Assembly (NCBI RefSeq): GCF_004348545.1
Contig: NZ_SMKL01000008.1
Span: forward strand, 62,001 to 126,000
DNA length: 64,000 bases
Origin: Jiangella ureilytica
Lineage (GTDB): Bacteria; Actinomycetota; Actinomycetes; Jiangellales; Jiangellaceae
Reading direction: 5' to 3'
Below, one piece after another: positions 1-64,000 of the stretch (its first letter is position 1; each line of letters opens with the position of its first letter). The notes beneath the pieces are model-generated. The model was not told the DNA's origin, made no database searches, and saw only the letters and a program-made list of their open reading frames with translations. Made by a program: the position numbers and the translations under genes.

Positions 1-1573
1 CCAGCTGCGGCTGCCGGCGCTGGTCCAGATCGCCGACGGCGAGCCGCGGCCGGTCGGGCTGGCGCAGCTCGCCGTGCTGCTGGCCGACGCGCTGCCCGGC
101 ACCGGCCTGCGCACGGAACCGCTGCTCACCCGGGTCCTCGACAGCGCCGCCGCCGTCGCCGGCTACCTCGAGGGGCGGGCGCCCGAGATCGAGCGGCTCT
201 GGTCCGCCGTGCCGCTGACGTTCCCCGAGACCGAGCAGGCGCTGCTGCTGGGACACCTGGTGCACCCGACACCGAAGAGCCGGGGCGAGCTCGGTGCCGT
301 CGAGCGGCAGCGGTTCTCGCCCGAGACCGGCGGCCGGTTCGCGCTGCGCTGGCTGGCCGTCGACCGCGAGCTGGTGCGGCATGCCAGCGCCCTCGACGCG
401 TCCGCGCCGGACCTGGCCGAGGCGCTGCTGCGTGACGATCCCGCCGTCGACCACACGTCCTTGCGGGCCGCCCTCGACGCCGTCCGCGGCCACCGCCTCC
501 TGCTGCCGGCCCACCCGTACGAGGCCGACCGGCTGGCGGCCGACCCGCACACCGCCGGCCTGTTCGACACCGGCGCCGTCGTCGACCTCGGGGCGTGGGG
601 GTCGCCGTTCCTGCCGACCACGTCCGTGCGGACGGTGTACCGCGCCGACGCGCCCTGGCAGCTGAAGTTCTCGCTGCACGTGCGGGTGACCAACTCCATG
701 CGGGTGACGCTGCCGAAGGAGCTCGACCGCGCGGTCGAGTCCGCGGCGCTCGAGCGCACCGTCGTCGGCGCACGGACGCGCGCGGCCGCGCCGCACTTCG
801 CCCTGGTCCAGGACCCCGCCTACCTGACGGTGGCCCACGACGGCGAGGTGCTGAACGGGTTCTCCGTGCTGCTGCGCTCGAACCGCTGGGGTCCCGGCGG
901 ACCGCGCGACGTCAGCGCGCTCACCACCCTCTGCCAGGACCACCCCTACGGCGGGCGCAGCCGGCTCGGCGCCATCGTGGCCGAGCTGGCCGCGCGGCAC
1001 GGCCGCGCCGAGGACGCCGTCGCCCGCGAGTGGTTCGGCCGGTTCTGCGACGTCGTGGTGCGCTCGCTGGTCCGGCTGTACCTCGACGTCGGCCTGTGCT
1101 TCGAGGCGCACCAGCAGAACACGCTGGTCGAGCTCGAGGACGGCTGGCCGGTCCGCGGCGTCTACCGCGACAGCCAGGGCTACTTCCACCGCGAGGCCGC
1201 CCATGGCGACCTCGTCGCCGTCGTGCCCGGGCTCGGCGAGGCCACCGAGTCGATCTTCCCCGAGGAGCTGGCCGACGAGCGACTGGTCTACTACCTGTTC
1301 GTCAACCTCACGCTGGGTGTCGTCAACGCGCTCGGCCCGTCCGTCGACGAGACCGTGCTGCTGGGCGACCTGCGCCGGGTGCTGGCCGATGAGCGCTCGC
1401 GCGGCGGGAGCTATCCGGCGACCCTGCTCGACCGGCTGCTCGACGACGACCGCTGGCCGTGCAAGGCGAACCTGCTGACGCGCGCGCACGACCTCGACGA
1501 GCTGGTCGGCGACATCGCGACGCAGTCGGTGTACGTCACGCTGCCGAACCCGCTGCTGGGGCTGGCGCCGTGA
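1..1573 (+). CDS. IucA/IucC-family siderophore synthetase (5' truncated by window edge)
   Basis: NRPS-independent siderophore (NIS) synthetase, which condenses a carboxylate such as citrate with an amine or hydroxylamine using ATP. The reading frame is open to the left edge from base 2, so 523 residues are visible and about 60-80 are missing compared with the usual ~590. Family landmarks seen are HPYEADR near nt 500-530, KFSLHVRVTNSMR near 662-700, the LVQDPAYLTV block near 805-840 and the nucleotide-site segment EAHQQN near 1105-1120, where many relatives have HGQN. The stop overlaps the next gene's GTG (GTGA at 1570). First visible gene of a four-gene operon. Substrate specificity cannot be read from the sequence; by position it corresponds to RhbC of rhizobactin 1021. 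Confidence 0.9.
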   Translation, partial: QLRLPALVQIADGEPRPVGLAQLAVLLADALPGTGLRTEPLLTRVLDSAAAVAGYLEGRAPEIERLWSAVPLTFPETEQALLLGHLVHPTPKSRGELGAVERQRFSPETGGRFALRWLAVDRELVRHASALDASAPDLAEALLRDDPAVDHTSLRAALDAVRGHRLLLPAHPYEADRLAADPHTAGLFDTGAVVDLGAWGSPFLPTTSVRTVYRADAPWQLKFSLHVRVTNSMRVTLPKELDRAVESAALERTVVGARTRAAAPHFALVQDPAYLTVAHDGEVLNGFSVLLRSNRWGPGGPRDVSALTTLCQDHPYGGRSRLGAIVAELAARHGRAEDAVAREWFGRFCDVVVRSLVRLYLDVGLCFEAHQQNTLVELEDGWPVRGVYRDSQGYFHREAAHGDLVAVVPGLGEATESIFPEELADERLVYYLFVNLTLGVVNALGPSVDETVLLGDLRRVLADERSRGGSYPATLLDRLLDDDRWPCKANLLTRAHDLDELVGDIATQSVYVTLPNPLLGLAP

Positions 1574-2175
1574 ACGCGCGGCCGGTGGATGCGTGGGCGG
1601 TGACGTTGCCGGGAGCGACCGTCGAGCTGACGTTCGCGCCGGTCCGGGCGGGCGACGACGGCGAGCTGGTGCACGACTGGATGAATCGGTCGCACGTGGT
1701 GCCGTGGTGGCAGCTCGGCGTGCCGTTGGAAGAGATCCGCGGGTACCTGGCCGGGCTGACCCACCTGCGGCCGTGGCTGGTGTCGGCGCACGGCACGCCG
1801 TTCGGCTACGTCGAGACGTACGAGGTCGCGGCCGATCCGCTGGCGGCGTACTACCCCGCGCAGGCGGGGGACCAGGGCTTCCACCTGCTGGTCGGGCCGC
1901 TGTCGATGATCGGGACGGGGGTGCCGCGGCTCATGGGCCGGGCCGTTCTCGCCTGGCTGCTCAACCGCGGTGAGCGCGCCGTCTGCGAGCCCGACGTGCG
2001 CAACGGCCGCATGCTGGCCTACTGCGACCGGCTCGGGCTGTCGTCTCTGGGCGAGGTCGACCTGCCGGAGAAGCGGGCGGCGGTGCTCGCCTGCACACGG
2101 GCGGAGTTCGACGCGCGCTGGCCGGGCGACCGTGCGGCGGTTTCTGCCGTCGCCTCGGCGGGGGGCGCCTCATGA
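1570..2175 (+). CDS. siderophore N-acyltransferase, IucB/RhbD-like GNAT
   Basis: 201-residue GNAT protein of the Acetyltransf_8 type that acylates the N-hydroxylated amine side chain to make a hydroxamate. Family landmarks are the N-terminal SHVVPWW stretch, a GPLSMIGTG segment and the C-terminal EPDVRNGRMLAYCDRLG acyl-CoA site motif. The GTG start at 1570 overlaps the upstream stop by 4 bases (GTGA); an earlier start would lie deep inside the synthetase. The stop overlaps the next ATG (ATGA), so translation is coupled on both sides. Acyl donor (acetyl or other) not determinable. Confidence 0.88.
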   Translation: MNARPVDAWAVTLPGATVELTFAPVRAGDDGELVHDWMNRSHVVPWWQLGVPLEEIRGYLAGLTHLRPWLVSAHGTPFGYVETYEVAADPLAAYYPAQAGDQGFHLLVGPLSMIGTGVPRLMGRAVLAWLLNRGERAVCEPDVRNGRMLAYCDRLGLSSLGEVDLPEKRAAVLACTRAEFDARWPGDRAAVSAVASAGGAS

Positions 2176-3491
2176 GCGAGTTCGACGTCGTCGGGGTCGG
2201 CCTGGGGCCGTTCAACCTGGGCCTGGCCGCGCTGCTCGAGCCGGTGACCGACGTGAACGCGGTGTTCTTCGAGGCGTCGCCGCGGTTTGCCTGGCACCCC
2301 GGCCTCATGCTGCCCGGCACCACGCTCCAGGTGCCGTTCCTGGCCGATCTGGTGACGCTGGCCGACCCGACCAGCCGCTGGTCGTTCCTCAACTACCTGC
2401 ACCAGCGCGGCCGGCTGTACCGGTTCTACTTCTACGAGCGGTTCCACGTGCCCAGGGCCGAGTTCGACGCGTACGCCCGCTGGGTCGCCGAGTCGCTGCC
2501 CTCGTGCCGGTTCGGCGCCCGGGTGTCGTCGGTCTCCCCGCTCGGCGGACCCGGCGGCGGCTGGCGCGTCGTCGTCGAGACCGCGGACGGCGCGGTCCAC
2601 GAGCACACCGCGCGATCGGTCGTGTTCGGCGTCGGCACCCGCCCGGCCGTTCCCGCCGTCGTCCGCGAGCTCCTGGGCGACGACGTGTTCCACACCGAGG
2701 ACTACCTCACCTACCGCGAGAAGGCGGTCACCGCGGCCGCTGTCACCGTCGTCGGGTCCGGGCAGAGCGCCGGCGAGGTGGTCGCCGACCTCCTCGAGGC
2801 CGGACTGCCGAGCGGGCTGACGCTCGACTGGTTCACGCGGTCGCGCGGCTTCCTGCCCATGGAGTACTCCAAGCTCGGGCTCGAGCACTTCACGCCCGAG
2901 TACACCGCGTACTTCCACGGGCTGCCGCCGGCCCGGCGCGACGAGATCCGGGCCGGCCAGGACCTGCTGTACAAGGGCCTGTCCGCCGAGACCAGCGAGC
3001 GCATCTACGACCTGCTGTACGAGGCGACGGTCGACCGCGACGACCCGCCGGTGGCGTACGCGGGCGGGTGCGAGCTGGTCGGCGTCTCGCCGTCGCCGGT
3101 GCCGGGCCGGCGGTGGCGGCTCACGTGGCGGCAGCGCGACCAGGACCGCACGTTCACCCGCGACACCGACGTCGTGGTGCTGGGGACGGGGCACGAGCCG
3201 TCACCGTTGCCGGTGGCGCCAGGGGTGGTCGCGGCCGACGCCCTGGGCCGGCCCGAGGTGGCCCTGGATTACCGGCTGGCGCTGGCGTCCGGTGCGCCGT
3301 CGACGCTGTTCGCCCAGAACGCCGAACTGCACACCCACGGCGTCGGCGCCCCTGACCTCGGGCTCGGCGCTCACCGCAACGCCGTCATCGTCAACCAGCT
3401 GGCCGGTCGTCAGGTCTACGCCGTCCGCGACCGCACCGTCTACCAGAGCTTCGGCGTCCCCGAGGAGGCCCGTCCGCATGACCACGCCTGA
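2172..3491 (+). CDS. L-lysine/ornithine/diamine N-monooxygenase (siderophore hydroxylase)
   Basis: 439 residues, the usual size of the IucD/SidA/DesB flavoprotein family that N-hydroxylates a primary amine with FAD, NADPH and O2. The FAD-binding motif GVGLGPFNLGLA lies at residues ~8-19, the NADPH-binding VVGSGQSAGEVV in the middle and a C-terminal GTGHEPS motif. The ATG overlaps the acyltransferase stop; the 3' end overlaps the next synthetase by 14 bases. Together with the acyltransferase it makes the hydroxamate arm of the siderophore. Whether the substrate is lysine, cadaverine, diaminopropane or putrescine depends on whether a decarboxylase lies upstream of the window. Confidence 0.92.
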   Translation: MSEFDVVGVGLGPFNLGLAALLEPVTDVNAVFFEASPRFAWHPGLMLPGTTLQVPFLADLVTLADPTSRWSFLNYLHQRGRLYRFYFYERFHVPRAEFDAYARWVAESLPSCRFGARVSSVSPLGGPGGGWRVVVETADGAVHEHTARSVVFGVGTRPAVPAVVRELLGDDVFHTEDYLTYREKAVTAAAVTVVGSGQSAGEVVADLLEAGLPSGLTLDWFTRSRGFLPMEYSKLGLEHFTPEYTAYFHGLPPARRDEIRAGQDLLYKGLSAETSERIYDLLYEATVDRDDPPVAYAGGCELVGVSPSPVPGRRWRLTWRQRDQDRTFTRDTDVVVLGTGHEPSPLPVAPGVVAADALGRPEVALDYRLALASGAPSTLFAQNAELHTHGVGAPDLGLGAHRNAVIVNQLAGRQVYAVRDRTVYQSFGVPEEARPHDHA

Positions 3492-5244
3492 CCTGGAGCA
3501 GTGGGAGCGGGCCAACCGCGAGCTGATCGCCAAGCTGCTCACCGAGTTCCGGTACGAAGAGATCATCGCGCTGTCCGTCTCCGAGACGGGGGCGCTGTCG
3601 CTGGCGCTGCCGGGCGGGACGCTGACCGGTCGGGCCGTGCGGCGGGCGCTGGACTGGTGGCGGGTCGACCCGTCGTCGCTGGCGTGGTCCAGTGAGACCG
3701 GTGCGCCCGGGCCGCTGCCCGACGCCGCCGACGTCTTCACCGCGGTGCTGAGCCGGGCCGGAGCCGAGCCGTCCACCGTCGCCGGCGCCGTGTCCGAGCT
3801 GTCGTCGACGCTGCTCACCGACGCGCGGCAGCTGGCGACGGCGCGACCGGCGGCCGAGCTCGTCGACCTCGAGCCGGTCCTCGCCGAGGCCGAGCTCACC
3901 GGGCATCCGTGGATCGTCGCCAACAAGGGCCGGGTCGGCTTCGGCGCCGACGACCTGCTGACGTATCCGCCCGAGGCGCGCGCTGACGTCCGGCTGCTCT
4001 GGCTGGCCGCGTCGCCGGCGGTCGCCGACGCCGTCGGCCTGGACCACCACGCGGTGGTGCGCGACCAGGTGGGGCCCGAGGCGTTCGAGGCGATGCGAGC
4101 GCAGGCGCAGCTCGGCGGGCTCGACCCCGACACCTGTGTGTTCGTCCCGGTGCACCCGTGGCAGTGGGCGCACCGGATCCTGCCCCTGCACGCCGCGCAG
4201 CTGGCCCGGGGCGAACTGGTGTTCCTCGGCGAAGGGCAGGCGCGGTACCGGCCACAGCTGGCGATCCGCACCATGACCGACCTCGACGACCCGTCGCGGC
4301 GCTACCTCAAGCTGCCGCTGTCGATCCTCAACACGTCGGTCTACCGCGGGCTGCCGCGCGAGCGGACGCTGGCCGCGCCCGCTCTGACGTCCTGGCTGTC
4401 GTTGCTGGTCTCGTCCGACCCCTACCTGCAGGAGACCGGGCTGATCCTGCTCGGCGAGGTGGCCGGGGTCAGCGTCGCGCACCCGGTGTACTCCACCCTG
4501 GCGGGGGCGCCTTACCAGTACACCGAGCTGCTGGGGGCGATCTGGCGCGAGTCGGTGCGGCCGTACCTGCGCGACGGCGAGCAGGCGGTCTCGCTGGCCG
4601 CCCTGCTGCACGTCGACCCGTCCGGCGGCACGTTCGCCGAGGCGCTGGTGGCGCGGAGCGGGCTGACGGCGGCCGAGTGGGTCGCGCGGCTGCACGAGGC
4701 GATCCTGCCGCCGCTGCTGCACGTGCTGTACAAGTACGGCGCCATGTTCTCGCCGCACGGGCAGAACTGCATGATCGTCCACCGCGGCGGCGTGCCCACG
4801 CGGCTGGTCGTCAAGGACTTCGTCGACGACCTCGCGATCTGCTCCGAGTCGATTCCCGAGCATGCGGGCCTGACTCCCGAGGTGCGGGCGGCGCTGGCCG
4901 ACGTGATCCTCGACGGCAAGACGCTGCGGAAGTACCTGCAGAACGGGCTGCTGATCTGCGTGTACCGGTACCTGGCCGAGATCTGCGCCGACCGCCTCGA
5001 GGTGCCGGAGGCGGCATTCTGGGGGTCGGCGCGAAAGGTGCTGGCGGCCTATCAGGACCGCTTCCGCAACGACCTCGCCGACCGGTTCGGCATGTTCGAC
5101 CTCGAGTCGCCGACCTTCCCGAAGCTCTGCCTCAACCGCCTACGACTCTTCGAACGCGGCTACGCCGACGACCCCGAACGCCCCGTCATCTCCGCCCTCG
5201 GCACCGTCCCCAACCCCCTCTCCCCGACGTTCAGCCCGGAATGA
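3478..5244 (+). CDS. IucA/IucC-family siderophore synthetase, second copy (RhbF/DesD-like)
   Basis: 588 residues, full length for NIS synthetases. Landmarks are VHPWQW, YLKLPLSILNTSVYRGLP, the nucleotide-site SPHGQN motif, the VVKDFVDD segment and the C-terminal ferric-reductase-like/FhuF part (KLCLNRLRLFERGY). The ATG at 3478 lies inside the end of the hydroxylase gene, so synthesis is coupled. Last gene of the operon; its stop codon sits inside a long inverted repeat. Having two NIS synthetases around a hydroxylase and an acyltransferase points to a citrate-dihydroxamate product (schizokinen, arthrobactin, aerobactin or rhizobactin class) rather than desferrioxamine, which needs one. The product assignment is inference. 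Confidence 0.92.
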   Translation: MTTPDLEQWERANRELIAKLLTEFRYEEIIALSVSETGALSLALPGGTLTGRAVRRALDWWRVDPSSLAWSSETGAPGPLPDAADVFTAVLSRAGAEPSTVAGAVSELSSTLLTDARQLATARPAAELVDLEPVLAEAELTGHPWIVANKGRVGFGADDLLTYPPEARADVRLLWLAASPAVADAVGLDHHAVVRDQVGPEAFEAMRAQAQLGGLDPDTCVFVPVHPWQWAHRILPLHAAQLARGELVFLGEGQARYRPQLAIRTMTDLDDPSRRYLKLPLSILNTSVYRGLPRERTLAAPALTSWLSLLVSSDPYLQETGLILLGEVAGVSVAHPVYSTLAGAPYQYTELLGAIWRESVRPYLRDGEQAVSLAALLHVDPSGGTFAEALVARSGLTAAEWVARLHEAILPPLLHVLYKYGAMFSPHGQNCMIVHRGGVPTRLVVKDFVDDLAICSESIPEHAGLTPEVRAALADVILDGKTLRKYLQNGLLICVYRYLAEICADRLEVPEAAFWGSARKVLAAYQDRFRNDLADRFGMFDLESPTFPKLCLNRLRLFERGYADDPERPVISALGTVPNPLSPTFSPE

Positions 5245-5329
5245 CCACGTTCACCACGAAATCACGTGCTCCAACACGATTGCAGGCGTAGTACGACACG
5301 GGACTTCCTCGTGAACGTGATCATTCCGG
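5236..5329. repeat. long imperfect inverted repeat (33-bp arms) at the end of the siderophore operon
   Basis: Arms 5236-5268 and 5297-5329 start CCGGAATGA and end TCATTCCGG; they match at about 27 of 33 positions and enclose 28 bases. The TGA stop of the last siderophore gene lies within the left arm. It could act as a transcription terminator, but the long arms and non-GC-only composition look more like a dispersed palindromic element. Confidence 0.8.
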
Positions 5330-5368
5330 GGCGGGGGCCGGCGTCCCCACCTGGACCGTGACCAGTCC

Positions 5369-5430
5369 GGGGAGCGGCACCCGCCCGGGGAGCGGCACCC
5401 GCCCGGGGAGCGGCACCCGCCCGCGGAGCG
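5369..5430. repeat. 18-bp tandem repeat, about 3.4 copies
   Basis: The unit GGGGAGCGGCACCCGCCC is repeated at 5369, 5387 and 5405, followed by a diverged partial copy to 5430. It lies between the convergent siderophore operon and the minus-strand gene ending at 5443. No function is visible. Confidence 0.85.
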
Positions 5431-5442
5431 GCGCAGCGGATG

Positions 5443-6063
5443 CTAGTGCAGCTCGTTGCGGCGCCAGAGAGCCGCCGCGCGCTCGAGTTCTTCCGCCATG
5501 CGGAGGTTTCCCCTGGCCAGGCGGGTCTGCCGCTCGCCCTCGTCCTCGGGGAGGTCGTCGGCGGAGTGCGCGCGGCCGGCGGCGACCACGCGGCAGAAGG
5601 CGCCCGCCCGCTCGAGGGCGACCGCGAAGTCGCCGGTGAAGGCGCTGGTGAGGACGGCGTCACCGAGGGCGGCGACCTCGTCCGGGCCGGGCGGGTGCGC
5701 AACCCCGGCGACCGCCGTCGACACCTCGGCCACCCGCTCGCCGACGGCGAAGACGCGCGCGGCCTCGGTGCCGTTGCGGTGTACCCAGCTGCGCAGCAGG
5801 TACAGCGACCAGAGCGTGCCGGGCAGGGTGTCGGAGCCGGAGCCGCGCCAGAGCTCGGCGATCTCGTCGAGGCCGATGCGGTCGGCCAGTTCGAGGAGGC
5901 GGGGCGTGGTGCCGGGCTCGGCCCGGGCGGCCTGCAGAACGGCGGCGGCCGTGGCGTGGGCGACGGCGGTGCGGTCGGCGGGATCGGGGTCGCCGAGCAG
6001 ATCGGGCATGTCGGGGCGCAGCTGCGGTCGCCGGTGGTGGCGCTCGGATCTGCCTTCGGTCAC
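5443..6063 (-). CDS. conserved actinobacterial-type protein of unknown function
   Basis: 206 residues with a basic N-terminus, Ala/Leu/Arg-rich helices and the distinctive core TLPGTLWSLYLLRSWVHRN at about residues 85-103. No signal peptide or membrane segment is seen. I recognise the general look of a soluble helical family common in Streptomyces-like genomes but cannot assign a function. It is followed upstream on the same strand by the metallo-beta-lactamase protein with a 37-bp gap. GC and codon use match the neighbours, supporting a real gene. Confidence 0.7.
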   Translation of the reverse strand: MTEGRSERHHRRPQLRPDMPDLLGDPDPADRTAVAHATAAAVLQAARAEPGTTPRLLELADRIGLDEIAELWRGSGSDTLPGTLWSLYLLRSWVHRNGTEAARVFAVGERVAEVSTAVAGVAHPPGPDEVAALGDAVLTSAFTGDFAVALERAGAFCRVVAAGRAHSADDLPEDEGERQTRLARGNLRMAEELERAAALWRRNELH

Positions 6064-6100
6064 GTCTCCATTGTCCCTTGTGTGCGGAGTGGCCGGCGAC

Positions 6101-6730
6101 TCAGGCCTCGAACGTGTCGCCCGGTGTCACGATCCGAAGGTCCGTCTCGTCCGGAGCCAGGCGGTCGTACAGCCCGAAATAGACGTCGGGAACGGCCAGC
6201 AGGGCCTCGTGGATGGGGATCGCGACGTGCGGCGTGAGAGCGCGGACGTAGTCGACGACCTCGCTGGCCTTCGACCACGGCGCGCTGGTGGGCATCCCGA
6301 GGATCTCGACGTCGACGTCGGGGATCGTGTAGGAGTCGCCGGGGTGCAGGAACCGGCCGCCGACCAGGTAGGCGACGTTCGGGATGACCGGCACGTCGGG
6401 ATGGATCACGGCGTGGTGCCCGCCGAACACGTCGACCGTGGTGCCGACGTCGAGCCGCTCGCCCGGCTGGGCGCCCGTGGCGGCGATGCCGGACTCGGCC
6501 AGGACGGCCGCACTGCCGGCGTCGGTGTACAGCACGGCCTCGGGGTTGCGCTCGAGCAGCGCCCGCACCCGCTCGACGTCGAGGTGGTCGGCGTGCTGAT
6601 GGGTGACGAGCACGGCGGTCAGCCCGGCGAGCGTCTCGAAGCCGTGCGAGAAGCCGCCCGGGTCGATGAGGACCCGCGCGTCGCCGTCTTCGACGAGGAC
6701 ACAGGAGTGCTCGTACTTCGTCAGCCTCAT
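6101..6730 (-). CDS. metallo-beta-lactamase-fold hydrolase (UlaG-like)
   Basis: 209 residues. The zinc motif THQHADH is at residues 43-49 and an N-terminal strand with LIDPGG at 21-26 is typical of the single-domain UlaG-like branch of the MBL superfamily; a second-half GHHAVIHPD and HEALL supply further candidate metal ligands. Cytoplasmic, substrate unknown; relatives act on lactone or phosphoester bonds. It lies 10 bp downstream of the cobalamin adenosyltransferase gene on the same strand, so the two are probably co-transcribed, though no functional link is evident. Confidence 0.88.
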   Translation of the reverse strand: MRLTKYEHSCVLVEDGDARVLIDPGGFSHGFETLAGLTAVLVTHQHADHLDVERVRALLERNPEAVLYTDAGSAAVLAESGIAATGAQPGERLDVGTTVDVFGGHHAVIHPDVPVIPNVAYLVGGRFLHPGDSYTIPDVDVEILGMPTSAPWSKASEVVDYVRALTPHVAIPIHEALLAVPDVYFGLYDRLAPDETDLRIVTPGDTFEA

Positions 6731-6740
6731 GATCCCGAGG

Positions 6741-7379
6741 CTAGCGTCCCGGCGGCGGTTCCGCGCGGCCGCCGCCGGGCTGCCACAGGATGTCGCCGGC
6801 GGCGCGGTTGGCGTAGCGGGACAGGATGAACAGCAGGTCCGACAGCCGGTTGAGGTAGGTCGCGGTCAGCGGGTTGACGCCGCCGTCGTCGCCGGTGCCG
6901 TACTCCTCGACCGCCCGCCAGGCCGACCGCTCCGCCCGTCGCACGACGGTGGTGGCGACGTGCAGCTGGGCCGCGGTGACCGTGCCGCCGGGCAGGATGA
7001 ACGACGTCAGCTTCGGGACCTCGGCGTTGTAGCGGTCGCAGTCGGCCTCGAGCTCCTCGATCCAGGCGGCCTGGACCCGCAGCGGCGGGTACTCGTACTC
7101 GGGCTTCAGCGGCACACAGAGGTCGGCGCCCACATCGAAGAGGTCGTTCTGGACCCGTTGCAGGACGGCCAGGGCATCGGGCCCGAGGCCGCCGCTGCCG
7201 CCGTCGCCGCCGCTGCCGGAGCGTTCCAGCGCGACGGCGACCCCGATGGCGGCGTTGGCCTCGTTGGCGTCGGCGTAGGCGGCGAGCCGCGGGTCGGTCT
7301 TGCGCGTGCGGCTGAAGTCGCCCAGCCCGGTGGTGCCGTCGTCGCCGGTGCGCGTGTAGATCCTCGTCAGCCTGACCAC
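6741..7379 (-). CDS. cob(I)yrinic acid a,c-diamide / cob(I)alamin adenosyltransferase, PduO (MMAB) type
   Basis: 212 residues. Transfers the adenosyl group of ATP to cob(I)alamin to form coenzyme B12. The PduO-type N-terminus TRTGDDGTTGL (residues ~9-19), the RRAERSAW segment and the C-terminal YLNRLSDLLFILSRYAN motif are all present. An unusual Gly/Ser-rich insertion (SGSGGDGGSGG near residue 55) interrupts the first helix region. Start GTG at 7379. No cobalamin riboswitch was seen in the 22-bp gap to the divergent fetB-like gene. Confidence 0.93.
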   Translation of the reverse strand: MVRLTRIYTRTGDDGTTGLGDFSRTRKTDPRLAAYADANEANAAIGVAVALERSGSGGDGGSGGLGPDALAVLQRVQNDLFDVGADLCVPLKPEYEYPPLRVQAAWIEELEADCDRYNAEVPKLTSFILPGGTVTAAQLHVATTVVRRAERSAWRAVEEYGTGDDGGVNPLTATYLNRLSDLLFILSRYANRAAGDILWQPGGGRAEPPPGR

Positions 7380-7401
7380 TCCTCCACCCTACGGGGGTGC
7401 G

Positions 7402-8157
7402 ATGCTCGGCGGGATGTCGTCGACGCTGCTGCCGGTCGGGCCGGCCATGGGTGTCGCGATGGCGGTCCTAGTGGTGGTCGCCGTCGCGGTGAGCGCCGTC
7501 GCCCGGCTCGGGCACGGCCGCGGCGTCGTCACGGCCGCGCTGCGGGCGGTGGCACAGCTCGCCGCCGTCGCGCTGGTGCTCGCCGCCGTCGTCGAGGTCG
7601 AGCCGCTGACGGCTGCGTTCGTGCTGGTCATGACGGCGACGGCGACGGTGACGGCCGGGCGGCGGATGACCCGCGACGGATCCTGGCGCTGGGCGGTCGT
7701 GCCGGTGGCGTCCGGACCGGTGCTCGTCGTGACGGTGCTGCTGGCGGTGGGCGTGCTGCCCCCGACGCCGCTGGCCGTCATCGCCGTCGCCGGGATCCTC
7801 ATCGGCGGCGCCATGACGTCGTCGGCGCTGGCCGGGCGGCGGGCGCTGGACGAGCTGGCGGCGCGGCGGGGTGAGGTGGAGGCCGCGCTGTCGATCGGCC
7901 TGCTGCCCCGCGATGCCGCGCTGGAGATCGCCCGCCCGCAGGCCACGACCGCGCTGATCCCGGTCCTGGACCAGACCCGCACCGTCGGGCTGGTGGTGCT
8001 GCCGGGCGCGTTCGTGGGCATGCTCATCGGCGGCGCCGAACCGATCCAGGCGGGCGCCGTGCAGCTGTTCGTGCTGGTCGCGCTGCTGGCTGTCGAGGCG
8101 ATCGCCGTGGCGCTGACCATCGAGCTCGTGGCTCGCGGCGTGATCGTCAGACCATGA
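7402..8157 (+). CDS. FetB-like ABC transporter permease (UPF0014 family)
   Basis: 251 residues with about seven hydrophobic segments spread over the full length, including PTPLAVIAVAGILIGGAM and the conserved LPGAFVGMLIGGAEP motif near the C-terminus that marks UPF0014/FetB proteins, which pair with the ATPase FetA for metal (iron) export. No FetA-type ATPase lies next to it. ATG at 7402; another ATG at 7414 is possible. Divergent from the adenosyltransferase gene with only 22 bp between starts. Confidence 0.88.
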   Translation: MLGGMSSTLLPVGPAMGVAMAVLVVVAVAVSAVARLGHGRGVVTAALRAVAQLAAVALVLAAVVEVEPLTAAFVLVMTATATVTAGRRMTRDGSWRWAVVPVASGPVLVVTVLLAVGVLPPTPLAVIAVAGILIGGAMTSSALAGRRALDELAARRGEVEAALSIGLLPRDAALEIARPQATTALIPVLDQTRTVGLVVLPGAFVGMLIGGAEPIQAGAVQLFVLVALLAVEAIAVALTIELVARGVIVRP

Positions 8158-8197
8158 TCGCTGACGGTCAAGGTGATCCTTCCCACGCCGGAAGGCT

Positions 8198-8224
8198 GGG
8201 AACAACACCGGACATCAGGTAGTT
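8198..8224 (+). promoter_or_regulatory. SigR/SigH-like promoter candidate (GGGAAC-N18-GTT)
   Basis: GGGAAC at 8198-8203 is followed after exactly 18 bases by GTT at 8222, the spacing of the disulfide-stress sigma factor promoters of actinomycetes (GGAAT-N18/19-GTT). No coding sequence lies downstream on this strand before 8783, so a transcript from it would first cover the hairpin-rich stretch 8230-8340. Confidence 0.35.
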
Positions 8225-8340
8225 TCAGGTACTGGCGACAGCCCTTCGGGGCTCTCGCTGGGCGGCGGGCCGTGGTAACCCCGGGTCCCACCTATAGCCG
8301 CTACGAGCGGCCGTTGCGCCGAGAGGCGTTCCCGGCCCGG
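8225..8340 (+). ncRNA. candidate structured non-coding RNA
   Basis: The 223-bp gap between convergent genes holds a series of hairpins. AGCCC-ttcg-GGGCT (8240-8253) is nested in gcga/tcgc (8235-8258), GCCGCT-acg-AGCGGC is at 8297-8311 and CGCC-gaga-GGCG at 8317-8328; UUCG and GNRA tetraloops close two of them. This is more structure than expected for a simple terminator. I cannot match it to a named RNA (no SRP, tmRNA, RNase P, 6C or cobalamin signatures). The boundaries are guesses. Confidence 0.3.
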
Positions 8341-8380
8341 CGCCCGAACCATCACCAGCCTCGTCCATCGGACGAGCGCG

Positions 8381-8731
8381 TCACGACCAGCCCAGCTCGT
8401 GCAGCCGGTCGTCGTCGATGCCGAAGTGGTGCGCCACCTCGTGCACGACCGTGATCAGTACCTCCTCGACGGCGTCGTCGGGGGTGTCGCAGATGCGCAG
8501 GATCGGCAGCCGGAACAGCCTGATGGTGTCCGGCAGCACGCCGGTGTACCACTCGCCGCGCTCGGTCAGCGGGGTGCCCTCGTACAGGCCGAGCACCTCG
8601 GGCGCGTCGTCCGGAGCCTCGTCCTCGATCAGGATCACCACGTTGTCCATCATCTCGGCCAGCTCCGGCGGGATCTCGTCGATCGCCTCGGACACCAGGG
8701 CCTCGAACTCCGTCTCGGTCAGCTCCAGCAC
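8381..8731 (-). CDS. small zincin-like metallopeptidase family protein (DUF1025/PF06262 type)
   Basis: 116 residues. Carries the minimal zincin motif HEVAH at residues 97-101 followed by HFGID, as in the possible Zn-metallopeptidase family of actinobacteria (usual length ~115-130). Acidic N-terminal helix (LTETEFEALVSEAIDEIP). Cytoplasmic; the biological substrate is not known. Start ATG at 8731; it is divergent from the metallophosphoesterase gene at 8783. Confidence 0.88.
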   Translation of the reverse strand: MLELTETEFEALVSEAIDEIPPELAEMMDNVVILIEDEAPDDAPEVLGLYEGTPLTERGEWYTGVLPDTIRLFRLPILRICDTPDDAVEEVLITVVHEVAHHFGIDDDRLHELGWS

Positions 8732-8782
8732 GGGTCAAGTCTCGCCTGCCGAATCCGGACGGACCGATTGAGGGTCCCGGAA

Positions 8783-10330
8783 ATGTGTTACGAACGTGGC
8801 GTGGACGTGGCGACGGAGACGAGCCCGCCGGGAGATCCGGTGCGGCGGCACACGTGGCGGGACCTGACGCGTCCCGCCACGTGGCCGTCGTGGCTCCGCA
8901 GGGTCTTCACGGTGGCCAGCCCGGTCGCACTGGCGCTGGCGGGTGCCTGGCTCGGGCTTGCCGTCGCGGGCACGACCCAGGCGTACGTCGGGCCGCTGGC
9001 CATCGACGTCGAGTTCCGGCCGGCGTTCACCGGCGAGTCGGTCATCCACCTCGACCCCGTCGGCGCCGTCGTGCTCGACACCCACTCCGGGCCGGTGACG
9101 CTCGACATCTCCGTCCGCCAGGTCGATCTCGACGGCCTCAGCGGCTACGTCGCCGACCCGTCCTCGATCGCCGGCCTCGACGAGCAGATCACCACCGGCA
9201 TCCAGGACGTGCTGGTCGACGCCGCGGTGCGGGCCGCGCTCACCGCCGTCATCGGGGGCACGCTGGCGGCCGCGCTGGTGCTGCGGTCGGTGCGGCAAAC
9301 GCTGCTGGCCGCCGGGGTCGCGACCGCCGCCGTCGTCGGCAGCTACGGGCTGTCGGCGCTCACGTACGACCCCGAGTCGGTGCGCGAGCCGGCCTACACC
9401 GGGCCGCTGGCGGCGGCGCCGCAGCTGATCGGCAACGCCGAGGACATCGCCACCAACTTCGACGCCTACGCCGACCAGCTGGCCGGCTTCGTCGCCAACG
9501 TCGCCGCCGTCTACGACACCACGCTCAACCTGCAGACCTTCCAGCCCAACGACGACACCATCCGCGTCCTGCACGTGTCGGACCTGCATCTCAACCCGGC
9601 CGCCTGGGACGTCATCGACTCCGTCGCCGAGCAGTACGACGTCGACGTCATCGTCGACAGCGGCGACATCGTCGACCAGGGCACGCCGCTGGAGAACTCC
9701 TACGTGCGGCCCATCGCCGACCTCGGCCGCCCCTACGTCTTCGTCAAGGGCAACCACGACTCCGTCGCCACCGCCGCCGCCGTCGCCGCCGCACCCAACG
9801 CCGTCGTCCTGGACGGCGAGCCGGCCGAGGTGGGCGGGCTGCGGTTCATGGGGGCGCCCGACCCCCGGTTCACGCCGGACAAGTCCGTCCGCGGCGTCTT
9901 CGACGAGCAGCTCCAGGAGGGCACCGAGGAGTTCGCCGAGGCGGCCGGCGACCTCGACCCGCCGCCGGACGTCATCGTCTACCACGACCCCAGCAACGCC
10001 GAGCTGTTCGACGGCATCGCGCCCTTGGTGCTGTCGGGGCACGCACACAAGCGCGACACCTACGTCCTCGACGAGGGCACCCGGGTCATGGTCCAGGGCT
10101 CCACCGGCGGCGCCGGGCTGCGCGGCCTACGTGACGAAGATCCCACTCCGGTCGATCTCTCCGTCCTGTACTTCGATCCGGAGACGAAATCCCTGGTGGC
10201 CTGGGACGATCTCACCCTCGGCGGCCTCGGCCAGACCAGCGCAGAGATCGACCGCCACCAGGCCGGCGAGGACGACGGCGCCGCTCAGGGCCCCGAGAAC
10301 CCGTCGCCAGCTCCCGATTTGGAGAACTGA
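8783..10330 (+). CDS. membrane-anchored metallophosphoesterase
   Basis: 515 residues. An N-terminal cytoplasmic stretch, a membrane segment at ~residues 33-57, a long extracytoplasmic part, then two more hydrophobic segments (~150-195), followed by a calcineurin-like phosphoesterase domain with all metal-binding blocks: VSDLHLN, DSGDIVDQG, KGNHDS and GHAHKRD. ATG at 8783 was chosen because GAGGG lies 8 bp upstream; GTG 8801 is an alternative. The C-terminus is a Glu/Asp/Pro-rich tail. Substrate unknown. Followed by tRNA-Glu 70 bp downstream. Confidence 0.88.
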   Translation: MCYERGVDVATETSPPGDPVRRHTWRDLTRPATWPSWLRRVFTVASPVALALAGAWLGLAVAGTTQAYVGPLAIDVEFRPAFTGESVIHLDPVGAVVLDTHSGPVTLDISVRQVDLDGLSGYVADPSSIAGLDEQITTGIQDVLVDAAVRAALTAVIGGTLAAALVLRSVRQTLLAAGVATAAVVGSYGLSALTYDPESVREPAYTGPLAAAPQLIGNAEDIATNFDAYADQLAGFVANVAAVYDTTLNLQTFQPNDDTIRVLHVSDLHLNPAAWDVIDSVAEQYDVDVIVDSGDIVDQGTPLENSYVRPIADLGRPYVFVKGNHDSVATAAAVAAAPNAVVLDGEPAEVGGLRFMGAPDPRFTPDKSVRGVFDEQLQEGTEEFAEAAGDLDPPPDVIVYHDPSNAELFDGIAPLVLSGHAHKRDTYVLDEGTRVMVQGSTGGAGLRGLRDEDPTPVDLSVLYFDPETKSLVAWDDLTLGGLGQTSAEIDRHQAGEDDGAAQGPENPSPAPDLEN

Positions 10331-10399
10331 GCGCGTCACCCTATGCTTTCAACGTCCCGAACGGCGACGAGCCATGGGCCCATGTCGTCACTCGATCTG

Positions 10400-10472
10400 G
10401 TCCCCATCGTCTAGCGGCCTAGGACTCCGCCCTTTCAAGGCGGCAACGCGGGTTCGAATCCCGTTGGGGATG
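10400..10472 (+). tRNA. tRNA-Glu (anticodon TTC)
   Basis: A 73-base cloverleaf: acceptor GTCCCCA pairs with TGGGGAT (one G-T at the end), discriminator G, anticodon loop CTTTCAA with TTC, T-arm GCGGGTTCGAATCCCGT. No encoded CCA. Adjacent to tRNA-Asp. Confidence 0.96.
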
Positions 10473-10521
10473 CGGTGCCCTGCTTCGGCAGGAAACCGGG
10501 CAAGGAAATGCAGTACAGCAA

Positions 10522-10596
10522 GGTCCTGTGGAGCAGCTCGGAGTGCTCGCCGCCCTGTCAAGGCGGAGGTCGCGGGTTCAAGTCCCGTCAGGACCG
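10522..10596 (+). tRNA. tRNA-Asp (anticodon GTC), integration site of the mobile element
   Basis: A 75-base cloverleaf: acceptor GGTCCTG pairs with CAGGACC, discriminator G, anticodon loop CTGTCAA with GTC, T-arm GCGGGTTCAAGTCCCGT. Its 3' half from the anticodon loop onward is duplicated at 20530-20578, so this tRNA is the attachment site; the intact copy is at the int end of the element. Confidence 0.96.
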
Positions 10597-10603
10597 CCAG
10601 CAA
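10555..10603 (+). repeat. attL, 49-bp direct repeat
   Basis: Identical to 20530-20578. Starts at CTGTCAAGGCGG in the anticodon loop of tRNA-Asp and ends 7 bp past the discriminator base. Similarity continues imperfectly for ~30 bp beyond the identical core, through a terminator hairpin. Confidence 0.95.
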
Positions 10604-10609
10604 TACCCA

Positions 10610-10635
10610 CAGCTCAGAGGCCATCCTCTGAGCTG
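10610..10635 (+). terminator. tRNA-Asp terminator hairpin, overlapping the 3' end of int
   Basis: A perfect 11-bp stem CAGCTCAGAGG / CCTCTGAGCTG with loop CCAT, followed by TTTTC. The left arm contains the int stop codon (10614-10616 on the minus strand) and the stem encodes its last residues. Confidence 0.85.
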
Positions 10636-11873
10636 TTTTCATGTCCGGACCCGGTCTCGTCGGCGGGCCGAGGCAGCGAAAAGGCATCGAACAGTCCCCT
10701 CACTCTGGTGCGGGCGCTTCCGGAGTCGTGCGTATAGAGGTTGAGCGTCGTCGTCGCCTGCTCGTGCCCCATGACCCGCTGGACGTCGTTGACCGGGACG
10801 CCGTCGGAGACGAGCCAGGTCGCGTACGAGTGGCGCAGGTCGTGGAAGCGCAGCCCACCTGAGGCCCGGCGAGCGACCTCCTTGACGGCGGCGGCCTCGG
10901 TCTCGAAGGTCTCCGTCGCTTCTCGTCCGGCCTCGTCCTGCCACGTGCCCCGATAGGCGCTCTCGTCCTCCTGGACCACCTTGCCCAGCAGGCCGGCCCG
11001 GACGAGCGCGGGGCGCCACACCCGGACGCGGAAGAGCGTGCGGCGGACCGGTCCGCCTGCCTGGTTCGTGAAGACCTCGCCCGCGTCGCCCTGGCCGTAG
11101 CGGCGACGGTGATCGCGCAGCGCTGTGACGACGAGCGGCGGGAGCGGGACGACGCGGCGGCCGGCGCGCGACTTCGGGAACGGCTTCGTCGTGACGGCCC
11201 CGGCGACCTCGACCGCGACCCGCACGACCTGGACCTCCTCGGCGTCCAGGTCGACGGCGTCCCAGCGGAGGCCGGCGCACTCGCCCCAGCGCAGCCCGGT
11301 TCCGCCGGCCAGAGCGACCAGGGCGCGGTGACGCTCGGGGACGGCGGGCAGGAGCTGGCTCACGAACGCCTCGCGGCTGATCGTGCGCTCGTCAGTGTCC
11401 GAACGACGGATCGCCGGGAGCTGGACGCCCTCGCACGGGTTGAAGGCAAGCAGCCGGTCACGGACGGCGAGCCGCATGATGCCCGCCAGCACGTGGAAGC
11501 ACTTCCGCACGGTGGCCGGCGAGCGCGTGGTGTTCAGCTCCGAGACCCAGCGCTGGACCGACGAGTGGTCGATCTTGTCCAGCGGCACCGAGCCCCAGCG
11601 CGGCAGCACGTGGGTCCGGAGGACCGAGTCCGTGCGCACGGTGGTCGTCGTGGCGCTCGCCCGCCCAGCGACCCATGTCGCCGCGTAGTCGCTCAGACGG
11701 ACGCGTCCGGCGCGAGGATCGACGTAGAGCCCGTGGTTCTTGGTCGACTCGACCTCGGCGAGGAACCTCGACGCGTCGCGCTTGGTCGGGAACGACTTGG
11801 ACCGCTGCGCCCCGGACGGATCACGCCACACCGCGCGATAGGTCCCGGCGGGCGTCTTGCGTACGAAGCCCAT
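10614..11873 (-). CDS. int: tyrosine recombinase integrase
   Basis: 419 residues. Site-specific recombinase that integrates and excises the element at tRNA-Asp. An AP2-like N-terminal arm-binding region (GTYRAVWRDPSG, residues ~10-21), a core-binding domain (~60-160), and a catalytic domain with R in GTGLRWGECAGLRW, HDLRHSYATWL, MGHEQATTTLNLY and the tyrosine in that last block. ATG at 11873 shares one base with the xis stop (TGATG). An extra ~45-residue segment between the first Arg and HxxR (KVVQEDESAYRGTWQDE) is somewhat longer than in many relatives. The 3' end runs through the tRNA terminator hairpin. Confidence 0.95.
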   Translation of the reverse strand: MGFVRKTPAGTYRAVWRDPSGAQRSKSFPTKRDASRFLAEVESTKNHGLYVDPRAGRVRLSDYAATWVAGRASATTTTVRTDSVLRTHVLPRWGSVPLDKIDHSSVQRWVSELNTTRSPATVRKCFHVLAGIMRLAVRDRLLAFNPCEGVQLPAIRRSDTDERTISREAFVSQLLPAVPERHRALVALAGGTGLRWGECAGLRWDAVDLDAEEVQVVRVAVEVAGAVTTKPFPKSRAGRRVVPLPPLVVTALRDHRRRYGQGDAGEVFTNQAGGPVRRTLFRVRVWRPALVRAGLLGKVVQEDESAYRGTWQDEAGREATETFETEAAAVKEVARRASGGLRFHDLRHSYATWLVSDGVPVNDVQRVMGHEQATTTLNLYTHDSGSARTRVRGLFDAFSLPRPADETGSGHENSSEDGL

Positions 11874-12151
11874 CAGAACAGCCCGTCCTGGCCGGGGAGC
11901 AGCGGTCCGGGCTCCGGGTCGGGCTCGAGGGTGACGTTCTCCAGCCAGTCGTGGAACGCCTGTTTGGGGATCACCCAGCGCCCGCCGAGCTTGCGCGCCG
12001 GGATGTCGCCGGACCGCACCAGGGCGTAGGTGCCGCCGAGGGCGAGGTTCAGCAGCTCGGCGACCTCGGCGACGGAGTAGACGAGGGCGTCGATGCGGGG
12101 CTGTTGTCCTGGCGGTCGGTGTGCGTCGAGGCGGATCACGTTGTCGGGCAT
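11873..12151 (-). CDS. xis: excisionase / HTH DNA-binding protein
   Basis: 92 residues. A MerR/Xis-type winged helix: YSVAEVAELLNLALGGTYALVRSGDIPARKLGGRWVIP occupies the middle (~25-62, motif given in parts as VAEVAELLN, ALVRSGDIPA and GGRWVIP). ATG at 12151 has GGAAGGAA 7 bp upstream. It overlaps the rep 3' end by 16 bp and the int start by 1 bp, so rep-xis-int form one operon. The expected role is to direct the integrase toward excision. Confidence 0.9.
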   Translation of the reverse strand: MPDNVIRLDAHRPPGQQPRIDALVYSVAEVAELLNLALGGTYALVRSGDIPARKLGGRWVIPKQAFHDWLENVTLEPDPEPGPLLPGQDGLF

Positions 12152-13710
12152 GGCGGGGTTCCTTCCGGGGAGGACGGGTCGGTTGCCGAAACATCACCGG
12201 ACGGCGGTCCGGTGGCCTGTTTGGCGGCGTCGTACTGCTCGCGCCAGCGGCGGCGTTGCTCGATCGACTTGGCGACGGCCCACACGTAGGAGGGCGCGTC
12301 GGGGTCGCCGGGTCGGACCGGCGTCCAGAGGTAGCGGGGCTTGCCGTCGGGTGCGGTGGCGGTGGCCGAGAGCTGGTCGTGGTCGTCTATCTCGATGCCG
12401 GCTTCGGCGAGGACTGCGCGTACGACGGCGGCTCGGTCGGCGCGGTGCTCGGTGAGCGTCTTGCCGGTCCACTTGCGTGAGACGAGGACACGGCGGCCGC
12501 CGAGCCCGAGGTGGTCGCGGTCGTGGGCCTTGGACGGGCAGCGGCCAGGTTCCATGCCCGGCTTGGCGTTCTTCGGCTGGGTGCCGTAGCGCAGCCAGTT
12601 CGCGCAGGTCGGCGAGCACGGGAGCCAGCGGACCTCTTCGGCGAGGCGGTCAATGTGGGCGCGGCGAGCGGCCGAGATGCGGTTCGGGTCATCGATGTCG
12701 AGCGGTTCGGCGATGGACTTGGTCAGGTACTTCGTCAGGTAGCCGACGCGTCGGTCAGCGGCCGGGGTCCCGGCGAGGATGCCTTGCAGGTCGACCTGGA
12801 CGCCGAAGCGCAGCACGTGGACCGGCTCGGGCTCCTCGCCGAGGTCGAGGCCGTCGCCGTTGTCGACGTAGTCCATGGCTTCGTCCCAGGTCGGCAGCAT
12901 CCAGCCGCCGTCGTCGACGTAGCCGCCCTGTTCGTCGGCCCAGGCGGGCCTGCCGTCGCGGTAGTGGTGGACGTGGTCGATGTCTGGCCACCAGACCTGG
13001 TGGTACGTGGCCGCTGCGACCTGCTTGATGAGCTTGCGCGGGATCGCACCGCGGATGGCGGCGTGCAGGTGCGGCGCGAGGCGGCGTTGCGGTTCGACGG
13101 TGGCGAAGTACTGCACGTTGTAGCCGGTGGCGCGGCGCAGGTTCTGCCAGAACCGGTCGACGAGCTTCGGGAAGTGCATCGCGTCCAGCGCGGCGCGCCG
13201 GTAGTCGTAGCGGTCCGGGTCGACGGGGACGCCCTCGTCGGTGACGCGACCGTAGGACGGCATCGTGAGGGTGAGGAACATCGACGGCCGGTAGGTCTTG
13301 CCATCCGGTGCCTCGAAGGTCCGCCCGACGGTATGGCCCGAGACCGGCAGCCGGGGCAGGTCGGGCACGTCCTCACGCCGCCTGGTGGACCGTACGCGCC
13401 GTTCCGTCGCATCATGCTCGCCATCGGCCGTGCGCGTCTCGTCGTTGCCTTCTGAGGCGTCGGGGTCGTCGAGCTCGGGTTCGGTATCGAGGTGCCAGCC
13501 CTCGCGGCACTGCTGCATCCGCAACCGGCGAGCCCGCTCCGCACAGGACGGGCAGACCGCGTCACGGGTCGCGCCACACGCGATCGTCACGGTCCGCACG
13601 TCGCCGGTCGCCGTGTCGGTCACCCGCGACAGCACCGGACGTACACAGGCACCGACGAGCACGGCGGCGCTGCGGACCAGCTCGTCGGAGAGCGCCGGGC
13701 CGAGCACCAT
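12136..13710 (-). CDS. RepSA-like replication initiator (rolling-circle, HUH-type motifs)
   Basis: 524 residues. The expected role is nicking at the element's double-strand origin to start rolling-circle replication. Visible motifs are a CPSC zinc-type pair near residue 36-39, FLTLTMPSYG (motif 1), PHLHAA (HUH motif 2) and a tyrosine/lysine block GYLTKYLTKS (motif 3). ATG at 13710 overlaps the stop of the upstream small gene (TGATG). Much of the region between motifs 2 and 3 is acidic. It resembles the initiators of pSAM2-like elements. Confidence 0.9.
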   Translation of the reverse strand: MVLGPALSDELVRSAAVLVGACVRPVLSRVTDTATGDVRTVTIACGATRDAVCPSCAERARRLRMQQCREGWHLDTEPELDDPDASEGNDETRTADGEHDATERRVRSTRRREDVPDLPRLPVSGHTVGRTFEAPDGKTYRPSMFLTLTMPSYGRVTDEGVPVDPDRYDYRRAALDAMHFPKLVDRFWQNLRRATGYNVQYFATVEPQRRLAPHLHAAIRGAIPRKLIKQVAAATYHQVWWPDIDHVHHYRDGRPAWADEQGGYVDDGGWMLPTWDEAMDYVDNGDGLDLGEEPEPVHVLRFGVQVDLQGILAGTPAADRRVGYLTKYLTKSIAEPLDIDDPNRISAARRAHIDRLAEEVRWLPCSPTCANWLRYGTQPKNAKPGMEPGRCPSKAHDRDHLGLGGRRVLVSRKWTGKTLTEHRADRAAVVRAVLAEAGIEIDDHDQLSATATAPDGKPRYLWTPVRPGDPDAPSYVWAVAKSIEQRRRWREQYDAAKQATGPPSGDVSATDPSSPEGTPPCPTT

Positions 13711-14039
13711 CACGGCCGCCCCGCCGGTCGCGGCGTGACCATGAACTCCGGCTCGTCGTCCTCCGGCCGGTACACAGGCAGCGGCCGACACAGCTCGGCA
13801 GCATCGACGGCCGGCGTGGCCTCCATCAGGCCGTGCACGCAGTGGCACGCGTCCAGCGGGCCGAGTACGCCGAAGCCGTCGCAGTCGATGCACACGATCC
13901 ACACTGACCGCTCGTGCTTGCCGACGCAGCGCGGTGACGCGCACCACCGGTAGCCGCACCAGATGCACACCTGGGCGAAGTTCAGCCGCAACGGCCGTAG
14001 CGTCGCCGCCATGGCCGAGGCGAGTGTCTGGGTCGTCAT
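13710..14039 (-). CDS. small cysteine-rich protein of the AICE replication module
   Basis: 109 residues. ATG at 14039 was chosen for GGAGG 7 bp upstream. The middle contains clustered Cys/His pairs (CIWCGYRWC, CVGKH, CIDCDGFG, CHCVHG), suggesting one or two zinc sites. The C-terminus is acidic. Translationally coupled to rep (TGATG). Small zinc-binding proteins at this position are usual in actinomycete integrative elements; the function is not known. Confidence 0.78.
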   Translation of the reverse strand: MTTQTLASAMAATLRPLRLNFAQVCIWCGYRWCASPRCVGKHERSVWIVCIDCDGFGVLGPLDACHCVHGLMEATPAVDAAELCRPLPVYRPEDDEPEFMVTPRPAGRP

Positions 14040-14202
14040 CGTGACCTCCGGGGATAGGGGATGACGCCATCCGACACTCAACACGTTATAATAAGTAGGA
14101 CGACTGGACAAGGCAGTATCCGACACGCCACGCTGACCGCCACAGTTACGCGGGCGACCGCCCAGGTGGAAGACTTGTTCTGTCGAGTAGAGGGGAGGGC
14201 CT
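14040..14202. promoter_or_regulatory. divergent promoter region of the rep operon and the GntR regulator
   Basis: 163 bp between divergent starts, with an unusually A/T-rich run (CGTTATAATAAGTAGG, 14085-14100) containing TATAAT on the plus strand and TATAAC on the minus strand. On the minus strand TTGTCC lies 15 bp upstream of TATAAC, a plausible rep promoter. Autoregulation by the GntR protein is expected from pSAM2 KorSA, but no operator was identified. Confidence 0.5.
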
Positions 14203-14982
14203 GTGGCGGACTTCAGGGGTCGCCCTGCCTACCTGCAGATCGCTGACGACATCCGCAGCCAGATCCTCGACGGCACGTTGCAGGCCGAAGACCGGTTGCC
14301 CAGCGAAGCCGACCTCATGGCCGACTACGGCGTCTCACGCATCGTCGTGCGCAACGCCGTCGAAGTCCTCCGCTCCGAAGGACTCGTGGTCAAGCAGCAG
14401 GGACGCGGAAGCTTCGTCCGAGCCCAGCGGCCACAGCGCACCCGCGTCGTCGGCGACCTGTATAGCGAGCGTCCCGAGGGCTCACCGTTCGCCGCGTCCG
14501 CCCGAGCGTCCGGCCAGGTCCCCGAGTGGGAGTACCAGACCCGCCGCACCACCGCCTCCAAGACCATCGCCGACCGGCTCGGCATCCAGGCAGGCGACCC
14601 GGTCATGCGCACCAGCTACCGCTTCTTCGCCGACGGCGAGCCCGCGATGCTCTCAACCTCGTTCGAGCCGCTCGCCATCACCGAAGGCACGCCCGTCGAG
14701 CAACCCGAAGGCGGCCCCGTCACCGGCGTCGTGCCCCGCATGGACGCCATCGGCATCCACATCACCCACGTCGTCGAGGACGTCACCGGACGATCCGCCC
14801 GCCCCTACGAGGCCGAGACTCTAAAGGTCCCGGTCGGCGTGCCCATTCTCGCGATCGAACGCACCTACTACGCCAAGAGCCGGCCCATCGAAACCGCCGA
14901 CATCGTCGTCTCCTCCGACCGCTACGTCCTGTCCTACCGGCTCCCCGTACCACCCCGGACGGATCAGCCGACGCCGCTATGA
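14203..14982 (+). CDS. GntR/HutC-family regulator (KorSA-like)
   Basis: 259 residues. An N-terminal winged helix (residues ~8-70; LPSEADLMADYGVSR, QGRGSFV) is followed by a UbiC/UTRA effector domain (~90-245). GTG at 14203 is preceded by GGGGAGGG. In pSAM2 the equivalent KorSA represses the activator of replication and transfer, keeping the element integrated; the divergent position to the rep operon supports the same role here. Codons look more AT-tolerant than chromosomal neighbours. Confidence 0.9.
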   Translation: MADFRGRPAYLQIADDIRSQILDGTLQAEDRLPSEADLMADYGVSRIVVRNAVEVLRSEGLVVKQQGRGSFVRAQRPQRTRVVGDLYSERPEGSPFAASARASGQVPEWEYQTRRTTASKTIADRLGIQAGDPVMRTSYRFFADGEPAMLSTSFEPLAITEGTPVEQPEGGPVTGVVPRMDAIGIHITHVVEDVTGRSARPYEAETLKVPVGVPILAIERTYYAKSRPIETADIVVSSDRYVLSYRLPVPPRTDQPTPL

Positions 14983-15302
14983 AGCCCCAGGACGCGCACG
15001 ACGACGTTGCCAGGCTGGCGGATCTGCTGGGTGAGGCTGTCACCCTGCTGGAACGCTACGGCGAGACCCGTTGGGCGAGCGTGCTCTCGGCTTCGAAGCG
15101 CGAACTCATGGATGGTGATGCTCACGGGCTGCTCCGCCTGCAGAGCGCGTTCGGAGGCATGGGCAGTCTCAACGACCTGCTGATCATGGAAGCGAACGGC
15201 CACCCTGTCCAGCGCAACGACGAGCGACACATCAACGAACGGCTGACCGCACTCCGCTCCGAGATCTCGCAGCTGGCGCGCGACCTCCGCAACACGGCCT
15301 GA
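14979..15302 (+). CDS. hypothetical protein coupled to the GntR regulator
   Basis: 107 residues. ATG at 14979 overlaps the GntR stop (ATGA). Mostly helical (DVARLADLLGEAVTLLERYG), with a middle GLLRLQSAFGGMGSLNDLLIM segment. No signal peptide or catalytic motif. Soluble proteins with the pattern ERYG-x5-W are common in actinobacteria, but I cannot name the family with confidence. Its coupling implies production together with the element's regulator. Confidence 0.75.
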   Translation: MKPQDAHDDVARLADLLGEAVTLLERYGETRWASVLSASKRELMDGDAHGLLRLQSAFGGMGSLNDLLIMEANGHPVQRNDERHINERLTALRSEISQLARDLRNTA

Positions 15303-15679
15303 CTCCGCCTCATCGCGGGTGCGCATCGTTCACCGGTTGTCGACGTCCGCGCCGCTGTCTTGTCTTGCGCCTGTTGGTCTGCCACCGATCTGCGTCGCCC
15401 GATGTCTGGCACGCTGCTTCGAACACCGAGCTTGCCCCGCAGACCAATGACCGATCGGTCACGAGAGTGCGACGACGGCTGGTGCGATGTAACCAAACAC
15501 TTCACAAAGTTGCGTCAATCTGCCCGGATTCACGTGGCCGGATGCGGTGAAGCTGCGGCGCCGAGCGCCGGCCTGATCCGGTACGCCATGGTGGACGGCC
15601 TGCAGAATGAGCGAGCGAGACGTTCACGAGCGTGCTCGATTGGCGACAGGACCCGCCGCAGCGACTATGATCGCAAATC
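15303..15679. other. non-coding gap (377 bp) inside the mobile element
   Basis: No open frame here has actinomycete codon bias. GC is lower than the chromosome. No terminator or repeat was recognised. It marks the junction between the element's core module and its cargo. Confidence 0.5.
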
Positions 15680-16312
15680 GTGACCGAGCTGGAGTTCCTT
15701 AGCGCGACGATCGGGCAGTTGATCTGGCCCCTACTCATCATCGTCGTTGTGCTGTTGCTCAAAGAGCCCATCAAGACGATGGCCAACTCTCCGCGCTTGA
15801 AACGGCTCAAGGTTGGGCCGAGTGGCCTTGAAGCAGATTTCAACGAAGAGTTGGCGCAGGTCGAGAAGGAGCTCGAAGCCGAGCAGTCCCCCGCGGAACT
15901 CGAGTCGCCCGCCGAACTCGAGTCCCCGAGACGGGTCGAGGCCGTAGCCGCAGACTTCCGACTGGAGATGGAGCGGCTCGCCGAGGTCGCGCCGCGGGCG
16001 GTCGTAATGGAGAGCTTCGTGCGACTTGAGAGCTTGCTTCGCAACAGTATTGATGCTCCCGACGGTCAGCGCGGGCCGAGGTTCGTTCCGATGAGAACGC
16101 TGGGCCGACTCGCCGTTGACCAACAGATCTTGACAAAACGCGAGGCTTCTGTGCTCGATGAGTTGACCTATCTCCGTAACCGAGTCGCGCATGAGCCCGA
16201 GGAGCAGATCTCCCAGGAGGCTGCGATCCGCTACGCGGACGCTGTCTCGGATATTGCAGTCGCGGTCAACTTGGCATTGGGTCGTACGCACCTTGATGGT
16301 CCAGCGCTCTAG
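15680..16312 (+). CDS. membrane-anchored protein with HEPN-type RNxxxH motif
   Basis: 210 residues, GTG start. One N-terminal membrane segment (LIWPLLIIVVVLLL, ~14-27), a charged coiled-coil-like stretch (52-70), a duplicated PAELES hexapeptide (71-82), and a C-terminal helical domain containing LRNRVAH; R166-N167...H171 fits the R-x4-H active-site pattern of HEPN ribonucleases, with the usual polar residue after Arg. It resembles DUF4145-like HEPN domains fused to a membrane anchor. No toxin or antitoxin partner is adjacent. HEPN activity is inferred from the motif alone. Confidence 0.7.
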   Translation: MTELEFLSATIGQLIWPLLIIVVVLLLKEPIKTMANSPRLKRLKVGPSGLEADFNEELAQVEKELEAEQSPAELESPAELESPRRVEAVAADFRLEMERLAEVAPRAVVMESFVRLESLLRNSIDAPDGQRGPRFVPMRTLGRLAVDQQILTKREASVLDELTYLRNRVAHEPEEQISQEAAIRYADAVSDIAVAVNLALGRTHLDGPAL

Positions 16313-16699
16313 GTGCCTGCAGATTCGTTAGAGACCAGCGTCCGGCATTGCGAGTTCGTTCTGGGGTCGGACCTACTGCGCTTGCTCGTGGGGAGCGTCC
16401 GGATCTGCCGGGTGTATGTGATCGAAGTGCACGCTATTCGCCGCGACCGACGCGGTGTTCGGGCCAGGATCTCGGCCGCGGTGAGCAATACCGCGCGCAG
16501 TCTGTTGCTACGATTTTAACGTTGACGCGTCGAAGGTCAGAGCATCGGGAGACACGAACCAGTCGAGCACCATCCGCGGCCGCGACCCGACTTCCGCGGT
16601 TGTCTTGACGCAGTTGATGCTTGACGAATCTGTGTCGGTTGATCCTTGACGTGCCGCCCGAGCCGGACGGCATGGGACGCTTCTAAGGTGGAGGAGCAG
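16313..16699. other. non-coding gap (387 bp) with a short repeat shared downstream
   Basis: No convincing gene. Holds ACCCGACTTCCGCGGT at 16585-16600, repeated exactly at 17183-17198, and GATGCTTGAC at 16616-16625, whose inverse GTCAAGCATC occurs twice at 17134 and 17159. Confidence 0.55.
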
Positions 16700-17068
16700 T
16701 TGAGCGAAGATCCTGTGCGAGCACCGGACGTCGCTGCTGCTCGTGTCGCCTCGATCGTGAAACATCGCGACGAGCCGGCCTTCGGCCTCCTGCTGCAGCT
16801 CGCTGACCAACTCTTCGCTGACATAGAATTCGAGCGCCACCTCGCGGAAGGCCTCCGCGGCGAGCCAGCGCTAATCGAACTGTGGGACCTCTGGAGCGGT
16901 GACCAGCGATGGACGCCCTCCGTCTACATCGAAGGCACCGAGGTCGGATGGTTCGACGGGGAACGGCGTCACGTCAAGGTCCATCCGGATCGAGCAGGGG
17001 CCGTTGCAGATTTCGTCCACCGCCTATCTGCCTGGATGTCTAGGCGGGCTGTTCTGAGACCACGCTGA
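16700..17068 (+). CDS. hypothetical protein, element cargo
   Basis: 122 residues from a TTG start at 16700, chosen because GGAGG lies 5 bp upstream; GTG 16688 is an alternative. Helical N-terminal half (VASIVKHRDEPAFGLLLQLAD), then a compact part with WDLWSGDQRWTPSVYIEG and VGWFDGERRHVKVHPD. No known motif recognised. Lower GC and mixed codons like the rest of the cargo. Flanked on both sides by repeat-containing gaps, so it may be a separately acquired cassette. Confidence 0.6.
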   Translation: MSEDPVRAPDVAAARVASIVKHRDEPAFGLLLQLADQLFADIEFERHLAEGLRGEPALIELWDLWSGDQRWTPSVYIEGTEVGWFDGERRHVKVHPDRAGAVADFVHRLSAWMSRRAVLRPR

Positions 17069-17133
17069 CGAGGACGCCGACTGCGCGCCTAGATGCTGGA
17101 AGCCGGACCTTGCGCCTTCCTAGGCATCGCCGT

Positions 17134-17168
17134 GTCAAGCATCAGGTGATACGCGACTGTCAAGCATC
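17134..17168. repeat. iteron-like pair of GTCAAGCATC
   Basis: Two copies of TGTCAAGCATC start 25 bp apart (the 10-mers at 17134 and 17159), with an inverted copy at 16616-16625 and a variant TTGATCCTTGAC near 16638. Spacing and position upstream of a large multi-stem structure suggest a protein-binding or origin region. Confidence 0.5.
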
Positions 17169-17354
17169 GCCCGCGACAGGACACCCGACTTCCGCGGTGC
17201 ATTGCTGGATTGAGCTATTGAGGATCAAGCGGCGCGCTGCGCGCGCCGTGCCCGCCCGGCCGACTGGCCGGGCGTGCGGCCTGGCGGCCGTTCCGGGCCT
17301 TGCCGGCCGTCGGGCACACGGGCGGACAACGCTGAATCGACTATGCACAGTCAC

Positions 17355-17501
17355 GGTTGGAGGCGTCGTCCCCATAGCGGCCATCCTTTGGTCTCCACTC
17401 CACGCGTCAAGGGCGCCTCTGGCGTCACTGCGTGATCGGCTACGCCGACCCTTGACCCGCTCCGCTCCAACCAACGACCGGCAGCTATGGGGCGACGCCT
17501 C
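17355..17501. repeat. nested multi-stem DNA/RNA structure, non-coding
   Basis: Nested complementary segments: GAGGCGTCG-t-CCCCATAG (17360-17377) with CTATGGGGCGACGCCTC (17485-17501), 17 bp with one bulged T; GGTTGGA (17355) with TCCAACC (17466); and GTCAAGGG (17405-17412) with CCCTTGAC (17449-17456). The outer arm overlaps the second pair, so alternative folds exist. The preceding 17215-17340 is a very GC-rich run of short palindromes. No coding sense. Candidate replication origin or structured RNA. Confidence 0.6.
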
Positions 17502-17552
17502 AGAATGAGACGGCGCCCGGGAGAATCACCCACGCACGCAGCCACCAGCGGG

Positions 17553-19124
17553 CTAGCCAAGCATTTCCGCAAACAATTCGGAGGCCCCTTGTTGAGCCTG
17601 CGCCAATCGGACGGCCGTAGTCGCTGTGAGCATTAGCGGATCTTTGTGCTCCGTAACACTCGCATGGACGATTCGATCGATGCCGGCGCCAACCAGCGGC
17701 GCAACGGTCCTAAGGGTTCCCGACATCGCTACCGAGGAGGTTCGGCCGGCGTGGACGATGAGGTTTCTCTGCCTATACAGACGGCGGAACGCGTCCTCCA
17801 GTTGCTGCACGATTCGCGGCAGTATCTTTGCTGGATCTGCGATCAATTCCTTCATTCTTTCCAATGCTGCCATGTGTCGCAAAGCCGGCATATTCAGCGT
17901 GGCGTCGTTCCGAAGTGCCGTCTCAAAGGCGGAAGCCCGAAGCTTGCCATCTCGCATGGCACGAAGTTGGCGGGCGAGATCGTCAGTCATGGACGACGCA
18001 TAAGCATCAGATAGGGCGAGCAGTTCTGATCCCACGTAACTGCACCCAACGATCTGAGCCATCCTCGTGGCGGCTACAACTCGATTGTCAGCATCGCCTG
18101 GACCCACCAGGAGAGACTCAATAGCTGCCCAGCTCCCAGCTAAGGCCGGCACCGCGGGGCCACGGTCCAGTGGCTCCAAGATCTCAAGTGCAGCGTCGAT
18201 CTGAGGTGCGAGCCGCAGCCGAAATATCTCAGCGGTCTTCTCAAGGGAGAGCACCTGCACACGCCTCGGCCCTGGAAGGTAGGATACCGGCTCAGGTTCT
18301 CCCAACATGAAGAATTGTGAATGGAACTCAAGACGCTCGCGCGTGCCGACTCTAAAGCGCGAACTGAGCCGTTCCAGCCACGTCTTGACATCGGCCTGCA
18401 GCGAATAAACATCTCGCGATTGGATATCGAGCAAGAGGCCGCCGGACTGGCGGGGATGCTGCACCAAGGGAAACCATTCGTCAAGCCACTGCGCCGTCTC
18501 AGTGGGCGACAACCAGCAGCTTTCCCTTTCGGCGGGCAGCGCTGGCATGGCATCCACCGGAACGAGGACCTGATAGTTTACTTTGGGGCGGAGTGAGAGC
18601 GAATGGGCTTCGTCGAAAAGATCGGAAAGTGACAATTGATCAGCACGGTATCTAATATGATATGTAAGCCACTTATGTATGAACTGAGAGCTGTAGCCTT
18701 GATCAAGAAGATGGCTGGTGGCCGCGCGGGCGACTACCTCAGGCGGAACATCTTCGCCGGCAACCGCACCAGCCCAGTTGGCCAGGTAGGCCTGACGGGA
18801 TTCCGAGTTGAGAAGAGTCAAGGCCTCTGAATCGTGGCTCTTTGGAACAAAGGCGCGGTTCACGTAAGTGATGATCTGCCCGCGACGAGCCTCCGAGCCA
18901 AGCCCAAGGTCTCTTCGCACGCGCGGTGCCAGCGACTGTCGGAAGTACTTGAGCGAACCTTCGGACAGGGCGCTCTCATGCCTCGCCTGTGCAGCCTCGA
19001 TGAGCTCGTCGATCTCCAACAGCGCGCCGAGCCGCCAGAGTCGGCGAGACCACGGCGTGGCGGCAGCACAGAAGTCCAGCATGCGCTTCGACACATGTTG
19101 TGCGTACGGCTTGTTCTCCAGCAC
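17553..19124 (-). CDS. large ApeA-like HEPN-motif protein, candidate defence factor
   Basis: 523 residues, GTG start at 19124. An uncharacterised N-terminal ~300 residues (mixed helix/strand, no signal peptide) is followed by a helical C-terminal domain with WAAIESLLVG (332-341) and LYRQRNLIVHAG; R453-N454...H458 is the R-x4-H HEPN ribonuclease motif in the IVHAG context typical of ApeA-like HEPN domains. ApeA proteins are known abortive-infection factors against phages, although this protein's N-terminal half is not recognisably the same. Single gene on the minus strand with palindromic DNA on both sides. Function inferred from motif and location. Confidence 0.75.
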   Translation of the reverse strand: MLENKPYAQHVSKRMLDFCAAATPWSRRLWRLGALLEIDELIEAAQARHESALSEGSLKYFRQSLAPRVRRDLGLGSEARRGQIITYVNRAFVPKSHDSEALTLLNSESRQAYLANWAGAVAGEDVPPEVVARAATSHLLDQGYSSQFIHKWLTYHIRYRADQLSLSDLFDEAHSLSLRPKVNYQVLVPVDAMPALPAERESCWLSPTETAQWLDEWFPLVQHPRQSGGLLLDIQSRDVYSLQADVKTWLERLSSRFRVGTRERLEFHSQFFMLGEPEPVSYLPGPRRVQVLSLEKTAEIFRLRLAPQIDAALEILEPLDRGPAVPALAGSWAAIESLLVGPGDADNRVVAATRMAQIVGCSYVGSELLALSDAYASSMTDDLARQLRAMRDGKLRASAFETALRNDATLNMPALRHMAALERMKELIADPAKILPRIVQQLEDAFRRLYRQRNLIVHAGRTSSVAMSGTLRTVAPLVGAGIDRIVHASVTEHKDPLMLTATTAVRLAQAQQGASELFAEMLG

Positions 19125-19265
19125 CTCGAGGGGCTACTCTCTTATCTGACGGGAGGAAGTCGCCTCAGGGCCGCTTCCTCCCTTTCATTTTGGCGTAGCT
19201 GTTCGCCCGCCCAGCGAGAAAGCCCTGGTGAGGGGCCTGCAGCGGGTCTAAGCGGCAGAGTTCGC

Positions 19266-19341
19266 GCATCCACCAGTACGCTCGGCCCGACTAGCGCGAA
19301 GCGTCGCCGTAGGCGATCGGGCCGAGCGTACTGGTGGATGC
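19266..19341. repeat. perfect 25-bp inverted repeat with inner hairpin
   Basis: Arms 19266-19290 and 19317-19341 (beginning GCATCCACCAGTACGCTCGG) are perfectly complementary; the 26-bp interior contains TCGCC-gta-GGCGA (19304-19316), extending the foldback. It lies in a 340-bp gap downstream of two small genes and upstream of the HEPN gene. It could be a terminator, but the arm length also fits a replication origin or protein-recognition site. Confidence 0.9.
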
Positions 19342-19464
19342 AAATCGGCGCAAATTCGATCAAGTTACATGGTACCTGACCTGGGCCGATCTACGGCTGA
19401 CCGTCCATCGTTTACGCATGGATCCCACTGCGACCCCCGTGCGACGGGACCAGCCGGCGCCTCG

Positions 19465-19758
19465 TTAGACGTCGTCGCGGCCAGCTCGTCGCTGGATGCG
19501 TTCGACGGCCTCGCGGATGGCCTCATGCAGTAGATCGGCCTCATGAGTCCCGAGGCGAACCACAGTGCTGCGACCATGACGCGGCACGGTCGCCAGCTCG
19601 ACCCCGGTCGTCGAGCTGTGCGGGCGCACGACGTTGACGCCGAGCACCCAGCGTCCCGAGTCGGCCGGGATCGACTCCACATAGTGCCGGTGGACGGTGT
19701 GGACCCCGGACTCATCGCACCACTTCACCGAGCAGTCCTCCCGGTCAGCGGCGGTCAC
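19465..19758 (-). CDS. hypothetical protein of the element
   Basis: 97 residues. Start overlaps the stop of the upstream gene (ATGA at 19755-19758), indicating coupled translation. Contains the pattern VLGVNVVRPHSSTTGVELA, then RLGTHEADLLHEAIREAVERIQRR, a C-terminal helix. No known domain recognised; a small beta-rich N-terminus with Cys and His (CSVKWCDESGVH) might bind a metal. Confidence 0.7.
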   Translation of the reverse strand: MTAADREDCSVKWCDESGVHTVHRHYVESIPADSGRWVLGVNVVRPHSSTTGVELATVPRHGRSTVVRLGTHEADLLHEAIREAVERIQRRAGRDDV

Positions 19759-20279
19759 GAGGGATCCTCGGTCTCGGCGCGCTGGATCTTGCGCAGATCA
19801 CGGACGACGGACTCCAGCTCGCCCAGCGTCACACCCGTCTCGGCCAGCACACCGGCGACGCGGTCGAACACTTGGCGGTGGGCCTGGCGGGTGAGTTCGT
19901 AGCCGTCCTGCGGGTAGAGCACCCCCGGCTTCATCAGCTCCAGGCCGCCGACACGCTCGACCATGCGATTGAGCTGTTCGACGATCTCGACATCGGTCGC
20001 GCCGGGTAGGTATCGCTCCCGCACGTTGGCAAGCAGCTTCGGCGTCCACATCGCCTGCTGCGCGACGTCGGCGATGCGCACCAGGTCGGCGGCGAGCCGG
20101 CGGGCCTCCTTCGGGAGCAGATCGAACTGCGCGTACATGTCGGTATCGAACGGCTTGATCTCCACATCGATATGGGCATCGCCGTGCAGGATGTGCGCGA
20201 CCATCTCGCCGACGCCCTCTTCGACGAAGGGTGCGCGGGTGATGATCTCTCGGGGATCGGGTTCGGGTAGCTTGACCAC
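19755..20279 (-). CDS. hypothetical protein of the element
   Basis: 174 residues, GTG start at 20279 with AGGGAGAG upstream. Predominantly helical: KEARRLAADLVRIADVAQQAMW in the middle and a C-terminal VLAETGVTLGELESVVRDLRK. No transmembrane segment or catalytic motif seen. First gene of a two-gene unit reading away from attR. High GC like the chromosome, unlike the HEPN cargo, suggesting it belongs to the element's older backbone. Confidence 0.75.
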   Translation of the reverse strand: MVKLPEPDPREIITRAPFVEEGVGEMVAHILHGDAHIDVEIKPFDTDMYAQFDLLPKEARRLAADLVRIADVAQQAMWTPKLLANVRERYLPGATDVEIVEQLNRMVERVGGLELMKPGVLYPQDGYELTRQAHRQVFDRVAGVLAETGVTLGELESVVRDLRKIQRAETEDPS

Positions 20280-20529
20280 GGGTCTCTCCCTGCTAGTTCA
20301 GGTTGGGATCAAGTCCCCGGACCGGTGTTGGCGCACCGGCCGGGGGCGACTAACTGATGAGGACACGCAGGCACCGGGCGGGCCACGTGGCCGCGCAGCG
20401 ACGAGGCAGCCAAGAGGCATCAGAACCCGCACCACCCGCGGACACGGGCCGGTATCAGCCGCCATGCTGACCTGCGCAGATGAACCACCAACGGCAACGG
20501 ACGACAGCGGACGGGAAGCCCGATCCGCA
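20280..20529. other. leader region of the two-gene unit, up to attR
   Basis: 250 bp without a convincing gene. It contains an interrupted GC-rich hairpin at about 20315-20347 (CCCCGG-ACCGGTG ... CACCGG-CCGGGG), which would lie in the 5' leader or promoter of the minus-strand unit. Confidence 0.45.
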
Positions 20530-20578
20530 CTGTCAAGGCGGAGGTCGCGGGTTCAAGTCCCGTCAGGACCGCCAGCAA
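20530..20578 (+). repeat. attR, 49-bp direct repeat
   Basis: Exact copy of 10555-10603, a tRNA-Asp 3' half without the 5' half, hence not a functional tRNA. It marks the right end of the element. Confidence 0.95.
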
Positions 20579-20584
20579 CACCAG

Positions 20585-20610
20585 CAGCTCAGAGGTCATC
20601 CTCTGAGCTG
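20585..20610 (+). terminator. host copy of the tRNA-Asp terminator
   Basis: The CAGCTCAGAGG / CCTCTGAGCTG stem with loop TCAT differs from the attL-side copy in loop and tail (TTCTC versus TTTTC). Lying outside attR, this is probably the original chromosomal terminator. Confidence 0.75.
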
Positions 20611-20669
20611 TTCTCGTTTCCGGGGACGGATGAATCCCGCGGCGATGCCGCGGACCGGCGAGTCTGCGC

Positions 20670-21611
20670 TCAGGGACGGAAGGTCGCGCGATAGGCGGTC
20701 GGGCTGACGCCGACGGCGGCGTGGAAGTGCCGGCGCAGGGTCGTCGCCGTTCCCATGCCACAGCGGACGGCGATCTGTTCGACCGAGGCGTCGGTGCGTT
20801 CGAGCAGCTCCTGGGCGCGGGCGATCCGCTGCTGCTGGAGCCAGGTCAGCGGTGCGACCCGGAGCTCGGCCCGCATGCGCCGGGCCAGCTGACGGCTGCT
20901 CAGCCCGGCCTCGCGGGCGAGGTCCTGGACGGTCAGCGGCTGGTCGAGCCGGCGCCGGGCCCACTCGAGGGCGGGCGCGATGCCGCCGGCGGCACGGGGA
21001 ACCGCCGGAGGGGCGATGAACTGCGCCTGGCCCCCCGGCCGGTGCGCCGGGACCACGAGCCGCCGGGCGAGCCCGTTGGCCGCCGCGGCACCGAAGTCGC
21101 GGCGGACGACGTGCAGGCAGAGGTCCAGCGCCGCCGTCTTGCCCGCCGAGGTGAGCACGTCGCCGTCGTCGATGTAGAGGACGTCGGCGCGCACGTCGAT
21201 GCGCGGGTAGCGGCGGGCGAGGTCGTCGGCGTGCATCCAGTGCGTGGCCGCGGGCCGCCCGTCGAGCAGGCCGGCGGCGGCGAGCACGAACGCGCCAGTG
21301 CAGAGCGAGGCGATCCGGACGCCGCCGTCGTGCGCGGCACGCAGGGCGGCGAGGAGGTGCGGGTCCGGCTCCGCGCCCGGGTCGGTGGTCGACGGGACGA
21401 CGACGGTGTCGGCCTCGGCGAGCGCGGCGAAGCCGGTGCTGCGCGCCGCCGGGAACCACGGGCTCGGCGCGGCGTCGGGCGTGCAGACCACGAAGTCGTA
21501 CCAGTCCCCCGACGGCGACAGGTCCGACCGGTCGACACCGAAGATCTCCGCGGCGATGGCGGCCTCGTAGAGCATCGTGGTCCGGTGGGCCGTGAGCGCG
21601 ATCCGGTGCAT
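20670..21611 (-). CDS. GlxA-family transcriptional regulator (DJ-1/PfpI + AraC HTH)
   Basis: 313 residues. An N-terminal DJ-1/PfpI-like domain (~1-170) with the nucleophile-elbow-like SLCTGAF, then a C-terminal AraC/XylS DNA-binding domain (~205-313) with LAREAGLSSRQLARRMR and GVSPTAYRATF. ATG at 21611 was chosen as the first codon of the conserved domain. It is divergent from the saccharopine-dehydrogenase-like gene with a 72-bp gap, so it probably controls it. First chromosomal gene beyond attR. Confidence 0.92.
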   Translation of the reverse strand: MHRIALTAHRTTMLYEAAIAAEIFGVDRSDLSPSGDWYDFVVCTPDAAPSPWFPAARSTGFAALAEADTVVVPSTTDPGAEPDPHLLAALRAAHDGGVRIASLCTGAFVLAAAGLLDGRPAATHWMHADDLARRYPRIDVRADVLYIDDGDVLTSAGKTAALDLCLHVVRRDFGAAAANGLARRLVVPAHRPGGQAQFIAPPAVPRAAGGIAPALEWARRRLDQPLTVQDLAREAGLSSRQLARRMRAELRVAPLTWLQQQRIARAQELLERTDASVEQIAVRCGMGTATTLRRHFHAAVGVSPTAYRATFRP

Positions 21612-21683
21612 GTCCGAAACTGTACGACCGACGTCAGATCGGACGCTCACTCTCGACCGGGAAAGCCGCCGACGATAGGCGGC

Positions 21684-22778
21684 ATGGACACCTCCGCGCG
21701 GGTGCTGGTCTACGGCGCCTACGGCCACACCGGCCGCTTCGTGGTCGACGAGCTCCTGCGCCGCGGGCTGACGCCGGTGCTGTCGGGCCGGAGCGCGGCC
21801 GGCCTCGACCTCGTGGCCGGCCGCTGGCCGGGCGTCGAGCAGCGGCCCGCGGCGGTCGACGACCCCGTCGCGCTGCGCCGGGCGCTCGCCGGCACCGCCG
21901 CCGTCGTCAACTGCGCGGGCCCGTTCGCCGACACCGCACTGCCAGTGGCGACGGCGGCCGTGGCGGCCGGCGTGCACTACCTCGACCTGACCGCCGAGCA
22001 GGCCGCCGTGCAGGCCCTCCACACCGCGCTGGGCGACGCCGCACGGGCCGCGGGTGTCGCCGTCGTGCCGGCGATGGCGTTCTACGGCGGGCTCGCCGAT
22101 CTGCTGGCGACGGCGGCACTGTCCGGCCCGGACGACTCGGACGGCGAAGGCGGCGGCGACGGCCGCTGCGGCGGCGAGGCCGACGAGATCACCGTCGTCA
22201 TCGCACTGGACCGCTGGTGGCCGACCGCCGGCACCCGCATCACCGGCCGCCGCAACACGGTGCCTCGGCTGATCGTGACCGGCGGCACGCTGGCGTCGCT
22301 GCCGGACCAGGCCCCCACCACGACCTGGATCTTCCCAGCGCCGTTCGGGCCGCAGCCGGTGGTCGCGATGCCGTTCTCCGAGGTCATCACGATCGCGCGG
22401 CACGTGCGGGTGGGTGAGCTGCGCACGTACCTCAGCGCGGCGCCGCTGGCCGACCTGCGCGACCCGGACACGCCGCCGCCGTCGCCCGCGGACGAGTCCG
22501 GCCGCTCCGCCCAGCGCTTCGTCGTCGACGTCGTCGTCCGCCGGGACGGCCGCGACCGCATGGTGTCGGCGTCGGGCCGCGACATCTACGCCGTCAGCGC
22601 CCCGATCGTCGCCGAGGGCGTGGAGCGACTCCTCAGCGGCCGGGCCTTGACGACCGGCGTCGCCTCGCCCGGCGAGATCTTCGCCGCCGGCGACGTCCTG
22701 GCCGCCCTGTCCGCGCCCGGCAGCGAGTACCTCAGCCTCTCGAGCGCTGGGCCGCAGGTCCCTCGGGCGACGCCGTGA
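21684..22778 (+). CDS. saccharopine dehydrogenase-like NAD(P)-binding protein
   Basis: 364 residues. A Rossmann N-terminus VLVYGAYGHTGRFVVDELLRRG (motif GxYGxTG at ~10-16) and AAVVNCAGPFADTA as in the SDH-like oxidoreductase family; the rest is a catalytic-type domain. A Gly/Asp-rich insertion (DDSDGEGGGDG) near residue 155 may be a surface loop. Cytoplasmic oxidoreductase of unknown substrate. Its 3' end overlaps the convergent SnoaL-like gene by 47 bp. Confidence 0.85.
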   Translation: MDTSARVLVYGAYGHTGRFVVDELLRRGLTPVLSGRSAAGLDLVAGRWPGVEQRPAAVDDPVALRRALAGTAAVVNCAGPFADTALPVATAAVAAGVHYLDLTAEQAAVQALHTALGDAARAAGVAVVPAMAFYGGLADLLATAALSGPDDSDGEGGGDGRCGGEADEITVVIALDRWWPTAGTRITGRRNTVPRLIVTGGTLASLPDQAPTTTWIFPAPFGPQPVVAMPFSEVITIARHVRVGELRTYLSAAPLADLRDPDTPPPSPADESGRSAQRFVVDVVVRRDGRDRMVSASGRDIYAVSAPIVAEGVERLLSGRALTTGVASPGEIFAAGDVLAALSAPGSEYLSLSSAGPQVPRATP

Positions 22779-23172
22779 GCTGGCGCATCAGGCCGGCGTC
22801 GTCGCGGACGGCCCAGTGTTCGACGCCCTTGCCGCCGGCGAAGCGGATGAGGTGCATCTGGCGGTAGCTGAACGACCGGCCGGTGGGCGCGATGCCGAAG
22901 TAGTCGCCGACGTGGCGGCCGCTGTGGGTGCAGTGGATCGCGACGGTGTCGCCCTCGGCCAGCGCCTGGTGCACGGTCCATTTCTGGTCGGCGAAGGCGC
23001 CCGCGAGCAGGTGCATGTAGAACGCGACGCTGCCGAGGCCCGGCGGTGTGCCGGGCGGTGCCTCGTGGTTGACGAACTCGTCGCTGATGAGCTCGGCCAG
23101 GGCCGTCTCGTCGTTCGCCGGGAAGATCTCCTCCAGCACGCGGCAGGCGCTCTCTTTGATGTCCGTGGTCAT
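22732..23172 (-). CDS. SnoaL/NTF2-like polyketide-cyclase-fold protein
   Basis: 146 residues. Ester-cyclase-type SnoaL fold: NHEAPPGTPPG, a central IHCTHSGRHVGDYFGIAPTG and the closing IRFAGGKGVEHWAVRDD. The ATG at 23172 has a G-rich Shine-Dalgarno upstream. These proteins include cyclases and many uncharacterised small-molecule enzymes. Divergent from a TetR gene, which is its likely regulator. Confidence 0.88.
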   Translation of the reverse strand: MTTDIKESACRVLEEIFPANDETALAELISDEFVNHEAPPGTPPGLGSVAFYMHLLAGAFADQKWTVHQALAEGDTVAIHCTHSGRHVGDYFGIAPTGRSFSYRQMHLIRFAGGKGVEHWAVRDDAGLMRQLTASPEGPAAQRSRG

Positions 23173-23243
23173 GACGGCCCCCCGTCCCTCCACCGGCGTG
23201 TCGGCCGGTTCAGCATGAATTCGTGACAGTATCATTCTCCTCA

Positions 23244-23912
23244 ATGTCGGAGATGGCAAGACCCAAGCGTCGCTACGACTCGACCAGCCGCCGCGCCCGC
23301 GCCGCCGAGACCCGGACCCGCATCGTCGAGGCGGCCGGCCGCGTCTTCGTCGAGCTGGGCTATGCGCGGGCGACGATCCCGCGCATCGCCGCCGAGGCGG
23401 GCGTCGCGGTCGAGACGGTCTACCGCTCGGCGACGGGCAAGGCCGGCCTGCTCGAGGCGGCCGTCCTGGCGGCCGTCGCGGGCGGGGTGGAACGCGCGGA
23501 CGTGCCGGTCGAGGAACGGCCCGCGATCCGGCGGATCATCGACGAGCCCGACCCGCGGCGGCAGCTGCGGATGTACGCGGCGACGCAGCCGGGCATCTGG
23601 AGCCGGGTCGGGCCGCTGCTGCGGGTCCTCGACGCGGCCGCCGCGACCGACGAGGTGCTGGAGGCGCTGCGCACCCAGCAGGCGGAGTTCCGGCACGCGG
23701 GGCTGCGCCGGTTCGCCGGCCTGCTGGAGTCGCGCGGGGCGCTGCGGCCGGACGTGCCCGCCGACCGCGCGGCCGACATCATCTGGACCGTCTGCGCGCA
23801 GGCCGGCTACGACGCGTTCGTCCTGGCCCGAGGCTGGACACACGACGAGTACGAGCGCTGGATCGGCGACACCCTCATCCACGCCCTGCTCCCGCAGAAC
23901 GACGCCGACTGA
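23244..23912 (+). CDS. TetR-family transcriptional regulator
   Basis: 222 residues from ATG 23244 (ATG 23253 and GTG 23223 are alternatives; none has a clear ribosome-binding site). An N-terminal HTH (RIVEAAGRVFVELGYARATIPRIAAEAGVAVETVYR, given in parts: AAGRVFVELGY and IAAEAGVAVETVYR) is followed by a helical ligand domain. Divergent from the SnoaL-like gene with a 71-bp gap. Confidence 0.9.
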   Translation: MSEMARPKRRYDSTSRRARAAETRTRIVEAAGRVFVELGYARATIPRIAAEAGVAVETVYRSATGKAGLLEAAVLAAVAGGVERADVPVEERPAIRRIIDEPDPRRQLRMYAATQPGIWSRVGPLLRVLDAAAATDEVLEALRTQQAEFRHAGLRRFAGLLESRGALRPDVPADRAADIIWTVCAQAGYDAFVLARGWTHDEYERWIGDTLIHALLPQNDAD

Positions 23913-23929
23913 CAGCTGGGGTCACCCGA

Positions 23930-24331
23930 GTGAGCAGGACGGGCTGGGACAACGAGGCCTGGGAGCGGATCGCCGACCCCGACCGAATCTGGTCGGCGTT
24001 CGACCGGCAGTACCGATGCCGCCCGGATAAATCCGGTGACCCGGCCGGCCGTCGTGGATCCGGCGGCCTCGGCGACCGTCGCCCGGTCACCGGTCTTCGC
24101 CCTGTCACCGGTCATCGCGCGCGACGCCCGCGGCTTCGACCTGGAGAAGACCGCCGCCGGCGGCTGGTCCTCGACGCGTTCACGGAGGCGTTCGCCGAGG
24201 GGACCCGGCTGGACGTCCTCGACAGGCAGCACGTGGCTCGTTGGTTCTGGCCGCACCGGCAGGAGCGGCTCGGGGAGCCCTGGCGCGTCGAGCCGTTCCC
24301 CGGCGGCGACCGTGAACTCTGTGGATACCCG
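23930..24331 (+). pseudogene. frameshifted DUF2716-like remnant
   Basis: Pieces of one protein lie in two frames. WERIADPDRIWSAFDRQYRC (from GTG 23930) is followed by PAVVDPAASATVARSPVFAL in another frame (from ~24039), then GTRLDVLDRQHVARWFWPH and FPGGD back in the first frame. This order and the LDxQH / FPxGDY-like blocks match DUF2716 proteins, but the conserved C-terminal GHPWEQ block is absent. The remnant ends at a perfect palindrome. A small intact gene in the first frame cannot be ruled out. Confidence 0.55.
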
Positions 24332-24381
24332 TGATCATCGGCGATCCACCCCGTCCTGACGTGGCCGATCGCCGATGATCA
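24332..24381. repeat. perfect 15-bp inverted repeat TGATCATCGGCGATC
   Basis: Arms 24332-24346 and 24367-24381 separated by 20 bp. It lies between the truncated DUF2716 remnant and the convergent MFS gene. It could terminate both; TGATCA ends recall the palindrome at 5236-5329. Confidence 0.88.
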
Positions 24382-24399
24382 TGGGCGCGAGCCCAGCTG

Positions 24400-25812
24400 T
24401 CAGGCGGGGTCGACGACGGGGTCGAGACGCTCGGCGGCCGGGCCGAGCGGCTCGTCCGGGTCGACCGCCGCCGCCACCGGGCCGCCGTCGCCGTCACCAC
24501 CGCCGGGACCGGGGCCGGGCTCGTCGTCGCGCAGCGGGTGGGCGAGCTCGTCGGCCGGGAGCTTGGCCCAGATGATCGCCACGACGGCGACGATGACCGG
24601 GACCACGCCGGCGATGATGAACGTGGCCCGGAGGCCGATCGCCTGCGACACCGGGCCGGCGACGGCCATGGAGATCGGCATCAGCGAGATGGAGACGAAG
24701 AAGTCGAGGCTGGCGACCCGGCCGAGCAGGGCCGGCGGGACGCGGCGCTGCAGCAGCGTGCCCCAGATGACCATGGGCGCGGAGAACAGCACGCCGAGCA
24801 CGAACGCCGACGCGATGACCACCGACACGGACCCGGCGAACCCGATGGCGATCATCGGCAGGCAGCCGACGCCCCACATGAGGTTCATCCAGGTGAGGTA
24901 GCGCCTCGGCATCTTCATGGAGGCCATGACCAGCGAGCCGACCGCGCCGCCGATGCCGAACGCGCCGAGCACCCAGGCGTGGTCGCCGGGACCGCCGCCC
25001 AGGCGGTCCTTGATGATGAACGGCGTCAGCACCTCGAGCGGGCCCATGAGCACGAGGATCATGGCGCTGGCGAACAGCAGCGTGGCGAGCAGCCACGGCG
25101 TGCGCCACATGTAGGCGAAGCCCTCGCGCATGTCGGCGAACGCGGTGCGGACGGGGTGCGCAACGGCCTCGGCGGGGAGCTCGCGGCGGACCGGCGTCTT
25201 CGGCACCGCCGTCAGCGCCAGCAACCCGAGTGCCGCCGCGCTCGCGGCGACCAGGACGGCCGAGCCCGGGCTGGCCGCGCCGACGACCGCGCCGGCGACC
25301 GCGGGGCCGAGCGCCTGGCCGATGGTGGGCCGGACCATGCCCTCGAAGCCGTTGACCGCCATGAGGTCGGACTCGGGGACCAGCGCCGGCAGCCACGCGG
25401 AGTAGGCCGGGTAGTAGAACGCCATGCCGACGCCGGTGATGAACGCCACCACGGCCAGGTGCCACAGCCGGGTGACGTCCATGAGCGAGAGCGTGGCGAC
25501 CAGCGCCATGCCGCCGAGCTCGACCGCGGCGACGCACAGCAGGATGGTCTTCTGCGGGACGCGGTCGGCGACGACGCCGGCCAGCAGCGCCGGCAGCAGC
25601 ACGCCGATCGCGGACGCCGTGGAGACGACCGAGAGCTGGGCCGGACCACCGCCGATGCGGATGACCTCCCACACCTGCGCGACGATCCAGACGCCGGAGG
25701 CGAACGTGGACAGCACGAGCGCCATGGCCAGCCGGCGGTAGGCCGGCGTACGGAACGGGGTCAGCGCGCGCGGCACCGGGCGACCGGTGGCTGCGGCCTG
25801 CGTGTCACTCAT
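24400..25812 (-). CDS. MFS transporter, EntS/MFS_3-like
   Basis: 470 residues with about 12 hydrophobic segments and an acidic, Gly/Pro-rich cytoplasmic tail (~40 residues). The conserved loop VADRVPQKTILL after the second segment is typical of the enterobactin-exporter-like MFS_3 branch. ATG 25812 starts MSDTQAAATGR; a GTG further upstream is possible. It lies 134 bp downstream of the VOC gene on the same strand; the pair is divergent from a TetR regulator, the usual arrangement for a drug- or metabolite-inducible exporter. Substrate unknown. Confidence 0.9.
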   Translation of the reverse strand: MSDTQAAATGRPVPRALTPFRTPAYRRLAMALVLSTFASGVWIVAQVWEVIRIGGGPAQLSVVSTASAIGVLLPALLAGVVADRVPQKTILLCVAAVELGGMALVATLSLMDVTRLWHLAVVAFITGVGMAFYYPAYSAWLPALVPESDLMAVNGFEGMVRPTIGQALGPAVAGAVVGAASPGSAVLVAASAAALGLLALTAVPKTPVRRELPAEAVAHPVRTAFADMREGFAYMWRTPWLLATLLFASAMILVLMGPLEVLTPFIIKDRLGGGPGDHAWVLGAFGIGGAVGSLVMASMKMPRRYLTWMNLMWGVGCLPMIAIGFAGSVSVVIASAFVLGVLFSAPMVIWGTLLQRRVPPALLGRVASLDFFVSISLMPISMAVAGPVSQAIGLRATFIIAGVVPVIVAVVAIIWAKLPADELAHPLRDDEPGPGPGGGDGDGGPVAAAVDPDEPLGPAAERLDPVVDPA

Positions 25813-25946
25813 CGTGGGTCCTCCGAGAACGATTGTGCCGGTACGGACTGACAAAGTCGCCTGAATTCATCGCCACCCGAAACGGCCGACATGGCCGTCC
25901 GCCGGGTGCGCACCGCCCCGGACGGCGCGCACCCGGGGGTCCGGCG

Positions 25947-26345
25947 TCAGGAGAAGTCGGCGTTCGGGTCCATCCAGACCAGCTCCCAGTGGTTGGCGTC
26001 GGGGTCGAGGAAGCCGCGGCCGTACATGAAGCCCTCGTCGAAGGGATCCTTGGCCTTCCCGCCACCGGCGGCCAGCGCCTTGTCGGCCAGCTCGTCGACC
26101 TCCTCGCGGGTCTCGACGTTGAGTGCCAGCACCGTCTGCGTCCCCGAGGTCGAGACGCCGTTGACGACGGACTCGGCGAAGAAGTCCTCGACCAGGACCA
26201 TGACGTAGATCGTGTCGCTGACCACGAAGCACGCGGCCCGCTCGTTGGAGAAGTCCTCCTGGAGCGTGAACCCCAGCGACGTGTAGAAGTCCGTCGCCCG
26301 GCGGAGGTCCGTGGTGCGCACGTTGACGAAGAGCTTGCGGGACAT
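25947..26345 (-). CDS. VOC-family (glyoxalase/bleomycin-resistance-like) protein
   Basis: 132 residues. Typical beta-alpha-beta-beta-beta modules: LFVNVRTTDLRRATDFYTSLGF at the N-terminus and FLDPDANHWELVWMD at the C-terminus (E of the last motif is a likely metal ligand). ATG 26345. This subgroup is often annotated as a possible lactoylglutathione lyase or extradiol-like protein, but catalytic function is not established. Divergent from TetR; probably co-regulated with the MFS gene downstream. Confidence 0.9.
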   Translation of the reverse strand: MSRKLFVNVRTTDLRRATDFYTSLGFTLQEDFSNERAACFVVSDTIYVMVLVEDFFAESVVNGVSTSGTQTVLALNVETREEVDELADKALAAGGGKAKDPFDEGFMYGRGFLDPDANHWELVWMDPNADFS

Positions 26346-26368
26346 GGGGGTCACTCGCCTTCCGGGAT

Positions 26369-26430
26369 CTGTGTCCGCCGGTCAACTGTTTCCGGCTGAA
26401 GCCAACTGTGTCCTATAGATACTGTTTCCG
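26369..26430. promoter_or_regulatory. four direct repeats CTGT(T/G)TCC between the divergent TetR and VOC genes
   Basis: Copies of CTGTKTCC at 26369, 26386, 26406 and 26422; three are preceded by A (ACTGTTTCC, ACTGTGTCC, ACTGTTTCC). Spacings are 17, 20 and 16 bp. The surrounding sequence is AT-richer (CCTATAGATACTG, TTTTGATAGGG) and must hold both promoters. Likely regulator-binding array. Confidence 0.55.
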
Positions 26431-26477
26431 CAAGACTCAATTTTGATAGGGTTCAGGCACTGTGGAGGTGAGGGCAC

Positions 26478-27191
26478 GTGGTGACCGATTCCGAAGTGCC
26501 GGCTGACGGCACGATTCAGCTGCTCTGGGGGCTGCGCGACGGCCCGACACGAGGACCCAAGCCGGTGCTCAGCCTGGAGCGGATCGCGCAGGCGGCGGTC
26601 GACATCGCCGACGCGGAAGGCCTCGCGGCCGTCTCGATGCAGCGGGTCGCGGCCGACCTCGACTTCACGAAGATGTCGTTGTACCGCTACGTCACGGGCA
26701 AGGACGAGCTGGTCGCGGCCATGATCGACCTCGCCGCGGGCGACCCGCCGGTGGTCGCGGAGCTGCCCGGCCGGACGTGGCGCCCGCGCATCGAGGCCTG
26801 GGTCCGGCTGCTCGGCGAGGCCTGGGACGCCCATCCGTGGCTGCCGTGGGTGACCATGGGCGACCGCGTCATGGGCCCCAACGAGACCGGCTGGACGGAG
26901 GCGTCGGCCGCCATCCTCGCCGAGACCGGGCTGAGCGTGCCCGAGCGCATGGCCCTGGCCCGCATGCTCGGCGGGCACGTGCGGGCCACCATGTCCGTGT
27001 CGACGGCGGGCACCCAGCCGTGGGTCAGCCGCCGGCAGGCCGCCCTGCTCGAGGAGCACGCGGACCGGTTCCCGGTGCTGGTCACCATGCTGCGCGACGG
27101 CGAGCCGGACCCGCCGGACAACGGCCGCGAGTTCGGGCTGCGGCTCATCCTCGACGGCGTCGAGCGGCTGATCGCCGAGCGGACGAGCTGA
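26478..27191 (+). CDS. TetR-family regulator (TetR_C-type effector domain)
   Basis: 237 residues. GTG at 26478 with GGAGGTGAGGG upstream. HTH at ~residues 33-75 (IAQAAVDIADAEGLAAVSMQRVAADL and MSLYRYVTGKDEL in part), followed by a C-terminal domain like that of TetR itself (tetracycline-repressor C-terminal family). Divergent from the VOC and MFS genes, which it presumably represses through the repeats in the intergenic region. Confidence 0.92.
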   Translation: MVTDSEVPADGTIQLLWGLRDGPTRGPKPVLSLERIAQAAVDIADAEGLAAVSMQRVAADLDFTKMSLYRYVTGKDELVAAMIDLAAGDPPVVAELPGRTWRPRIEAWVRLLGEAWDAHPWLPWVTMGDRVMGPNETGWTEASAAILAETGLSVPERMALARMLGGHVRATMSVSTAGTQPWVSRRQAALLEEHADRFPVLVTMLRDGEPDPPDNGREFGLRLILDGVERLIAERTS

Positions 27192-27300
27192 CGGGGCCGA
27201 CGGCGTCGGCCTGCGGCGCCGCCGGACACGTCGGGCACGCCGTCGATCACGGCGGGCCCGGAGAGTGGCGGTTCTCGTTCTCGGCAGTGACACTAGAGGG

Positions 27301-27777
27301 GTGAGTGTCCACGTCAGCGCCCATAGCGGCCACGCGCACGACGACGAGGCCGCCGTCGAGCGCGCGCTGGACCGCCTCCGCGCACGCGGGCACCGCATCA
27401 CCGGTGCCCGGCACGCGGTCATCGAGGCCCTGGCGACCATCGAGGGCCATCCCAGCGCCGATCAGCTCTCCGAGCAGGTCCGCGAGCTGCACCCGACGGT
27501 GCACCGTGCCACGGTCTATCGCACCCTCGAGACGCTGGCCACGCTCGGCGTCGTCACCCAGGTGCACGTGGGCGGCAGCGCCACCACCTACCACCTGGCC
27601 GCCGACGCGACCGGCCACGAGGACCACCTGCACGCCAGCTGCCGGGTCTGCGGCCGCATCATCGACCTGCCCAGCGACCTGCTCGACCCGATCAAGCGGC
27701 GCATCGCCGACGAGAGCGACTTCCGGCTCGACCCGCCGCACATCGCGCTCTCGGGCACCTGCCGCACCTGCCAGTAG
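27301..27777 (+). CDS. Fur-family metalloregulator
   Basis: 158 residues, GTG start. N-terminal winged helix (RGHRITGARHAVIEAL, HRATVYRTLETL), then a dimerisation/metal-binding part with HEDHLHASCRVCGRIID and the C-terminal CRTC: two CxxC pairs form the structural zinc site. The N-terminus is His-rich (HVSAHSGHAHDD), an extra possible metal-sensing feature. It could be Fur, Zur or PerR-like; not distinguishable here. No Fur target is adjacent; the siderophore operon is 22 kb away. Confidence 0.92.
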   Translation: MSVHVSAHSGHAHDDEAAVERALDRLRARGHRITGARHAVIEALATIEGHPSADQLSEQVRELHPTVHRATVYRTLETLATLGVVTQVHVGGSATTYHLAADATGHEDHLHASCRVCGRIIDLPSDLLDPIKRRIADESDFRLDPPHIALSGTCRTCQ

Positions 27778-27783
27778 CGGAGC

Positions 27784-28536
27784 TCAGAGCCGCAGCGTCG
27801 CCCGCACCGGCCAGTGGTCCGAGGGCAGCTTCCCGTCCGGGCGGCCGCGCTCGACGCCGGCCTCCTCGATGGTCCACTGCGGCCCGGCGAGGATGTGGTC
27901 GATGCGCCGTCCGGTCGCCGTCCCGGTGAAGCGGTGCACCGTCCCGCCGGTCACCGGGGCCGGCCGGAACCCGGCCTCGAGCAGCGGTCCCATCACGTCG
28001 CCGTCGTCCGGGACGGCGTTGAAGTCGCCCATGACGACGGCCGGGACGGCCGGGTCGAGCCAGCCCACGAGCTGGCGGACGGAGGCGGCGCGGTTGGCGG
28101 GGTGCCGCTCGTCGAGGTGCGTGTTGACGACGGCGAACTCCCGGGTCGTGCGCTGGTCGCGCAGGCGGAGCAGCGTCGCGACGCGCGGGAACGAGGCGTC
28201 CGGCAGCCGGGTGCCGGGGACGTCCGGGGTCTCGCCGTACCAGCGGGTGCGGTGCTCGAGGACCGTGAGGAAGCCGCCGCTGACGGCGACCGGGCACTGC
28301 TCACCCGACCTGCCGCCGCCGCGTCCCTGGCCGTGCCAGCGCAGGCCGGGCAGCTTCCGCACGAGGTAGCCGCGCTGGAACTCGTAGACCTCCTGCAGGC
28401 CCAGGACGTCGGCGCCGAGAGAGCGGATCGCCGTCACCGCCGCGCCGCGCCGGAACCACCACGAGTTCAGCCAGTCGAGGGCCAGGCCGTTGCGGATGTT
28501 GAACGTCGCGACCCGCAGCACCAGACCCTGCTCCAC
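27784..28536 (-). CDS. endonuclease/exonuclease/phosphatase (EEP) family protein
   Basis: 250 residues with the EEP metal-site motifs ATFNIRNG (N-term), LGLQEVYE, VVNTHLDERH, VMGDFNAVPDD and the C-terminal SDHWPVRA. No signal peptide, so cytoplasmic. GTG at 28536 follows the DUF72 stop by 16 bp; GTG 28521 has a better Shine-Dalgarno and is an alternative. Substrate (nucleic acid, phospholipid or inositol phosphate) cannot be assigned. Convergent with the Fur gene (6-bp gap). Confidence 0.9.
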   Translation of the reverse strand: MEQGLVLRVATFNIRNGLALDWLNSWWFRRGAAVTAIRSLGADVLGLQEVYEFQRGYLVRKLPGLRWHGQGRGGGRSGEQCPVAVSGGFLTVLEHRTRWYGETPDVPGTRLPDASFPRVATLLRLRDQRTTREFAVVNTHLDERHPANRAASVRQLVGWLDPAVPAVVMGDFNAVPDDGDVMGPLLEAGFRPAPVTGGTVHRFTGTATGRRIDHILAGPQWTIEEAGVERGRPDGKLPSDHWPVRATLRL

Positions 28537-28552
28537 GGCGGCAGCGTAGCGG

Positions 28553-29329
28553 TCAGGGGAGGACGATGTCCGCGTCCGACGGCGTGCGCGTGGTGGTGCG
28601 GCCGCCCCGGCGGACCGCGGCGGCGAACCGGTCGGCGTCGCGCAGCGCAGCCCCGCCGGGGTCGTTGTTGAAGTAGACGTAGACGTCCTGGCCGTCGCTC
28701 CAGGTGTCGGCCAGCCGGTCGGCCCACGTGTGCAGCGCCTGGCCGCCGTACTTCGGCCACGGGTGGGCCGCTCCCTCGTGGAACCGCACATACCCCCATG
28801 ACGCCGTCCGCCACAGCGGTGTGACCGGCCGTCCCAGCCGGTCGGCCCAGCACAGCGCCGCCTCGTGCCGCTCGAGCAGCGCGCGGACCTCGTCGGTCCA
28901 CCACGACTCGTGCCGCGGCTCGACGGCGACCCGGACGTCGCGCGGGAAGCAGGACAGACAGCGGTCCAGCAGCCCCGGCTCGGCCCGCAGGGTCGGCGGC
29001 AGCTGGATCAACACCGGCCCGAGCTGCAGGCCCAGCCCGGCAGCGACCCCGAGGAACCGCTGCACGGGCTCCTCGGGGTCGCGCAGCCGCTTGATGTGCG
29101 TGAGGTACCGGCTCGCCTTGACCGCCATGACGACGTCGTCGGGCAGCCTCTCGCGCCAGGACTCGAACGTCTCGCGCTTCGGCAGCCGGTAGAAGGCGCT
29201 GTTGTTCTCGACCGTGGCGAAGCCCTCGACGTAGCGCTCCAGCCAGCGCCGCTGCGCCAGCCCACGCGGATAGAGCACGCCGCGCCAGGAGTCGTACTGC
29301 CAGCCCGACGTCCCCACGTGCACCACCAT
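28553..29329 (-). CDS. DUF72 family protein
   Basis: 258 residues. TIM-barrel-like DUF72 with the hallmark N-terminus VGTSGWQYDSWRGVLYP, the NNSAFYRLP block, the conserved VAVEPRHESW motif and the C-terminal YVYFNNDPGGAA. A uracil-DNA-glycosylase-like or other nucleic-acid role has been suggested for the family but is unproven. ATG 29329 was chosen; ATG 29347 adds six residues. In one transcription unit with the EEP gene. Confidence 0.93.
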   Translation of the reverse strand: MVVHVGTSGWQYDSWRGVLYPRGLAQRRWLERYVEGFATVENNSAFYRLPKRETFESWRERLPDDVVMAVKASRYLTHIKRLRDPEEPVQRFLGVAAGLGLQLGPVLIQLPPTLRAEPGLLDRCLSCFPRDVRVAVEPRHESWWTDEVRALLERHEAALCWADRLGRPVTPLWRTASWGYVRFHEGAAHPWPKYGGQALHTWADRLADTWSDGQDVYVYFNNDPGGAALRDADRFAAAVRRGGRTTTRTPSDADIVLP

Positions 29330-29388
29330 GGTCGGATCAGTGCCCATTCGTGCGCGGCTCGAACACCTGCGGCATACCGTGGACCCCC

Positions 29389-30555
29389 ATGACCCCCAGC
29401 TTCGACGCGATGTGGGCGGACCTCGAGCCGGTCGGGCGCGACCCGCGCGGCGGCTACCGGCGCTTCGCCTGGACCGACACCGACGCCGATCTGCGCGCCT
29501 GGTTCGACGCCGAGGCGGCCCGTCGTGGCCTCTCCACCACCGTCGACCGCGCCGGCAACCAGTGGGCCTGGTGGGGCTCGCCCGGCCGCACCCACCAGGG
29601 CGTCGTCGCCGGCAGCCACCTCGACTCCGTGCCCAGCGGCGGCGCGTTCGACGGCCCGCTCGGCGTGGTGTCGGCCTTCGCCGCCGTCGACCTGCTGCAC
29701 GAGCGCGGGCACACGCCGTCACGCCCCATCGGGATCGCCCACTTCGGCGACGAGGAGGGCGCCCGGTTCGGCGTCGCCTGCGCGGGGTCGCGGCTGCTCA
29801 CCGGCGCGCTTCCCGTCGACCGCGCGCTCGCCCTCACCGACGCCGGCGGTGTCAGCCTCGGTGCCGCGCTGGCGCACCAGGGCCGCCCGGTCCCCGCACC
29901 GGACCCGGACGCCCTGGAACGCGTCGGCACGTTCGTCGAGCTGCACGTCGAGCAGGGCCGCGCCCTCGTCCACGACGACGCACCCATCGGCGTCGCCACC
30001 GAGATCTGGCCGCACGGGCGTTGGCGGGTGACCCTCGCGGGCGAGGCCAACCACGCCGGCACCACGCCGCTGGCCGACCGCCACGACCCCATGCTCGAGC
30101 TCGCCGCGCTGGTCGCCGACGCCCGCGCCGCCGCCGCCCGCCATGGCGTGCTGGCCACCGTCGGCAAGGTCGAGGTCGACCCCAACGGCGTCAACGCGAT
30201 CCCGTCCGAGGTCAGGGCCTGGCTGGACTGCCGCGGCGCCGATCCTGACGCCGTCGCCGCCGTCCTCGCCGACCTCGCCCGCTTCGCCCCGGTCGGTGAG
30301 TCGTGGACCGCCGCGACGGTGTTCGACCCGGCCCTCGCCGCGCGGCTGAGCGGCGTGCTCGGGAACGCGCCGCTGCTGCCCACGGGCGCCGGGCACGACG
30401 CCGGCATCCTCAGCGCCGCCGGCATCCCGACCGCCATGCTGTTCGTCCGCAACCGCACCGGCGTCTCGCACTCCCCGGCCGAGCACGCCGACACCGCCGA
30501 CTGCCACGCCGGCGTCGTCGCGCTGGCCGACGTCCTCGCGGAGCTGACCCGGTGA
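29389..30555 (+). CDS. M20-family N-carbamoyl / allantoate amidohydrolase-like enzyme of the histidine pathway
   Basis: 388 residues. Metal ligands sit in GSHLDSVPSGGAFDGPLGV, the catalytic pair in FGDEEGARF, plus ELHVEQG and the C-terminal SHSPAEHAD, all typical of the hydantoinase/carbamoylase branch. Start ATG 29389. The stop overlaps the next GTG (GTGA), tightly coupling it to HutF. In actinomycetes an allantoate-amidohydrolase-like gene sits beside hut genes; acting on N-formyl-L-glutamate made by HutF is the most plausible role here (inference). A genuine allantoate enzyme is the alternative. Confidence 0.85.
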   Translation: MTPSFDAMWADLEPVGRDPRGGYRRFAWTDTDADLRAWFDAEAARRGLSTTVDRAGNQWAWWGSPGRTHQGVVAGSHLDSVPSGGAFDGPLGVVSAFAAVDLLHERGHTPSRPIGIAHFGDEEGARFGVACAGSRLLTGALPVDRALALTDAGGVSLGAALAHQGRPVPAPDPDALERVGTFVELHVEQGRALVHDDAPIGVATEIWPHGRWRVTLAGEANHAGTTPLADRHDPMLELAALVADARAAAARHGVLATVGKVEVDPNGVNAIPSEVRAWLDCRGADPDAVAAVLADLARFAPVGESWTAATVFDPALAARLSGVLGNAPLLPTGAGHDAGILSAAGIPTAMLFVRNRTGVSHSPAEHADTADCHAGVVALADVLAELTR

Positions 30556-31865
30556 CGGCATTCTGGGCGGCGCACGCGTGGCTCCCCGCCGGCGTGCGGC
30601 CGGAGGTGCGCATCGAGGTCGCCGACGGCGTCATCGTGGCGGTGTCGCCGGGGTCGGCCCCGCAGGCCGACGACACCCGGCTGCCCGGTGTGGTGTTCCC
30701 CGGGTTCGCCAACGCCCACTCGCACGCGTTCCACCGGGCGCTGCGCGGGCGCACGCACGACGGCCGCGGCTCGTTCTGGACCTGGCGCGAGGCGATGTAC
30801 AGCCTCGCCGGCCGGCTCACTCCGGACACGTACTACGAGCTCGCGCTGGCCACGTACGCCGAGATGGCGCTGGCCGGGGTCAGCGTGGTCGGTGAGTTCC
30901 ACTACCTGCACCACGGCCCCGGCGGCATCCCGTACGCCGACCCGAACGCCATGGCCGCGGTGCTGCAACAGGCCGCCCGCGACGCCGGCGTCCGGCTCAC
31001 GCTGCTCGACACCTGCTACCTCGAGGGCGGCATCGGGCGCCCGCTCGACGGCGTCCAGCTGCGCTTCGGCGACCCGACGGCCGACGCCTGGGCCGAGCGG
31101 GCGGCCCGGTTGGCAGCGGACGAGAACACCCGGGTCGGGGCCGCGATCCACTCCGTGCGCGCCGTGCCGCCGGCCGCGCTCGGCACCGTCGCCGCCTGGG
31201 CGCACGAGCGTGACGCGCCGCTGCACGTGCACCTGTCCGAGCAGCCGGCCGAGAACCAGGCCGCCGTCACCGCCTATGGCCGCACACCGGCGCGGCTGCT
31301 GGCCGACCACGGCGCGCTCACCGCCCGCACCACGGCGGTGCACGCCAACCACGTCACCGCGGGCGACGTCGCGCTGCTCGGTGCCGCGGGGGCGTCGGTC
31401 TGCGCCTGCCCGACCACCGAGCAGGACCTCGCCGACGGCCTGGCGCCCACCGGCCCGCTGCGCGCCGCCGGGTCGCCGCTGTGCGTCGGCAGCGACCAGC
31501 ACGCCGTCGTCGACCTGCTGCTGGAGGCCCGGCTGCTCGAGCACCACGAACGGCTGCGCACCGGCGAACGCGGCGCATTCGCTCCGTCGACCCTGGTCAC
31601 CGCGCTGACCGAGGCCGGGCACGCCGCGCTCGGCTGGCCCGGCAACGGCCGCCTCGCGCCGGGAGCGGCGGCCGACCTGGTCGCCGTCCGCACCGACACG
31701 GTCCGCACCGCCGGCGCCGACCCCGCCCAGGTGGTCCTGGCCGCCGGCGGCGCCGACGTCGACACCGTCGTCACCGGCGGCCGGGTCGTGGTCCAGGACG
31801 GAACACACGAACGAGGCGACGTAGCGAGCCTGCTGGCACGCGCCGTCGCCCCGCTCTGGCGGTGA
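30552..31865 (+). CDS. hutF: formimidoylglutamate deiminase
   Basis: 437 residues, GTG start. Converts N-formimidoyl-L-glutamate to N-formyl-L-glutamate and ammonia in the five-step histidine degradation route. Amidohydrolase fold: metal site NAHSHAFHRALRG near residue 56-68, EFHYLHH, the HVHLSEQPAEN motif with its metal His, and GSDQHAVVDLL late in the protein. Start overlaps the preceding M20 stop. The two enzymes are made together and catalyse consecutive steps if the M20 protein is the formylglutamate hydrolase. Confidence 0.92.
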   Translation: MTAFWAAHAWLPAGVRPEVRIEVADGVIVAVSPGSAPQADDTRLPGVVFPGFANAHSHAFHRALRGRTHDGRGSFWTWREAMYSLAGRLTPDTYYELALATYAEMALAGVSVVGEFHYLHHGPGGIPYADPNAMAAVLQQAARDAGVRLTLLDTCYLEGGIGRPLDGVQLRFGDPTADAWAERAARLAADENTRVGAAIHSVRAVPPAALGTVAAWAHERDAPLHVHLSEQPAENQAAVTAYGRTPARLLADHGALTARTTAVHANHVTAGDVALLGAAGASVCACPTTEQDLADGLAPTGPLRAAGSPLCVGSDQHAVVDLLLEARLLEHHERLRTGERGAFAPSTLVTALTEAGHAALGWPGNGRLAPGAAADLVAVRTDTVRTAGADPAQVVLAAGGADVDTVVTGGRVVVQDGTHERGDVASLLARAVAPLWR

Positions 31866-32225
31866 ACTGTCACCGGAGTTCGAGGAACGTGCCGGCCCGG
31901 ATCCCGTGGAACCAGCTGCATCCGGCGACTGTGCCGGCGACGGCCACGGCGACGGCCCGGCGCCCGAGGGACGGATCGCGCCGGTAGCCGGCGACACCGC
32001 GCTGACGGCGAGCAGGCCTGTGAGCACCGGCGCGACGAACCCGGCCGGAACTCCCAGCACCATGGCGAAGACACGCCGTCCCGCGGCCGGACGACTGCGC
32101 GGACGGCGCAGCTCGCTCTGGTCCTTGCGCCCTGACCGACTCCTCTTCGGCGAGTGGACCCGACCGCGTGGCCGTCCGCCTATCCGCCCGCCCGGCCGGC
32201 ACACTCCGATGCCCAACGCCTGGAC
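31866..32225. other. 360-bp gap between convergent units, possible frameshifted small membrane protein on the minus strand
   Basis: On the minus strand, an apolar stretch VFAMVLGVPAGFVAPVL (~32030-32070) in one frame and RRAVAVAVAGTVAGC (~31930-31970) in another could be the two membrane segments of a small protein split by a frameshift near 31990. No homologue is recognised and no start is obvious. Otherwise nothing is seen here. Confidence 0.25.
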
Positions 32226-33593
32226 TCACACGGCGACCGCCTGCACCGCGGGCACCCGGATCGCCTTGCGGGCCGCGCCGAGGCACGACGCCAGCGTCAG
32301 CGTCGCGGCGACCGAGACGATGCCGAGATAGATGGCCAGGGTGGTGTCCGGCAGCAGCTCGCCGGTGCGTGCCAGGCTGTACGGGAACACCGTCACGATC
32401 GAGCCGATCGACCCGAACAGCACGCCCGCGGCGGCCAGAACGACGCCCTCCATGCCGACCATGCCCAGCACCTGGGGCGGCGTGGAGCCGACCAGCCGCT
32501 GCTGGCCGAACTCGCGACGCCGGTAGGTGGTGGCCGCGACCAGCGTGTTGATCACCATGATGGCGGCGAACACCGACAGCATCCCGACCACCACGAAGTT
32601 CAGCGTCTCGATGGCCTGCGCCTCGTCCGGCGGGATGGACGAGCCGGCCGCCGGGGGCGCGCCGTTCTCGATGCTCTGCATGTACAGCGTGCCGGTCGCG
32701 ATGCCGGTGAACAGGATGATCGGCATCAGGGCGCCGGCCATCTGCTGCGTCCGGCGGCGCACGTTCTCGACCGCCAGGTAGCCGCCGGCGCCGCCGACCA
32801 GCCGCAGCGGGCCGGCCAGCGCTGCCGTCACCGGGCGCACCAGGACCGGCCCGAGTAGCGCCAGCCCGATCGAGAACCAGATCGACGCCTGCCCCGCCGT
32901 CTGCATTGCGTCGATGCCCTTGCCGTCGAAGAGCGTCGCGGTCAGGATGCCGCAGTTGAGGCCGGCCGCGAGGAACACGATCGCCGCGATGACGCGCTTG
33001 CGGCTCATGCGGCCGGTCTCGATCGAGGCCGCCGTCATGGCCTCGGTCGCCCGCATGCGCACCGCCCGGCGGGCGGCCACGGCCGCGCCGCCGACCGACG
33101 CGAGCAACGTCACGCCGATGCCGATCGACAGGGCCGCCGAGCCGAACGCGTAGCCGACGCCGTCGGCGACCTGGCCGGTCTCCTGCAGCATCTCGAGCAG
33201 GAACCAGCCGCCGCCCGCGGCGAGCGGGAGCGCCAGCAGCGACGCGGCGACGGCGACGACCAGGGTCTCGCCGACGATCATCCGGCCGACCTGGAAGGGG
33301 GTCGCCCCGACGCTCTTCAGCAGCGCCATCTCACCGGCCCGCTGCCGCACCGACAGCGTCATCGTCGAGATCACCGCGAACAGCACGATCACCAGACCCC
33401 AGCCGCCCACTACCGAGGCCATGGTGATCAGCGTCTCCTCGCTCACGGCGTCGACGCCCGCGCCGCCCGCCGTGTCGAACATCGCCGCGAACGACATGAT
33501 CACGATGGCGCCGAGGAACATCGACAGGAAGCTGGCGACGAAGCCGCCGGTGCGATGCCGCAGCGAACGCAGTGCGAGGTCGAACACCGTCAT
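32226..33593 (-). CDS. FtsX-like (MacB-type) ABC transporter permease
   Basis: 455 residues. About eight to ten membrane segments in two FtsX-type halves: the first half has IVLFAVISTMTLSVRQRAGEMALLKSVGATP, whose RxxEMALLKSVGA signature is the ATPase-coupling motif; the second repeats the pattern as YRRREFGQQRLVGSTP. No large periplasmic domain, unlike MacB itself. Stop at 32226; start ATG 33593 overlaps the ATPase stop (ATGA). Likely exports lipids, peptides or antibiotics; substrate unknown. Confidence 0.9.
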   Translation of the reverse strand: MTVFDLALRSLRHRTGGFVASFLSMFLGAIVIMSFAAMFDTAGGAGVDAVSEETLITMASVVGGWGLVIVLFAVISTMTLSVRQRAGEMALLKSVGATPFQVGRMIVGETLVVAVAASLLALPLAAGGGWFLLEMLQETGQVADGVGYAFGSAALSIGIGVTLLASVGGAAVAARRAVRMRATEAMTAASIETGRMSRKRVIAAIVFLAAGLNCGILTATLFDGKGIDAMQTAGQASIWFSIGLALLGPVLVRPVTAALAGPLRLVGGAGGYLAVENVRRRTQQMAGALMPIILFTGIATGTLYMQSIENGAPPAAGSSIPPDEAQAIETLNFVVVGMLSVFAAIMVINTLVAATTYRRREFGQQRLVGSTPPQVLGMVGMEGVVLAAAGVLFGSIGSIVTVFPYSLARTGELLPDTTLAIYLGIVSVAATLTLASCLGAARKAIRVPAVQAVAV

Positions 33594-34369
33594 TCACCCA
33601 CAGCCGCATAGGGGGCGACCTGGTCGCCGAGGTGGGTCATGCGCTCCGCGACGGCCTCCGCGGTCGGCCGGTCCAGCGAGCCGGCGAGCCGGCCGTCGGC
33701 CAGGAAGATCACCGAGTCGGCGTACGAGGCCGCCACCGGGTCGTGCGTCACCATGACCACCGTCTGGCCGAACTCGTGCACCGCCTCGGCCAGCAGTGCC
33801 AGCACGTTCCGCGCACTTCGGCTGTCGAGTGCGCCGGTCGGCTCGTCGGCGAAGATCACGCTCGGGTTCGTGACCAGAGCGCGGGCGATGGCGACCCGTT
33901 GCTGCTGGCCGCCGGAGAGCTCCGCCGGACGGTGGTCGATGCGCTCGCGCAGCCCCACCCGGCCCAGGATCTCGATCGCCCGCTTCCGGTCCGCCTTCTT
34001 GCCGGCCAGCCGCAGCGGCAGGGTCACGTTCTGCAGGACCGTCAGCGTCGGCAGCAGGTTGAACTGCTGGAAGATGAAGCCGATGCGCTGACGGCGGAAC
34101 TTCGTCACCTTGGTCTCGCTCCCGCCCGTCAGCTCCGCGCCGTCGATGAACACCCTGCCCTCGGTGGGCTGGTCGAGCCCGGCCGCGCACTGCAGGAACG
34201 TGCTCTTCCCGGAGCCCGAGGGCCCCATGATCGCGGTGAAGGTGCCGGCGGCCAGACTGACGGACACGTCGTCCAGCGCCCGGACCGGATGATCGCCGCT
34301 GCCGTAGGTCTTGCTGACCTGGACCAGCCGCAGGGCCTCGCCGGCCCGGGTGATGTCTTGCCCAGCCAT
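33590..34369 (-). CDS. ABC transporter ATPase (LolD/MacB-like)
   Basis: 259 residues. Walker A GPSGSGKST (~44-52), Q-loop GFIFQQFNLLP, signature LSGGQQQRVAIA, Walker B VIFADEPTGALD and the switch His in VMVTHDP are all intact. ATG 34369 has AGGAGA upstream. First gene of a two-gene operon with the FtsX permease; no sensor kinase pair is adjacent. Confidence 0.94.
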   Translation of the reverse strand: MAGQDITRAGEALRLVQVSKTYGSGDHPVRALDDVSVSLAAGTFTAIMGPSGSGKSTFLQCAAGLDQPTEGRVFIDGAELTGGSETKVTKFRRQRIGFIFQQFNLLPTLTVLQNVTLPLRLAGKKADRKRAIEILGRVGLRERIDHRPAELSGGQQQRVAIARALVTNPSVIFADEPTGALDSRSARNVLALLAEAVHEFGQTVVMVTHDPVAASYADSVIFLADGRLAGSLDRPTAEAVAERMTHLGDQVAPYAAVGE

Positions 34370-34565
34370 GTCTGTCTCCTGTGTCTCGTGGAGCGTCGTT
34401 CGCGCCTACGAGAACGCTAGGAATCAGGTGCGGCCCGGCACGATGGAGCAGACTCCCCAGCTGGGGTGGGGGTAACCCCAGGGCGACCGCGAGGTCCAGG
34501 CAGCGTCGAGTCCCACGAGGGAAGGGAATCGCCCCACGTCTTGACCTCCTCGATACAGTGACGGC

Positions 34566-35117
34566 GTGTCGGGACTCGGTCGTGGACGGGCGCGCGTGGC
34601 GCGCGGCCTGGTCATGTCCGTGGCCTGCCTGCTGCTCCCGACGGTGGCCCATGCGGCCGCCGGGGGCGACGTCACGACGGAGCCCGGCTTCCTCGCCGTC
34701 GCTCTGCTGCTCTGCGTCGCCTGCGTGGCGCTGGCCGATCGGCGGCGCTCGGTCGCCGAGATCGCGGCCATGCTGGTCTTCACCCAGCCGGTGCTGCATG
34801 TCCTGCTGACGTTCCACGGCCACCACGAGGCGCCGATGTCCGCCGTCCCGTCGCCGGGCATGGTGCTCGCGCACGTGCTGTCGGCGGCGGCGATGACGCT
34901 GCTGCTGGCCGGGGCCGAGAACGTCGCGTGGTCGCTGGCCGCGCTGTCGGCGACGGTGCTGCTCACGCGGGTGCGCGAACTGCTCGCGTCGCCGGTGCTG
35001 GTCGCGGGGCCCGTGCGGGTTCCCGACGGCGCCCGGGTCACGTCGACGCCGCACGGCGTCCTGCTCGTCCGCTCGACACCGTGGAGGGGCCCGCCGGCGC
35101 TGCCGGTTCTGGGCTGA
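34566..35117 (+). CDS. predicted membrane protein of the copper operon
   Basis: 183 residues (GTG 34566; GTG 34596 would give a cleaner signal-type N-terminus). Four or so hydrophobic segments: CLLLPTVAHAAAG, FLAVALLLCVACVALA, AMLVFTQPVLHVLLTF and LAHVLSAAAMTLLLAG. The loop FHGHHEAPMSAVPSPGM is rich in His and Met, the common copper ligands. Located 84 bp upstream of YcnI and CopC, so a role in copper import or cytochrome oxidase maturation is likely but not shown. Confidence 0.75.
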   Translation: MSGLGRGRARVARGLVMSVACLLLPTVAHAAAGGDVTTEPGFLAVALLLCVACVALADRRRSVAEIAAMLVFTQPVLHVLLTFHGHHEAPMSAVPSPGMVLAHVLSAAAMTLLLAGAENVAWSLAALSATVLLTRVRELLASPVLVAGPVRVPDGARVTSTPHGVLLVRSTPWRGPPALPVLG

Positions 35118-35201
35118 TCGACCACACGGGGGACGCGGTGCCGGTTGCGGCGCCGCGTGGCTTCCGTGTACCTCCACGAACTGAGACGAAGGACGCACCT
35201 C

Positions 35202-35936
35202 ATGATCACACGCACCCTCGCCCGGGCGGGGCTCGCCGCCGGCGGCGCCCTCGCGCTGAAGCTGGTCCTCTCCGGACCGGCGTCGGCGCACGTCACCATC
35301 CGGCCCGACGTCGACACCGCCGGCTCCTACGCCAAGATCACCGTCCGGGTGCCGAACGAGTCCGACACGGCCGGGACGGTGCGGGTCGAGCTCGACCTCC
35401 CCGTCGACACCCCGATCCCTTCGGTCCGGGTGCAGCCGCACGCCGGCTGGACCGCCGAGGTCACGCGCACCCGGTTCCCCGAGCCGGTGCAGGTCGGCGA
35501 CCGCACGCTCGAGGAGGCGGTCACGTCCATCACCTGGACCGCCGAGCCCGGCGTGCGCATCGGGCCGGACGAGTTCGACGAGTTCGCCGTCTCCGTCGGC
35601 CCGCTCCCCGAGGCCGGCACCTACCTCTTCCCCGCCACCCAGACCTACGACGACGGCGAGGTCGTCGCCTGGGCCGAGGAGCCGGTAGAGGGCGGAAAGG
35701 AGCCGGAGCGCCCGGCGCCCGTGCTCGAGGTCGTCGCGGCGCCGGCCGAGGACGAGGTCGAGACCGTCGCCGACGAGCAGACCGCCGCCTCCGAGGACGA
35801 CGACGCGGCCGCCTCGGCGGCGTCCGGCGGTGACGACTCCGACGACCTCGCGCGCGGGATCGGCATCGGCGGCCTGGTCGTCGGCGCGGCCGGCCTGGGC
35901 GTCGGCGCCGCGGCGCTGCGGCGGCGCAATGCGTAG
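35202..35936 (+). CDS. YcnI-like DUF1775 copper-binding surface protein
   Basis: 244 residues. Signal peptide (residues ~1-29, cleaving ASA|HVTIRP) leaves an N-terminal histidine, the copper-ligating residue of YcnI proteins. The DUF1775 domain spans ~30-165 (VPNESDTAGTVRVELDLP, a conserved ITWTAEPG and FDEFAVSVGPLP). An Asp/Glu-rich linker, then one C-terminal membrane anchor (GIGIGGLVVGAAGLGVGAAAL) and RRR follow. ATG at 35202. Its 3' end overlaps the copC start by 8 bp. Confidence 0.92.
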   Translation: MITRTLARAGLAAGGALALKLVLSGPASAHVTIRPDVDTAGSYAKITVRVPNESDTAGTVRVELDLPVDTPIPSVRVQPHAGWTAEVTRTRFPEPVQVGDRTLEEAVTSITWTAEPGVRIGPDEFDEFAVSVGPLPEAGTYLFPATQTYDDGEVVAWAEEPVEGGKEPERPAPVLEVVAAPAEDEVETVADEQTAASEDDDAAASAASGGDDSDDLARGIGIGGLVVGAAGLGVGAAALRRRNA

Positions 35937-36597
35937 GGCGTTTCGCCTGATCGGGGCCGTGGCGCTGGCCGCGGCCCCGGTCGCCGGGCTGTCCCTGGTG
36001 GCCGCTCCGCCGGCGCTCGCACACGACCAGCTGGTCGGCAGCACGCCCGAGGACGGCGGCACCGTCAGCACCCCGCTCACGTCGGTCGAGCTGGTCTTCA
36101 GCGCCGCCATCCCCGGCGAGTTCGTTCAGGTCGCGGTCACCGACGCGGCCGGCGGCAGTTTCGCCGACGGCGCCCCGCAGACCGTCGGTGACACCGTCAG
36201 CCAGGCCGTCACCCAGCTGCCCGACGGCGAGTACACGATCGCCTACCGGGTCGTGTCGTCGGACGGTCACCCGATCGACGGCACGGTCGCGTTCACCGTG
36301 GCCGGCGTCGGCCCGGCCGAACCGGCCGGCACCCCGTCGTCGCCCGCCGAGCAGCCGCCGTCGACACCGTCGTCGGCACCGTCGTCGGCACCGTCGGAGA
36401 CCCAGCCGCCGGAGAGCGAGGAGCCGGCCGACGCCACGACACCGGCGGCCGGCGCGGGCGACTCCTCCGACGACGGCGGGCTCGGGACGACGGCGATCGT
36501 CCTGCTGGTCGCCGGTGGTGCCCTCGTCGTCGCCCTGCTCGCCTACTGGGCGGCCGGTGGCCGGCGCCGCGGGGGCGCGGAGGACACTGACAGGTGA
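35929..36597 (+). CDS. copC: CopC-domain copper-binding protein
   Basis: 222 residues. Signal peptide ends ALA|HDQLVGSTP, giving an N-terminal His for a Cu(II) histidine-brace site; the second half of the site is SSDGHPIDGTVAF (Asp and His). Pro/Ser/Glu-rich linker and a C-terminal membrane helix (IVLLVAGGALVVALLAYWAAGG) anchor it outside the membrane. ATG overlaps the YcnI stop; the copC stop overlaps the next start. It hands copper to the downstream CopD-type importer. Confidence 0.93.
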   Translation: MRRAFRLIGAVALAAAPVAGLSLVAAPPALAHDQLVGSTPEDGGTVSTPLTSVELVFSAAIPGEFVQVAVTDAAGGSFADGAPQTVGDTVSQAVTQLPDGEYTIAYRVVSSDGHPIDGTVAFTVAGVGPAEPAGTPSSPAEQPPSTPSSAPSSAPSETQPPESEEPADATTPAAGAGDSSDDGGLGTTAIVLLVAGGALVVALLAYWAAGGRRRGGAEDTDR

Positions 36598-38603
36598 TGA
36601 CCACCTCGACACCGGCCACCGACATCGTCCCGCCCACCCGCCAATGGGGGACGGCGGCGGTCGGCGTCGCCTTGGTCACGCTGATCGTCGCGCTCGTGCT
36701 CGGCGGTGGCGGCGCGACGGCGGGCATCCCCGGGCTCGGCGACCCCGGCGAGGTCACGAAATGGGGCCTGCCGATCGCCAAGGGCGTGCTCGACGGGGCC
36801 GGTGCGGTCACGATCGGGCTGCTGGGCCTGGCGGTGGTGCTGCCGGTGCGCAAGGGCGAACTGCAGGGCGACGCGCTGCGCGCGCTGCGCGGAGCCTCGA
36901 TCTCGGCCCTGGTCCTGGCCGCAGCCGCCGCCGTCGTCCACCTGCTGACGCTGTCGGACCTGGTCGGGCGGCCGCTGCCGGACGCGCTGGCGGGCGACTC
37001 GTTCGTCTCGTACACGTCGACGGTCGAGCAGGGCCGGGCGTATGCGGCGGTGTTCGTGCTGGCGCTGGCGATCGTGCCGGCGGCGCGGCTGACCATCGGG
37101 CAGGGCGGGGCGCTCGCGCTGTTCTGCCTCGGGGTGGCGTCGCTGGTGCCGCTCAGCCTCATCGGGCACTCGTCGTCGGGCGACTACCACCACTCGGCGC
37201 GGGTGTCACTGCTGGTGCACCTGGTCGCGATGGCGATCTGGGTGGGCGGGCTGGTGGCGCTGTCGTGGTACGCGGGCCGGCGCGGGCCGGAGCTGCCACG
37301 GGCGGCGCGGGCCTTCTCGGCCGCGGCGCTGGGCTGCTTCGTCATGGTGACGGCGAGCGGCGTGCTCAACGCGTGGGTACGGCTCGAGACGCTCGGCGAG
37401 GTGTTCACGTCGGCGTACGGGCTCATCCTGTTCGGGAAGGTGCTCGCGCTGGTCGGGCTGGGTGTGCTGGGCTACCGGCACCGGACCCGGACGCTGCCAC
37501 TGCTCGAGGCGGGTAGGCCGGGCGCGTTCCGGCGGCTGGCGGTCGGCGAGATCATCATCATGGCGGTCGCCCTCGGCCTGGCCGTCGCCCTGAGCCGCAC
37601 CGAGCCGCCCGGCCCGGAGATCCCCGAGGTGCGCACCGCCGTCCGCGCCCTCATCGGCTTCCCCATCCCGCCCGAGCTGAGCTTCGGGCGCGTCTTCACC
37701 GAGACCTACCCGGACGCGCTGTTCGCGCTCGGGGTGCTGGCCGGGCTCCTGCTCTACCTCGGCGGCGTGTGGCGGCTGCACCGCCGCGGCGACCGCTGGC
37801 CCGTCGGCCGGACGATCGCGTGGCTGGCCGGGTTGGCGACGGTGGCGTTCGTGGGTCTGTCGGGGCTGCAGACCTACGGCATGGTGATGCTGTCGGTGCA
37901 CATGGTCCAGCACATGGTGCTGATGATGATCAGCCCGATCCTGCTGGTCCTGGGCGGGCCTCTGACGTTGGCCCTGCGTGCGTTGAAGCCGGCCCGACGG
38001 GGTCAGCTCGGCCCCCGCGAGCTCATCGTCTCCGCCGTCAACAGCCCGGTCGCCCAGGTGCTCACCCACCCGCTGGTCGCGCTGGCACTGTTCGTCTCCG
38101 GCGCCTACACGGTCTACTTCACCGGCCTGTTCGAGTCGGCGATGCGCTCGCACACCGGCCACATGCTGATGAGCGTCCACTTCCTCGTCGTCGGCTACAT
38201 CTTCTTCGAGATGCTCATCGGCATCGACCCCCTCCCCAAGCGGCCGCCGTTCCCGGCCCGGGTGGTGCTCCTGCTGCTGGCGATGGCCTTCCACGCGGTG
38301 TTCGGGCTGGCCCTCATGGAGTCATCGCGCCTCATCGCCGGCGACTACTACCGCGAGATCGCGGTGGAGATGCCGTGGCTGCCCGATCCGCTGGACGATC
38401 AGATCCTGGCCGGGCAGATCACCTGGGGATTCGGTGAAGTGCCCGGCCTGCTGGTGATCGGCGTGCTGTTCGTCCAGTGGTACCGCTCGGACGAACGCGA
38501 GGCGAGGCGCTTCGACCGGCGCGAGGGTTCGGAGGAATCGGAGCGCGAGGCCTACAACGCCTACCTCGCCAAGCTCGACGAGCGCTCCCGCCGCGAGAAG
38601 TGA
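36594..38603 (+). CDS. CopD-CtaG fusion membrane protein
   Basis: 669 residues. The first half (~1-330) is a CopD-type copper-resistance domain with about eight membrane helices and the histidine-rich LIGHSSSGDYHHSARVSLL segment; the second half (~350-640) is a CtaG-type cytochrome oxidase assembly factor with VHMVQHMVLMMISPILLVLG and HTGHMLMSVHFLVVGYIFFE, where the His residues likely bind copper. The fusion suggests copper imported by CopD is passed directly to oxidase assembly. Start GTG 36594 (or ATG 36597) overlaps the copC stop. Confidence 0.93.
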   Translation: MMTTSTPATDIVPPTRQWGTAAVGVALVTLIVALVLGGGGATAGIPGLGDPGEVTKWGLPIAKGVLDGAGAVTIGLLGLAVVLPVRKGELQGDALRALRGASISALVLAAAAAVVHLLTLSDLVGRPLPDALAGDSFVSYTSTVEQGRAYAAVFVLALAIVPAARLTIGQGGALALFCLGVASLVPLSLIGHSSSGDYHHSARVSLLVHLVAMAIWVGGLVALSWYAGRRGPELPRAARAFSAAALGCFVMVTASGVLNAWVRLETLGEVFTSAYGLILFGKVLALVGLGVLGYRHRTRTLPLLEAGRPGAFRRLAVGEIIIMAVALGLAVALSRTEPPGPEIPEVRTAVRALIGFPIPPELSFGRVFTETYPDALFALGVLAGLLLYLGGVWRLHRRGDRWPVGRTIAWLAGLATVAFVGLSGLQTYGMVMLSVHMVQHMVLMMISPILLVLGGPLTLALRALKPARRGQLGPRELIVSAVNSPVAQVLTHPLVALALFVSGAYTVYFTGLFESAMRSHTGHMLMSVHFLVVGYIFFEMLIGIDPLPKRPPFPARVVLLLLAMAFHAVFGLALMESSRLIAGDYYREIAVEMPWLPDPLDDQILAGQITWGFGEVPGLLVIGVLFVQWYRSDEREARRFDRREGSEESEREAYNAYLAKLDERSRREK

Positions 38604-38799
38604 CCTTCGGGGTTCTGATGCTCGCGTCCTCGCCCGGCTCGGTGCACCTCACCCGCCGGAGGACCGTCCGGGCGGCGATTCCGGGCCCGGTGCGGTCTTG
38701 TCGCGGGTGAGGGGCCCTGTCGGCGGACGAGGGCGCCGCCCGTAGGCGGGCGATTTCACCGCAGCGGCGGCGTCGGTTAAACTCGTCCCGCCAACGCAA

Positions 38800-38872
38800 G
38801 GACAGGTAGCTCAGTTGGAAGAGCGTCCGCCTGAAAAGCGGAAGGTCGGCGGATCGAACCCGCCCCTGTCCA
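38800..38872 (+). tRNA. tRNA-Phe (anticodon GAA)
   Basis: A 73-base cloverleaf: acceptor GGACAGG pairs with CCTGTCC, discriminator A, anticodon loop CTGAAAA with GAA, T-arm CGGCGGATCGAACCCGCC. No encoded CCA. Confidence 0.96.
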
Positions 38873-38947
38873 CCCCTTCACCAAGGCGATCATCGATCGC
38901 TCGCCGGCTCTGAGCCCGTCCATCTCGCCCGAGCGGTCCAGACACGA

Positions 38948-38987
38948 CTCTGCGCCCGCCGGCCGGGAGGGACCAGCGGGCGCAGAG
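38948..38987. terminator. bidirectional hairpin terminator
   Basis: Perfect 12-bp stem CTCTGCGCCCGC (38948-38959) / GCGGGCGCAGAG (38976-38987), 16-bp loop. It lies between tRNA-Phe and the stop of the LPDTG protein (39004) and can end both transcripts. Confidence 0.8.
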
Positions 38988-39003
38988 CCCGATCGATCAG
39001 CCG

Positions 39004-39846
39004 TCAGGCGGTCTCGGAGCGACGACGGCGCACCGCGATCGCCGCGCCGCCGGCGGCCGCCATGGCCAGCCCGCCGAGGGTGATCAGCGTCGCGTCGGAG
39101 CCGGTGTCGGGAAGCTCGTCACCGTTCTCGTCGCCCGCAGCGTCGTCCGTGCCGGTGCCGTCGTCGTCGCCACCGTTCTCGGCGCCCGCGTCGTCGCCGT
39201 TCGCAGCACCGGCGTCGTCACCGTTCGCGGCACCGGTGTCGGCGCCGACGTCCGAACCGTTGTCGTCGCCGCCGTCGTCTGCGCCGGACTCGTCCGCACC
39301 GTCGTCGCCCGTGTCCGCACCGACGTCCGAACCGTTCTCGTCGGCACCGTTGTCGTCGCCACCATCGTCGGCACCGTTGTCGTCGCCACCATCGTCGGCA
39401 CCGTTGTCGTCGCCACCATCGTCGGCACCGTTATCGTCGCCACCATCGTCGGCACCGTTATCGTCGCCACCATCGTCGGCACCGTTATCGTCGGCACCGT
39501 TATCGTCGCCACCATCGTCGGCACCGTTATCGTCCGCACCGTTGTCGTCGCCGCCGTCGTCGTGACCGTCGTCGCCGCCGTCGTCGTGACCGTCGTCGCC
39601 GCCGTCGTCGTGACCGTCGTCGCCACCGTCGTCGTGACCGTCGTCGCCACCATCATCGTGACCGTCGTCGCCGCCGTCGTCGTGACCGCCGTCGTCGTCA
39701 CCGTCGTCGTGACCGCCGTCGCCGCCCTTGTCGTCACCGAAGGCGGCGATGGCGCTCACCGTGTCCGGCTCGTCTGCCAGCGCCGGCGCCGCTCCCGCGA
39801 CCGTGAGTGCCAGCGCTCCGAATCCACCGATAATGGTCTTACGCAC
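39004..39846 (-). CDS. LPDTG-anchored secreted protein with Asp/Gly/Asn/His repeats
   Basis: 280 residues. Signal peptide ~1-24 (APALA|DE). A central ~190 residues consist of short repeats: first GHDDGGDD-type units rich in His, then GGDDNGAD-type units rich in Asn, with later NGDDAGAA variants. A canonical sortase signal LPDTG, a hydrophobic stretch (LITLGGLAMAAAGGAAIAV) and RRRR close the protein. The expected fate is covalent attachment to the cell wall. The acidic and His-rich repeats could bind Ca2+ or transition metals. The repeats at DNA level are nearly identical GTCGTCGCC units, prone to length change. Confidence 0.85.
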   Translation of the reverse strand: MRKTIIGGFGALALTVAGAAPALADEPDTVSAIAAFGDDKGGDGGHDDGDDDGGHDDGGDDGHDDGGDDGHDDGGDDGHDDGGDDGHDDGGDDGHDDGGDDNGADDNGADDGGDDNGADDNGADDGGDDNGADDGGDDNGADDGGDDNGADDGGDDNGADDGGDDNGADENGSDVGADTGDDGADESGADDGGDDNGSDVGADTGAANGDDAGAANGDDAGAENGGDDDGTGTDDAAGDENGDELPDTGSDATLITLGGLAMAAAGGAAIAVRRRRSETA

Positions 39847-40053
39847 GATTCAACCTCGTATGGTCGTAGAAGGGGACATAGCGCACATCGCGCCGGACCA
39901 TACCGCAGGCAGAGATCGACTATCCGCTTCGCATCATGAGAATCCCGTCATGATGGTGCGGCCGCGCCAGCGGGCCCGCCAGTCGGCGCATCCCAGGGTG
40001 TCCCGCCGTAGATCGTCTCGCGGCTCACCCTGCCGCCGCGGAGCCGCCGTCGC

Positions 40054-40953
40054 TCATCGTGACTCGCCGGCGCCATCGGCGGTCAGGAAGCCGAGCAACT
40101 GGCGGGCCAGATCCCGCGGCGCCTCCTCGGCCACGTGGTGGCCGGAGTCGATGGTCGCCGCGCGGAGGTCGTCGGCCCAGGGGCGCCAGACCGACAGGGC
40201 GTCGCCGTACAGCCGGGGCATGTCGTCGCGCGCGGACCACAGCACGAGCACCGGACAGGAGATGCGCCGGCCGGCCGCGCGGTCGGCCTCGTCGGCGGCG
40301 CGGTCGACGGACAACCCCGCGCGGTAGTCCTCGAGCATGGCGCGCACCGTGGCCGGATCGTGGATCGCGCGCAGGAAGTCGGCGAAGTTCTCCGTGCCCA
40401 TCCGCTCGGGCGTGTTCGCGGACCCGTCGGCCCCGACGTCATACCAGGCGTCCGGGTCGGCGCCGATCACCCGTTCCGGCCGGTCCGGCTGGGCGAAGAA
40501 GAACCAGTGGTACCAATCCTCGGCGAATCGCGCGTCGCAGCGGGCGAGGGCCTCGCCGATCGGGACGCAGTCGAGTACCGCCAGGGCGGTGACCACCGAC
40601 GGATGGTCGAGCGCGAGCCGGTAGGCGACATAACTGCCGCGGTCGTGCCCGACGACGGCGAACCGGTCGTGCCCGAGCGCCCGCATGAGCTCGACACCGT
40701 CGGCCGCGAGGGCCCGCTTCGAGTGGGCCGAGTGGTCCGGCGCCGGAGCCGGGCCGGTCGACTCGCCGTAACCACGCAGGTCGGGGCAGACGACGGTGTG
40801 CCGCTCGGCCAGCAGCGGCGCGACGCGGTGCCAGGTCGTGTGCGTGCGCGGATGGCCGTGCAGCAGCAGGACCGGCGGGCCGCTGCCGCCGTACCGGACC
40901 CGGAGGTCCGACTCGCTCGTGCGCACCCGCTCCAGCCGGAATCCGTCGAACAT
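40054..40953 (-). CDS. alpha/beta hydrolase, fluoroacetate-dehalogenase-like
   Basis: 299 residues from ATG 40953. Oxyanion region HGHPRTHTTW, nucleophile elbow GHDRG (D104, R105), acid residue D128 in VLDCVP, H149-W150 in a WYHWFFFAQP block, RVIGADPDAWY, and catalytic H272 in SGHHVAEEAP. These match fluoroacetate dehalogenases, where Asp attacks the C-F carbon. The second substrate-carboxylate Arg of known enzymes (at D+4) is Tyr108 here, so the substrate may differ; epoxide hydrolase or another haloacid is possible. Functional residues assigned from memory of the family. Confidence 0.82.
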   Translation of the reverse strand: MFDGFRLERVRTSESDLRVRYGGSGPPVLLLHGHPRTHTTWHRVAPLLAERHTVVCPDLRGYGESTGPAPAPDHSAHSKRALAADGVELMRALGHDRFAVVGHDRGSYVAYRLALDHPSVVTALAVLDCVPIGEALARCDARFAEDWYHWFFFAQPDRPERVIGADPDAWYDVGADGSANTPERMGTENFADFLRAIHDPATVRAMLEDYRAGLSVDRAADEADRAAGRRISCPVLVLWSARDDMPRLYGDALSVWRPWADDLRAATIDSGHHVAEEAPRDLARQLLGFLTADGAGESR

Positions 40954-41055
40954 GACCCTGATGTAGCCGCCATGCGGCCGGGCAAACCACCGTGACCTCG
41001 AATGCGCTTGAAGCGTGGCGTCGCCACATGCGCTCTCGACCCCTCGTCCGGCATC

Positions 41056-41476
41056 CGCGTCAGTCTCGACTGCCCCGGCACGATGATGCTCGGCGCGACC
41101 GGCAACCCCGACCACGAGGACGGCGCCCGCCATCATCGACACCCCCTCGACCGCGGGATCAATGTCGTCGACACCGCGGCAGCGAGACGTCGGTGCTGCC
41201 GACGTGCCGGCGCTACGGCATGGGCGCCCTGACGTGGAGCCCGCTCGCCTCCGGCTTCCTGTCCGGCAGGAATCGCAAGGGCACGCCCATCGACCTCACC
41301 GCCGGTCGCGCGAAGCTCACACCCGGGCCGCTTCGACCCGGCCCTGCCGCAGAACCTGGCCACGCTCGAGCCGGTCGAGCAGCTGGAGTCCCTGCTCGAC
41401 GGTGCTGCCGTCGCCCTGGACGACGCGACACCGGACCGCATCGACGCCATCGTGCCGCCGGGCGGCAATGCCCATC
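41056..41476 (+). pseudogene. degraded aldo/keto reductase
   Basis: Three collinear fragments in different frames: CPGTMMLGATGNPDHEDGAR...LDRGINVVDTA (N-terminal cofactor strand region), RYGMGALTWSPLASGFLSGR (middle), and FDPALPQNLATLEPVEQLE...DRIDAIVPPG (C-terminus). Each matches the expected order in an aldo/keto reductase, but more than half the protein between them is missing and there are at least two frameshifts. No functional product is expected. Confidence 0.8.
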
Positions 41477-41487
41477 ATCCTGACGGG

Positions 41488-42021
41488 GCGTGGACGCCGG
41501 TATCGCTCTCCCGATCCGGCCCGGCGGCGCCGTAGGCTCCGATCGCGCCGCTAGTGGAGTGTGACAACACTCGAACACGATGGTCCGCAGAACGTCACAA
41601 TGAGGCGCGCGACGATCGAACAGTGAAACTCTTCGCCGGACGTGAACACGGCAATCGAGAAACGCGGGTATCCGACGGGCCGAATGGCCGATAAGAAAGT
41701 GGATGTGCGAGAAAAGAAAATGATCGTTGAAAGTAGCGGACACGGGCGGCGAACCTGCTGACCGCCCGTGTCGACGCCTGGCGGCTGGTGCGGTGCGACC
41801 ATGAGAGGTTCCCGCCCCACCCGGAGCGGACCCTCATCGCACGCGCGACGCCGACCTCTGCTCGTGTGATCCTGCCCCACAGGTCACACGACTCCTAGTT
41901 ACGCGTTCCCGCGCAGCCCCCGCCGCAAGCCTGGCCCGCCGCCTACGGGCCCAGCCTTGACTTCCCCGTGCACCGTCCCCGCTCGGCATGGTCGAGCGTA
42001 TGCTGGGACGATTCTCACCCC
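41488..42021. other. non-coding gap (~530 bp) with a strong hairpin
   Basis: Lower GC than neighbours (AAGAAAGTGGATGTGCGAG area) and no biased open frame. An 11-bp perfect stem GACACGGGCGG (41739-41749) / CCGCCCGTGTC (41762-41772) may be the terminator of a lost gene. No insertion sequence was recognised. Confidence 0.5.
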
Positions 42022-42243
42022 TTAGAGCTCGCCGACCTCGACGCGCTCCACTGCGGACCCTTGCCCGTTGAGCAGCGCACGCACCTCGGACTCGCGGTAC
42101 CGCCGGTGGCCACCGAGCGTCCGGATCGACGTGAGCTTGCCGGCCTTGGCCCACCGGGTCACCGTCTTCGGATCCACCCGGAACATGGCCGCCACCTCGG
42201 CAGGAGTGAGGAGGGGCTCGGCGTCTTGTGTCCTGGTCGCCAT
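42022..42243 (-). CDS. bldC: BldC developmental regulator (MerR-like)
   Basis: 73 residues. A single winged helix-turn-helix of the BldC type: LLTPAEVAAMFRVDPKTV (helix-turn-helix) and TLGGHRRYRESEVRALL (wing/recognition). From memory it is nearly identical to Streptomyces BldC (68 aa), which controls the onset of aerial growth and sporulation. ATG 42243 has a near-perfect AAGGAGGT. A 6-bp hairpin (42266-42281) lies in the short leader. The C-terminal QGSAVERVEVGEL tail is longer than in Streptomyces. Confidence 0.95.
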   Translation of the reverse strand: MATRTQDAEPLLTPAEVAAMFRVDPKTVTRWAKAGKLTSIRTLGGHRRYRESEVRALLNGQGSAVERVEVGEL

Positions 42244-42435
42244 CGTCACCTCCTTAGATCCCATAGCGGGAGGATTCCCGCCACACCGGATATTCCACCT
42301 TGTCACGCCCCTGAAGGACACCGCCCGTACGGCTCGACCGAAGCCATCCATTCGGATGATGTCCACCCAGGGTGTCTCTAGCCTACGTAAGGTCCACGTA
42401 AGCCGCGAACCGACCCAAGTCGTGCCGGGTCGGGC

Positions 42436-44073
42436 TCAGCCGGCATCGGAGGTCGTCCGCGTGCCGGCACCCTGAGCCTCCTCTTCTCGGCCCGTTCGCC
42501 CCCGCATGACTGCAAGACACAGGAGCGCCCCACATGCCACGGCGGCGACCGGAACGATCAGCGTCGGCTTCATTGCATCAACATAGCCCTGTATGAACAC
42601 ATCGTGTGCCATTTCGGCGATCTTTCTTGCGACTCCCTCAGAAACTCCGGGTGGTAGAGCGATGTCAATTCCGTCTTCCGCGGCGCTGACCTGCAGCCCT
42701 CCTTGCGCGGCGCCTGCGAAGCCGTCGATGAACGGCTGCCGGACGTCCGCGGGCAATGAGGGCGCCGCCGCAACCGCCTCCGAATGCAGCCGGCCCACCA
42801 GGAGGCCCTGCAGGACCGCTCCGACCGCCGCGCTGCCGATCACCTGACCCAGTTGCCGGGTGGTGTTCAGCACCCCGGAGGCCGCACCCGCCACTCGCCC
42901 GGACACGTCGCGCATCGCCACCGCGTTCATCGGAGCGAAGACGGCCCCCAGCCCGAGCCCCGCCACCAGCAGCGACGGCAGGAAGTGCCACCACTGCGCG
43001 TCGTCCGCCGCCACGAGAGCAAAGGACAGGATGCCGGCACCGTAGAGCAGCAGCCCGGCCATCAGTATGTACTTGCCACCGACGCGGTCGGTGTACCGGC
43101 CCGCCAGCGGGGCCACGACCATGGACACCGCCGACATCGGCGCCAGCGTCAGCCCGGCCGCCAGCGCGGTGTGCCCGAGCACGGACTGCAGATAGATGGT
43201 GATCGGCAGGAACGTGCTCACCATGGCCACGGAGACCAGTGCCGCCACACCGTTCATCACCGCATAGTTGCGGTCGGAGAACAGGCTGAACGGAATGAGC
43301 GGCTCGTCATCCTGCCGCCGCGCCTGCAGCACCAGGAAGACCGCCAGCAGGACGGCCCCGGCGATCAGCAGCGCGGGAATCGACACGAACTCCCACACCT
43401 GCCCCCAGCCGAACCGCTCGCCCTCGACCACGCCGAACGTCAGGCACACCAGCGCCACGCTGGCCAGCGCCACACCGGGCAGGTCCAGCGCATGCCGCTC
43501 GCGGCGCGGCGACTCCGGGATGATCGACCACGCCATCGCCAGGACGACGATGCCCACCGGCACGTTGACGAAGAAGATCCACCGCCAGTCGAACACCGTC
43601 ACCAGCAGCCCGCCCAGCGTCGGCCCGGCCACCGTCGCCACGCCGGCCACGGCGCCCCAGATGCCGAATGCCGTCCCGCGCTTCTCCGGCGGGAACGTCG
43701 TGATCAGCAGCGCCGACGTCTGCGGCATGAGGATCGCCGCGCCGATGCCCTGCACCACCCGGAAGGCGATCAGCAGGGCCGGCCCCTGCGCCAGCCCGCA
43801 GGCCAGCGACGCCATTGTGAACACGGCGACGCCGATGATGAACATCGAGCGCTGCCCGCGCAGGTCGCCCAGCCGCCCGGCGGTGATGACCAGCACCGCC
43901 AGCATGATCACATAGGCGTTGATGACCCACAGGATCTCGTCGAGCGACGCGCCGAGGTCCTCCATCATGCTGGGGATCGCGATGTTGACGATGGTGACGT
44001 CGAGCAGGGTCATGAAGAACCCGAGGCACAGCGTGAGCAGGATCGCCCAGGGGTTGCCGCGCCATCGCCTCAC
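42436..44073 (-). CDS. MFS drug:H+ antiporter, DHA2 (EmrB/QacA) family
   Basis: 545 residues with about 14 hydrophobic segments. The DHA2 landmarks are LDVTIVNIAIPSM, the motif-A region AGRLGDLRGQRSMF and the motif-C stretch VAGPTLGGLLVTVFDWRWIFFVNVP. GTG 44073 has GGAGG 7 bp upstream. It lies between bldC and vdh where Streptomyces has, as I recall, only a small gene, so it is a likely insertion. Divergent from vdh. Probably exports drugs or metabolites; substrate unknown. Confidence 0.92.
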   Translation of the reverse strand: MRRWRGNPWAILLTLCLGFFMTLLDVTIVNIAIPSMMEDLGASLDEILWVINAYVIMLAVLVITAGRLGDLRGQRSMFIIGVAVFTMASLACGLAQGPALLIAFRVVQGIGAAILMPQTSALLITTFPPEKRGTAFGIWGAVAGVATVAGPTLGGLLVTVFDWRWIFFVNVPVGIVVLAMAWSIIPESPRRERHALDLPGVALASVALVCLTFGVVEGERFGWGQVWEFVSIPALLIAGAVLLAVFLVLQARRQDDEPLIPFSLFSDRNYAVMNGVAALVSVAMVSTFLPITIYLQSVLGHTALAAGLTLAPMSAVSMVVAPLAGRYTDRVGGKYILMAGLLLYGAGILSFALVAADDAQWWHFLPSLLVAGLGLGAVFAPMNAVAMRDVSGRVAGAASGVLNTTRQLGQVIGSAAVGAVLQGLLVGRLHSEAVAAAPSLPADVRQPFIDGFAGAAQGGLQVSAAEDGIDIALPPGVSEGVARKIAEMAHDVFIQGYVDAMKPTLIVPVAAVACGALLCLAVMRGRTGREEEAQGAGTRTTSDAG

Positions 44074-44327
44074 CGTGTGACCTCCTCGTCCCCGCGTCGA
44101 GCACCCCGCGCCGAGCGGCCCGCACCCGCCGTGTACCCCACCCGGCTGACCATGAGGCCGTCGGACCGGGCAAGCACCTGAACAGCCGCCCGTTCCCGCA
44201 TCTCGCACCGACGACTCGGGGAGCCTGCGGCCCCGGCTCGTCGCCGGTCCGGCCCGATCCCTCCTAGAGTGAGCGTGACACACCAGCCCGCACACCCCGC
44301 GGGCCCTGACGTGAAGGGGTCACCACC

Positions 44328-45422
44328 ATGACCAAGGCGTCGCCTTTGGTGTTCGGTCGACACACCGGACACGAGCAGGTCGTCTTCTGCCACGATGCCG
44401 GCAGCGGCCTGAAGGCCATCATCGCTCTGCACTCCACCGCGCTGGGACCCGGCCTCGGCGGAACGCGCTTCTACCCCTATGAGTCCGAGGACGCCGCGCT
44501 CGAGGACGTGCTCCACCTGTCCCGCGGCATGACCTACAAGAACGCCCTCGCCGGCCTCGACCACGGCGGCGGCAAGGCCGTCATCATCGGCGATCCCGAC
44601 CTCGACAAGACCGAGACGCTGCTGCGCGCCTACGGCCGGTTCGTCGCCTCGCTCGGCGGACGCTACATCACCGCGTGCGACGTCGGCACCTACGTCGCCG
44701 ACATGGACATGGTGGCCCGCGAGAGCCGCTGGGTCACCGGCCGCTCGCCGGCCGAGGGCGGCGCCGGCGACTCCAGCGTGCTCACCGCGTTCGGCGTCTT
44801 CCAGGGCATGCGCGCCGTCGCCGAACGGATCTGGGGCGGCACCAGCCTGTCGGGACGGCGGGTCGGCATCGCCGGCGTCGGCAAGGTCGGCTCGAAGCTC
44901 ACCGGCCTGCTGCTCGACGAGGGCGCGTCGGTCGTCGTCACCGATGTCTCCGAGCACGCGGTCGAGCACCTGCGCGCCACCTACCCGCAGATCGGCGTCG
45001 TCGACGGCGCCGGCGAGCTGCTCCGCGCGGGCATCGACGTGTACGCGCCGTGTGCCCTGGGCGGAGCGCTCGACGACGACACCGTCACACTGCTCACCGA
45101 GGGCCGGGTGTCCGCCGTCTGCGGCGGGGCGAACAACCAGCTCGCGCACACCGGCATCGAGAAGAGCCTCGACGACGCCGGCGTCCTCTACGCCCCCGAT
45201 TACGTCGTGAACTCCGGCGGCGTCATCCAGGTGGCCGATGAGCTGCACGGATTCTCCTTCGACCGGGCCAAGGCGAAGGCCACGAAGATCTACGACACCA
45301 CGCGCGAGATCTTCCAGCTGGCCGCCGACGACGGTGTCCCGCCCGCGGTGGCCGCCGATCGGCTCGCCGAGCGCCGCATCGCCGCCGTCAGCCGGTTGCG
45401 AGACATCTACCTCGGACGATGA
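44328..45422 (+). CDS. vdh: valine/leucine dehydrogenase (Glu/Leu/Phe/Val dehydrogenase family)
   Basis: 364 residues. Catalyses reversible NAD-dependent oxidative deamination of branched-chain amino acids. Glycine-rich substrate region [13 protein letters not shown], catalytic Lys in [29 protein letters not shown] and the Rossmann motif [13 protein letters not shown] (~187-199). Position two genes from purM and near bldC matches the Streptomyces vdh locus. In that genus it feeds branched-chain precursors to antibiotic synthesis. Terminated by a 12-bp perfect stem directly after the stop. Confidence 0.92.
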
Positions 45423-45428
45423 CGCGTC

Positions 45429-45476
45429 ACAGGGTCCGAGTTGGACCGGATGAGGCGGAACAGCCTCGGACCCTGT
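45429..45476 (+). terminator. vdh terminator
   Basis: Perfect 12-bp stem ACAGGGTCCGAG (45429-45440) / CTCGGACCCTGT (45465-45476), 24-base loop, 6 bp after the vdh stop. Confidence 0.82.
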
Positions 45477-45566
45477 ACCGTTATCCCTACGAGTAGATGT
45501 CATTCGAACGGAAACGAGGGCGTCCAGTGAACTGGTCGCCCCGGTTTGTGCGAGGGGGTCGACCCT

Positions 45567-45788
45567 ATGGGGCGCGGCCGGGCCAAGGCCAAGCAGACAA
45601 AGGTCGCCCGTCGGTTGAAGTACCAGCAGCTGGACACCGACTTCGGCGCTTTGCAGCGTGAGTTGGGCACCGACGGCAATGGCAGCAGTGACACGGACCT
45701 CGACGAGGAGAGCAACCAGGAGTACGACGAGTACTCCCGCTACCTCGCCGACGATGACGACGACGAATCCCGTCGTCACGCGGGTTGA
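45567..45788 (+). CDS. DUF3073 small conserved actinobacterial protein
   Basis: 73 residues. A basic N-terminus MGRGRAKAKQTKVARRLKY followed by an acidic tail (DEYSRYLADDDDDE); this split-charge layout defines DUF3073. Function unknown, universally near purM in actinobacteria. ATG 45567 with AGGGGGT upstream. Convergent with purM. Confidence 0.92.
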   Translation: MGRGRAKAKQTKVARRLKYQQLDTDFGALQRELGTDGNGSSDTDLDEESNQEYDEYSRYLADDDDDESRRHAG

Positions 45789-45824
45789 CCCGGTCCTCTA
45801 GCGTGACAGCATCGTCTGGACGGT

Positions 45825-45854
45825 CTGTTGGCTTCGGATGTCCGGGGCCAACAG
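45825..45854. terminator. hairpin between DUF3073 and purM
   Basis: CTGTTGGC (45825-45832) / GCCAACAG (45847-45854) with an inner TCGG/TCCG partial stem; lies between convergent genes and could end both transcripts. Confidence 0.5.
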
Positions 45855-45882
45855 TCCGCCCGAGCCGATCACGGGCACACCC

Positions 45883-46953
45883 TCAGTCGCGATGGGCACC
45901 GTGCAGGGTTGCGGTCCCGTCGCCGGCCAGCACCTCGCCGGCGATCCATGCCGGCACACCACGGTCCGACAGCACGCGCACGGCCTGGTCGGCCGCGTCC
46001 GCGGCCACCACGGCCACCATGCCGACCCCCATGTTGAGGGTCTTCTCCAGCTCCGGCCCGGCCACCCCGCCCAGCTCGCCGACCAACCCGAACACCGGCT
46101 GCGGCGTCCAGGTGGATCGATCGAGCCGCGCCGTCACCGTCGGCGGCAGCACCCGGGCCAGGTTGGCCGCCAGCCCGCCACCGGTCACGTGCGACATCGC
46201 ATGCACCTCGACGGCGGCCGCCAGCGCCAGGCAGTCGCGGGCGTAGATGCGGGTCGGCTCGAGCAGCTCCTCGCCCAGTGTGCGGCCGAGCTCCGGCACG
46301 TCGCGGTCCAGCGCCCAGCCGGCCAGCTCGAGGAAGACGTGGCGCACCAGCGAGTAGCCGTTGGAATGCAGCCCCGACGACGCCATGGCGACGACGGCGT
46401 CACCGGGCCGGACGCGGTCCGGCCCGAGCAGCGCGTCGGCCTCGACGACGCCCGTGACGGCGCCGGCGACGTCGTACTCATCGGGACCGAGCAGGCCCGG
46501 GTGCTCGGCGGTCTCGCCGCCGCTGAGGGCGCAACCGGCCGTCACGCACGCCTGGGCGATGCCCTTGACGACGGCGGCCGTGCGCTCCGGGACCACCCGC
46601 CCGCACGCGATGTAGTCGGTCATGAACAGCGGCTCGGCGCCGCACACGACGATGTCGTCGACGACCATGCCGACGAGGTCGAAGCCGATGGTGTCGTGGA
46701 CGTCCATGCGCTGCGCCACCGCGACCTTGGTGCCGACACCGTCGGTGCTGGTGGCCAGCAGCGGGCGCCGGTACGCCTTGAGCGCGCTGGCGTCGAACAG
46801 CCCGGCGAAGCCGCCGAGGCCGCCGATGACCTCGGGGCGGCGGGTCTTGGCGACCCACTCCTTCATCAGCTCGACGGCGCGGTCACCGGCCTCGATGTCG
46901 ACCCCGGCACTGGCATACGTGGCACCCGCGGGCGCGTTCTCGCTGCTCGACAC
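45883..46953 (-). CDS. purM: phosphoribosylformylglycinamidine cyclo-ligase (AIR synthetase)
   Basis: 356 residues. Fifth step of purine synthesis: ATP-dependent ring closure of FGAM to AIR. Family blocks YASAGVDIEAGDRAVELM, ATSTDGVGTKVAVAQ, GFDLVGMVVDDIVVCGAEPLFM, SGGETAEHPG and SSGLHSNGYSL are all present. GTG start at 46953. Upstream a leader peptide and an acetyltransferase gene lie divergent; purF is 2.3 kb further on, in the same direction. Confidence 0.95.
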   Translation of the reverse strand: MSSSENAPAGATYASAGVDIEAGDRAVELMKEWVAKTRRPEVIGGLGGFAGLFDASALKAYRRPLLATSTDGVGTKVAVAQRMDVHDTIGFDLVGMVVDDIVVCGAEPLFMTDYIACGRVVPERTAAVVKGIAQACVTAGCALSGGETAEHPGLLGPDEYDVAGAVTGVVEADALLGPDRVRPGDAVVAMASSGLHSNGYSLVRHVFLELAGWALDRDVPELGRTLGEELLEPTRIYARDCLALAAAVEVHAMSHVTGGGLAANLARVLPPTVTARLDRSTWTPQPVFGLVGELGGVAGPELEKTLNMGVGMVAVVAADAADQAVRVLSDRGVPAWIAGEVLAGDGTATLHGAHRD

Positions 46954-47031
46954 GAGTAGAAGGGTATCCGGTAGGCTCCCGTGCAGCGTCCGGACCGGTC
47001 AGGGTCCGGCCCGGCAGGAGAGGAGGTCGCG

Positions 47032-47082
47032 ATGTACCGCCAGGTCCCCCGCGCCGCCCTCCGCCACGGAGACGGCGGCTGA
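47032..47082 (+). CDS. 16-residue upstream leader peptide
   Basis: ATG 47032 has GGAGAGGAGG 5 bp upstream, an unusually strong ribosome-binding site, and encodes MYRQVPRAALRHGDGG then TGA, ending 17 bp before the acetyltransferase start. Too short to be a structural protein; a translational coupler or attenuation-type leader (three Arg in 16 codons) is possible. Confidence 0.45.
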   Translation: MYRQVPRAALRHGDGG

Positions 47083-47099
47083 CTCTCGAGGAGAGAGCC

Positions 47100-48059
47100 G
47101 TGCAGTCGAGCATCACCCGTCCCACCACGCCCGAGCAGGCGCTCGCCCTGTTGCGCGGCGCCCGGTCCGAGCTGGGCACCCCCATCTCCGACCTCGTCGT
47201 CACCGACGACCACCTGACCACCGCCTTCGCCAGTCGCAACCGCCGGCCCGAGTGGACCTGGGTCGCCGAGCGTGACGGCGCCACCGTCGGCCGGGTCGCC
47301 GGCTGGGGTGCACCCGCCAACGACCAGCCGTGGATCCTCGACTTCTTCGACCTCGGCGCCGAGCCGGACCGGCTCGAGATCATGGCCGCGCTGCTGCGCC
47401 GAGCCGCCGCCGACCTGCACGCCGGCGGCCTCGAGCAGGTCGAGCTGAACCTGTTCCCGCCGGCCTGCTGGCGCGACGACCCGCCGCCGGCGCTGGAGGA
47501 CCTGCTGGCGGGCGCGAAGGCGGCCGGCTTCGAGATCCTGGTGACCCGGCGCCGGTTCCGCTGGACACCTGCCGCCGGCCTGCCGTTGCTGAGCGACGAC
47601 GGCGGCAGCCTGCGGTTCGAGCCGGTCACCGGACCGGACGACCCGGTTCTGGCCGACGCGTATCGGCGCACGTTCGAGGGCAGCCTCGACGCCCACACCC
47701 GGCGGTCGCTGCGCACGCGCGATGCGGCCGGCCTCGCCGCCGAGGAGCTCGCCGACATGGTGAACTACGCCGGACCCGTCGACGGCTGGCGGGTCGCCTA
47801 CGACGCCTCGGGCGCGCTGGTCGGGCTCGTCACCGGCAATCCCGGCACCAAGGTGTTCACCGGCTACGTCGGCGTCGTGCCGGAGCAGCGCGGCCAGGGG
47901 TACGCCCGCGAACTGCTGGCGTGGATGACGCGCTGGCAGGCCGAGCAGGGGGCGGAGAAGGTCGTCGGCGAGACCGACGACGAGAACGTCCCCATGGCGA
48001 AGGCGTTCGAGGCCGCCGGGTTCGTCCAGGAGAGCGCCCGCATCGACCTCGTCGCCTGA
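47100..48059 (+). CDS. GNAT-family N-acetyltransferase
   Basis: 319 residues, GTG start with GAGGAGAGAG upstream. The C-terminal half (~190-319) is a GNAT domain: GYVGVVPEQRGQGYARELLAW (motif A acetyl-CoA loop RGQGYA) and a final ETDDENVPMAKAFEAAGF. The N-terminal half may be a second, degenerate GNAT domain. Substrate unknown. Located between purM and purF, divergent from purM, so an intrusion into the purine block or a conserved neighbour. Confidence 0.88.
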   Translation: MQSSITRPTTPEQALALLRGARSELGTPISDLVVTDDHLTTAFASRNRRPEWTWVAERDGATVGRVAGWGAPANDQPWILDFFDLGAEPDRLEIMAALLRRAAADLHAGGLEQVELNLFPPACWRDDPPPALEDLLAGAKAAGFEILVTRRRFRWTPAAGLPLLSDDGGSLRFEPVTGPDDPVLADAYRRTFEGSLDAHTRRSLRTRDAAGLAAEELADMVNYAGPVDGWRVAYDASGALVGLVTGNPGTKVFTGYVGVVPEQRGQGYARELLAWMTRWQAEQGAEKVVGETDDENVPMAKAFEAAGFVQESARIDLVA

Positions 48060-48178
48060 GCAGGCACGGCACCGGTAGCGGTTGCCGGCACGGACCCTGC
48101 CGGCAACCCCTGCCGCATGACGGCTACCGCCCGTGCCCCACGTCCAGCCGGACTGATCCTGGCCGGTCGGCTAAGCAC

Positions 48179-48221
48179 GAGACCCCGGCGGCGAGGCTCT
48201 GTGCCTCGCCACCGGGGTCTC
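48179..48221. terminator. strong bidirectional terminator
   Basis: 19-bp stem with one mismatch: GAGACCCCGG-c-GGCGAGGC (48179-48197) and its complement (48203-48221), loop TCTGT. Lies between the convergent acetyltransferase and SH3-protein genes. Confidence 0.88.
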
Positions 48222-48245
48222 CGGTCGCCTCGGGTCAGCTCGAGG

Positions 48246-49157
48246 TCAGGAGCTGCCCTCGTTGCCGTAGACCGTCACGTGGACGTGGTCGTAGTGGTTC
48301 GCGGTGTCGTCGCCGCGGTCCTCCATCCAGCGCCAGCCGTCAGAGGCTCGCTCGACCGTCCAGATGCGCTGCTCCCAGATGACCTCGCTGACGCCCAGCT
48401 CGCGGTAGTTGTCGCGAACGTACGCGGCGATCTGGTCGCCGACCGAGCCGCGGATCATGATGTCGAGCGCCCGGCCGCTGCCGTGCTCGCCGCCGTCGCC
48501 GGGCCGGAGGCCGCCGTACGAGGTCACCTGCGGGAAGGCCGCGCAGACCGCGCGGTGCACCCGGATGGCGTCCTGGGTGAGACCGTCCTCGACGCTGGAC
48601 CCGGACTCGCACTCGGCGGCCGAGATGCCACCGGACGGCTGCTCTTCGGGCTTCTCCTCCGACAGGTACTCGGTGGCGACCCAGTACGGCTCGCCGTCGA
48701 GGAGGATCTGCGACCAGGTGCCCTCGGTGGCGCCGGTGATGTCGACCTCGGTACCGGTGCCGAGCACCGTCACGACCTCGGCGTTGAGGTCAGGGCTGGT
48801 GCGCACGTTCAGGCCCGACGTCACGAACAGCTGCCCCGCCACCGTCGGCTCCGGGGTGGGTGTCGGTGTGGTCGTCTCGCTCGGGCCCGCGTTCGGGGTC
48901 ACCGGCGGCAGCGGCGGACGCTCCTCGCCGCGGCTGGCGTCCTGCTCGCGCTCCGGGATGCCCAGAGTGGTCGTCGTGCTGGCGGCGACCTCGGACCCGC
49001 CGTCGGGCCACAGCGTGACACCGGCGACGACGGCGCCGGCCAGCGCCACCGGCGCGGCCAGCAGGGCGACGCGGCGACGGCCCATAGCGGTCAGGCGGGT
49101 CAGCGAGAGCACTCGGGTGCGTCGATGACGAGACCGTCCATGACGGGACCGCGGCAC
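48246..49157 (-). CDS. secreted/anchored SH3-domain protein with ARB_07466-like C-terminal domain
   Basis: 303 residues. GTG 49157 with GGGGAGGA 5 bp upstream. A basic cytoplasmic start, one membrane/signal segment (VALLAAPVALAGAVVAGV, ~31-48), a Thr/Pro-rich linker, a bacterial SH3 domain (GLNVRTSPDLNAEVVTVLGTG, given in part) and a C-terminal domain with GDGGEHGSGRALDIMI and YDHVHVTVYG. Its HGxGRALD and HVH pattern resembles peptidoglycan peptidases. Probably acts on the cell wall; catalysis unproven. Confidence 0.85.
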   Translation of the reverse strand: MPRSRHGRSRHRRTRVLSLTRLTAMGRRRVALLAAPVALAGAVVAGVTLWPDGGSEVAASTTTTLGIPEREQDASRGEERPPLPPVTPNAGPSETTTPTPTPEPTVAGQLFVTSGLNVRTSPDLNAEVVTVLGTGTEVDITGATEGTWSQILLDGEPYWVATEYLSEEKPEEQPSGGISAAECESGSSVEDGLTQDAIRVHRAVCAAFPQVTSYGGLRPGDGGEHGSGRALDIMIRGSVGDQIAAYVRDNYRELGVSEVIWEQRIWTVERASDGWRWMEDRGDDTANHYDHVHVTVYGNEGSS

Positions 49158-49242
49158 TACGTTCCTCCCCTACTCAGCTCGATACCGTTTCGTAACCGAG
49201 GAGCAGGCAACCACATTTCGGGCGTTTTGTCACAACCCGACC

Positions 49243-50823
49243 TCATGGCCGCCGTAGCGCATCGGCGGCTCCACCCGCGCTGAGCAGGGTGTTCAGGCCG
49301 TCGGACGGATCTCCGAGTGACGAGGCTCGCTCGAGGCCGTCGCGGTCGGGCGTCTCGCAGCCGGGGATGGTCTCTTGCTCGAGGACGTCCTTGCCCGCCC
49401 GGGCCGGCGGCTCGATGGGGTAGACGCCGTCGAAGCAGGCCCGGCAGAGGTCGTTCTTCGGCACCGTCGACGACTCGATCAGCGCGTCGAGGGACACGTA
49501 GCCGAGGGAGTCGGCGCCGATGGAGCGGCAGATCTCGTCGGTGGACAGGCCCGTCGCGATGAGCTCCGCACGCGAGGCGAAGTCGATGCCGTAGAAGCAC
49601 GGCCAGCTGACCGGCGGGCTGGAGATGCGCACGTGCACCGCGGCGGCGCCGGCCTCGCGCAGCATGCGCACCAGCGCCCGCTGGGTGTTGCCGCGCACGA
49701 TGGAGTCGTCGACCACGACCAGCCGCTTCCCGGCCACGATCTCGCGCAGCGGGTTCAGCTTCAGCCGGATGCCCAGCTGGCGCAACGTCTGCGACGGCTG
49801 GATGAACGTGCGGCCGACGTAGGCGTTCTTGACCAGGCCGATGCCGTAGGGGATGCCGGACTCCTCGGCATAGCCGACGGCCGCTGGGGTGCCGGACTCG
49901 GGCACCGGGATGACGAGGTCGGCGTCGACGGGGTGCTCGCGGGCGAGACGGCGGCCCACCTCGACGCGGGTCGCGTGCACCGAGCGGCCGGAGATATGGG
50001 TGTCGGGCCGGGCGAGGTAGACGAACTCGAACAGGCAGCCCTTGGGCTCGGGCGTCGCGAAATGGTGCGAGCGCAGGCCGTCGGCGTCGATGACCACCAG
50101 CTCGCCGGGCTCGACCTCGCGGATGAACGACGCGCCGACGATGTCGAGCGCCGCCGTCTCGCTGGCCACGACCCAGCCGCGCTCGAGCCGGCCCAGGACG
50201 AGCGGGCGGACTCCCTGCGGGTCGCGGGCGGCGTAGAGCGTGGACTCGTCGGAGAAGACCAGCGAGAACGCGCCGCGCGCCTGCGCCAGCACCTCGATGG
50301 CGCTCTCTTCGAGCGTGCGGTCGGCGTAGGAGCCCATCAGCGCCGTCATGAGCGCGGTGTCGGTGGTGTTGCCGTAGCGCAGCTCACCGCTGGCCGCGCC
50401 GGCCCGCGCGGTCACGAGGTCGAAGAGCTCGGCGGTGTTGGTGAGGTTGCCGTTGTGGGCGAGGGCGACGGTGCCGGCCGGTGTCGCGCCGAGCGTGGGC
50501 TGCGCGTTCTGCCAGTGGCTGCCGCCGGTGGTGGAGTAGCGGGTGTGCCCGACGGCGACGTGGCCGACCAGGGTGTTCAGCGTCGACTCGTCGAAGACCT
50601 GGCTGACCAGGCCCATGTCCTTGTAGACGAGGATCTGCCGGCCGTTGCCGACGGCGATGCCCGCGGACTCCTGACCCCGGTGCTGCAGCGCGTACAGCCC
50701 GAAGTAGGTGAGCTTCGCGACCTCTTCGTCCGGCGCCCACACTCCGAAGATTCCGCAAGCGTCCTGCGGTCCCTTCTCTTGTGGGTTGATGTCGTGCGTG
50801 AGTCGTCCATCTCCCCGGGCCAC
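49243..50823 (-). CDS. purF: amidophosphoribosyltransferase
   Basis: 526 residues. First committed step of purine synthesis: PRPP plus glutamine to phosphoribosylamine. A short propeptide precedes the nucleophilic Cys in DACGIFGVW (residue ~23); glutaminase loop ALQHRGQESAGIA and GHTRYSTTG; PRPP-binding VVVDDSIVRGNT; and the Fe-S Cys positions seen as CRACFDGVYP. GTG 50823. C-terminal ~40 residues are poorly conserved. Follows purM by 2.3 kb in the same orientation. Confidence 0.96.
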   Translation of the reverse strand: MARGDGRLTHDINPQEKGPQDACGIFGVWAPDEEVAKLTYFGLYALQHRGQESAGIAVGNGRQILVYKDMGLVSQVFDESTLNTLVGHVAVGHTRYSTTGGSHWQNAQPTLGATPAGTVALAHNGNLTNTAELFDLVTARAGAASGELRYGNTTDTALMTALMGSYADRTLEESAIEVLAQARGAFSLVFSDESTLYAARDPQGVRPLVLGRLERGWVVASETAALDIVGASFIREVEPGELVVIDADGLRSHHFATPEPKGCLFEFVYLARPDTHISGRSVHATRVEVGRRLAREHPVDADLVIPVPESGTPAAVGYAEESGIPYGIGLVKNAYVGRTFIQPSQTLRQLGIRLKLNPLREIVAGKRLVVVDDSIVRGNTQRALVRMLREAGAAAVHVRISSPPVSWPCFYGIDFASRAELIATGLSTDEICRSIGADSLGYVSLDALIESSTVPKNDLCRACFDGVYPIEPPARAGKDVLEQETIPGCETPDRDGLERASSLGDPSDGLNTLLSAGGAADALRRP

Positions 50824-50912
50824 GGCACCCAGTGTACGGAGCGGCCCGCGGATTGCGAGCGGACCGGCGCGGCTGGGAAGAACACCGGGGCGCCTGGTGG
50901 TTGCCTTAGACC

Positions 50913-51746
50913 ATGAGCCCTACGACGGTACTCATCACCGGCGCGACCGATGGCCTGGGCCGATGGCTGGCGCTGCGGCTGGCGACGTCGGGCGTGGGCG
51001 TCGTGCTGCACGGCCGCAACCCGGCGCGTCTGGACGAAACCGCCCGCGAGATCCGCGCCGAGGGCGGCCGAGAGCCGCTCGGCGTCGTGCGTGCCGACCT
51101 CGCCGACCTCGGCCAGGTCGACCGGCTGGCCGACGAGGTGCTGGCCCGCTTCCCCGGACTCGACGTCCTGGTCAACAACGCCGCCGTCGGTTTCGGCGAG
51201 CCCGGCGCCGGCCGCGAGCTCAGCGCCGACGGCATCGAGCTGCGGTTCGCGGTCAACTACCTGGCCGGCTACCACCTGACCCGCCGGCTGCTGCCGGCGC
51301 TGCAGAAGGCCGCGCCCGCGCGCATCGTCAACGTCACGTCCGTCGGCCAGGCACCGATCGACTTCGCCGACCCCATGCTCGACCACGGCTACGACGGCTA
51401 CCGCGCCTATCGGCAGAGCAAGCTCGCGCAGATCATGTTCACCATCGACGTCGCCGAGGAGCTGCGCGGCACCGGCGTCACGGCGAACGCCCTGCACCCG
51501 GCCACGCTGATGGCGACGTCGATGGTCCGCGAGGCGGAGCTGACCCCGTTGAGCACCCTGCACGACGGCGGCGAGGCCACCCTGCGGCTCATCGCCGACC
51601 CCGCGCTGGCCGAGGTGAGCGGCGTCTACTTCGACCAGACCATGGAGGCGACGCCCAAGCCGCAGGCGCTGGACCCGGCAGCGCGGCGGCAGCTGCGCGA
51701 GCTGTCCGACGCGCTGGTCGAGCGGGCCCTGGCGGCCCGGCGCTGA
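50913..51746 (+). CDS. short-chain dehydrogenase/reductase
   Basis: 277 residues. Classical-extended SDR: TGATDGLGRWLA nucleotide-binding motif, NNAAVG, the catalytic S in NVTSVGQ and the YxxxK in YRQSKLAQ. Closest in layout to light-dependent-type NADP oxidoreductases of the retinol dehydrogenase-like group. ATG 50913, divergent from purF with a 89-bp gap. Substrate unknown. Confidence 0.93.
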   Translation: MSPTTVLITGATDGLGRWLALRLATSGVGVVLHGRNPARLDETAREIRAEGGREPLGVVRADLADLGQVDRLADEVLARFPGLDVLVNNAAVGFGEPGAGRELSADGIELRFAVNYLAGYHLTRRLLPALQKAAPARIVNVTSVGQAPIDFADPMLDHGYDGYRAYRQSKLAQIMFTIDVAEELRGTGVTANALHPATLMATSMVREAELTPLSTLHDGGEATLRLIADPALAEVSGVYFDQTMEATPKPQALDPAARRQLRELSDALVERALAARR

Positions 51747-51773
51747 CGGGTTTCCGGCGGTGGCCCGGCGGTG

Positions 51774-52199
51774 TCAGCCGGCGGCGCCGTTGTGAGCGAT
51801 CACTTCGGCGACCATCCGCTCGACGGCGGGGGTGACGGCGCCGTTGCCCGTCAGCAGGGCCGGCTGGTCGCCGACGTAGCGCTCGGACAGCAGGCCGCGC
51901 GTCTCCAGCCGTTCGACCAGCGCCGACTTGACCGCGGCGCGGTCGAGCCGGCTCGGGACGGGGAACGCGAGCACGTCGAGGGGATCCCGCGCGATGTCGG
52001 GGTAGCGGGCCTTCATCCGGCCGACCTCCGGGTCGGTGTCGTGCAGGTGCAGCCAGATGCGCACCACCGCTGGCACCGCGGTGCTGCCGACGTAGACGAC
52101 CGGGCGGTCGGCGCCGGGCCGCAGCCACACGTAGACCCACTCGCTGACGCCCACCAGGTCGCCGTCGCGCACCTGCAGCAGAATGGCCTCGTTCTCCAT
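51774..52199 (-). CDS. GIY-YIG-like protein
   Basis: 141 residues. WVYVWLRPGADRPVVYVGSTAVPAVVRIWLHLHD carries the pattern YVW...VVYVGST...R, resembling the GIY-YIG nuclease core (first strand, YVGST strand, Arg), although the classic first GIY is degenerate to YVW. A later Glu catalytic residue was not pinned. ATG 52199. Convergent with the SDR gene. Confidence 0.65.
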   Translation of the reverse strand: MENEAILLQVRDGDLVGVSEWVYVWLRPGADRPVVYVGSTAVPAVVRIWLHLHDTDPEVGRMKARYPDIARDPLDVLAFPVPSRLDRAAVKSALVERLETRGLLSERYVGDQPALLTGNGAVTPAVERMVAEVIAHNGAAG

Positions 52200-52257
52200 G
52201 GCCGCAGTCTCTCAGCGGAGACCCGTCCTGGCGACGGAATCGACGTTCTCGATGGCC

Positions 52258-52294
52258 GGCGGGAGGCCGGGCGAGTATCACCCGGCCGCCCGCC
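52258..52294 (-). terminator. terminator downstream of the M14 peptidase
   Basis: 14-bp stem GGCGGGAGGCCGGG (52258-52271) / CCCGGCCGCCCGCC (52281-52294), one mismatch, 9-base loop, just past the stop at 52301 on the minus strand. Confidence 0.75.
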
Positions 52295-52300
52295 ACGGCC

Positions 52301-53353
52301 TCACTCGTCCTCGTCGCCATCGACCGACGGACCGCGCGGCGGGATGTCGTCGGCCCGGCTCGGGTCGACGTCGGAGAGCGTGCCGTCGGCCGCCGCCTGG
52401 GCCACGGCCATCATCGCCAGGTAGGCCTGGCGGATCAGGTAGCCGGCGCTCTTCTGCCCGATGCCGCCACGCAGTTCGACCAGCAGGCTGGCGCTGCCCT
52501 GCAGGCCGAACGAGTTGCGCGCGATGCCCGGGAGGACGTCGCCGGGGTAGAGGCTGACCTCGCCGTGCCCGTACGCGGAGATCGCGTCGTAGACCGTGAC
52601 CGCCACCTGCTTGGACGCGTCGACGACACCCGGAGCCACGTCGGGGTTGGTGGGCCACAGGATCGACGTCGTGATCAGGCTGCCGTCCTCGGCCACGTAG
52701 GAGCCCTGGTGGTGGTAGTCGACGGTGATGTCGGGCTGCCACTCCCGCACCAGAGCCTGGATGGCCGCCGCCTCGGGCACCGGGTTGTCGGCAGGGTCGA
52801 TCGCGGGGTCGTGGTAGCGGTTGATGTCGTAGCCGACGCCGGGCCGGCAGAACGCACCGGAGCAGTCCGGGTCGACGTTCTGCCGCTGGTACCGCTCGGT
52901 GCCGTCGGGGTTCGCCCGGACGACGACGCCGAGCGTGATCTCGCTCAGCAGGTCGCGGACCCACGAGGCCTGGGAGGAGCCCAGCCGCTGCAGCAGCTGC
53001 AGCGCCGCCTCGGTTCCCAGCGGCTCGTTGCCGTGCTGCTGGGTGATGTAGAGCAGCTTGGTCGCTCCGGTGCCCACCTGCGCGTACCAGATGTCGCGGC
53101 CCTCGTTGGTGGTGCCGATGCTGCTGACGTCGACCCTGCCCTGGCTGCGCTGTTCCAGCCGGTGCAGGGCGTCGGTCAGTTCGGCGTAGGTGTGCAGTCG
53201 TTCGAGGGAGACGTGCTGGGAATCCTCGACCCACGGCCCGTTGGGGACGGTCGCGGGCTCGGCGACAGCCGGTGCGGCCGAGAGCGTCAGAGCCAGGGTG
53301 GCTCCGAGACCGAGGGCGAGGCCGGCGTACGGCCGGCGACGGGAACGCAGCAT
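52301..53353 (-). CDS. secreted M14-family zinc carboxypeptidase
   Basis: 350 residues. Signal peptide ~1-31 (AVA|EP). The zinc ligands are H107-x2-E110 in QQHGNE and the third ligand in DYHHQG (~residue 225); substrate-binding RANPDGTERYQRQN and the catalytic Glu in SLLVELRGG. Extracellular, probably trims peptides or peptidoglycan stems. The C-terminal ~40 residues are acidic. Confidence 0.9.
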   Translation of the reverse strand: MLRSRRRPYAGLALGLGATLALTLSAAPAVAEPATVPNGPWVEDSQHVSLERLHTYAELTDALHRLEQRSQGRVDVSSIGTTNEGRDIWYAQVGTGATKLLYITQQHGNEPLGTEAALQLLQRLGSSQASWVRDLLSEITLGVVVRANPDGTERYQRQNVDPDCSGAFCRPGVGYDINRYHDPAIDPADNPVPEAAAIQALVREWQPDITVDYHHQGSYVAEDGSLITTSILWPTNPDVAPGVVDASKQVAVTVYDAISAYGHGEVSLYPGDVLPGIARNSFGLQGSASLLVELRGGIGQKSAGYLIRQAYLAMMAVAQAAADGTLSDVDPSRADDIPPRGPSVDGDEDE

Positions 53354-53449
53354 GGCAGCTCCTGGGGGTGGCGCCGTCCCGCTGCGGAGGACGATGGCAC
53401 GGCGGACGAACAGGACACTCCTGCTCTTACCGGTCGGACTGACCCCGCG

Positions 53450-54004
53450 TCAAGATCCGCCGCCTGTCTCGTCACGTGCCAGGTCGACCAGCTTGCGGAC
53501 GGTGGCGAGGTTGCGCGCCGTTCCCACGGGTGTCTTGGGTCTGCTCAGCGCCTCGGCCAGCTTGCTGCGGCCGATGCCGTCGGGACAGTGCAGGTACACC
53601 GTCGTGCCGTCGACCCGGAACTCGTCGGCGCCGGACTCGACCTTCTCGGCCGCCGCGAAGCTGTCCGCGGCCGGCGCCTCGCGCAGGAAGCTGAGCAGCA
53701 GCCGCGGCGGCTCGGCGGCGGGGAACGGGTTGGCGTCGACGGCGGCGGCCAGCTCGTCGCGCGTGCGCACGATGACGGCGACGTCCATGCCCAGCTGGGA
53801 CTGGACGGCCCGCTCGATCGCGGTCTCGAGCTCGGCCCGGCCGGCCTTCGGCGTGCCGCTGGTGAAGATGACGTTGCCGCTGTTGATGTACGTGCGGACG
53901 TCGGTGTGGCCGAGACCCTCGACCAGCGCCCGCAGGTCGGCCATGGCGATCTTCTTCTTGCCACCGACGTTGATGCCGCGGAGGAAGGCTATGTGGCGAG
54001 CCAT
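53450..54004 (-). CDS. DUF1697 family protein
   Basis: 184 residues. N-terminus ARHIAFLRGINVGGKKKIAM and the TYINSGNVIF motif define DUF1697, a small alpha/beta fold of unknown function found across bacteria. No membrane segment or signal. ATG 54004, followed after 28 bp by the M20 gene on the same strand, so likely one transcription unit. Confidence 0.92.
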   Translation of the reverse strand: MARHIAFLRGINVGGKKKIAMADLRALVEGLGHTDVRTYINSGNVIFTSGTPKAGRAELETAIERAVQSQLGMDVAVIVRTRDELAAAVDANPFPAAEPPRLLLSFLREAPAADSFAAAEKVESGADEFRVDGTTVYLHCPDGIGRSKLAEALSRPKTPVGTARNLATVRKLVDLARDETGGGS

Positions 54005-54032
54005 GCTGCCCGTCTCGTGGCGCCGTCCGCTT

Positions 54033-55373
54033 TCAGCGCGGCAGCCGCGACAGCCGGTCGAGCAGCAGCGCCTCGGCCAGCACGCCCTTGCCGAACATGG
54101 CGAGGTCGAGGCTCTCGTTCAGGCCGTGCGGACCGCTGCGCGGGTCGCCCATGCCCGTGACGAGCACGGTGGCGTCCGGGAAGGTCTGCTCGAACTCGGC
54201 GATGAACGGGATGGAGCCGCCCATGCCCGACCGCACCGACGCCACGCCGAAGGCCTCGGTCAGCGACTCCTCGGCCACCTGGACGACGGGCCCGGAGGTG
54301 GGCAGCGCGCAGCCGCCGCCGACCATGCCCTCGGTGATCTCGACCTGCACGCCGAACTCCGCGTGCTCGCGCAGGTGCGCCTCGAGTGCGTCGAGCGCCG
54401 CGCGCGCGTCCTGCTCGGGCGCGATGCGGACGCTGACCTTGGCCCGCGCCTCGTGCACCAGGATGTTGGCGGCGTCGGCCACCGTCGGCGCGTCGATGGC
54501 GAGCACGGACGCCGTCGGGCGGGTCCACAGCCGCTCGGGGAGCGAGCCGCTGCCGACCAGCTCGACGCCGTCGAGCACACCGGCCTCGGCGCGGTAGCGC
54601 TCCTCGGGGTAGTCGACGTCGGGGGCGTCGGTGGTGAGCAGGCCCGCGATGGCGACGTCGCCCTTGTCGTCGTGCAGGGTGGCCATGAGGCGGCACAGCG
54701 ACGTCAGTGCGTCGACGACCGGGCCGCCGAAGACGCCCGAGTGCACCGCCTTCTCGAGCACCCGCAGCGTGACGACGCAGTCGACGCCGCCGCGCAGGCT
54801 GGTGGTGAGCGCCGGGACCTCGGCCGTCCAGTTGGCGGAGTCGGCCACGACGATGACGTCGGCGGCGAGCCGCTCGCGGTGGGCCTCGAGGAACGGCGTG
54901 AACGTGGGCGAGCCGATCTCCTCCTCGCCCTCGACGAATAGCACGACGCCGACCGGCGGACGGCCGCCGAACGCGCGCAGCGCGGCGATGTGCGTGGCGA
55001 CGCCGGCCTTGTCGTCGGAGACGCCGCGGCCGAAGAGCCGGCCGTCGTGCTCGACCGGCTCGAACGGGTCGCTGGTCCAGCCGTCGCGCGGCCCCGTCGG
55101 CTGCACGTCGTGGTGGGCGTAGAGCAGGACGGTGGGCGCCCCCTCCGGTGCCGGCCAGCTGGCGATGACCGCCGGGCGGCCGCCCTCGGCGCTGACGACG
55201 TCGGCCTGCGCCGCGCCGGCACCGCGGGCCAGCTCGGCCACGGCCTCGGCGCTGGCGAGGACGTCGCCGGCCCGGGCCGGGTCGGCGCTGATGCTCGGGA
55301 TGCGCACCAGCCGCTCGAGGTCGGCGCGGACGGACGGGAGGACGGCCTCGACGGCGGCGCGAATGTCGGTCAT
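54033..55373 (-). CDS. M20-family dipeptidase/metallopeptidase
   Basis: 446 residues. Zinc site residues in YAHHDVQPTGP, GRGVSDDKAGV and VEGEEEIGSP, plus ALDALEAHLREH-type dimerisation region and a C-terminal GPHGLNESL. Catalytic pair Asp and Glu present. Typical of cytoplasmic dipeptidases and acyl-peptide hydrolases (PepV-like branch). ATG 55373 was chosen over upstream starts since MTDIRAAVEAVLP is the family N-terminus. Confidence 0.93.
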   Translation of the reverse strand: MTDIRAAVEAVLPSVRADLERLVRIPSISADPARAGDVLASAEAVAELARGAGAAQADVVSAEGGRPAVIASWPAPEGAPTVLLYAHHDVQPTGPRDGWTSDPFEPVEHDGRLFGRGVSDDKAGVATHIAALRAFGGRPPVGVVLFVEGEEEIGSPTFTPFLEAHRERLAADVIVVADSANWTAEVPALTTSLRGGVDCVVTLRVLEKAVHSGVFGGPVVDALTSLCRLMATLHDDKGDVAIAGLLTTDAPDVDYPEERYRAEAGVLDGVELVGSGSLPERLWTRPTASVLAIDAPTVADAANILVHEARAKVSVRIAPEQDARAALDALEAHLREHAEFGVQVEITEGMVGGGCALPTSGPVVQVAEESLTEAFGVASVRSGMGGSIPFIAEFEQTFPDATVLVTGMGDPRSGPHGLNESLDLAMFGKGVLAEALLLDRLSRLPR

Positions 55374-55410
55374 GGCCGACACTCTAGAACCCCTCGCCGA
55401 CAACGATGAG

Positions 55411-55438
55411 AGCCGTCACCCCGCGGGGGGTGACGGCT
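55411..55438 (-). terminator. terminator downstream of the ExeM-like gene
   Basis: 12-bp perfect stem AGCCGTCACCCC (55411-55422) / GGGGTGACGGCT (55427-55438), 4-base loop, 24 bp past the stop of the 868-residue gene. Confidence 0.85.
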
Positions 55439-55461
55439 CCCTGTGGTGCGCTGGACGTGCG

Positions 55462-58068
55462 TTACAGCTGGGCGCGCAGCGCCTCTGCCGCGTTCAGCAG
55501 CGCCCCGCGGGCGTCGGCGTCGGACACCCGCTCGGCGACCGCGACGAACCGGTCCAGCGACGTGCCGGCCGGGCCGGTCAGGCCGCTGTCGGCCAGCCGC
55601 TCGGCGGTCGACAGGTGCGCGAGCAGCTGGGCCGCCTGCGACCGGTTGACGGTGCCGTCCTCGGCGTAGTCCTCCACGACCGAGCGGACGCCGTCGTACG
55701 TGACCGGCGTCTGGAGGCCGACCAGGATCGGGTCGTGGTCGCTGGCGCGGTAGACCGTGCCCGGCTGGAACAGCTCGCTGGCGAAGTAGTTGATGCGCGA
55801 GTACTCGAACAGCACCGACTCCACCGAGTTGATGTTCCAGACGTCGACGCCGGTGACCAGGCCCTGCTCGACGATCGACGGGCTGGCCAGGACGTGGTCG
55901 AGCGAGCCGACCTTGCCGTCGAATACGTAGGTGTGCTCGCCGGCGTACTCGTTGTTCAGGTCGGTGTAGCCGGCGTCGTACAGCGCCTGCATCGGGTTCT
56001 CGCCGCTGTAGGAATTGAAGTCGCCGAGCAGGAACGCGTCCTCGGTGCCGGTGGCCGCGGCCCGCTCGTCGGCGAACTCGGCCAGCGCGTTCGCCTGATG
56101 GGTGCGGTCGCCGTCGAAGCATCCCTCCGGCAGGTCGCCGCATTCGCCGCCCTTGGACTTGAAGTGGTTGACGATCGCGTTGAACTCCCAGCCGGTGGTC
56201 AGCGTCCGGAACTCCTGCGCCAGCGGCTCGCGGGCGTTGTGGAAGGCCGGGTGGTCGATGAGGATGACCGACTCGCCCACCGGCTCGACGGCCGCCGTCT
56301 TGTAGATGAACGCGCTGCGGATGACGTCCTCCTCGGACGGCAGCAGCGCCGGCGACGGCACGTATGCCCAGGTGCCCGCGCCGGCCTCGGCGTTGAGCGC
56401 GTCGACCAGGGTGGCCAGCGCCTCGTCGCGGTTCTTGCCGAACGCGGCGGAGTTCTCGATCTCCTGCAGCGAGACGACGTCGGCGCCGAGGCCGGTGATG
56501 GCCGCGACGATCTTCGCCTCCTGCCGCTCGAAGTTCTCGGTGTCCCACGCGCCGCGGGCGTCGCAGCCGTCGGCGACGGTGATCGGGTTGCCGTCGCGGT
56601 CGGTGTACGGCTCGCAGCCGGGCACGTCGACGCCCAGCGTGGTGAAGTAGTTGAGCACGTTGAACGCCGAGATCTTCAGGTCGCCGCCCACCTCTTCCGG
56701 CGCGGCGTTGGCCTCGCGGGTGTTGCCGGTGCCGAAGCTCACCACGTCCGGCGCCGGGCCGGTGACCGGCTCGGTCGGCTGGAGGTTCCATTGGAACCGG
56801 TAGTCGAAGATCATGTCGCTCTGGAACGTGACGCCGGCGCCCGTGCGGGCGGGGTCGTCGTTCGTCAGGTACGGCACCAGGCTGCTGGTCGCCGTCCGGT
56901 TCGACTGGCCGTCGTCGAGCGTGACGGCGCGGGCGGCGTTCGCGGCGACGGCGGCGGCGTACTCGGGCGATCCGGGCGCGGCGACCTCGGTCTCCTGCAC
57001 CAGCGGGCCGCCGAAGCCCAGGCCGATCGAGCCGAACGCGGTGCTGCCGAAGCCGCCCAGCGCGTAGGTGTCGGAGACGACGAAGCCCTCGACCGGCCGG
57101 ACCAGCATGCCCTCGTAGACCTCGCGGCCGGCGCTGGTGGCGGGCAGCGTGAAGGTCACCGGCTTGACGGCCTCGGCCGGCTCGGTGAGCTGCTCGAGCC
57201 CGTCGGCGCCGACGGTGATCTCGGTGAGCCCGAAGTACTCGCTGACCTCGCCGGTGACGCGGACGTGGTCGCCGATCTCGACGTCGTCGGCCGTCGACGG
57301 CGAGAAGACGAACACCGCGTCGGACGCCGTCCGGGACGCGGCGCCGCCGCTGCCGGGGGTCTGGACGTAGTAGCCGCCGAAGCCGCCGGTCGGGTAGGCC
57401 GCCGTGACGACGCCGCTGGTGACGACGGTGGTGCCGGCCAGTGGGGAGTCCGCACCCGTGCCCTGGATCTCGGGGATCGTGGCCGGCTCCGGCTCCGGGT
57501 CGGGATCGGGGTCGCCGCCACCGTTGACGGCGCCGAACGTGCTGGTGAGCGGGCCCGTCCAGGCGCCCTGGACCTTCTGCAGCGACTCGCCGACCGGCGT
57601 GGAACTCGCCTGCGAGACGCCGATGTCGACGGCGGCCATGCCGTTCGCGGGGCCACCGGAGGCGGTCATCCCGCCCTCGTAGGAGAGGAACTCCGCGACG
57701 GTGGTGTCGGGGCGGACCAGCGCGACACCGTCGGGCGAGCCGTTCTGCAGGCCGTCGGTCGGGTAGGTCGCGACCACGACGCCCGCGGCGGGGACGGTGC
57801 CGGACAGCGTCCGCGTGTTGTAGACGGCGTTGCCGTTGCCGTTGTAGAGGACGATCTGCCAGCCGGTGAGGTCGGTACCCGGGTCGGCCTGGATCTCGAT
57901 CGCCTCGCCGGTGTCGGTGCCGGCGTTGTCGTAGTGGATCTCGCTGATGAAGGGGTCGCCTTCTGCGGCGCCGGCGGAGAGCGCGGGCACGGCAGCCAGG
58001 CTCGCTCCGGCCAGTCCGGCGGCGGCCACGGCCGCGAGCCATCGCAGGGGACGTCTGGTCGAGTGCAT
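55462..58068 (-). CDS. ExeM/NucH-family secreted endonuclease
   Basis: 868 residues. Signal peptide ~1-35 (GA|AEG). A lamin-tail domain (ISEIHYDNAGTDTGEAIEI) follows, then an OB-fold YhcR-like domain (VVTSGVVTAAYPTGGFGGYYVQ, in part), then an endonuclease/exonuclease/phosphatase domain with SAFNVLNYF, SLQEIENSAAF, NHFKSKGG, LGDFNSYSGENP and the final ASDHDPILVG motif. Extracellular DNase expected. Acidic GDPDPDPEPEP linker. A C-terminal ~110-residue helical part has no LPxTG motif. Confidence 0.93.
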   Translation of the reverse strand: MHSTRRPLRWLAAVAAAGLAGASLAAVPALSAGAAEGDPFISEIHYDNAGTDTGEAIEIQADPGTDLTGWQIVLYNGNGNAVYNTRTLSGTVPAAGVVVATYPTDGLQNGSPDGVALVRPDTTVAEFLSYEGGMTASGGPANGMAAVDIGVSQASSTPVGESLQKVQGAWTGPLTSTFGAVNGGGDPDPDPEPEPATIPEIQGTGADSPLAGTTVVTSGVVTAAYPTGGFGGYYVQTPGSGGAASRTASDAVFVFSPSTADDVEIGDHVRVTGEVSEYFGLTEITVGADGLEQLTEPAEAVKPVTFTLPATSAGREVYEGMLVRPVEGFVVSDTYALGGFGSTAFGSIGLGFGGPLVQETEVAAPGSPEYAAAVAANAARAVTLDDGQSNRTATSSLVPYLTNDDPARTGAGVTFQSDMIFDYRFQWNLQPTEPVTGPAPDVVSFGTGNTREANAAPEEVGGDLKISAFNVLNYFTTLGVDVPGCEPYTDRDGNPITVADGCDARGAWDTENFERQEAKIVAAITGLGADVVSLQEIENSAAFGKNRDEALATLVDALNAEAGAGTWAYVPSPALLPSEEDVIRSAFIYKTAAVEPVGESVILIDHPAFHNAREPLAQEFRTLTTGWEFNAIVNHFKSKGGECGDLPEGCFDGDRTHQANALAEFADERAAATGTEDAFLLGDFNSYSGENPMQALYDAGYTDLNNEYAGEHTYVFDGKVGSLDHVLASPSIVEQGLVTGVDVWNINSVESVLFEYSRINYFASELFQPGTVYRASDHDPILVGLQTPVTYDGVRSVVEDYAEDGTVNRSQAAQLLAHLSTAERLADSGLTGPAGTSLDRFVAVAERVSDADARGALLNAAEALRAQL

Positions 58069-58120
58069 CGGTCGTACCTTTCGGGTCAGGGGTGGGACCT
58101 CGGGGGCGTGTCCGCCCAGA

Positions 58121-58157
58121 GACGTGGCGCCCCGCCGGGTCGGCGAGGCGCCACGTC
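58121..58157 (-). terminator. hairpin between the 5'-nucleotidase and ExeM-like genes
   Basis: 11-bp stem GACGTGGCGCC (58121-58131) / GGCGCCACGTC (58147-58157), 15-base loop. Located just past the 5'-nucleotidase stop and before the ExeM-like gene; it would reduce read-through from one to the other. Confidence 0.75.
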
Positions 58158-58186
58158 GTCACGCGCGATGTACGGCCGGCGCGCGA

Positions 58187-60403
58187 TCAGGTCGCCGCGC
58201 CGCCGGCACCGCCGTCGGCCGCGTTGCCCTTGCGACGCGAGACGGCGAACAGCGCGCCGCCGATCGCGAGCACCGCGACGCCGCCGATGACCCACCACAG
58301 GACGCCGGACGAACCGGTGTCGGGCAGCTCGTCGCCGTCGTTGCCGGTGTCGTCGCCACCGTCCTCGGCGCCGTCGTCGGTCCCGTTGTCGTCGCCGGGA
58401 CCCTCGCCGAAGTCGACCGTCACGGGCAGGGTGACCGTGGTGCCCGTGTCGAGCTCGACCACCAGAGTGGTCTCCTCGGCTGCCCGGAGGCCGTCCGCCG
58501 TCGTGGCCTCGGGTACCGTCACCCGGACCTGCGCCCGACCGCCCTCGTCCGTGGTGTCGACGACGGTGCTGTCGACAGCCACTGTGCCGACCTCGACGCC
58601 GCCGAGGCTCACGTCGGCGATGGTGTCGGACGGCTCGATGGAGCTGAAGGCAAGCGAGGACAGGTCGACGGCGATCTCGTCGCCAGGGCTGTACACGGCA
58701 TCGGGGTCGGAGACCCAGGTGACGCCGACCGACCGCTGCACGTAGTCGGGCGTCGCGGGCGAGTTCTCGGCCAGGTAGGAGACCATGGCCTGCAGGTCGA
58801 CCTGGCCGGTGTCGGTCGGGTTGCTGCCCTCGGCCAGGGTGAAGAAGTTGTCGCCACCGGAGGCCAGGAACGAGTTGACCACGACGCGGTACTCGCCGGC
58901 CGGGTCGACCGGCGTGCCGTTCAGGTTCATCGTCGAGATGCGCTCACCCGCCGCCGCAGCCGGGTCGTAGGTGTAGGTCAGGCCGACCGAAACGCCCAGC
59001 TTGAGGAACGGACGGGACGCGCCCTCGGGCTGCCACTGCTCTTCGAGCACCTGCGCGATCTGCGCACCGGTCAGAGTCGTCGTCACCAGCGTGTTGGCGA
59101 ACGGCTGGACCACCGCCGCCTCACGGTACGTGACATTGCCGTCGGGATCGTCGTCGCCACTGCTCGAGTACTTCAGGTCGGCGCGCAGGCCACCCGGGTT
59201 CATGAACGCGATCTGCGCGGCGGGGTCGGTCACCTGCGCGGCCGCCAGTTGGACGTCGGCGACGAAGTTGCCCAACGGCGACTCGCCGCCGCGGTTCTCG
59301 GTCAGGTTGTCGGACTGCTGTGCGCGGTTGAAGTCGGCGGTGATCTCGCCCAGCGAGTCCGCGCCGAGGTCGTCGGCGACCGCCACCGCATCAGTGACGA
59401 TCTGCTCGACCTCCGAGTCCGCCGGGTAGAGCTGCTGCCAGTCCTCGCCGACCTCCTCGGTCAGCGGGAAGGCGTCGGCGGAGACGTCGATGATCCCGCC
59501 CTCGGCGTCCAGCTGGACGGTCAGCTTGGACATCGCCTGGCCGTACTGGCCGCCCTGCACGACGGGCAGCGGACGCTCCCGGCCGTCGAGCTGCAGCTCG
59601 TGGGCGTAGAGCTGGTGCGTGTGCGCGGAGACGACCGCGTCGACGTTGGCGTTGACGCCGTTGATGATCTCGCCGAAGTCGCCGCTCGTGGCGGCCTCGA
59701 CAGAGTCGTCGGTAGCGCCCTCGTGCACCAGCAGCACGACGACGTCGGCCTCGCCGTTGGCGTCCTCGCCGTCGGAGAGCTGGTCGGCGACGGTGTTCAC
59801 CGACTCGGCGATGTCGCGGAACTCGAGGCCCTCGATGCCGGACGGGCTGACGAGCGACGGCATCTGCTCGGTGACCGCGCCGACGAAGCCGACCTGGACA
59901 CCGTCGACCTCGATGACCTCGTAGGCGTCAAGAAGGGGCTCGTCGGCACCCTCCTCGAACACGTTCGCCCCGAGCCACGGGAAGTCCGAGGCCGGGATCA
60001 CCCGGTCGCGCAGGTCGTCCCAGCCTTGGTCGAACTCGTGGTTGCCGACAGCGGACACGTCGAGCTGTGCCGCGTTCAGGAAGTCGAGGGTCGGCTGGTC
60101 CTGCTGGATGAACGACTCGAACGTCGAAGCGCCGATGTTGTCGCCGGCAGAGACGAACAGCGAGTTCGGGTTCTCGGACCGGAACTGCTCGATGGCGCCG
60201 GCCACGTGCGCCGCGCCGGCCTCAGGCGCGAACGGCGGCCCGGCCACGATGCGGCCGTGGAAATCGTTGATCGCGTAGATGTCGATGGTGGTGGCAGGCA
60301 CCTCGGGGCCTGCCACGGCCGGGACGGAGGCGACCCCCGCACCGGCGAGCCCCAGGGCGGCCGCAGCGCCCAGGGCTCGATTGAAACGCCTGGTCAGGCG
60401 CAT
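58187..60403 (-). CDS. LPDTG-anchored 5'-nucleotidase/metallophosphatase (UshA-like)
   Basis: 738 residues. Start ATG 60403 fits AGGGGG 7 bp upstream better than ATG 60409. Signal peptide ~1-30. The N-terminal metallophosphatase domain has NDFHGR, SAGDNIGAS, GNHEFDQGW, VDAVVSAHTHQ; the C-terminal nucleotide-binding domain has NPGGLRADL, FANTLVT and SGGDNFF. A Gly/Asp linker precedes LPDTG, a membrane helix and RRK. Expected to dephosphorylate extracellular nucleotides and stay attached to the wall. Works naturally with the adjacent extracellular nuclease. Confidence 0.94.
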   Translation of the reverse strand: MRLTRRFNRALGAAAALGLAGAGVASVPAVAGPEVPATTIDIYAINDFHGRIVAGPPFAPEAGAAHVAGAIEQFRSENPNSLFVSAGDNIGASTFESFIQQDQPTLDFLNAAQLDVSAVGNHEFDQGWDDLRDRVIPASDFPWLGANVFEEGADEPLLDAYEVIEVDGVQVGFVGAVTEQMPSLVSPSGIEGLEFRDIAESVNTVADQLSDGEDANGEADVVVLLVHEGATDDSVEAATSGDFGEIINGVNANVDAVVSAHTHQLYAHELQLDGRERPLPVVQGGQYGQAMSKLTVQLDAEGGIIDVSADAFPLTEEVGEDWQQLYPADSEVEQIVTDAVAVADDLGADSLGEITADFNRAQQSDNLTENRGGESPLGNFVADVQLAAAQVTDPAAQIAFMNPGGLRADLKYSSSGDDDPDGNVTYREAAVVQPFANTLVTTTLTGAQIAQVLEEQWQPEGASRPFLKLGVSVGLTYTYDPAAAAGERISTMNLNGTPVDPAGEYRVVVNSFLASGGDNFFTLAEGSNPTDTGQVDLQAMVSYLAENSPATPDYVQRSVGVTWVSDPDAVYSPGDEIAVDLSSLAFSSIEPSDTIADVSLGGVEVGTVAVDSTVVDTTDEGGRAQVRVTVPEATTADGLRAAEETTLVVELDTGTTVTLPVTVDFGEGPGDDNGTDDGAEDGGDDTGNDGDELPDTGSSGVLWWVIGGVAVLAIGGALFAVSRRKGNAADGGAGGAAT

Positions 60404-60573
60404 ATTCATACCCCCTGCTTGGCAGATAGACGGCGGTGACGCTACCTCCGTCCGGTGAACGGGCGGCATACGCCACCGCACAGGCTGGTCGCGACGCAGC
60501 CCGGCGTCAACAGGTCTCCGGGCCGAGATGCATTCGTGACACACCGTCAGTGCCGTCCGTTATGGTCAGGGGT

Positions 60574-61152
60574 GTGACCCGGATCCGTCCCCCACGGCCG
60601 ATGTCCGCGATCCTGCCGCGCGCGTTGGCCGCCCTGGCCACCGTCGCAGTGCTGTCCGCATGCTCGTCCGCGGGCGAGGAGCCGGCCGGTCTCGACGACA
60701 CCCCCACGGCCGCGCCCAGCCAGGAGCTCACCGCGGCACCCACCGCCGGCACCGACGCCGAGGCGGCGATCCTCGACGCCTACCAGCGCTACTGGGACGC
60801 CCGCATCGCGTCGGTCAACGGCCCCGACTCCAGCCCCGACGCGTTCGCGGGCGTCACCATGGAGTCCACCATCGCGCTGCACCTGCAGACGGCCCGCACC
60901 TATGAGGACGAGGGCATCCGGTACACCGGCGAGCCGCGCGTGTACGACACCACGGTTTCGATCGACGGCGATCGGGGCACCGTCACGTCGTGCGTCGACG
61001 ACACCGAGTGGGTGGCCACGCAGGACGGCGAGCCGCTTCCGGCCAATCCCGACAAGCCCACCGTGTATCCCGTCGCGTTCCAGGTCCTGCTGCTCAACGA
61101 CGCCTGGCTCATCGGCGACCCCATCGACGTGGAAGGCGACATCTCGTGCTGA
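60574..61152 (+). CDS. predicted lipoprotein
   Basis: 192 residues from GTG 60574 (ATG 60601 is an alternative; neither has a well-spaced Shine-Dalgarno). Signal peptide with lipobox LSAC (lipidated Cys), then a Pro/Thr linker and a ~130-residue domain (AILDAYQRYWDARIASVNG, DRGTVTSCVDDTEW) that resembles small extracellular NTF2-like domains. The stop overlaps the next GTG, so both secreted proteins are made together. Confidence 0.85.
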   Translation: MTRIRPPRPMSAILPRALAALATVAVLSACSSAGEEPAGLDDTPTAAPSQELTAAPTAGTDAEAAILDAYQRYWDARIASVNGPDSSPDAFAGVTMESTIALHLQTARTYEDEGIRYTGEPRVYDTTVSIDGDRGTVTSCVDDTEWVATQDGEPLPANPDKPTVYPVAFQVLLLNDAWLIGDPIDVEGDISC

Positions 61153-62087
61153 CGCGCCGGCTCACGGGCCTCCTCCTGGCGGCCGTCACCCTGGTGGGGA
61201 CCACCGTGATCACCCTCGTGCAGGTGTCCCCCGCGGCGGCCGAGGACTGCTGGCAGCAGGTCGAGACCAGCCCCGGTGTCTACGAGTACGTCAACACCTG
61301 CGCCGGCGACGACGGCGAGGGCGAGGGTGACGACGGCGGCGACGGCGGCGACGACGGCGGCGGCAGCACCGAGCCCGAGTGCTACCTCGGCCGCGAGGAC
61401 ATCTTCGACTACGACTGGTCCTACTGCGAGGGCGAGCTGAGCTGCTACGTCTACAGCCCGCCGCCCACGGCGCCGACCCCCGAGGACTGGCCCGAGAAGC
61501 CGGCCGGCACGCCCGACGGCGCCGTCTACGCGGTCCTCACGTGCTTCACCCAGCCGCCCGAGGAAGACGTCGTCATCTACGAGAACCTGTGGCTCGAGCC
61601 ACCCGAGGACGTCATCAACTGGGAGCAGGAGGCCGTCCAGGCCTTCGGCCAGTTGGTCGCGCCCGACTTCGACCTCGCCTTCAACCCGCCGGCGAAGAGT
61701 TACGTCACGCTCGACACCTGGTACTGGGCCGAGGGCGCCACCGACGGCGAGATCGAGGGCACCTCGGCGGCCGGCCTGGTGGCCACCGCGACGCCCGAGC
61801 GGCTCGAGGTCCAGCCCGGCGACGGCTCCGGAACACTGAACTGCCCGTTCTCGGTCACCCAGAGCGACGCCTGCAGCTACGTCTACGAGAAGGCGTCGGT
61901 GAACGGCACCGCGACGGTCGACGGCGAGCCCGCATACGCCGGGCAGGCGCGGCTGGTCTACACGGTCCGGTTCGAGTTCAACGGCGAGATCATGGAGATC
62001 GCTGGCGCGCCGACGGTCTTCGAGACGCCGTGGGAGGGCACGCCCATCCCGGTCGCCGAGATCCAGGCCATCGTCCAGGACGAGTGA
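61146..62087 (+). CDS. secreted protein of unknown function
   Basis: 313 residues, GTG 61146 overlapping the lipoprotein stop by 7 bp. Signal peptide ~1-32 (AAA|ED). A Cys-containing N-terminal part, an acidic Gly/Asp linker (~57-72), a CYLGREDIFDYDWSYCEGELSC-type Cys-rich segment and a C-terminal beta-rich domain (LVYTVRFEFNGEIMEIAG). No known family recognised; similar secreted proteins with cysteines are common in actinomycetes near lipoproteins. The linked lipoprotein may be its membrane partner. Confidence 0.8.
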   Translation: MLTRRLTGLLLAAVTLVGTTVITLVQVSPAAAEDCWQQVETSPGVYEYVNTCAGDDGEGEGDDGGDGGDDGGGSTEPECYLGREDIFDYDWSYCEGELSCYVYSPPPTAPTPEDWPEKPAGTPDGAVYAVLTCFTQPPEEDVVIYENLWLEPPEDVINWEQEAVQAFGQLVAPDFDLAFNPPAKSYVTLDTWYWAEGATDGEIEGTSAAGLVATATPERLEVQPGDGSGTLNCPFSVTQSDACSYVYEKASVNGTATVDGEPAYAGQARLVYTVRFEFNGEIMEIAGAPTVFETPWEGTPIPVAEIQAIVQDE

Positions 62088-62109
62088 CGCCGACGGCCCC
62101 GGCCGCCGG

Positions 62110-63135
62110 TCACGTCGACGACGAGTCGCGGACGATCAGCTCGGGCTGGAACACGACCTGCCGGTGCCGGTGCTGCTCCTCCATGGTCTCCGCGAGCAGC
62201 AGCTCCGCCGCCGTGCGGCCGAGTTGCTGCCGCGGCTGGCGCACCGACGTCAACGGCACCGCCGCGGCCGCCGCGAAGTCGATGTCGTCGTAGCCGACGA
62301 TGGCGACGTCGGCCGGCACCCGGATGCCGGCGTGCGTGAGCGCCTGCAGCACACCCAGCGCCAGCAGGTCGTTCGCGCAGAAGACGGCCGACGGCAGGCC
62401 GCCACCGTCAGCACTCGAACGGCCGGCCGATGCCGCGATGCGGTCGCCCGCCGCCCGCCCGGCGGCCACGTTGAGCGCCGTCGTCGTCAGGACGTCCATG
62501 GTGACGGCGCCGTTCGCCGCCGCCACGACCGACGACGCGCCCTCGCGGCGCTCCTGCACCTGTCGCAGCGTCAGCGGCCCGCCGACGAACAGGATCGTGC
62601 GGTGGCCGGCCTCGACGAGGTGCTGGGCCGCCAGCCGCCCGCCCAGCACGTCGTCGACGGCCACGGAGCACTCGATGTCGGGGTCGCCGAGCCGGTCGAA
62701 CAGCACGACGGGGGTGCCGCGGCCGCGCAGGGCGGCGATGCGCCCGTCAGTGTCGATCGGGTTGATCAGCACGCCCTGCACCCGCATCTCGGCGAGCAGG
62801 TCGAGGTGCGAGGCCTCTTTGCGCGGGTCCTCGTCGGTGTTGCAGAGGATGACGGCGAGGCCGTGCTGGTTGGCGGTGTCCTCGACGCCGCGGGCGACAT
62901 CGGTGAAGAACGGGTTGGCGACGTCGAGCACGACGAGGCCGAGGGTGCGGCTGCGCCCGACGCGCAGCTGCCGCGCCGAGTCGTTGCGGACGAAGCCCAG
63001 TTCCTCGATGGCGGCGTAGACGCGGTCGCGGGTCGGCTCGGCGACGAGCTCGGGGCGGTTGAGAACGTTCGACACCGTCCCCACCGAGACGCCGGCCCGC
63101 AGCGCCACCTCGCGGATGTTCGGGGCTCCTGCCAT
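62110..63135 (-). CDS. LacI-family transcriptional regulator
   Basis: 341 residues. N-terminal HTH (IREVALRAGVSVGTVSNVLN, HPEL-like hinge) and a periplasmic-binding-protein-like sugar domain with VLDVANPFFTD and DLLALGVLQAL, SAVDDV... and VGYDDIDFAAAA. Divergent from a rhamnose isomerase gene with 135 bp between; an inverted TGAA/TTCA operator there. Likely represses the rhamnose locus and is released by an L-rhamnose-derived ligand. Confidence 0.93.
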   Translation of the reverse strand: MAGAPNIREVALRAGVSVGTVSNVLNRPELVAEPTRDRVYAAIEELGFVRNDSARQLRVGRSRTLGLVVLDVANPFFTDVARGVEDTANQHGLAVILCNTDEDPRKEASHLDLLAEMRVQGVLINPIDTDGRIAALRGRGTPVVLFDRLGDPDIECSVAVDDVLGGRLAAQHLVEAGHRTILFVGGPLTLRQVQERREGASSVVAAANGAVTMDVLTTTALNVAAGRAAGDRIAASAGRSSADGGGLPSAVFCANDLLALGVLQALTHAGIRVPADVAIVGYDDIDFAAAAAVPLTSVRQPRQQLGRTAAELLLAETMEEQHRHRQVVFQPELIVRDSSST

Positions 63136-63224
63136 CGCCGCAGCTTACCGGGAGGCCGCGGGTGTGAACGGTGTCGGCGGCGGTTGACGCGCCGCGGCCC
63201 GGCGGCGTAGCTTGACCGCGAGGC

Positions 63225-63236
63225 TGAATCGGTTCA
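63225..63236. promoter_or_regulatory. LacI-type operator TGAATCGGTTCA
   Basis: TGAA-tcgg-TTCA is an imperfect palindrome centred on CG, as LacI-family operators are, 35 bp upstream of the rhaI ATG. TTGACC at 63212-63217 fits a -35 element whose -10 would overlap the palindrome, placing the operator where bound repressor would block transcription. Confidence 0.6.
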
Positions 63237-63270
63237 ACGCGGACCGCGACGCGGCAGGCTGGAGGCAGGC

Positions 63271-64000
63271 ATGAGGACACACGACGAGGTGAAGACGGCG
63301 GTCCGCGCGCTGGGAGTCGAGACGGCGTCCTGGGCGTTCGCCAACTCCGGCACACGGTTCAAGGTGTTCGGCCAGCCGGGCGTGCCGCGCGACCCGTTCG
63401 AGAAGATCTCCGACGCCGCCCAGGTGCACCGCTACACCGGGTCGGCGCCGCGCGTCTCGCTGCACATCCCGTGGGACCTCGTCGACGACTTCACCGCCCT
63501 CGCCGACCACGCGCGCGAGCAGGGTGTGCAGATCGGCGCCATCAACAGCAACGTCTTCCAGGACGACGACTACAAGTTCGGCTCGCTGGCGAACCCCGAC
63601 CCCGCCGTCCGGGCGAAGGCCGTCGACCACCACTTGCAGTGCATCGACGTGCTGCGGGCCACGGGCTCGACGGACCTCAAGATCTGGCTCGCCGACGGCC
63701 TCAACTACCCCGGCCAGGACTCCTTGCGCGACCGCCAGGAGCGGCTGGCCGAGTCGCTCGCGACCATTTACGCCGCGCTCGACGACGACCACCGCCTGCT
63801 GCTCGAGTACAAGTTCTTCGAGCCGGCGTTCTACGCCACCGACATCCCCGACTGGGGCACGTCGCTGACGCACTGCCTGGCGCTCGGCGAGCGGGCGCAG
63901 GTCGTGCTCGACACCGGCCACCACGCGCCGGGCACGAACATCGAGTTCATCGTCATGATGCTGCTGCGCGCGGGCCGGCTGGGAGCGTTCGACTTCAACT
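63271..64000 (+). CDS. L-rhamnose isomerase, RhaI-type (3' truncated by window edge)
   Basis: 243 residues visible, frame open to the right edge; relatives are ~380-430. Isomerises L-rhamnose to L-rhamnulose. A xylose-isomerase-like barrel: HIPWDLVDDFTALADHAREQG, GAINSNVFQDDDYKFGSLANPD, KIWLADGLNYPGQDS, EYKFFEPAFYATDIPDWG and LDTGHHAPGTNIEFIVMML with metal-binding Glu, Asp and His typical of the Pseudomonas/actinobacterial RhaI branch. ATG 63271 with GGAGG upstream. Divergent from LacI. Confidence 0.9.
   Translation, partial: MRTHDEVKTAVRALGVETASWAFANSGTRFKVFGQPGVPRDPFEKISDAAQVHRYTGSAPRVSLHIPWDLVDDFTALADHAREQGVQIGAINSNVFQDDDYKFGSLANPDPAVRAKAVDHHLQCIDVLRATGSTDLKIWLADGLNYPGQDSLRDRQERLAESLATIYAALDDDHRLLLEYKFFEPAFYATDIPDWGTSLTHCLALGERAQVVLDTGHHAPGTNIEFIVMMLLRAGRLGAFDFN

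Follow-up and report, generated by a model that had tools for sequence, protein, structure and literature searches.

The ApeA proteins are bacterial RNA-cutting proteins with an established anti-phage role, and carry a C-terminal HEPN domain with an RN-x(3)-H catalytic motif. A survey of HEPN proteins in 2013 listed a domain of about 300 residues at the N-terminus of ApeA, named ApeA-NTD1 and made up mostly of beta strands (PMC3710099). Structures are available for Thr1ApeA of Thermoactinospora rubra (PDB 9hxl) and for Ec2ApeA of E. coli (PDB 9hxb, 9hxd and 9hxi), and according to the title of a 2026 preprint ApeA is activated by deoxydinucleotides. In actinomycetes, nucleases specific for deoxydinucleotides are reported from AICEs and from the vicinity of defence systems (PMC11706625).

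Here we describe a gene, apeA, found in a 64,000-nucleotide stretch of the Jiangella ureilytica genome (contig NZ_SMKL01000008.1, positions 62,001 to 126,000; referred to below as the window). The gene very probably encodes an ApeA defence factor that works as a single-gene system; it occupies a cargo slot (slot 2) of a pSAM2-like mobile element that is integrated at a tRNA-Asp gene. The features of the element are listed in Table 1.

Table 1. Features of the apeA-carrying element, in window coordinates.
Feature	Position	Strand	Details
attL core	10555..10603	+	49 bp; overlaps 3' half of tRNA-Asp (10522-10599)
Tyrosine integrase (int)	10614..11894	-	Pfam Phage_integrase 1.1e-20; 67-96% identical in sister elements
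Excisionase (xis)	11873..12151	-	NCBIfam TIGR01764 2e-12
RepSA replication initiator	12136..14070	-	Pfam RepSA 2.2e-93
GntR/UTRA regulator (gntR)	14203..14982	+	Pfam GntR 1.8e-18, UTRA 1.3e-18
Cargo slot 1	15303..17150 (approximate bounds)	.	Variable between sister elements
Second HEPN-like protein	15680..16312	+	Slot 1 cargo; hydrophobic N-terminal segment, Swt1-like HEPN at C-terminus
Conserved non-coding spacer between slots	17172..17509	.	Sister-element alignment
Cargo slot 2	17510..19439 (approximate bounds)	.	Variable between sister elements; here apeA only
ApeA-type HEPN protein (apeA)	17553..19124	-	523 aa; slot 2 cargo; HEPN motif R453-N454-(x)3-H458
Hairpin with perfect 25-bp stem, between orf97 and apeA	19266..19341	-	RNA fold z -9.3
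orf97	19465..19758	-	Conserved backbone gene of element family; sister-element alignment
orf174	19755..20279	-	Conserved backbone gene; sister-element alignment
attR core	20530..20578	+	Perfect 49-bp copy of attL

The apeA reading frame and its surroundings

The apeA reading frame opens with a GTG codon and runs without interruption to its end. An initial annotation of this DNA had picked out a HEPN motif, LYRQRNLIVHAG, at residues 449-460, and this was confirmed when the protein was aligned with 36 relatives that are 29-36% identical to it. R453, N454 and H458 are invariant in all 37 sequences, as are R448 and Y450 in the same C-terminal region and R14, W25, R27, W30, E40, Y113, W117, E129 and D141 in the N-terminal part. 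Because the motif residues are invariant across 37 proteins, we conclude that the motif did not arise by chance and that the reading frame is real. The gene also lies in DNA of lower GC content, as had been noted (58.7% for apeA against 71.5% for the window).

It had further been proposed that apeA sits alone on the minus strand of the element, between large palindromes. The gene does stand alone, but int, xis, repSA, orf97 and orf174 are encoded on the same strand. Upstream there is indeed a perfect 25-bp inverted repeat, whereas the structured region downstream of apeA, at 17190-17330 within the spacer, is weaker (fold z -2.6). The upstream hairpin is probably a terminator or an insulator. 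One partial, weak match to this hairpin was seen elsewhere in the genus.

Relationship to characterised ApeA proteins

When the protein was used as a single query with phmmer, residues 11-504 aligned with Thr1ApeA (3.5e-70). A profile built from 13 relatives matched the same structure at 3.4e-146 and Ec2ApeA at 9e-9, and a 37-row profile matched Ec2ApeA at 2.8e-10 in two stretches that are in register, one in the N-terminal half (41-301 on Ec2ApeA 50-321; weak, with an independent E-value of 4e-4) and one in the HEPN segment (439-470 on Ec2ApeA 482-513). Ec3ApeA was matched by this larger profile at 8.8e-5. The value of 4.5e-189 that it gave for 9hxl is partly circular, as the T. rubra protein is one of the profile rows; no such circularity affects the single-sequence match to 9hxl, the 13-row profile or the Ec2ApeA match. 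Judged by its sequence, therefore, the window protein is a distant full-length relative of ApeA, with homology along its whole length to designated ApeA proteins and, in the N-terminal half, to the E. coli protein, and the earlier description of it as an ApeA-like HEPN protein is borne out.

None of this could be seen with standard models. Single-sequence scans of Pfam, PADLOC, PHROGs and NCBIfam gave nothing significant for the window protein, and the Pfam HEPN_Apea model scored it at 12.2 bits, below the cut-off of 24.4. Twelve relatives were also tested; HEPN_Apea did not match them at an E-value of 0.1, and the PADLOC models missed them too.

The N-terminal 300 or so residues had been left unrecognised in the initial annotation, with the suggestion that they might form a new sensing domain. 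This does not hold, since residues 1-300 can be aligned to the N-terminal halves of ApeA proteins whose structures have been solved, and the region is an ApeA-type N-terminus. An AlphaFold (AF2) model of the protein (pLDDT 93.3, pTM 0.92) is mostly helical to residue 178, alpha/beta to about residue 300 and then continues into a helical HEPN part; the predicted helical start differs from ApeA-NTD1 as surveyed in 2013, with its mostly beta-strand make-up (PMC3710099). In searches of a PDB library with Foldseek and VIA-align, the HEPN defence protein AbiV (PDB 9bj7) aligned weakly on residues 299-494 (Z 5.3); the other matches were at chance level, and the 9hx ApeA entries were absent from the matches returned.

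The element that carries apeA

The apeA gene lies within an integrated element of 9,975 bp that is bounded by perfect 49-bp att repeats. Like an AICE, the element has a tRNA-gene integration site together with int, xis, RepSA and a GntR regulator. No match to FtsK_SpoIIIE, which would mark a DNA translocase of the FtsK/TraB type, was found on the contig, and because a transfer gene of this kind was not found we do not class the element as a complete AICE. A search of the window with Rfam returned two tRNAs only and left the spacer unmatched.

Two of the backbone genes call for comment. The Pfam RepSA match begins at residue 133 of the annotated protein, so the true start of RepSA probably lies near 13674, and for the same reason orf138 is probably the real gene at 13674-14126. 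It was observed that the N-terminal extension of RepSA overlaps orf138 over this interval and that both frames are conserved in sister elements. The orf174 family occurs in all 12 genomes of the genus, where a single genome can have as many as eight matches, and had no match outside the genus among 297 genomes of the class.

Sister elements share the backbone and differ in cargo

In order to compare elements without selecting for their contents, nine regions with close copies of orf174 were taken regardless of cargo, and eight of these could be aligned (L129-L135 and L137). These eight sisters, all from related genomes, share int, RepSA, the position of gntR, orf97 and orf174. The gntR gene is 97-100% identical in seven of them and has diverged in L135; the spacer of about 330 bp is likewise conserved in seven, with L135 aligning only at its right end. 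At all seven sisters checked (all but L134), att repeats of at least 44 bp were found, at either tRNA-Asp or tRNA-Pro. Slot 1, between gntR and the spacer, and slot 2, between the spacer and orf97, showed no alignment between the window element and the sisters.

The cargo genes, which were called with a codon-composition heuristic, include many that resemble defence systems. L129 carries Thoeris ThsB and ThsA with an MrcB_N/NOV_C protein, L130 a KAP ATPase resembling QatA, L131 GmrSD with a RiboL-PSP HEPN, and L132 an OLD/Gabija-like ATPase-Toprim with a Fic protein. In L133 there is a Pycsar cyclase and PycTM along with a DUF3644 protein of candidate type PDC-S19, in L134 DUF6414 with unknown proteins, in L135 a GmrSD of candidate type PDC-M55C, and in L137 a PD-Lambda-2_B-like protein with a weak YoeB-like match. 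PADLOC thus recognises one or more genes in the slots of seven of the eight sisters, although some of these matches (KAP, Fic and M78-type) are in part to general domains. Cargo can also be shared between elements, since the slot 2 proteins of L130 and L129 start alike (MQAELEETLLLQEEW / MQAELKETLLLQEEW). On the reverse strand of L131 an integrase fragment follows the att repeat at attR, which suggests the remnant of a second, tandem insertion.

Together with the homology to ApeA, the defence systems in the sister slots support the anti-phage function that had been put forward for apeA, although the activity itself is a prediction. A wider proposal, to which we give even weight for and against, is that these non-autonomous, tRNA-integrated RepSA elements of about 10 kb serve the genus as a dedicated defence carrier. 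Their backbone would stay constant while whole anti-phage systems (ApeA, Thoeris, Pycsar, GmrSD, OLD/Gabija-like, Fic) are swapped into two cassette slots that are independent of each other, and the conserved spacer of about 330 bp between the slots would act in transfer, replication or cassette exchange.

All eight sisters additionally have a PIN toxin and Phd-YefM antitoxin pair in slot 2, beside orf97, that is absent from the window element; PIN and Phd-YefM each had a Pfam match in one element and were recognised in the others from shared sequence. The presence of this pair everywhere but here would fit a reading in which apeA has no part in phage defence and its product, a toxin-like RNase, instead serves to retain the element in the host by addiction or stabilisation. 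However, apeA has no evident antitoxin gene next to it in the window and its relatives have no consistent partner, and a stand-alone gene whose product shares homology with anti-phage ApeA in its N-terminal half makes such a role very unlikely. Phage defence is the reading that we retain.

The second HEPN protein

The initial annotation had also pointed to a second HEPN protein nearby, and this is present: the slot 1 product matches HEPN_Swt1 of Pfam with an E-value of 2.2e-5 and 25.2 bits, just below the cut-off of 27.5. It had been suggested that the two HEPN genes form a two-component system, and a joint defence or toxin-antitoxin system might be imagined from their presence on one element, about 1.2 kb apart, and from the HEPN-type R-x(4-6)-H motif found in both proteins. 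The genes nevertheless occupy different variable slots with the conserved spacer between them, and the co-occurrence check was negative throughout. Relatives of the second protein were found at none of the other apeA loci, on no plasmids and in none of 21 other genomes of the family; among 247 genomes of the class there were two, distantly related (27-30% identical), and neither of those genomes had an apeA match. We therefore give hardly any credence to a two-component system, and the second HEPN protein is better read as independent cargo than as a partner of ApeA.

Distribution of apeA relatives

A scan of genome contigs with the single protein found no relatives and an alignment was needed as the query; with this we found 79 apeA loci in Actinomycetota, Acidobacteriota, Pseudomonadota and others. 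Relatives are also present on 18 plasmids, mostly from Streptomyces, with others from Pseudonocardia, Mycolicibacterium, Tessaracoccus, Arthrobacter and Burkholderia. The viral contigs of IMG/VR contain two full-length copies, and none was found in the phage collection. In a tree the window protein pairs with a copy from a Tessaracoccus plasmid (support 97/91), on long branches and away from Thr1ApeA. Another apeA copy is found in a sister genome (G397; L017 / L101), where it lies beside a gene resembling a DNA polymerase III subunit and is probably broken, because it has one in-frame TAG stop.

The genes that flank apeA vary from locus to locus, and none of the genes of the window element consistently adjoins the other copies. 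Since the neighbours change and no element gene recurs beside it, apeA behaves as a single-gene system, and the changing neighbours along with the spread over plasmids and phyla fit a stand-alone mobile defence gene. PADLOC matches are not visibly more frequent in the genes flanking the relatives' apeA loci than in genes more than 6 kb away: among the matches listed, some 10 of 109 genes adjacent to apeA match PADLOC at 1e-8, and genes beyond 6 kb match too.

The frequency of apeA relatives on plasmids and mobile elements raises the question of whether the targets of apeA are competing plasmids and integrative elements instead of phages, and there are several RepSA elements per genome in the genus. 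Set against this, the ApeA system has been reported in the literature to be anti-phage and no direct sign of plasmid exclusion was seen here, and we think this alternative improbable. Protection against phages stays the favoured reading.

Discussion

If the window protein works as its family does, the N-terminal 300 or so residues would sense a sign of phage infection. Going by the title of the 2026 preprint, the trigger would most likely be deoxydinucleotides, released as phage nucleases degrade DNA; a signal of this type is plausible in these hosts, given the reported deoxydinucleotide-specific nucleases of actinomycete AICEs and defence neighbourhoods (PMC11706625). Binding of the ligand may alter the assembly of the protein such that paired HEPN domains cleave the cell's RNA, and growth would then stop before the phage matures. 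By analogy with the family, we infer both the HEPN RNase activity and this abortive-type protection for the window ApeA. The element would benefit because its host, and hence the element itself, is protected from phages or rival elements. The ligand and the RNA target may differ from those of known ApeA proteins, as the nearest relative is only 36% identical.

The window protein adds a member to an actinobacterial and acidobacterial branch of ApeA that was missed by Pfam and PADLOC models in all 13 proteins tested, and for that reason surveys that rely on such models may undercount ApeA. ApeA is, all the same, an already known system, and we regard the two-slot non-autonomous carrier as the more interesting result. 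The carrier is small and enumerable, and a gene's place in it is enough to rank uncharacterised cargo among defence candidates; the second HEPN protein, DUF6414 and several genes without a name are examples.

Compared with known systems, the window protein aligns with Thr1ApeA over residues 11-504 in the same domain order and shares its YRQRN-x(3)-H HEPN motif, but the two are only about 33-34% identical and Thr1ApeA falls on a separate Streptosporangiaceae branch of the tree. The likeness to Ec2ApeA, in the N-terminal half and the HEPN segment, is detectable by profile only, and the middle (about 301-438) is unaligned. The element resembles pSAM2-type AICEs in its tRNA site, tyrosine integrase, excisionase, RepSA and GntR regulator; unlike them it is without an FtsK/TraB transfer gene and has two variable, defence-filled slots.
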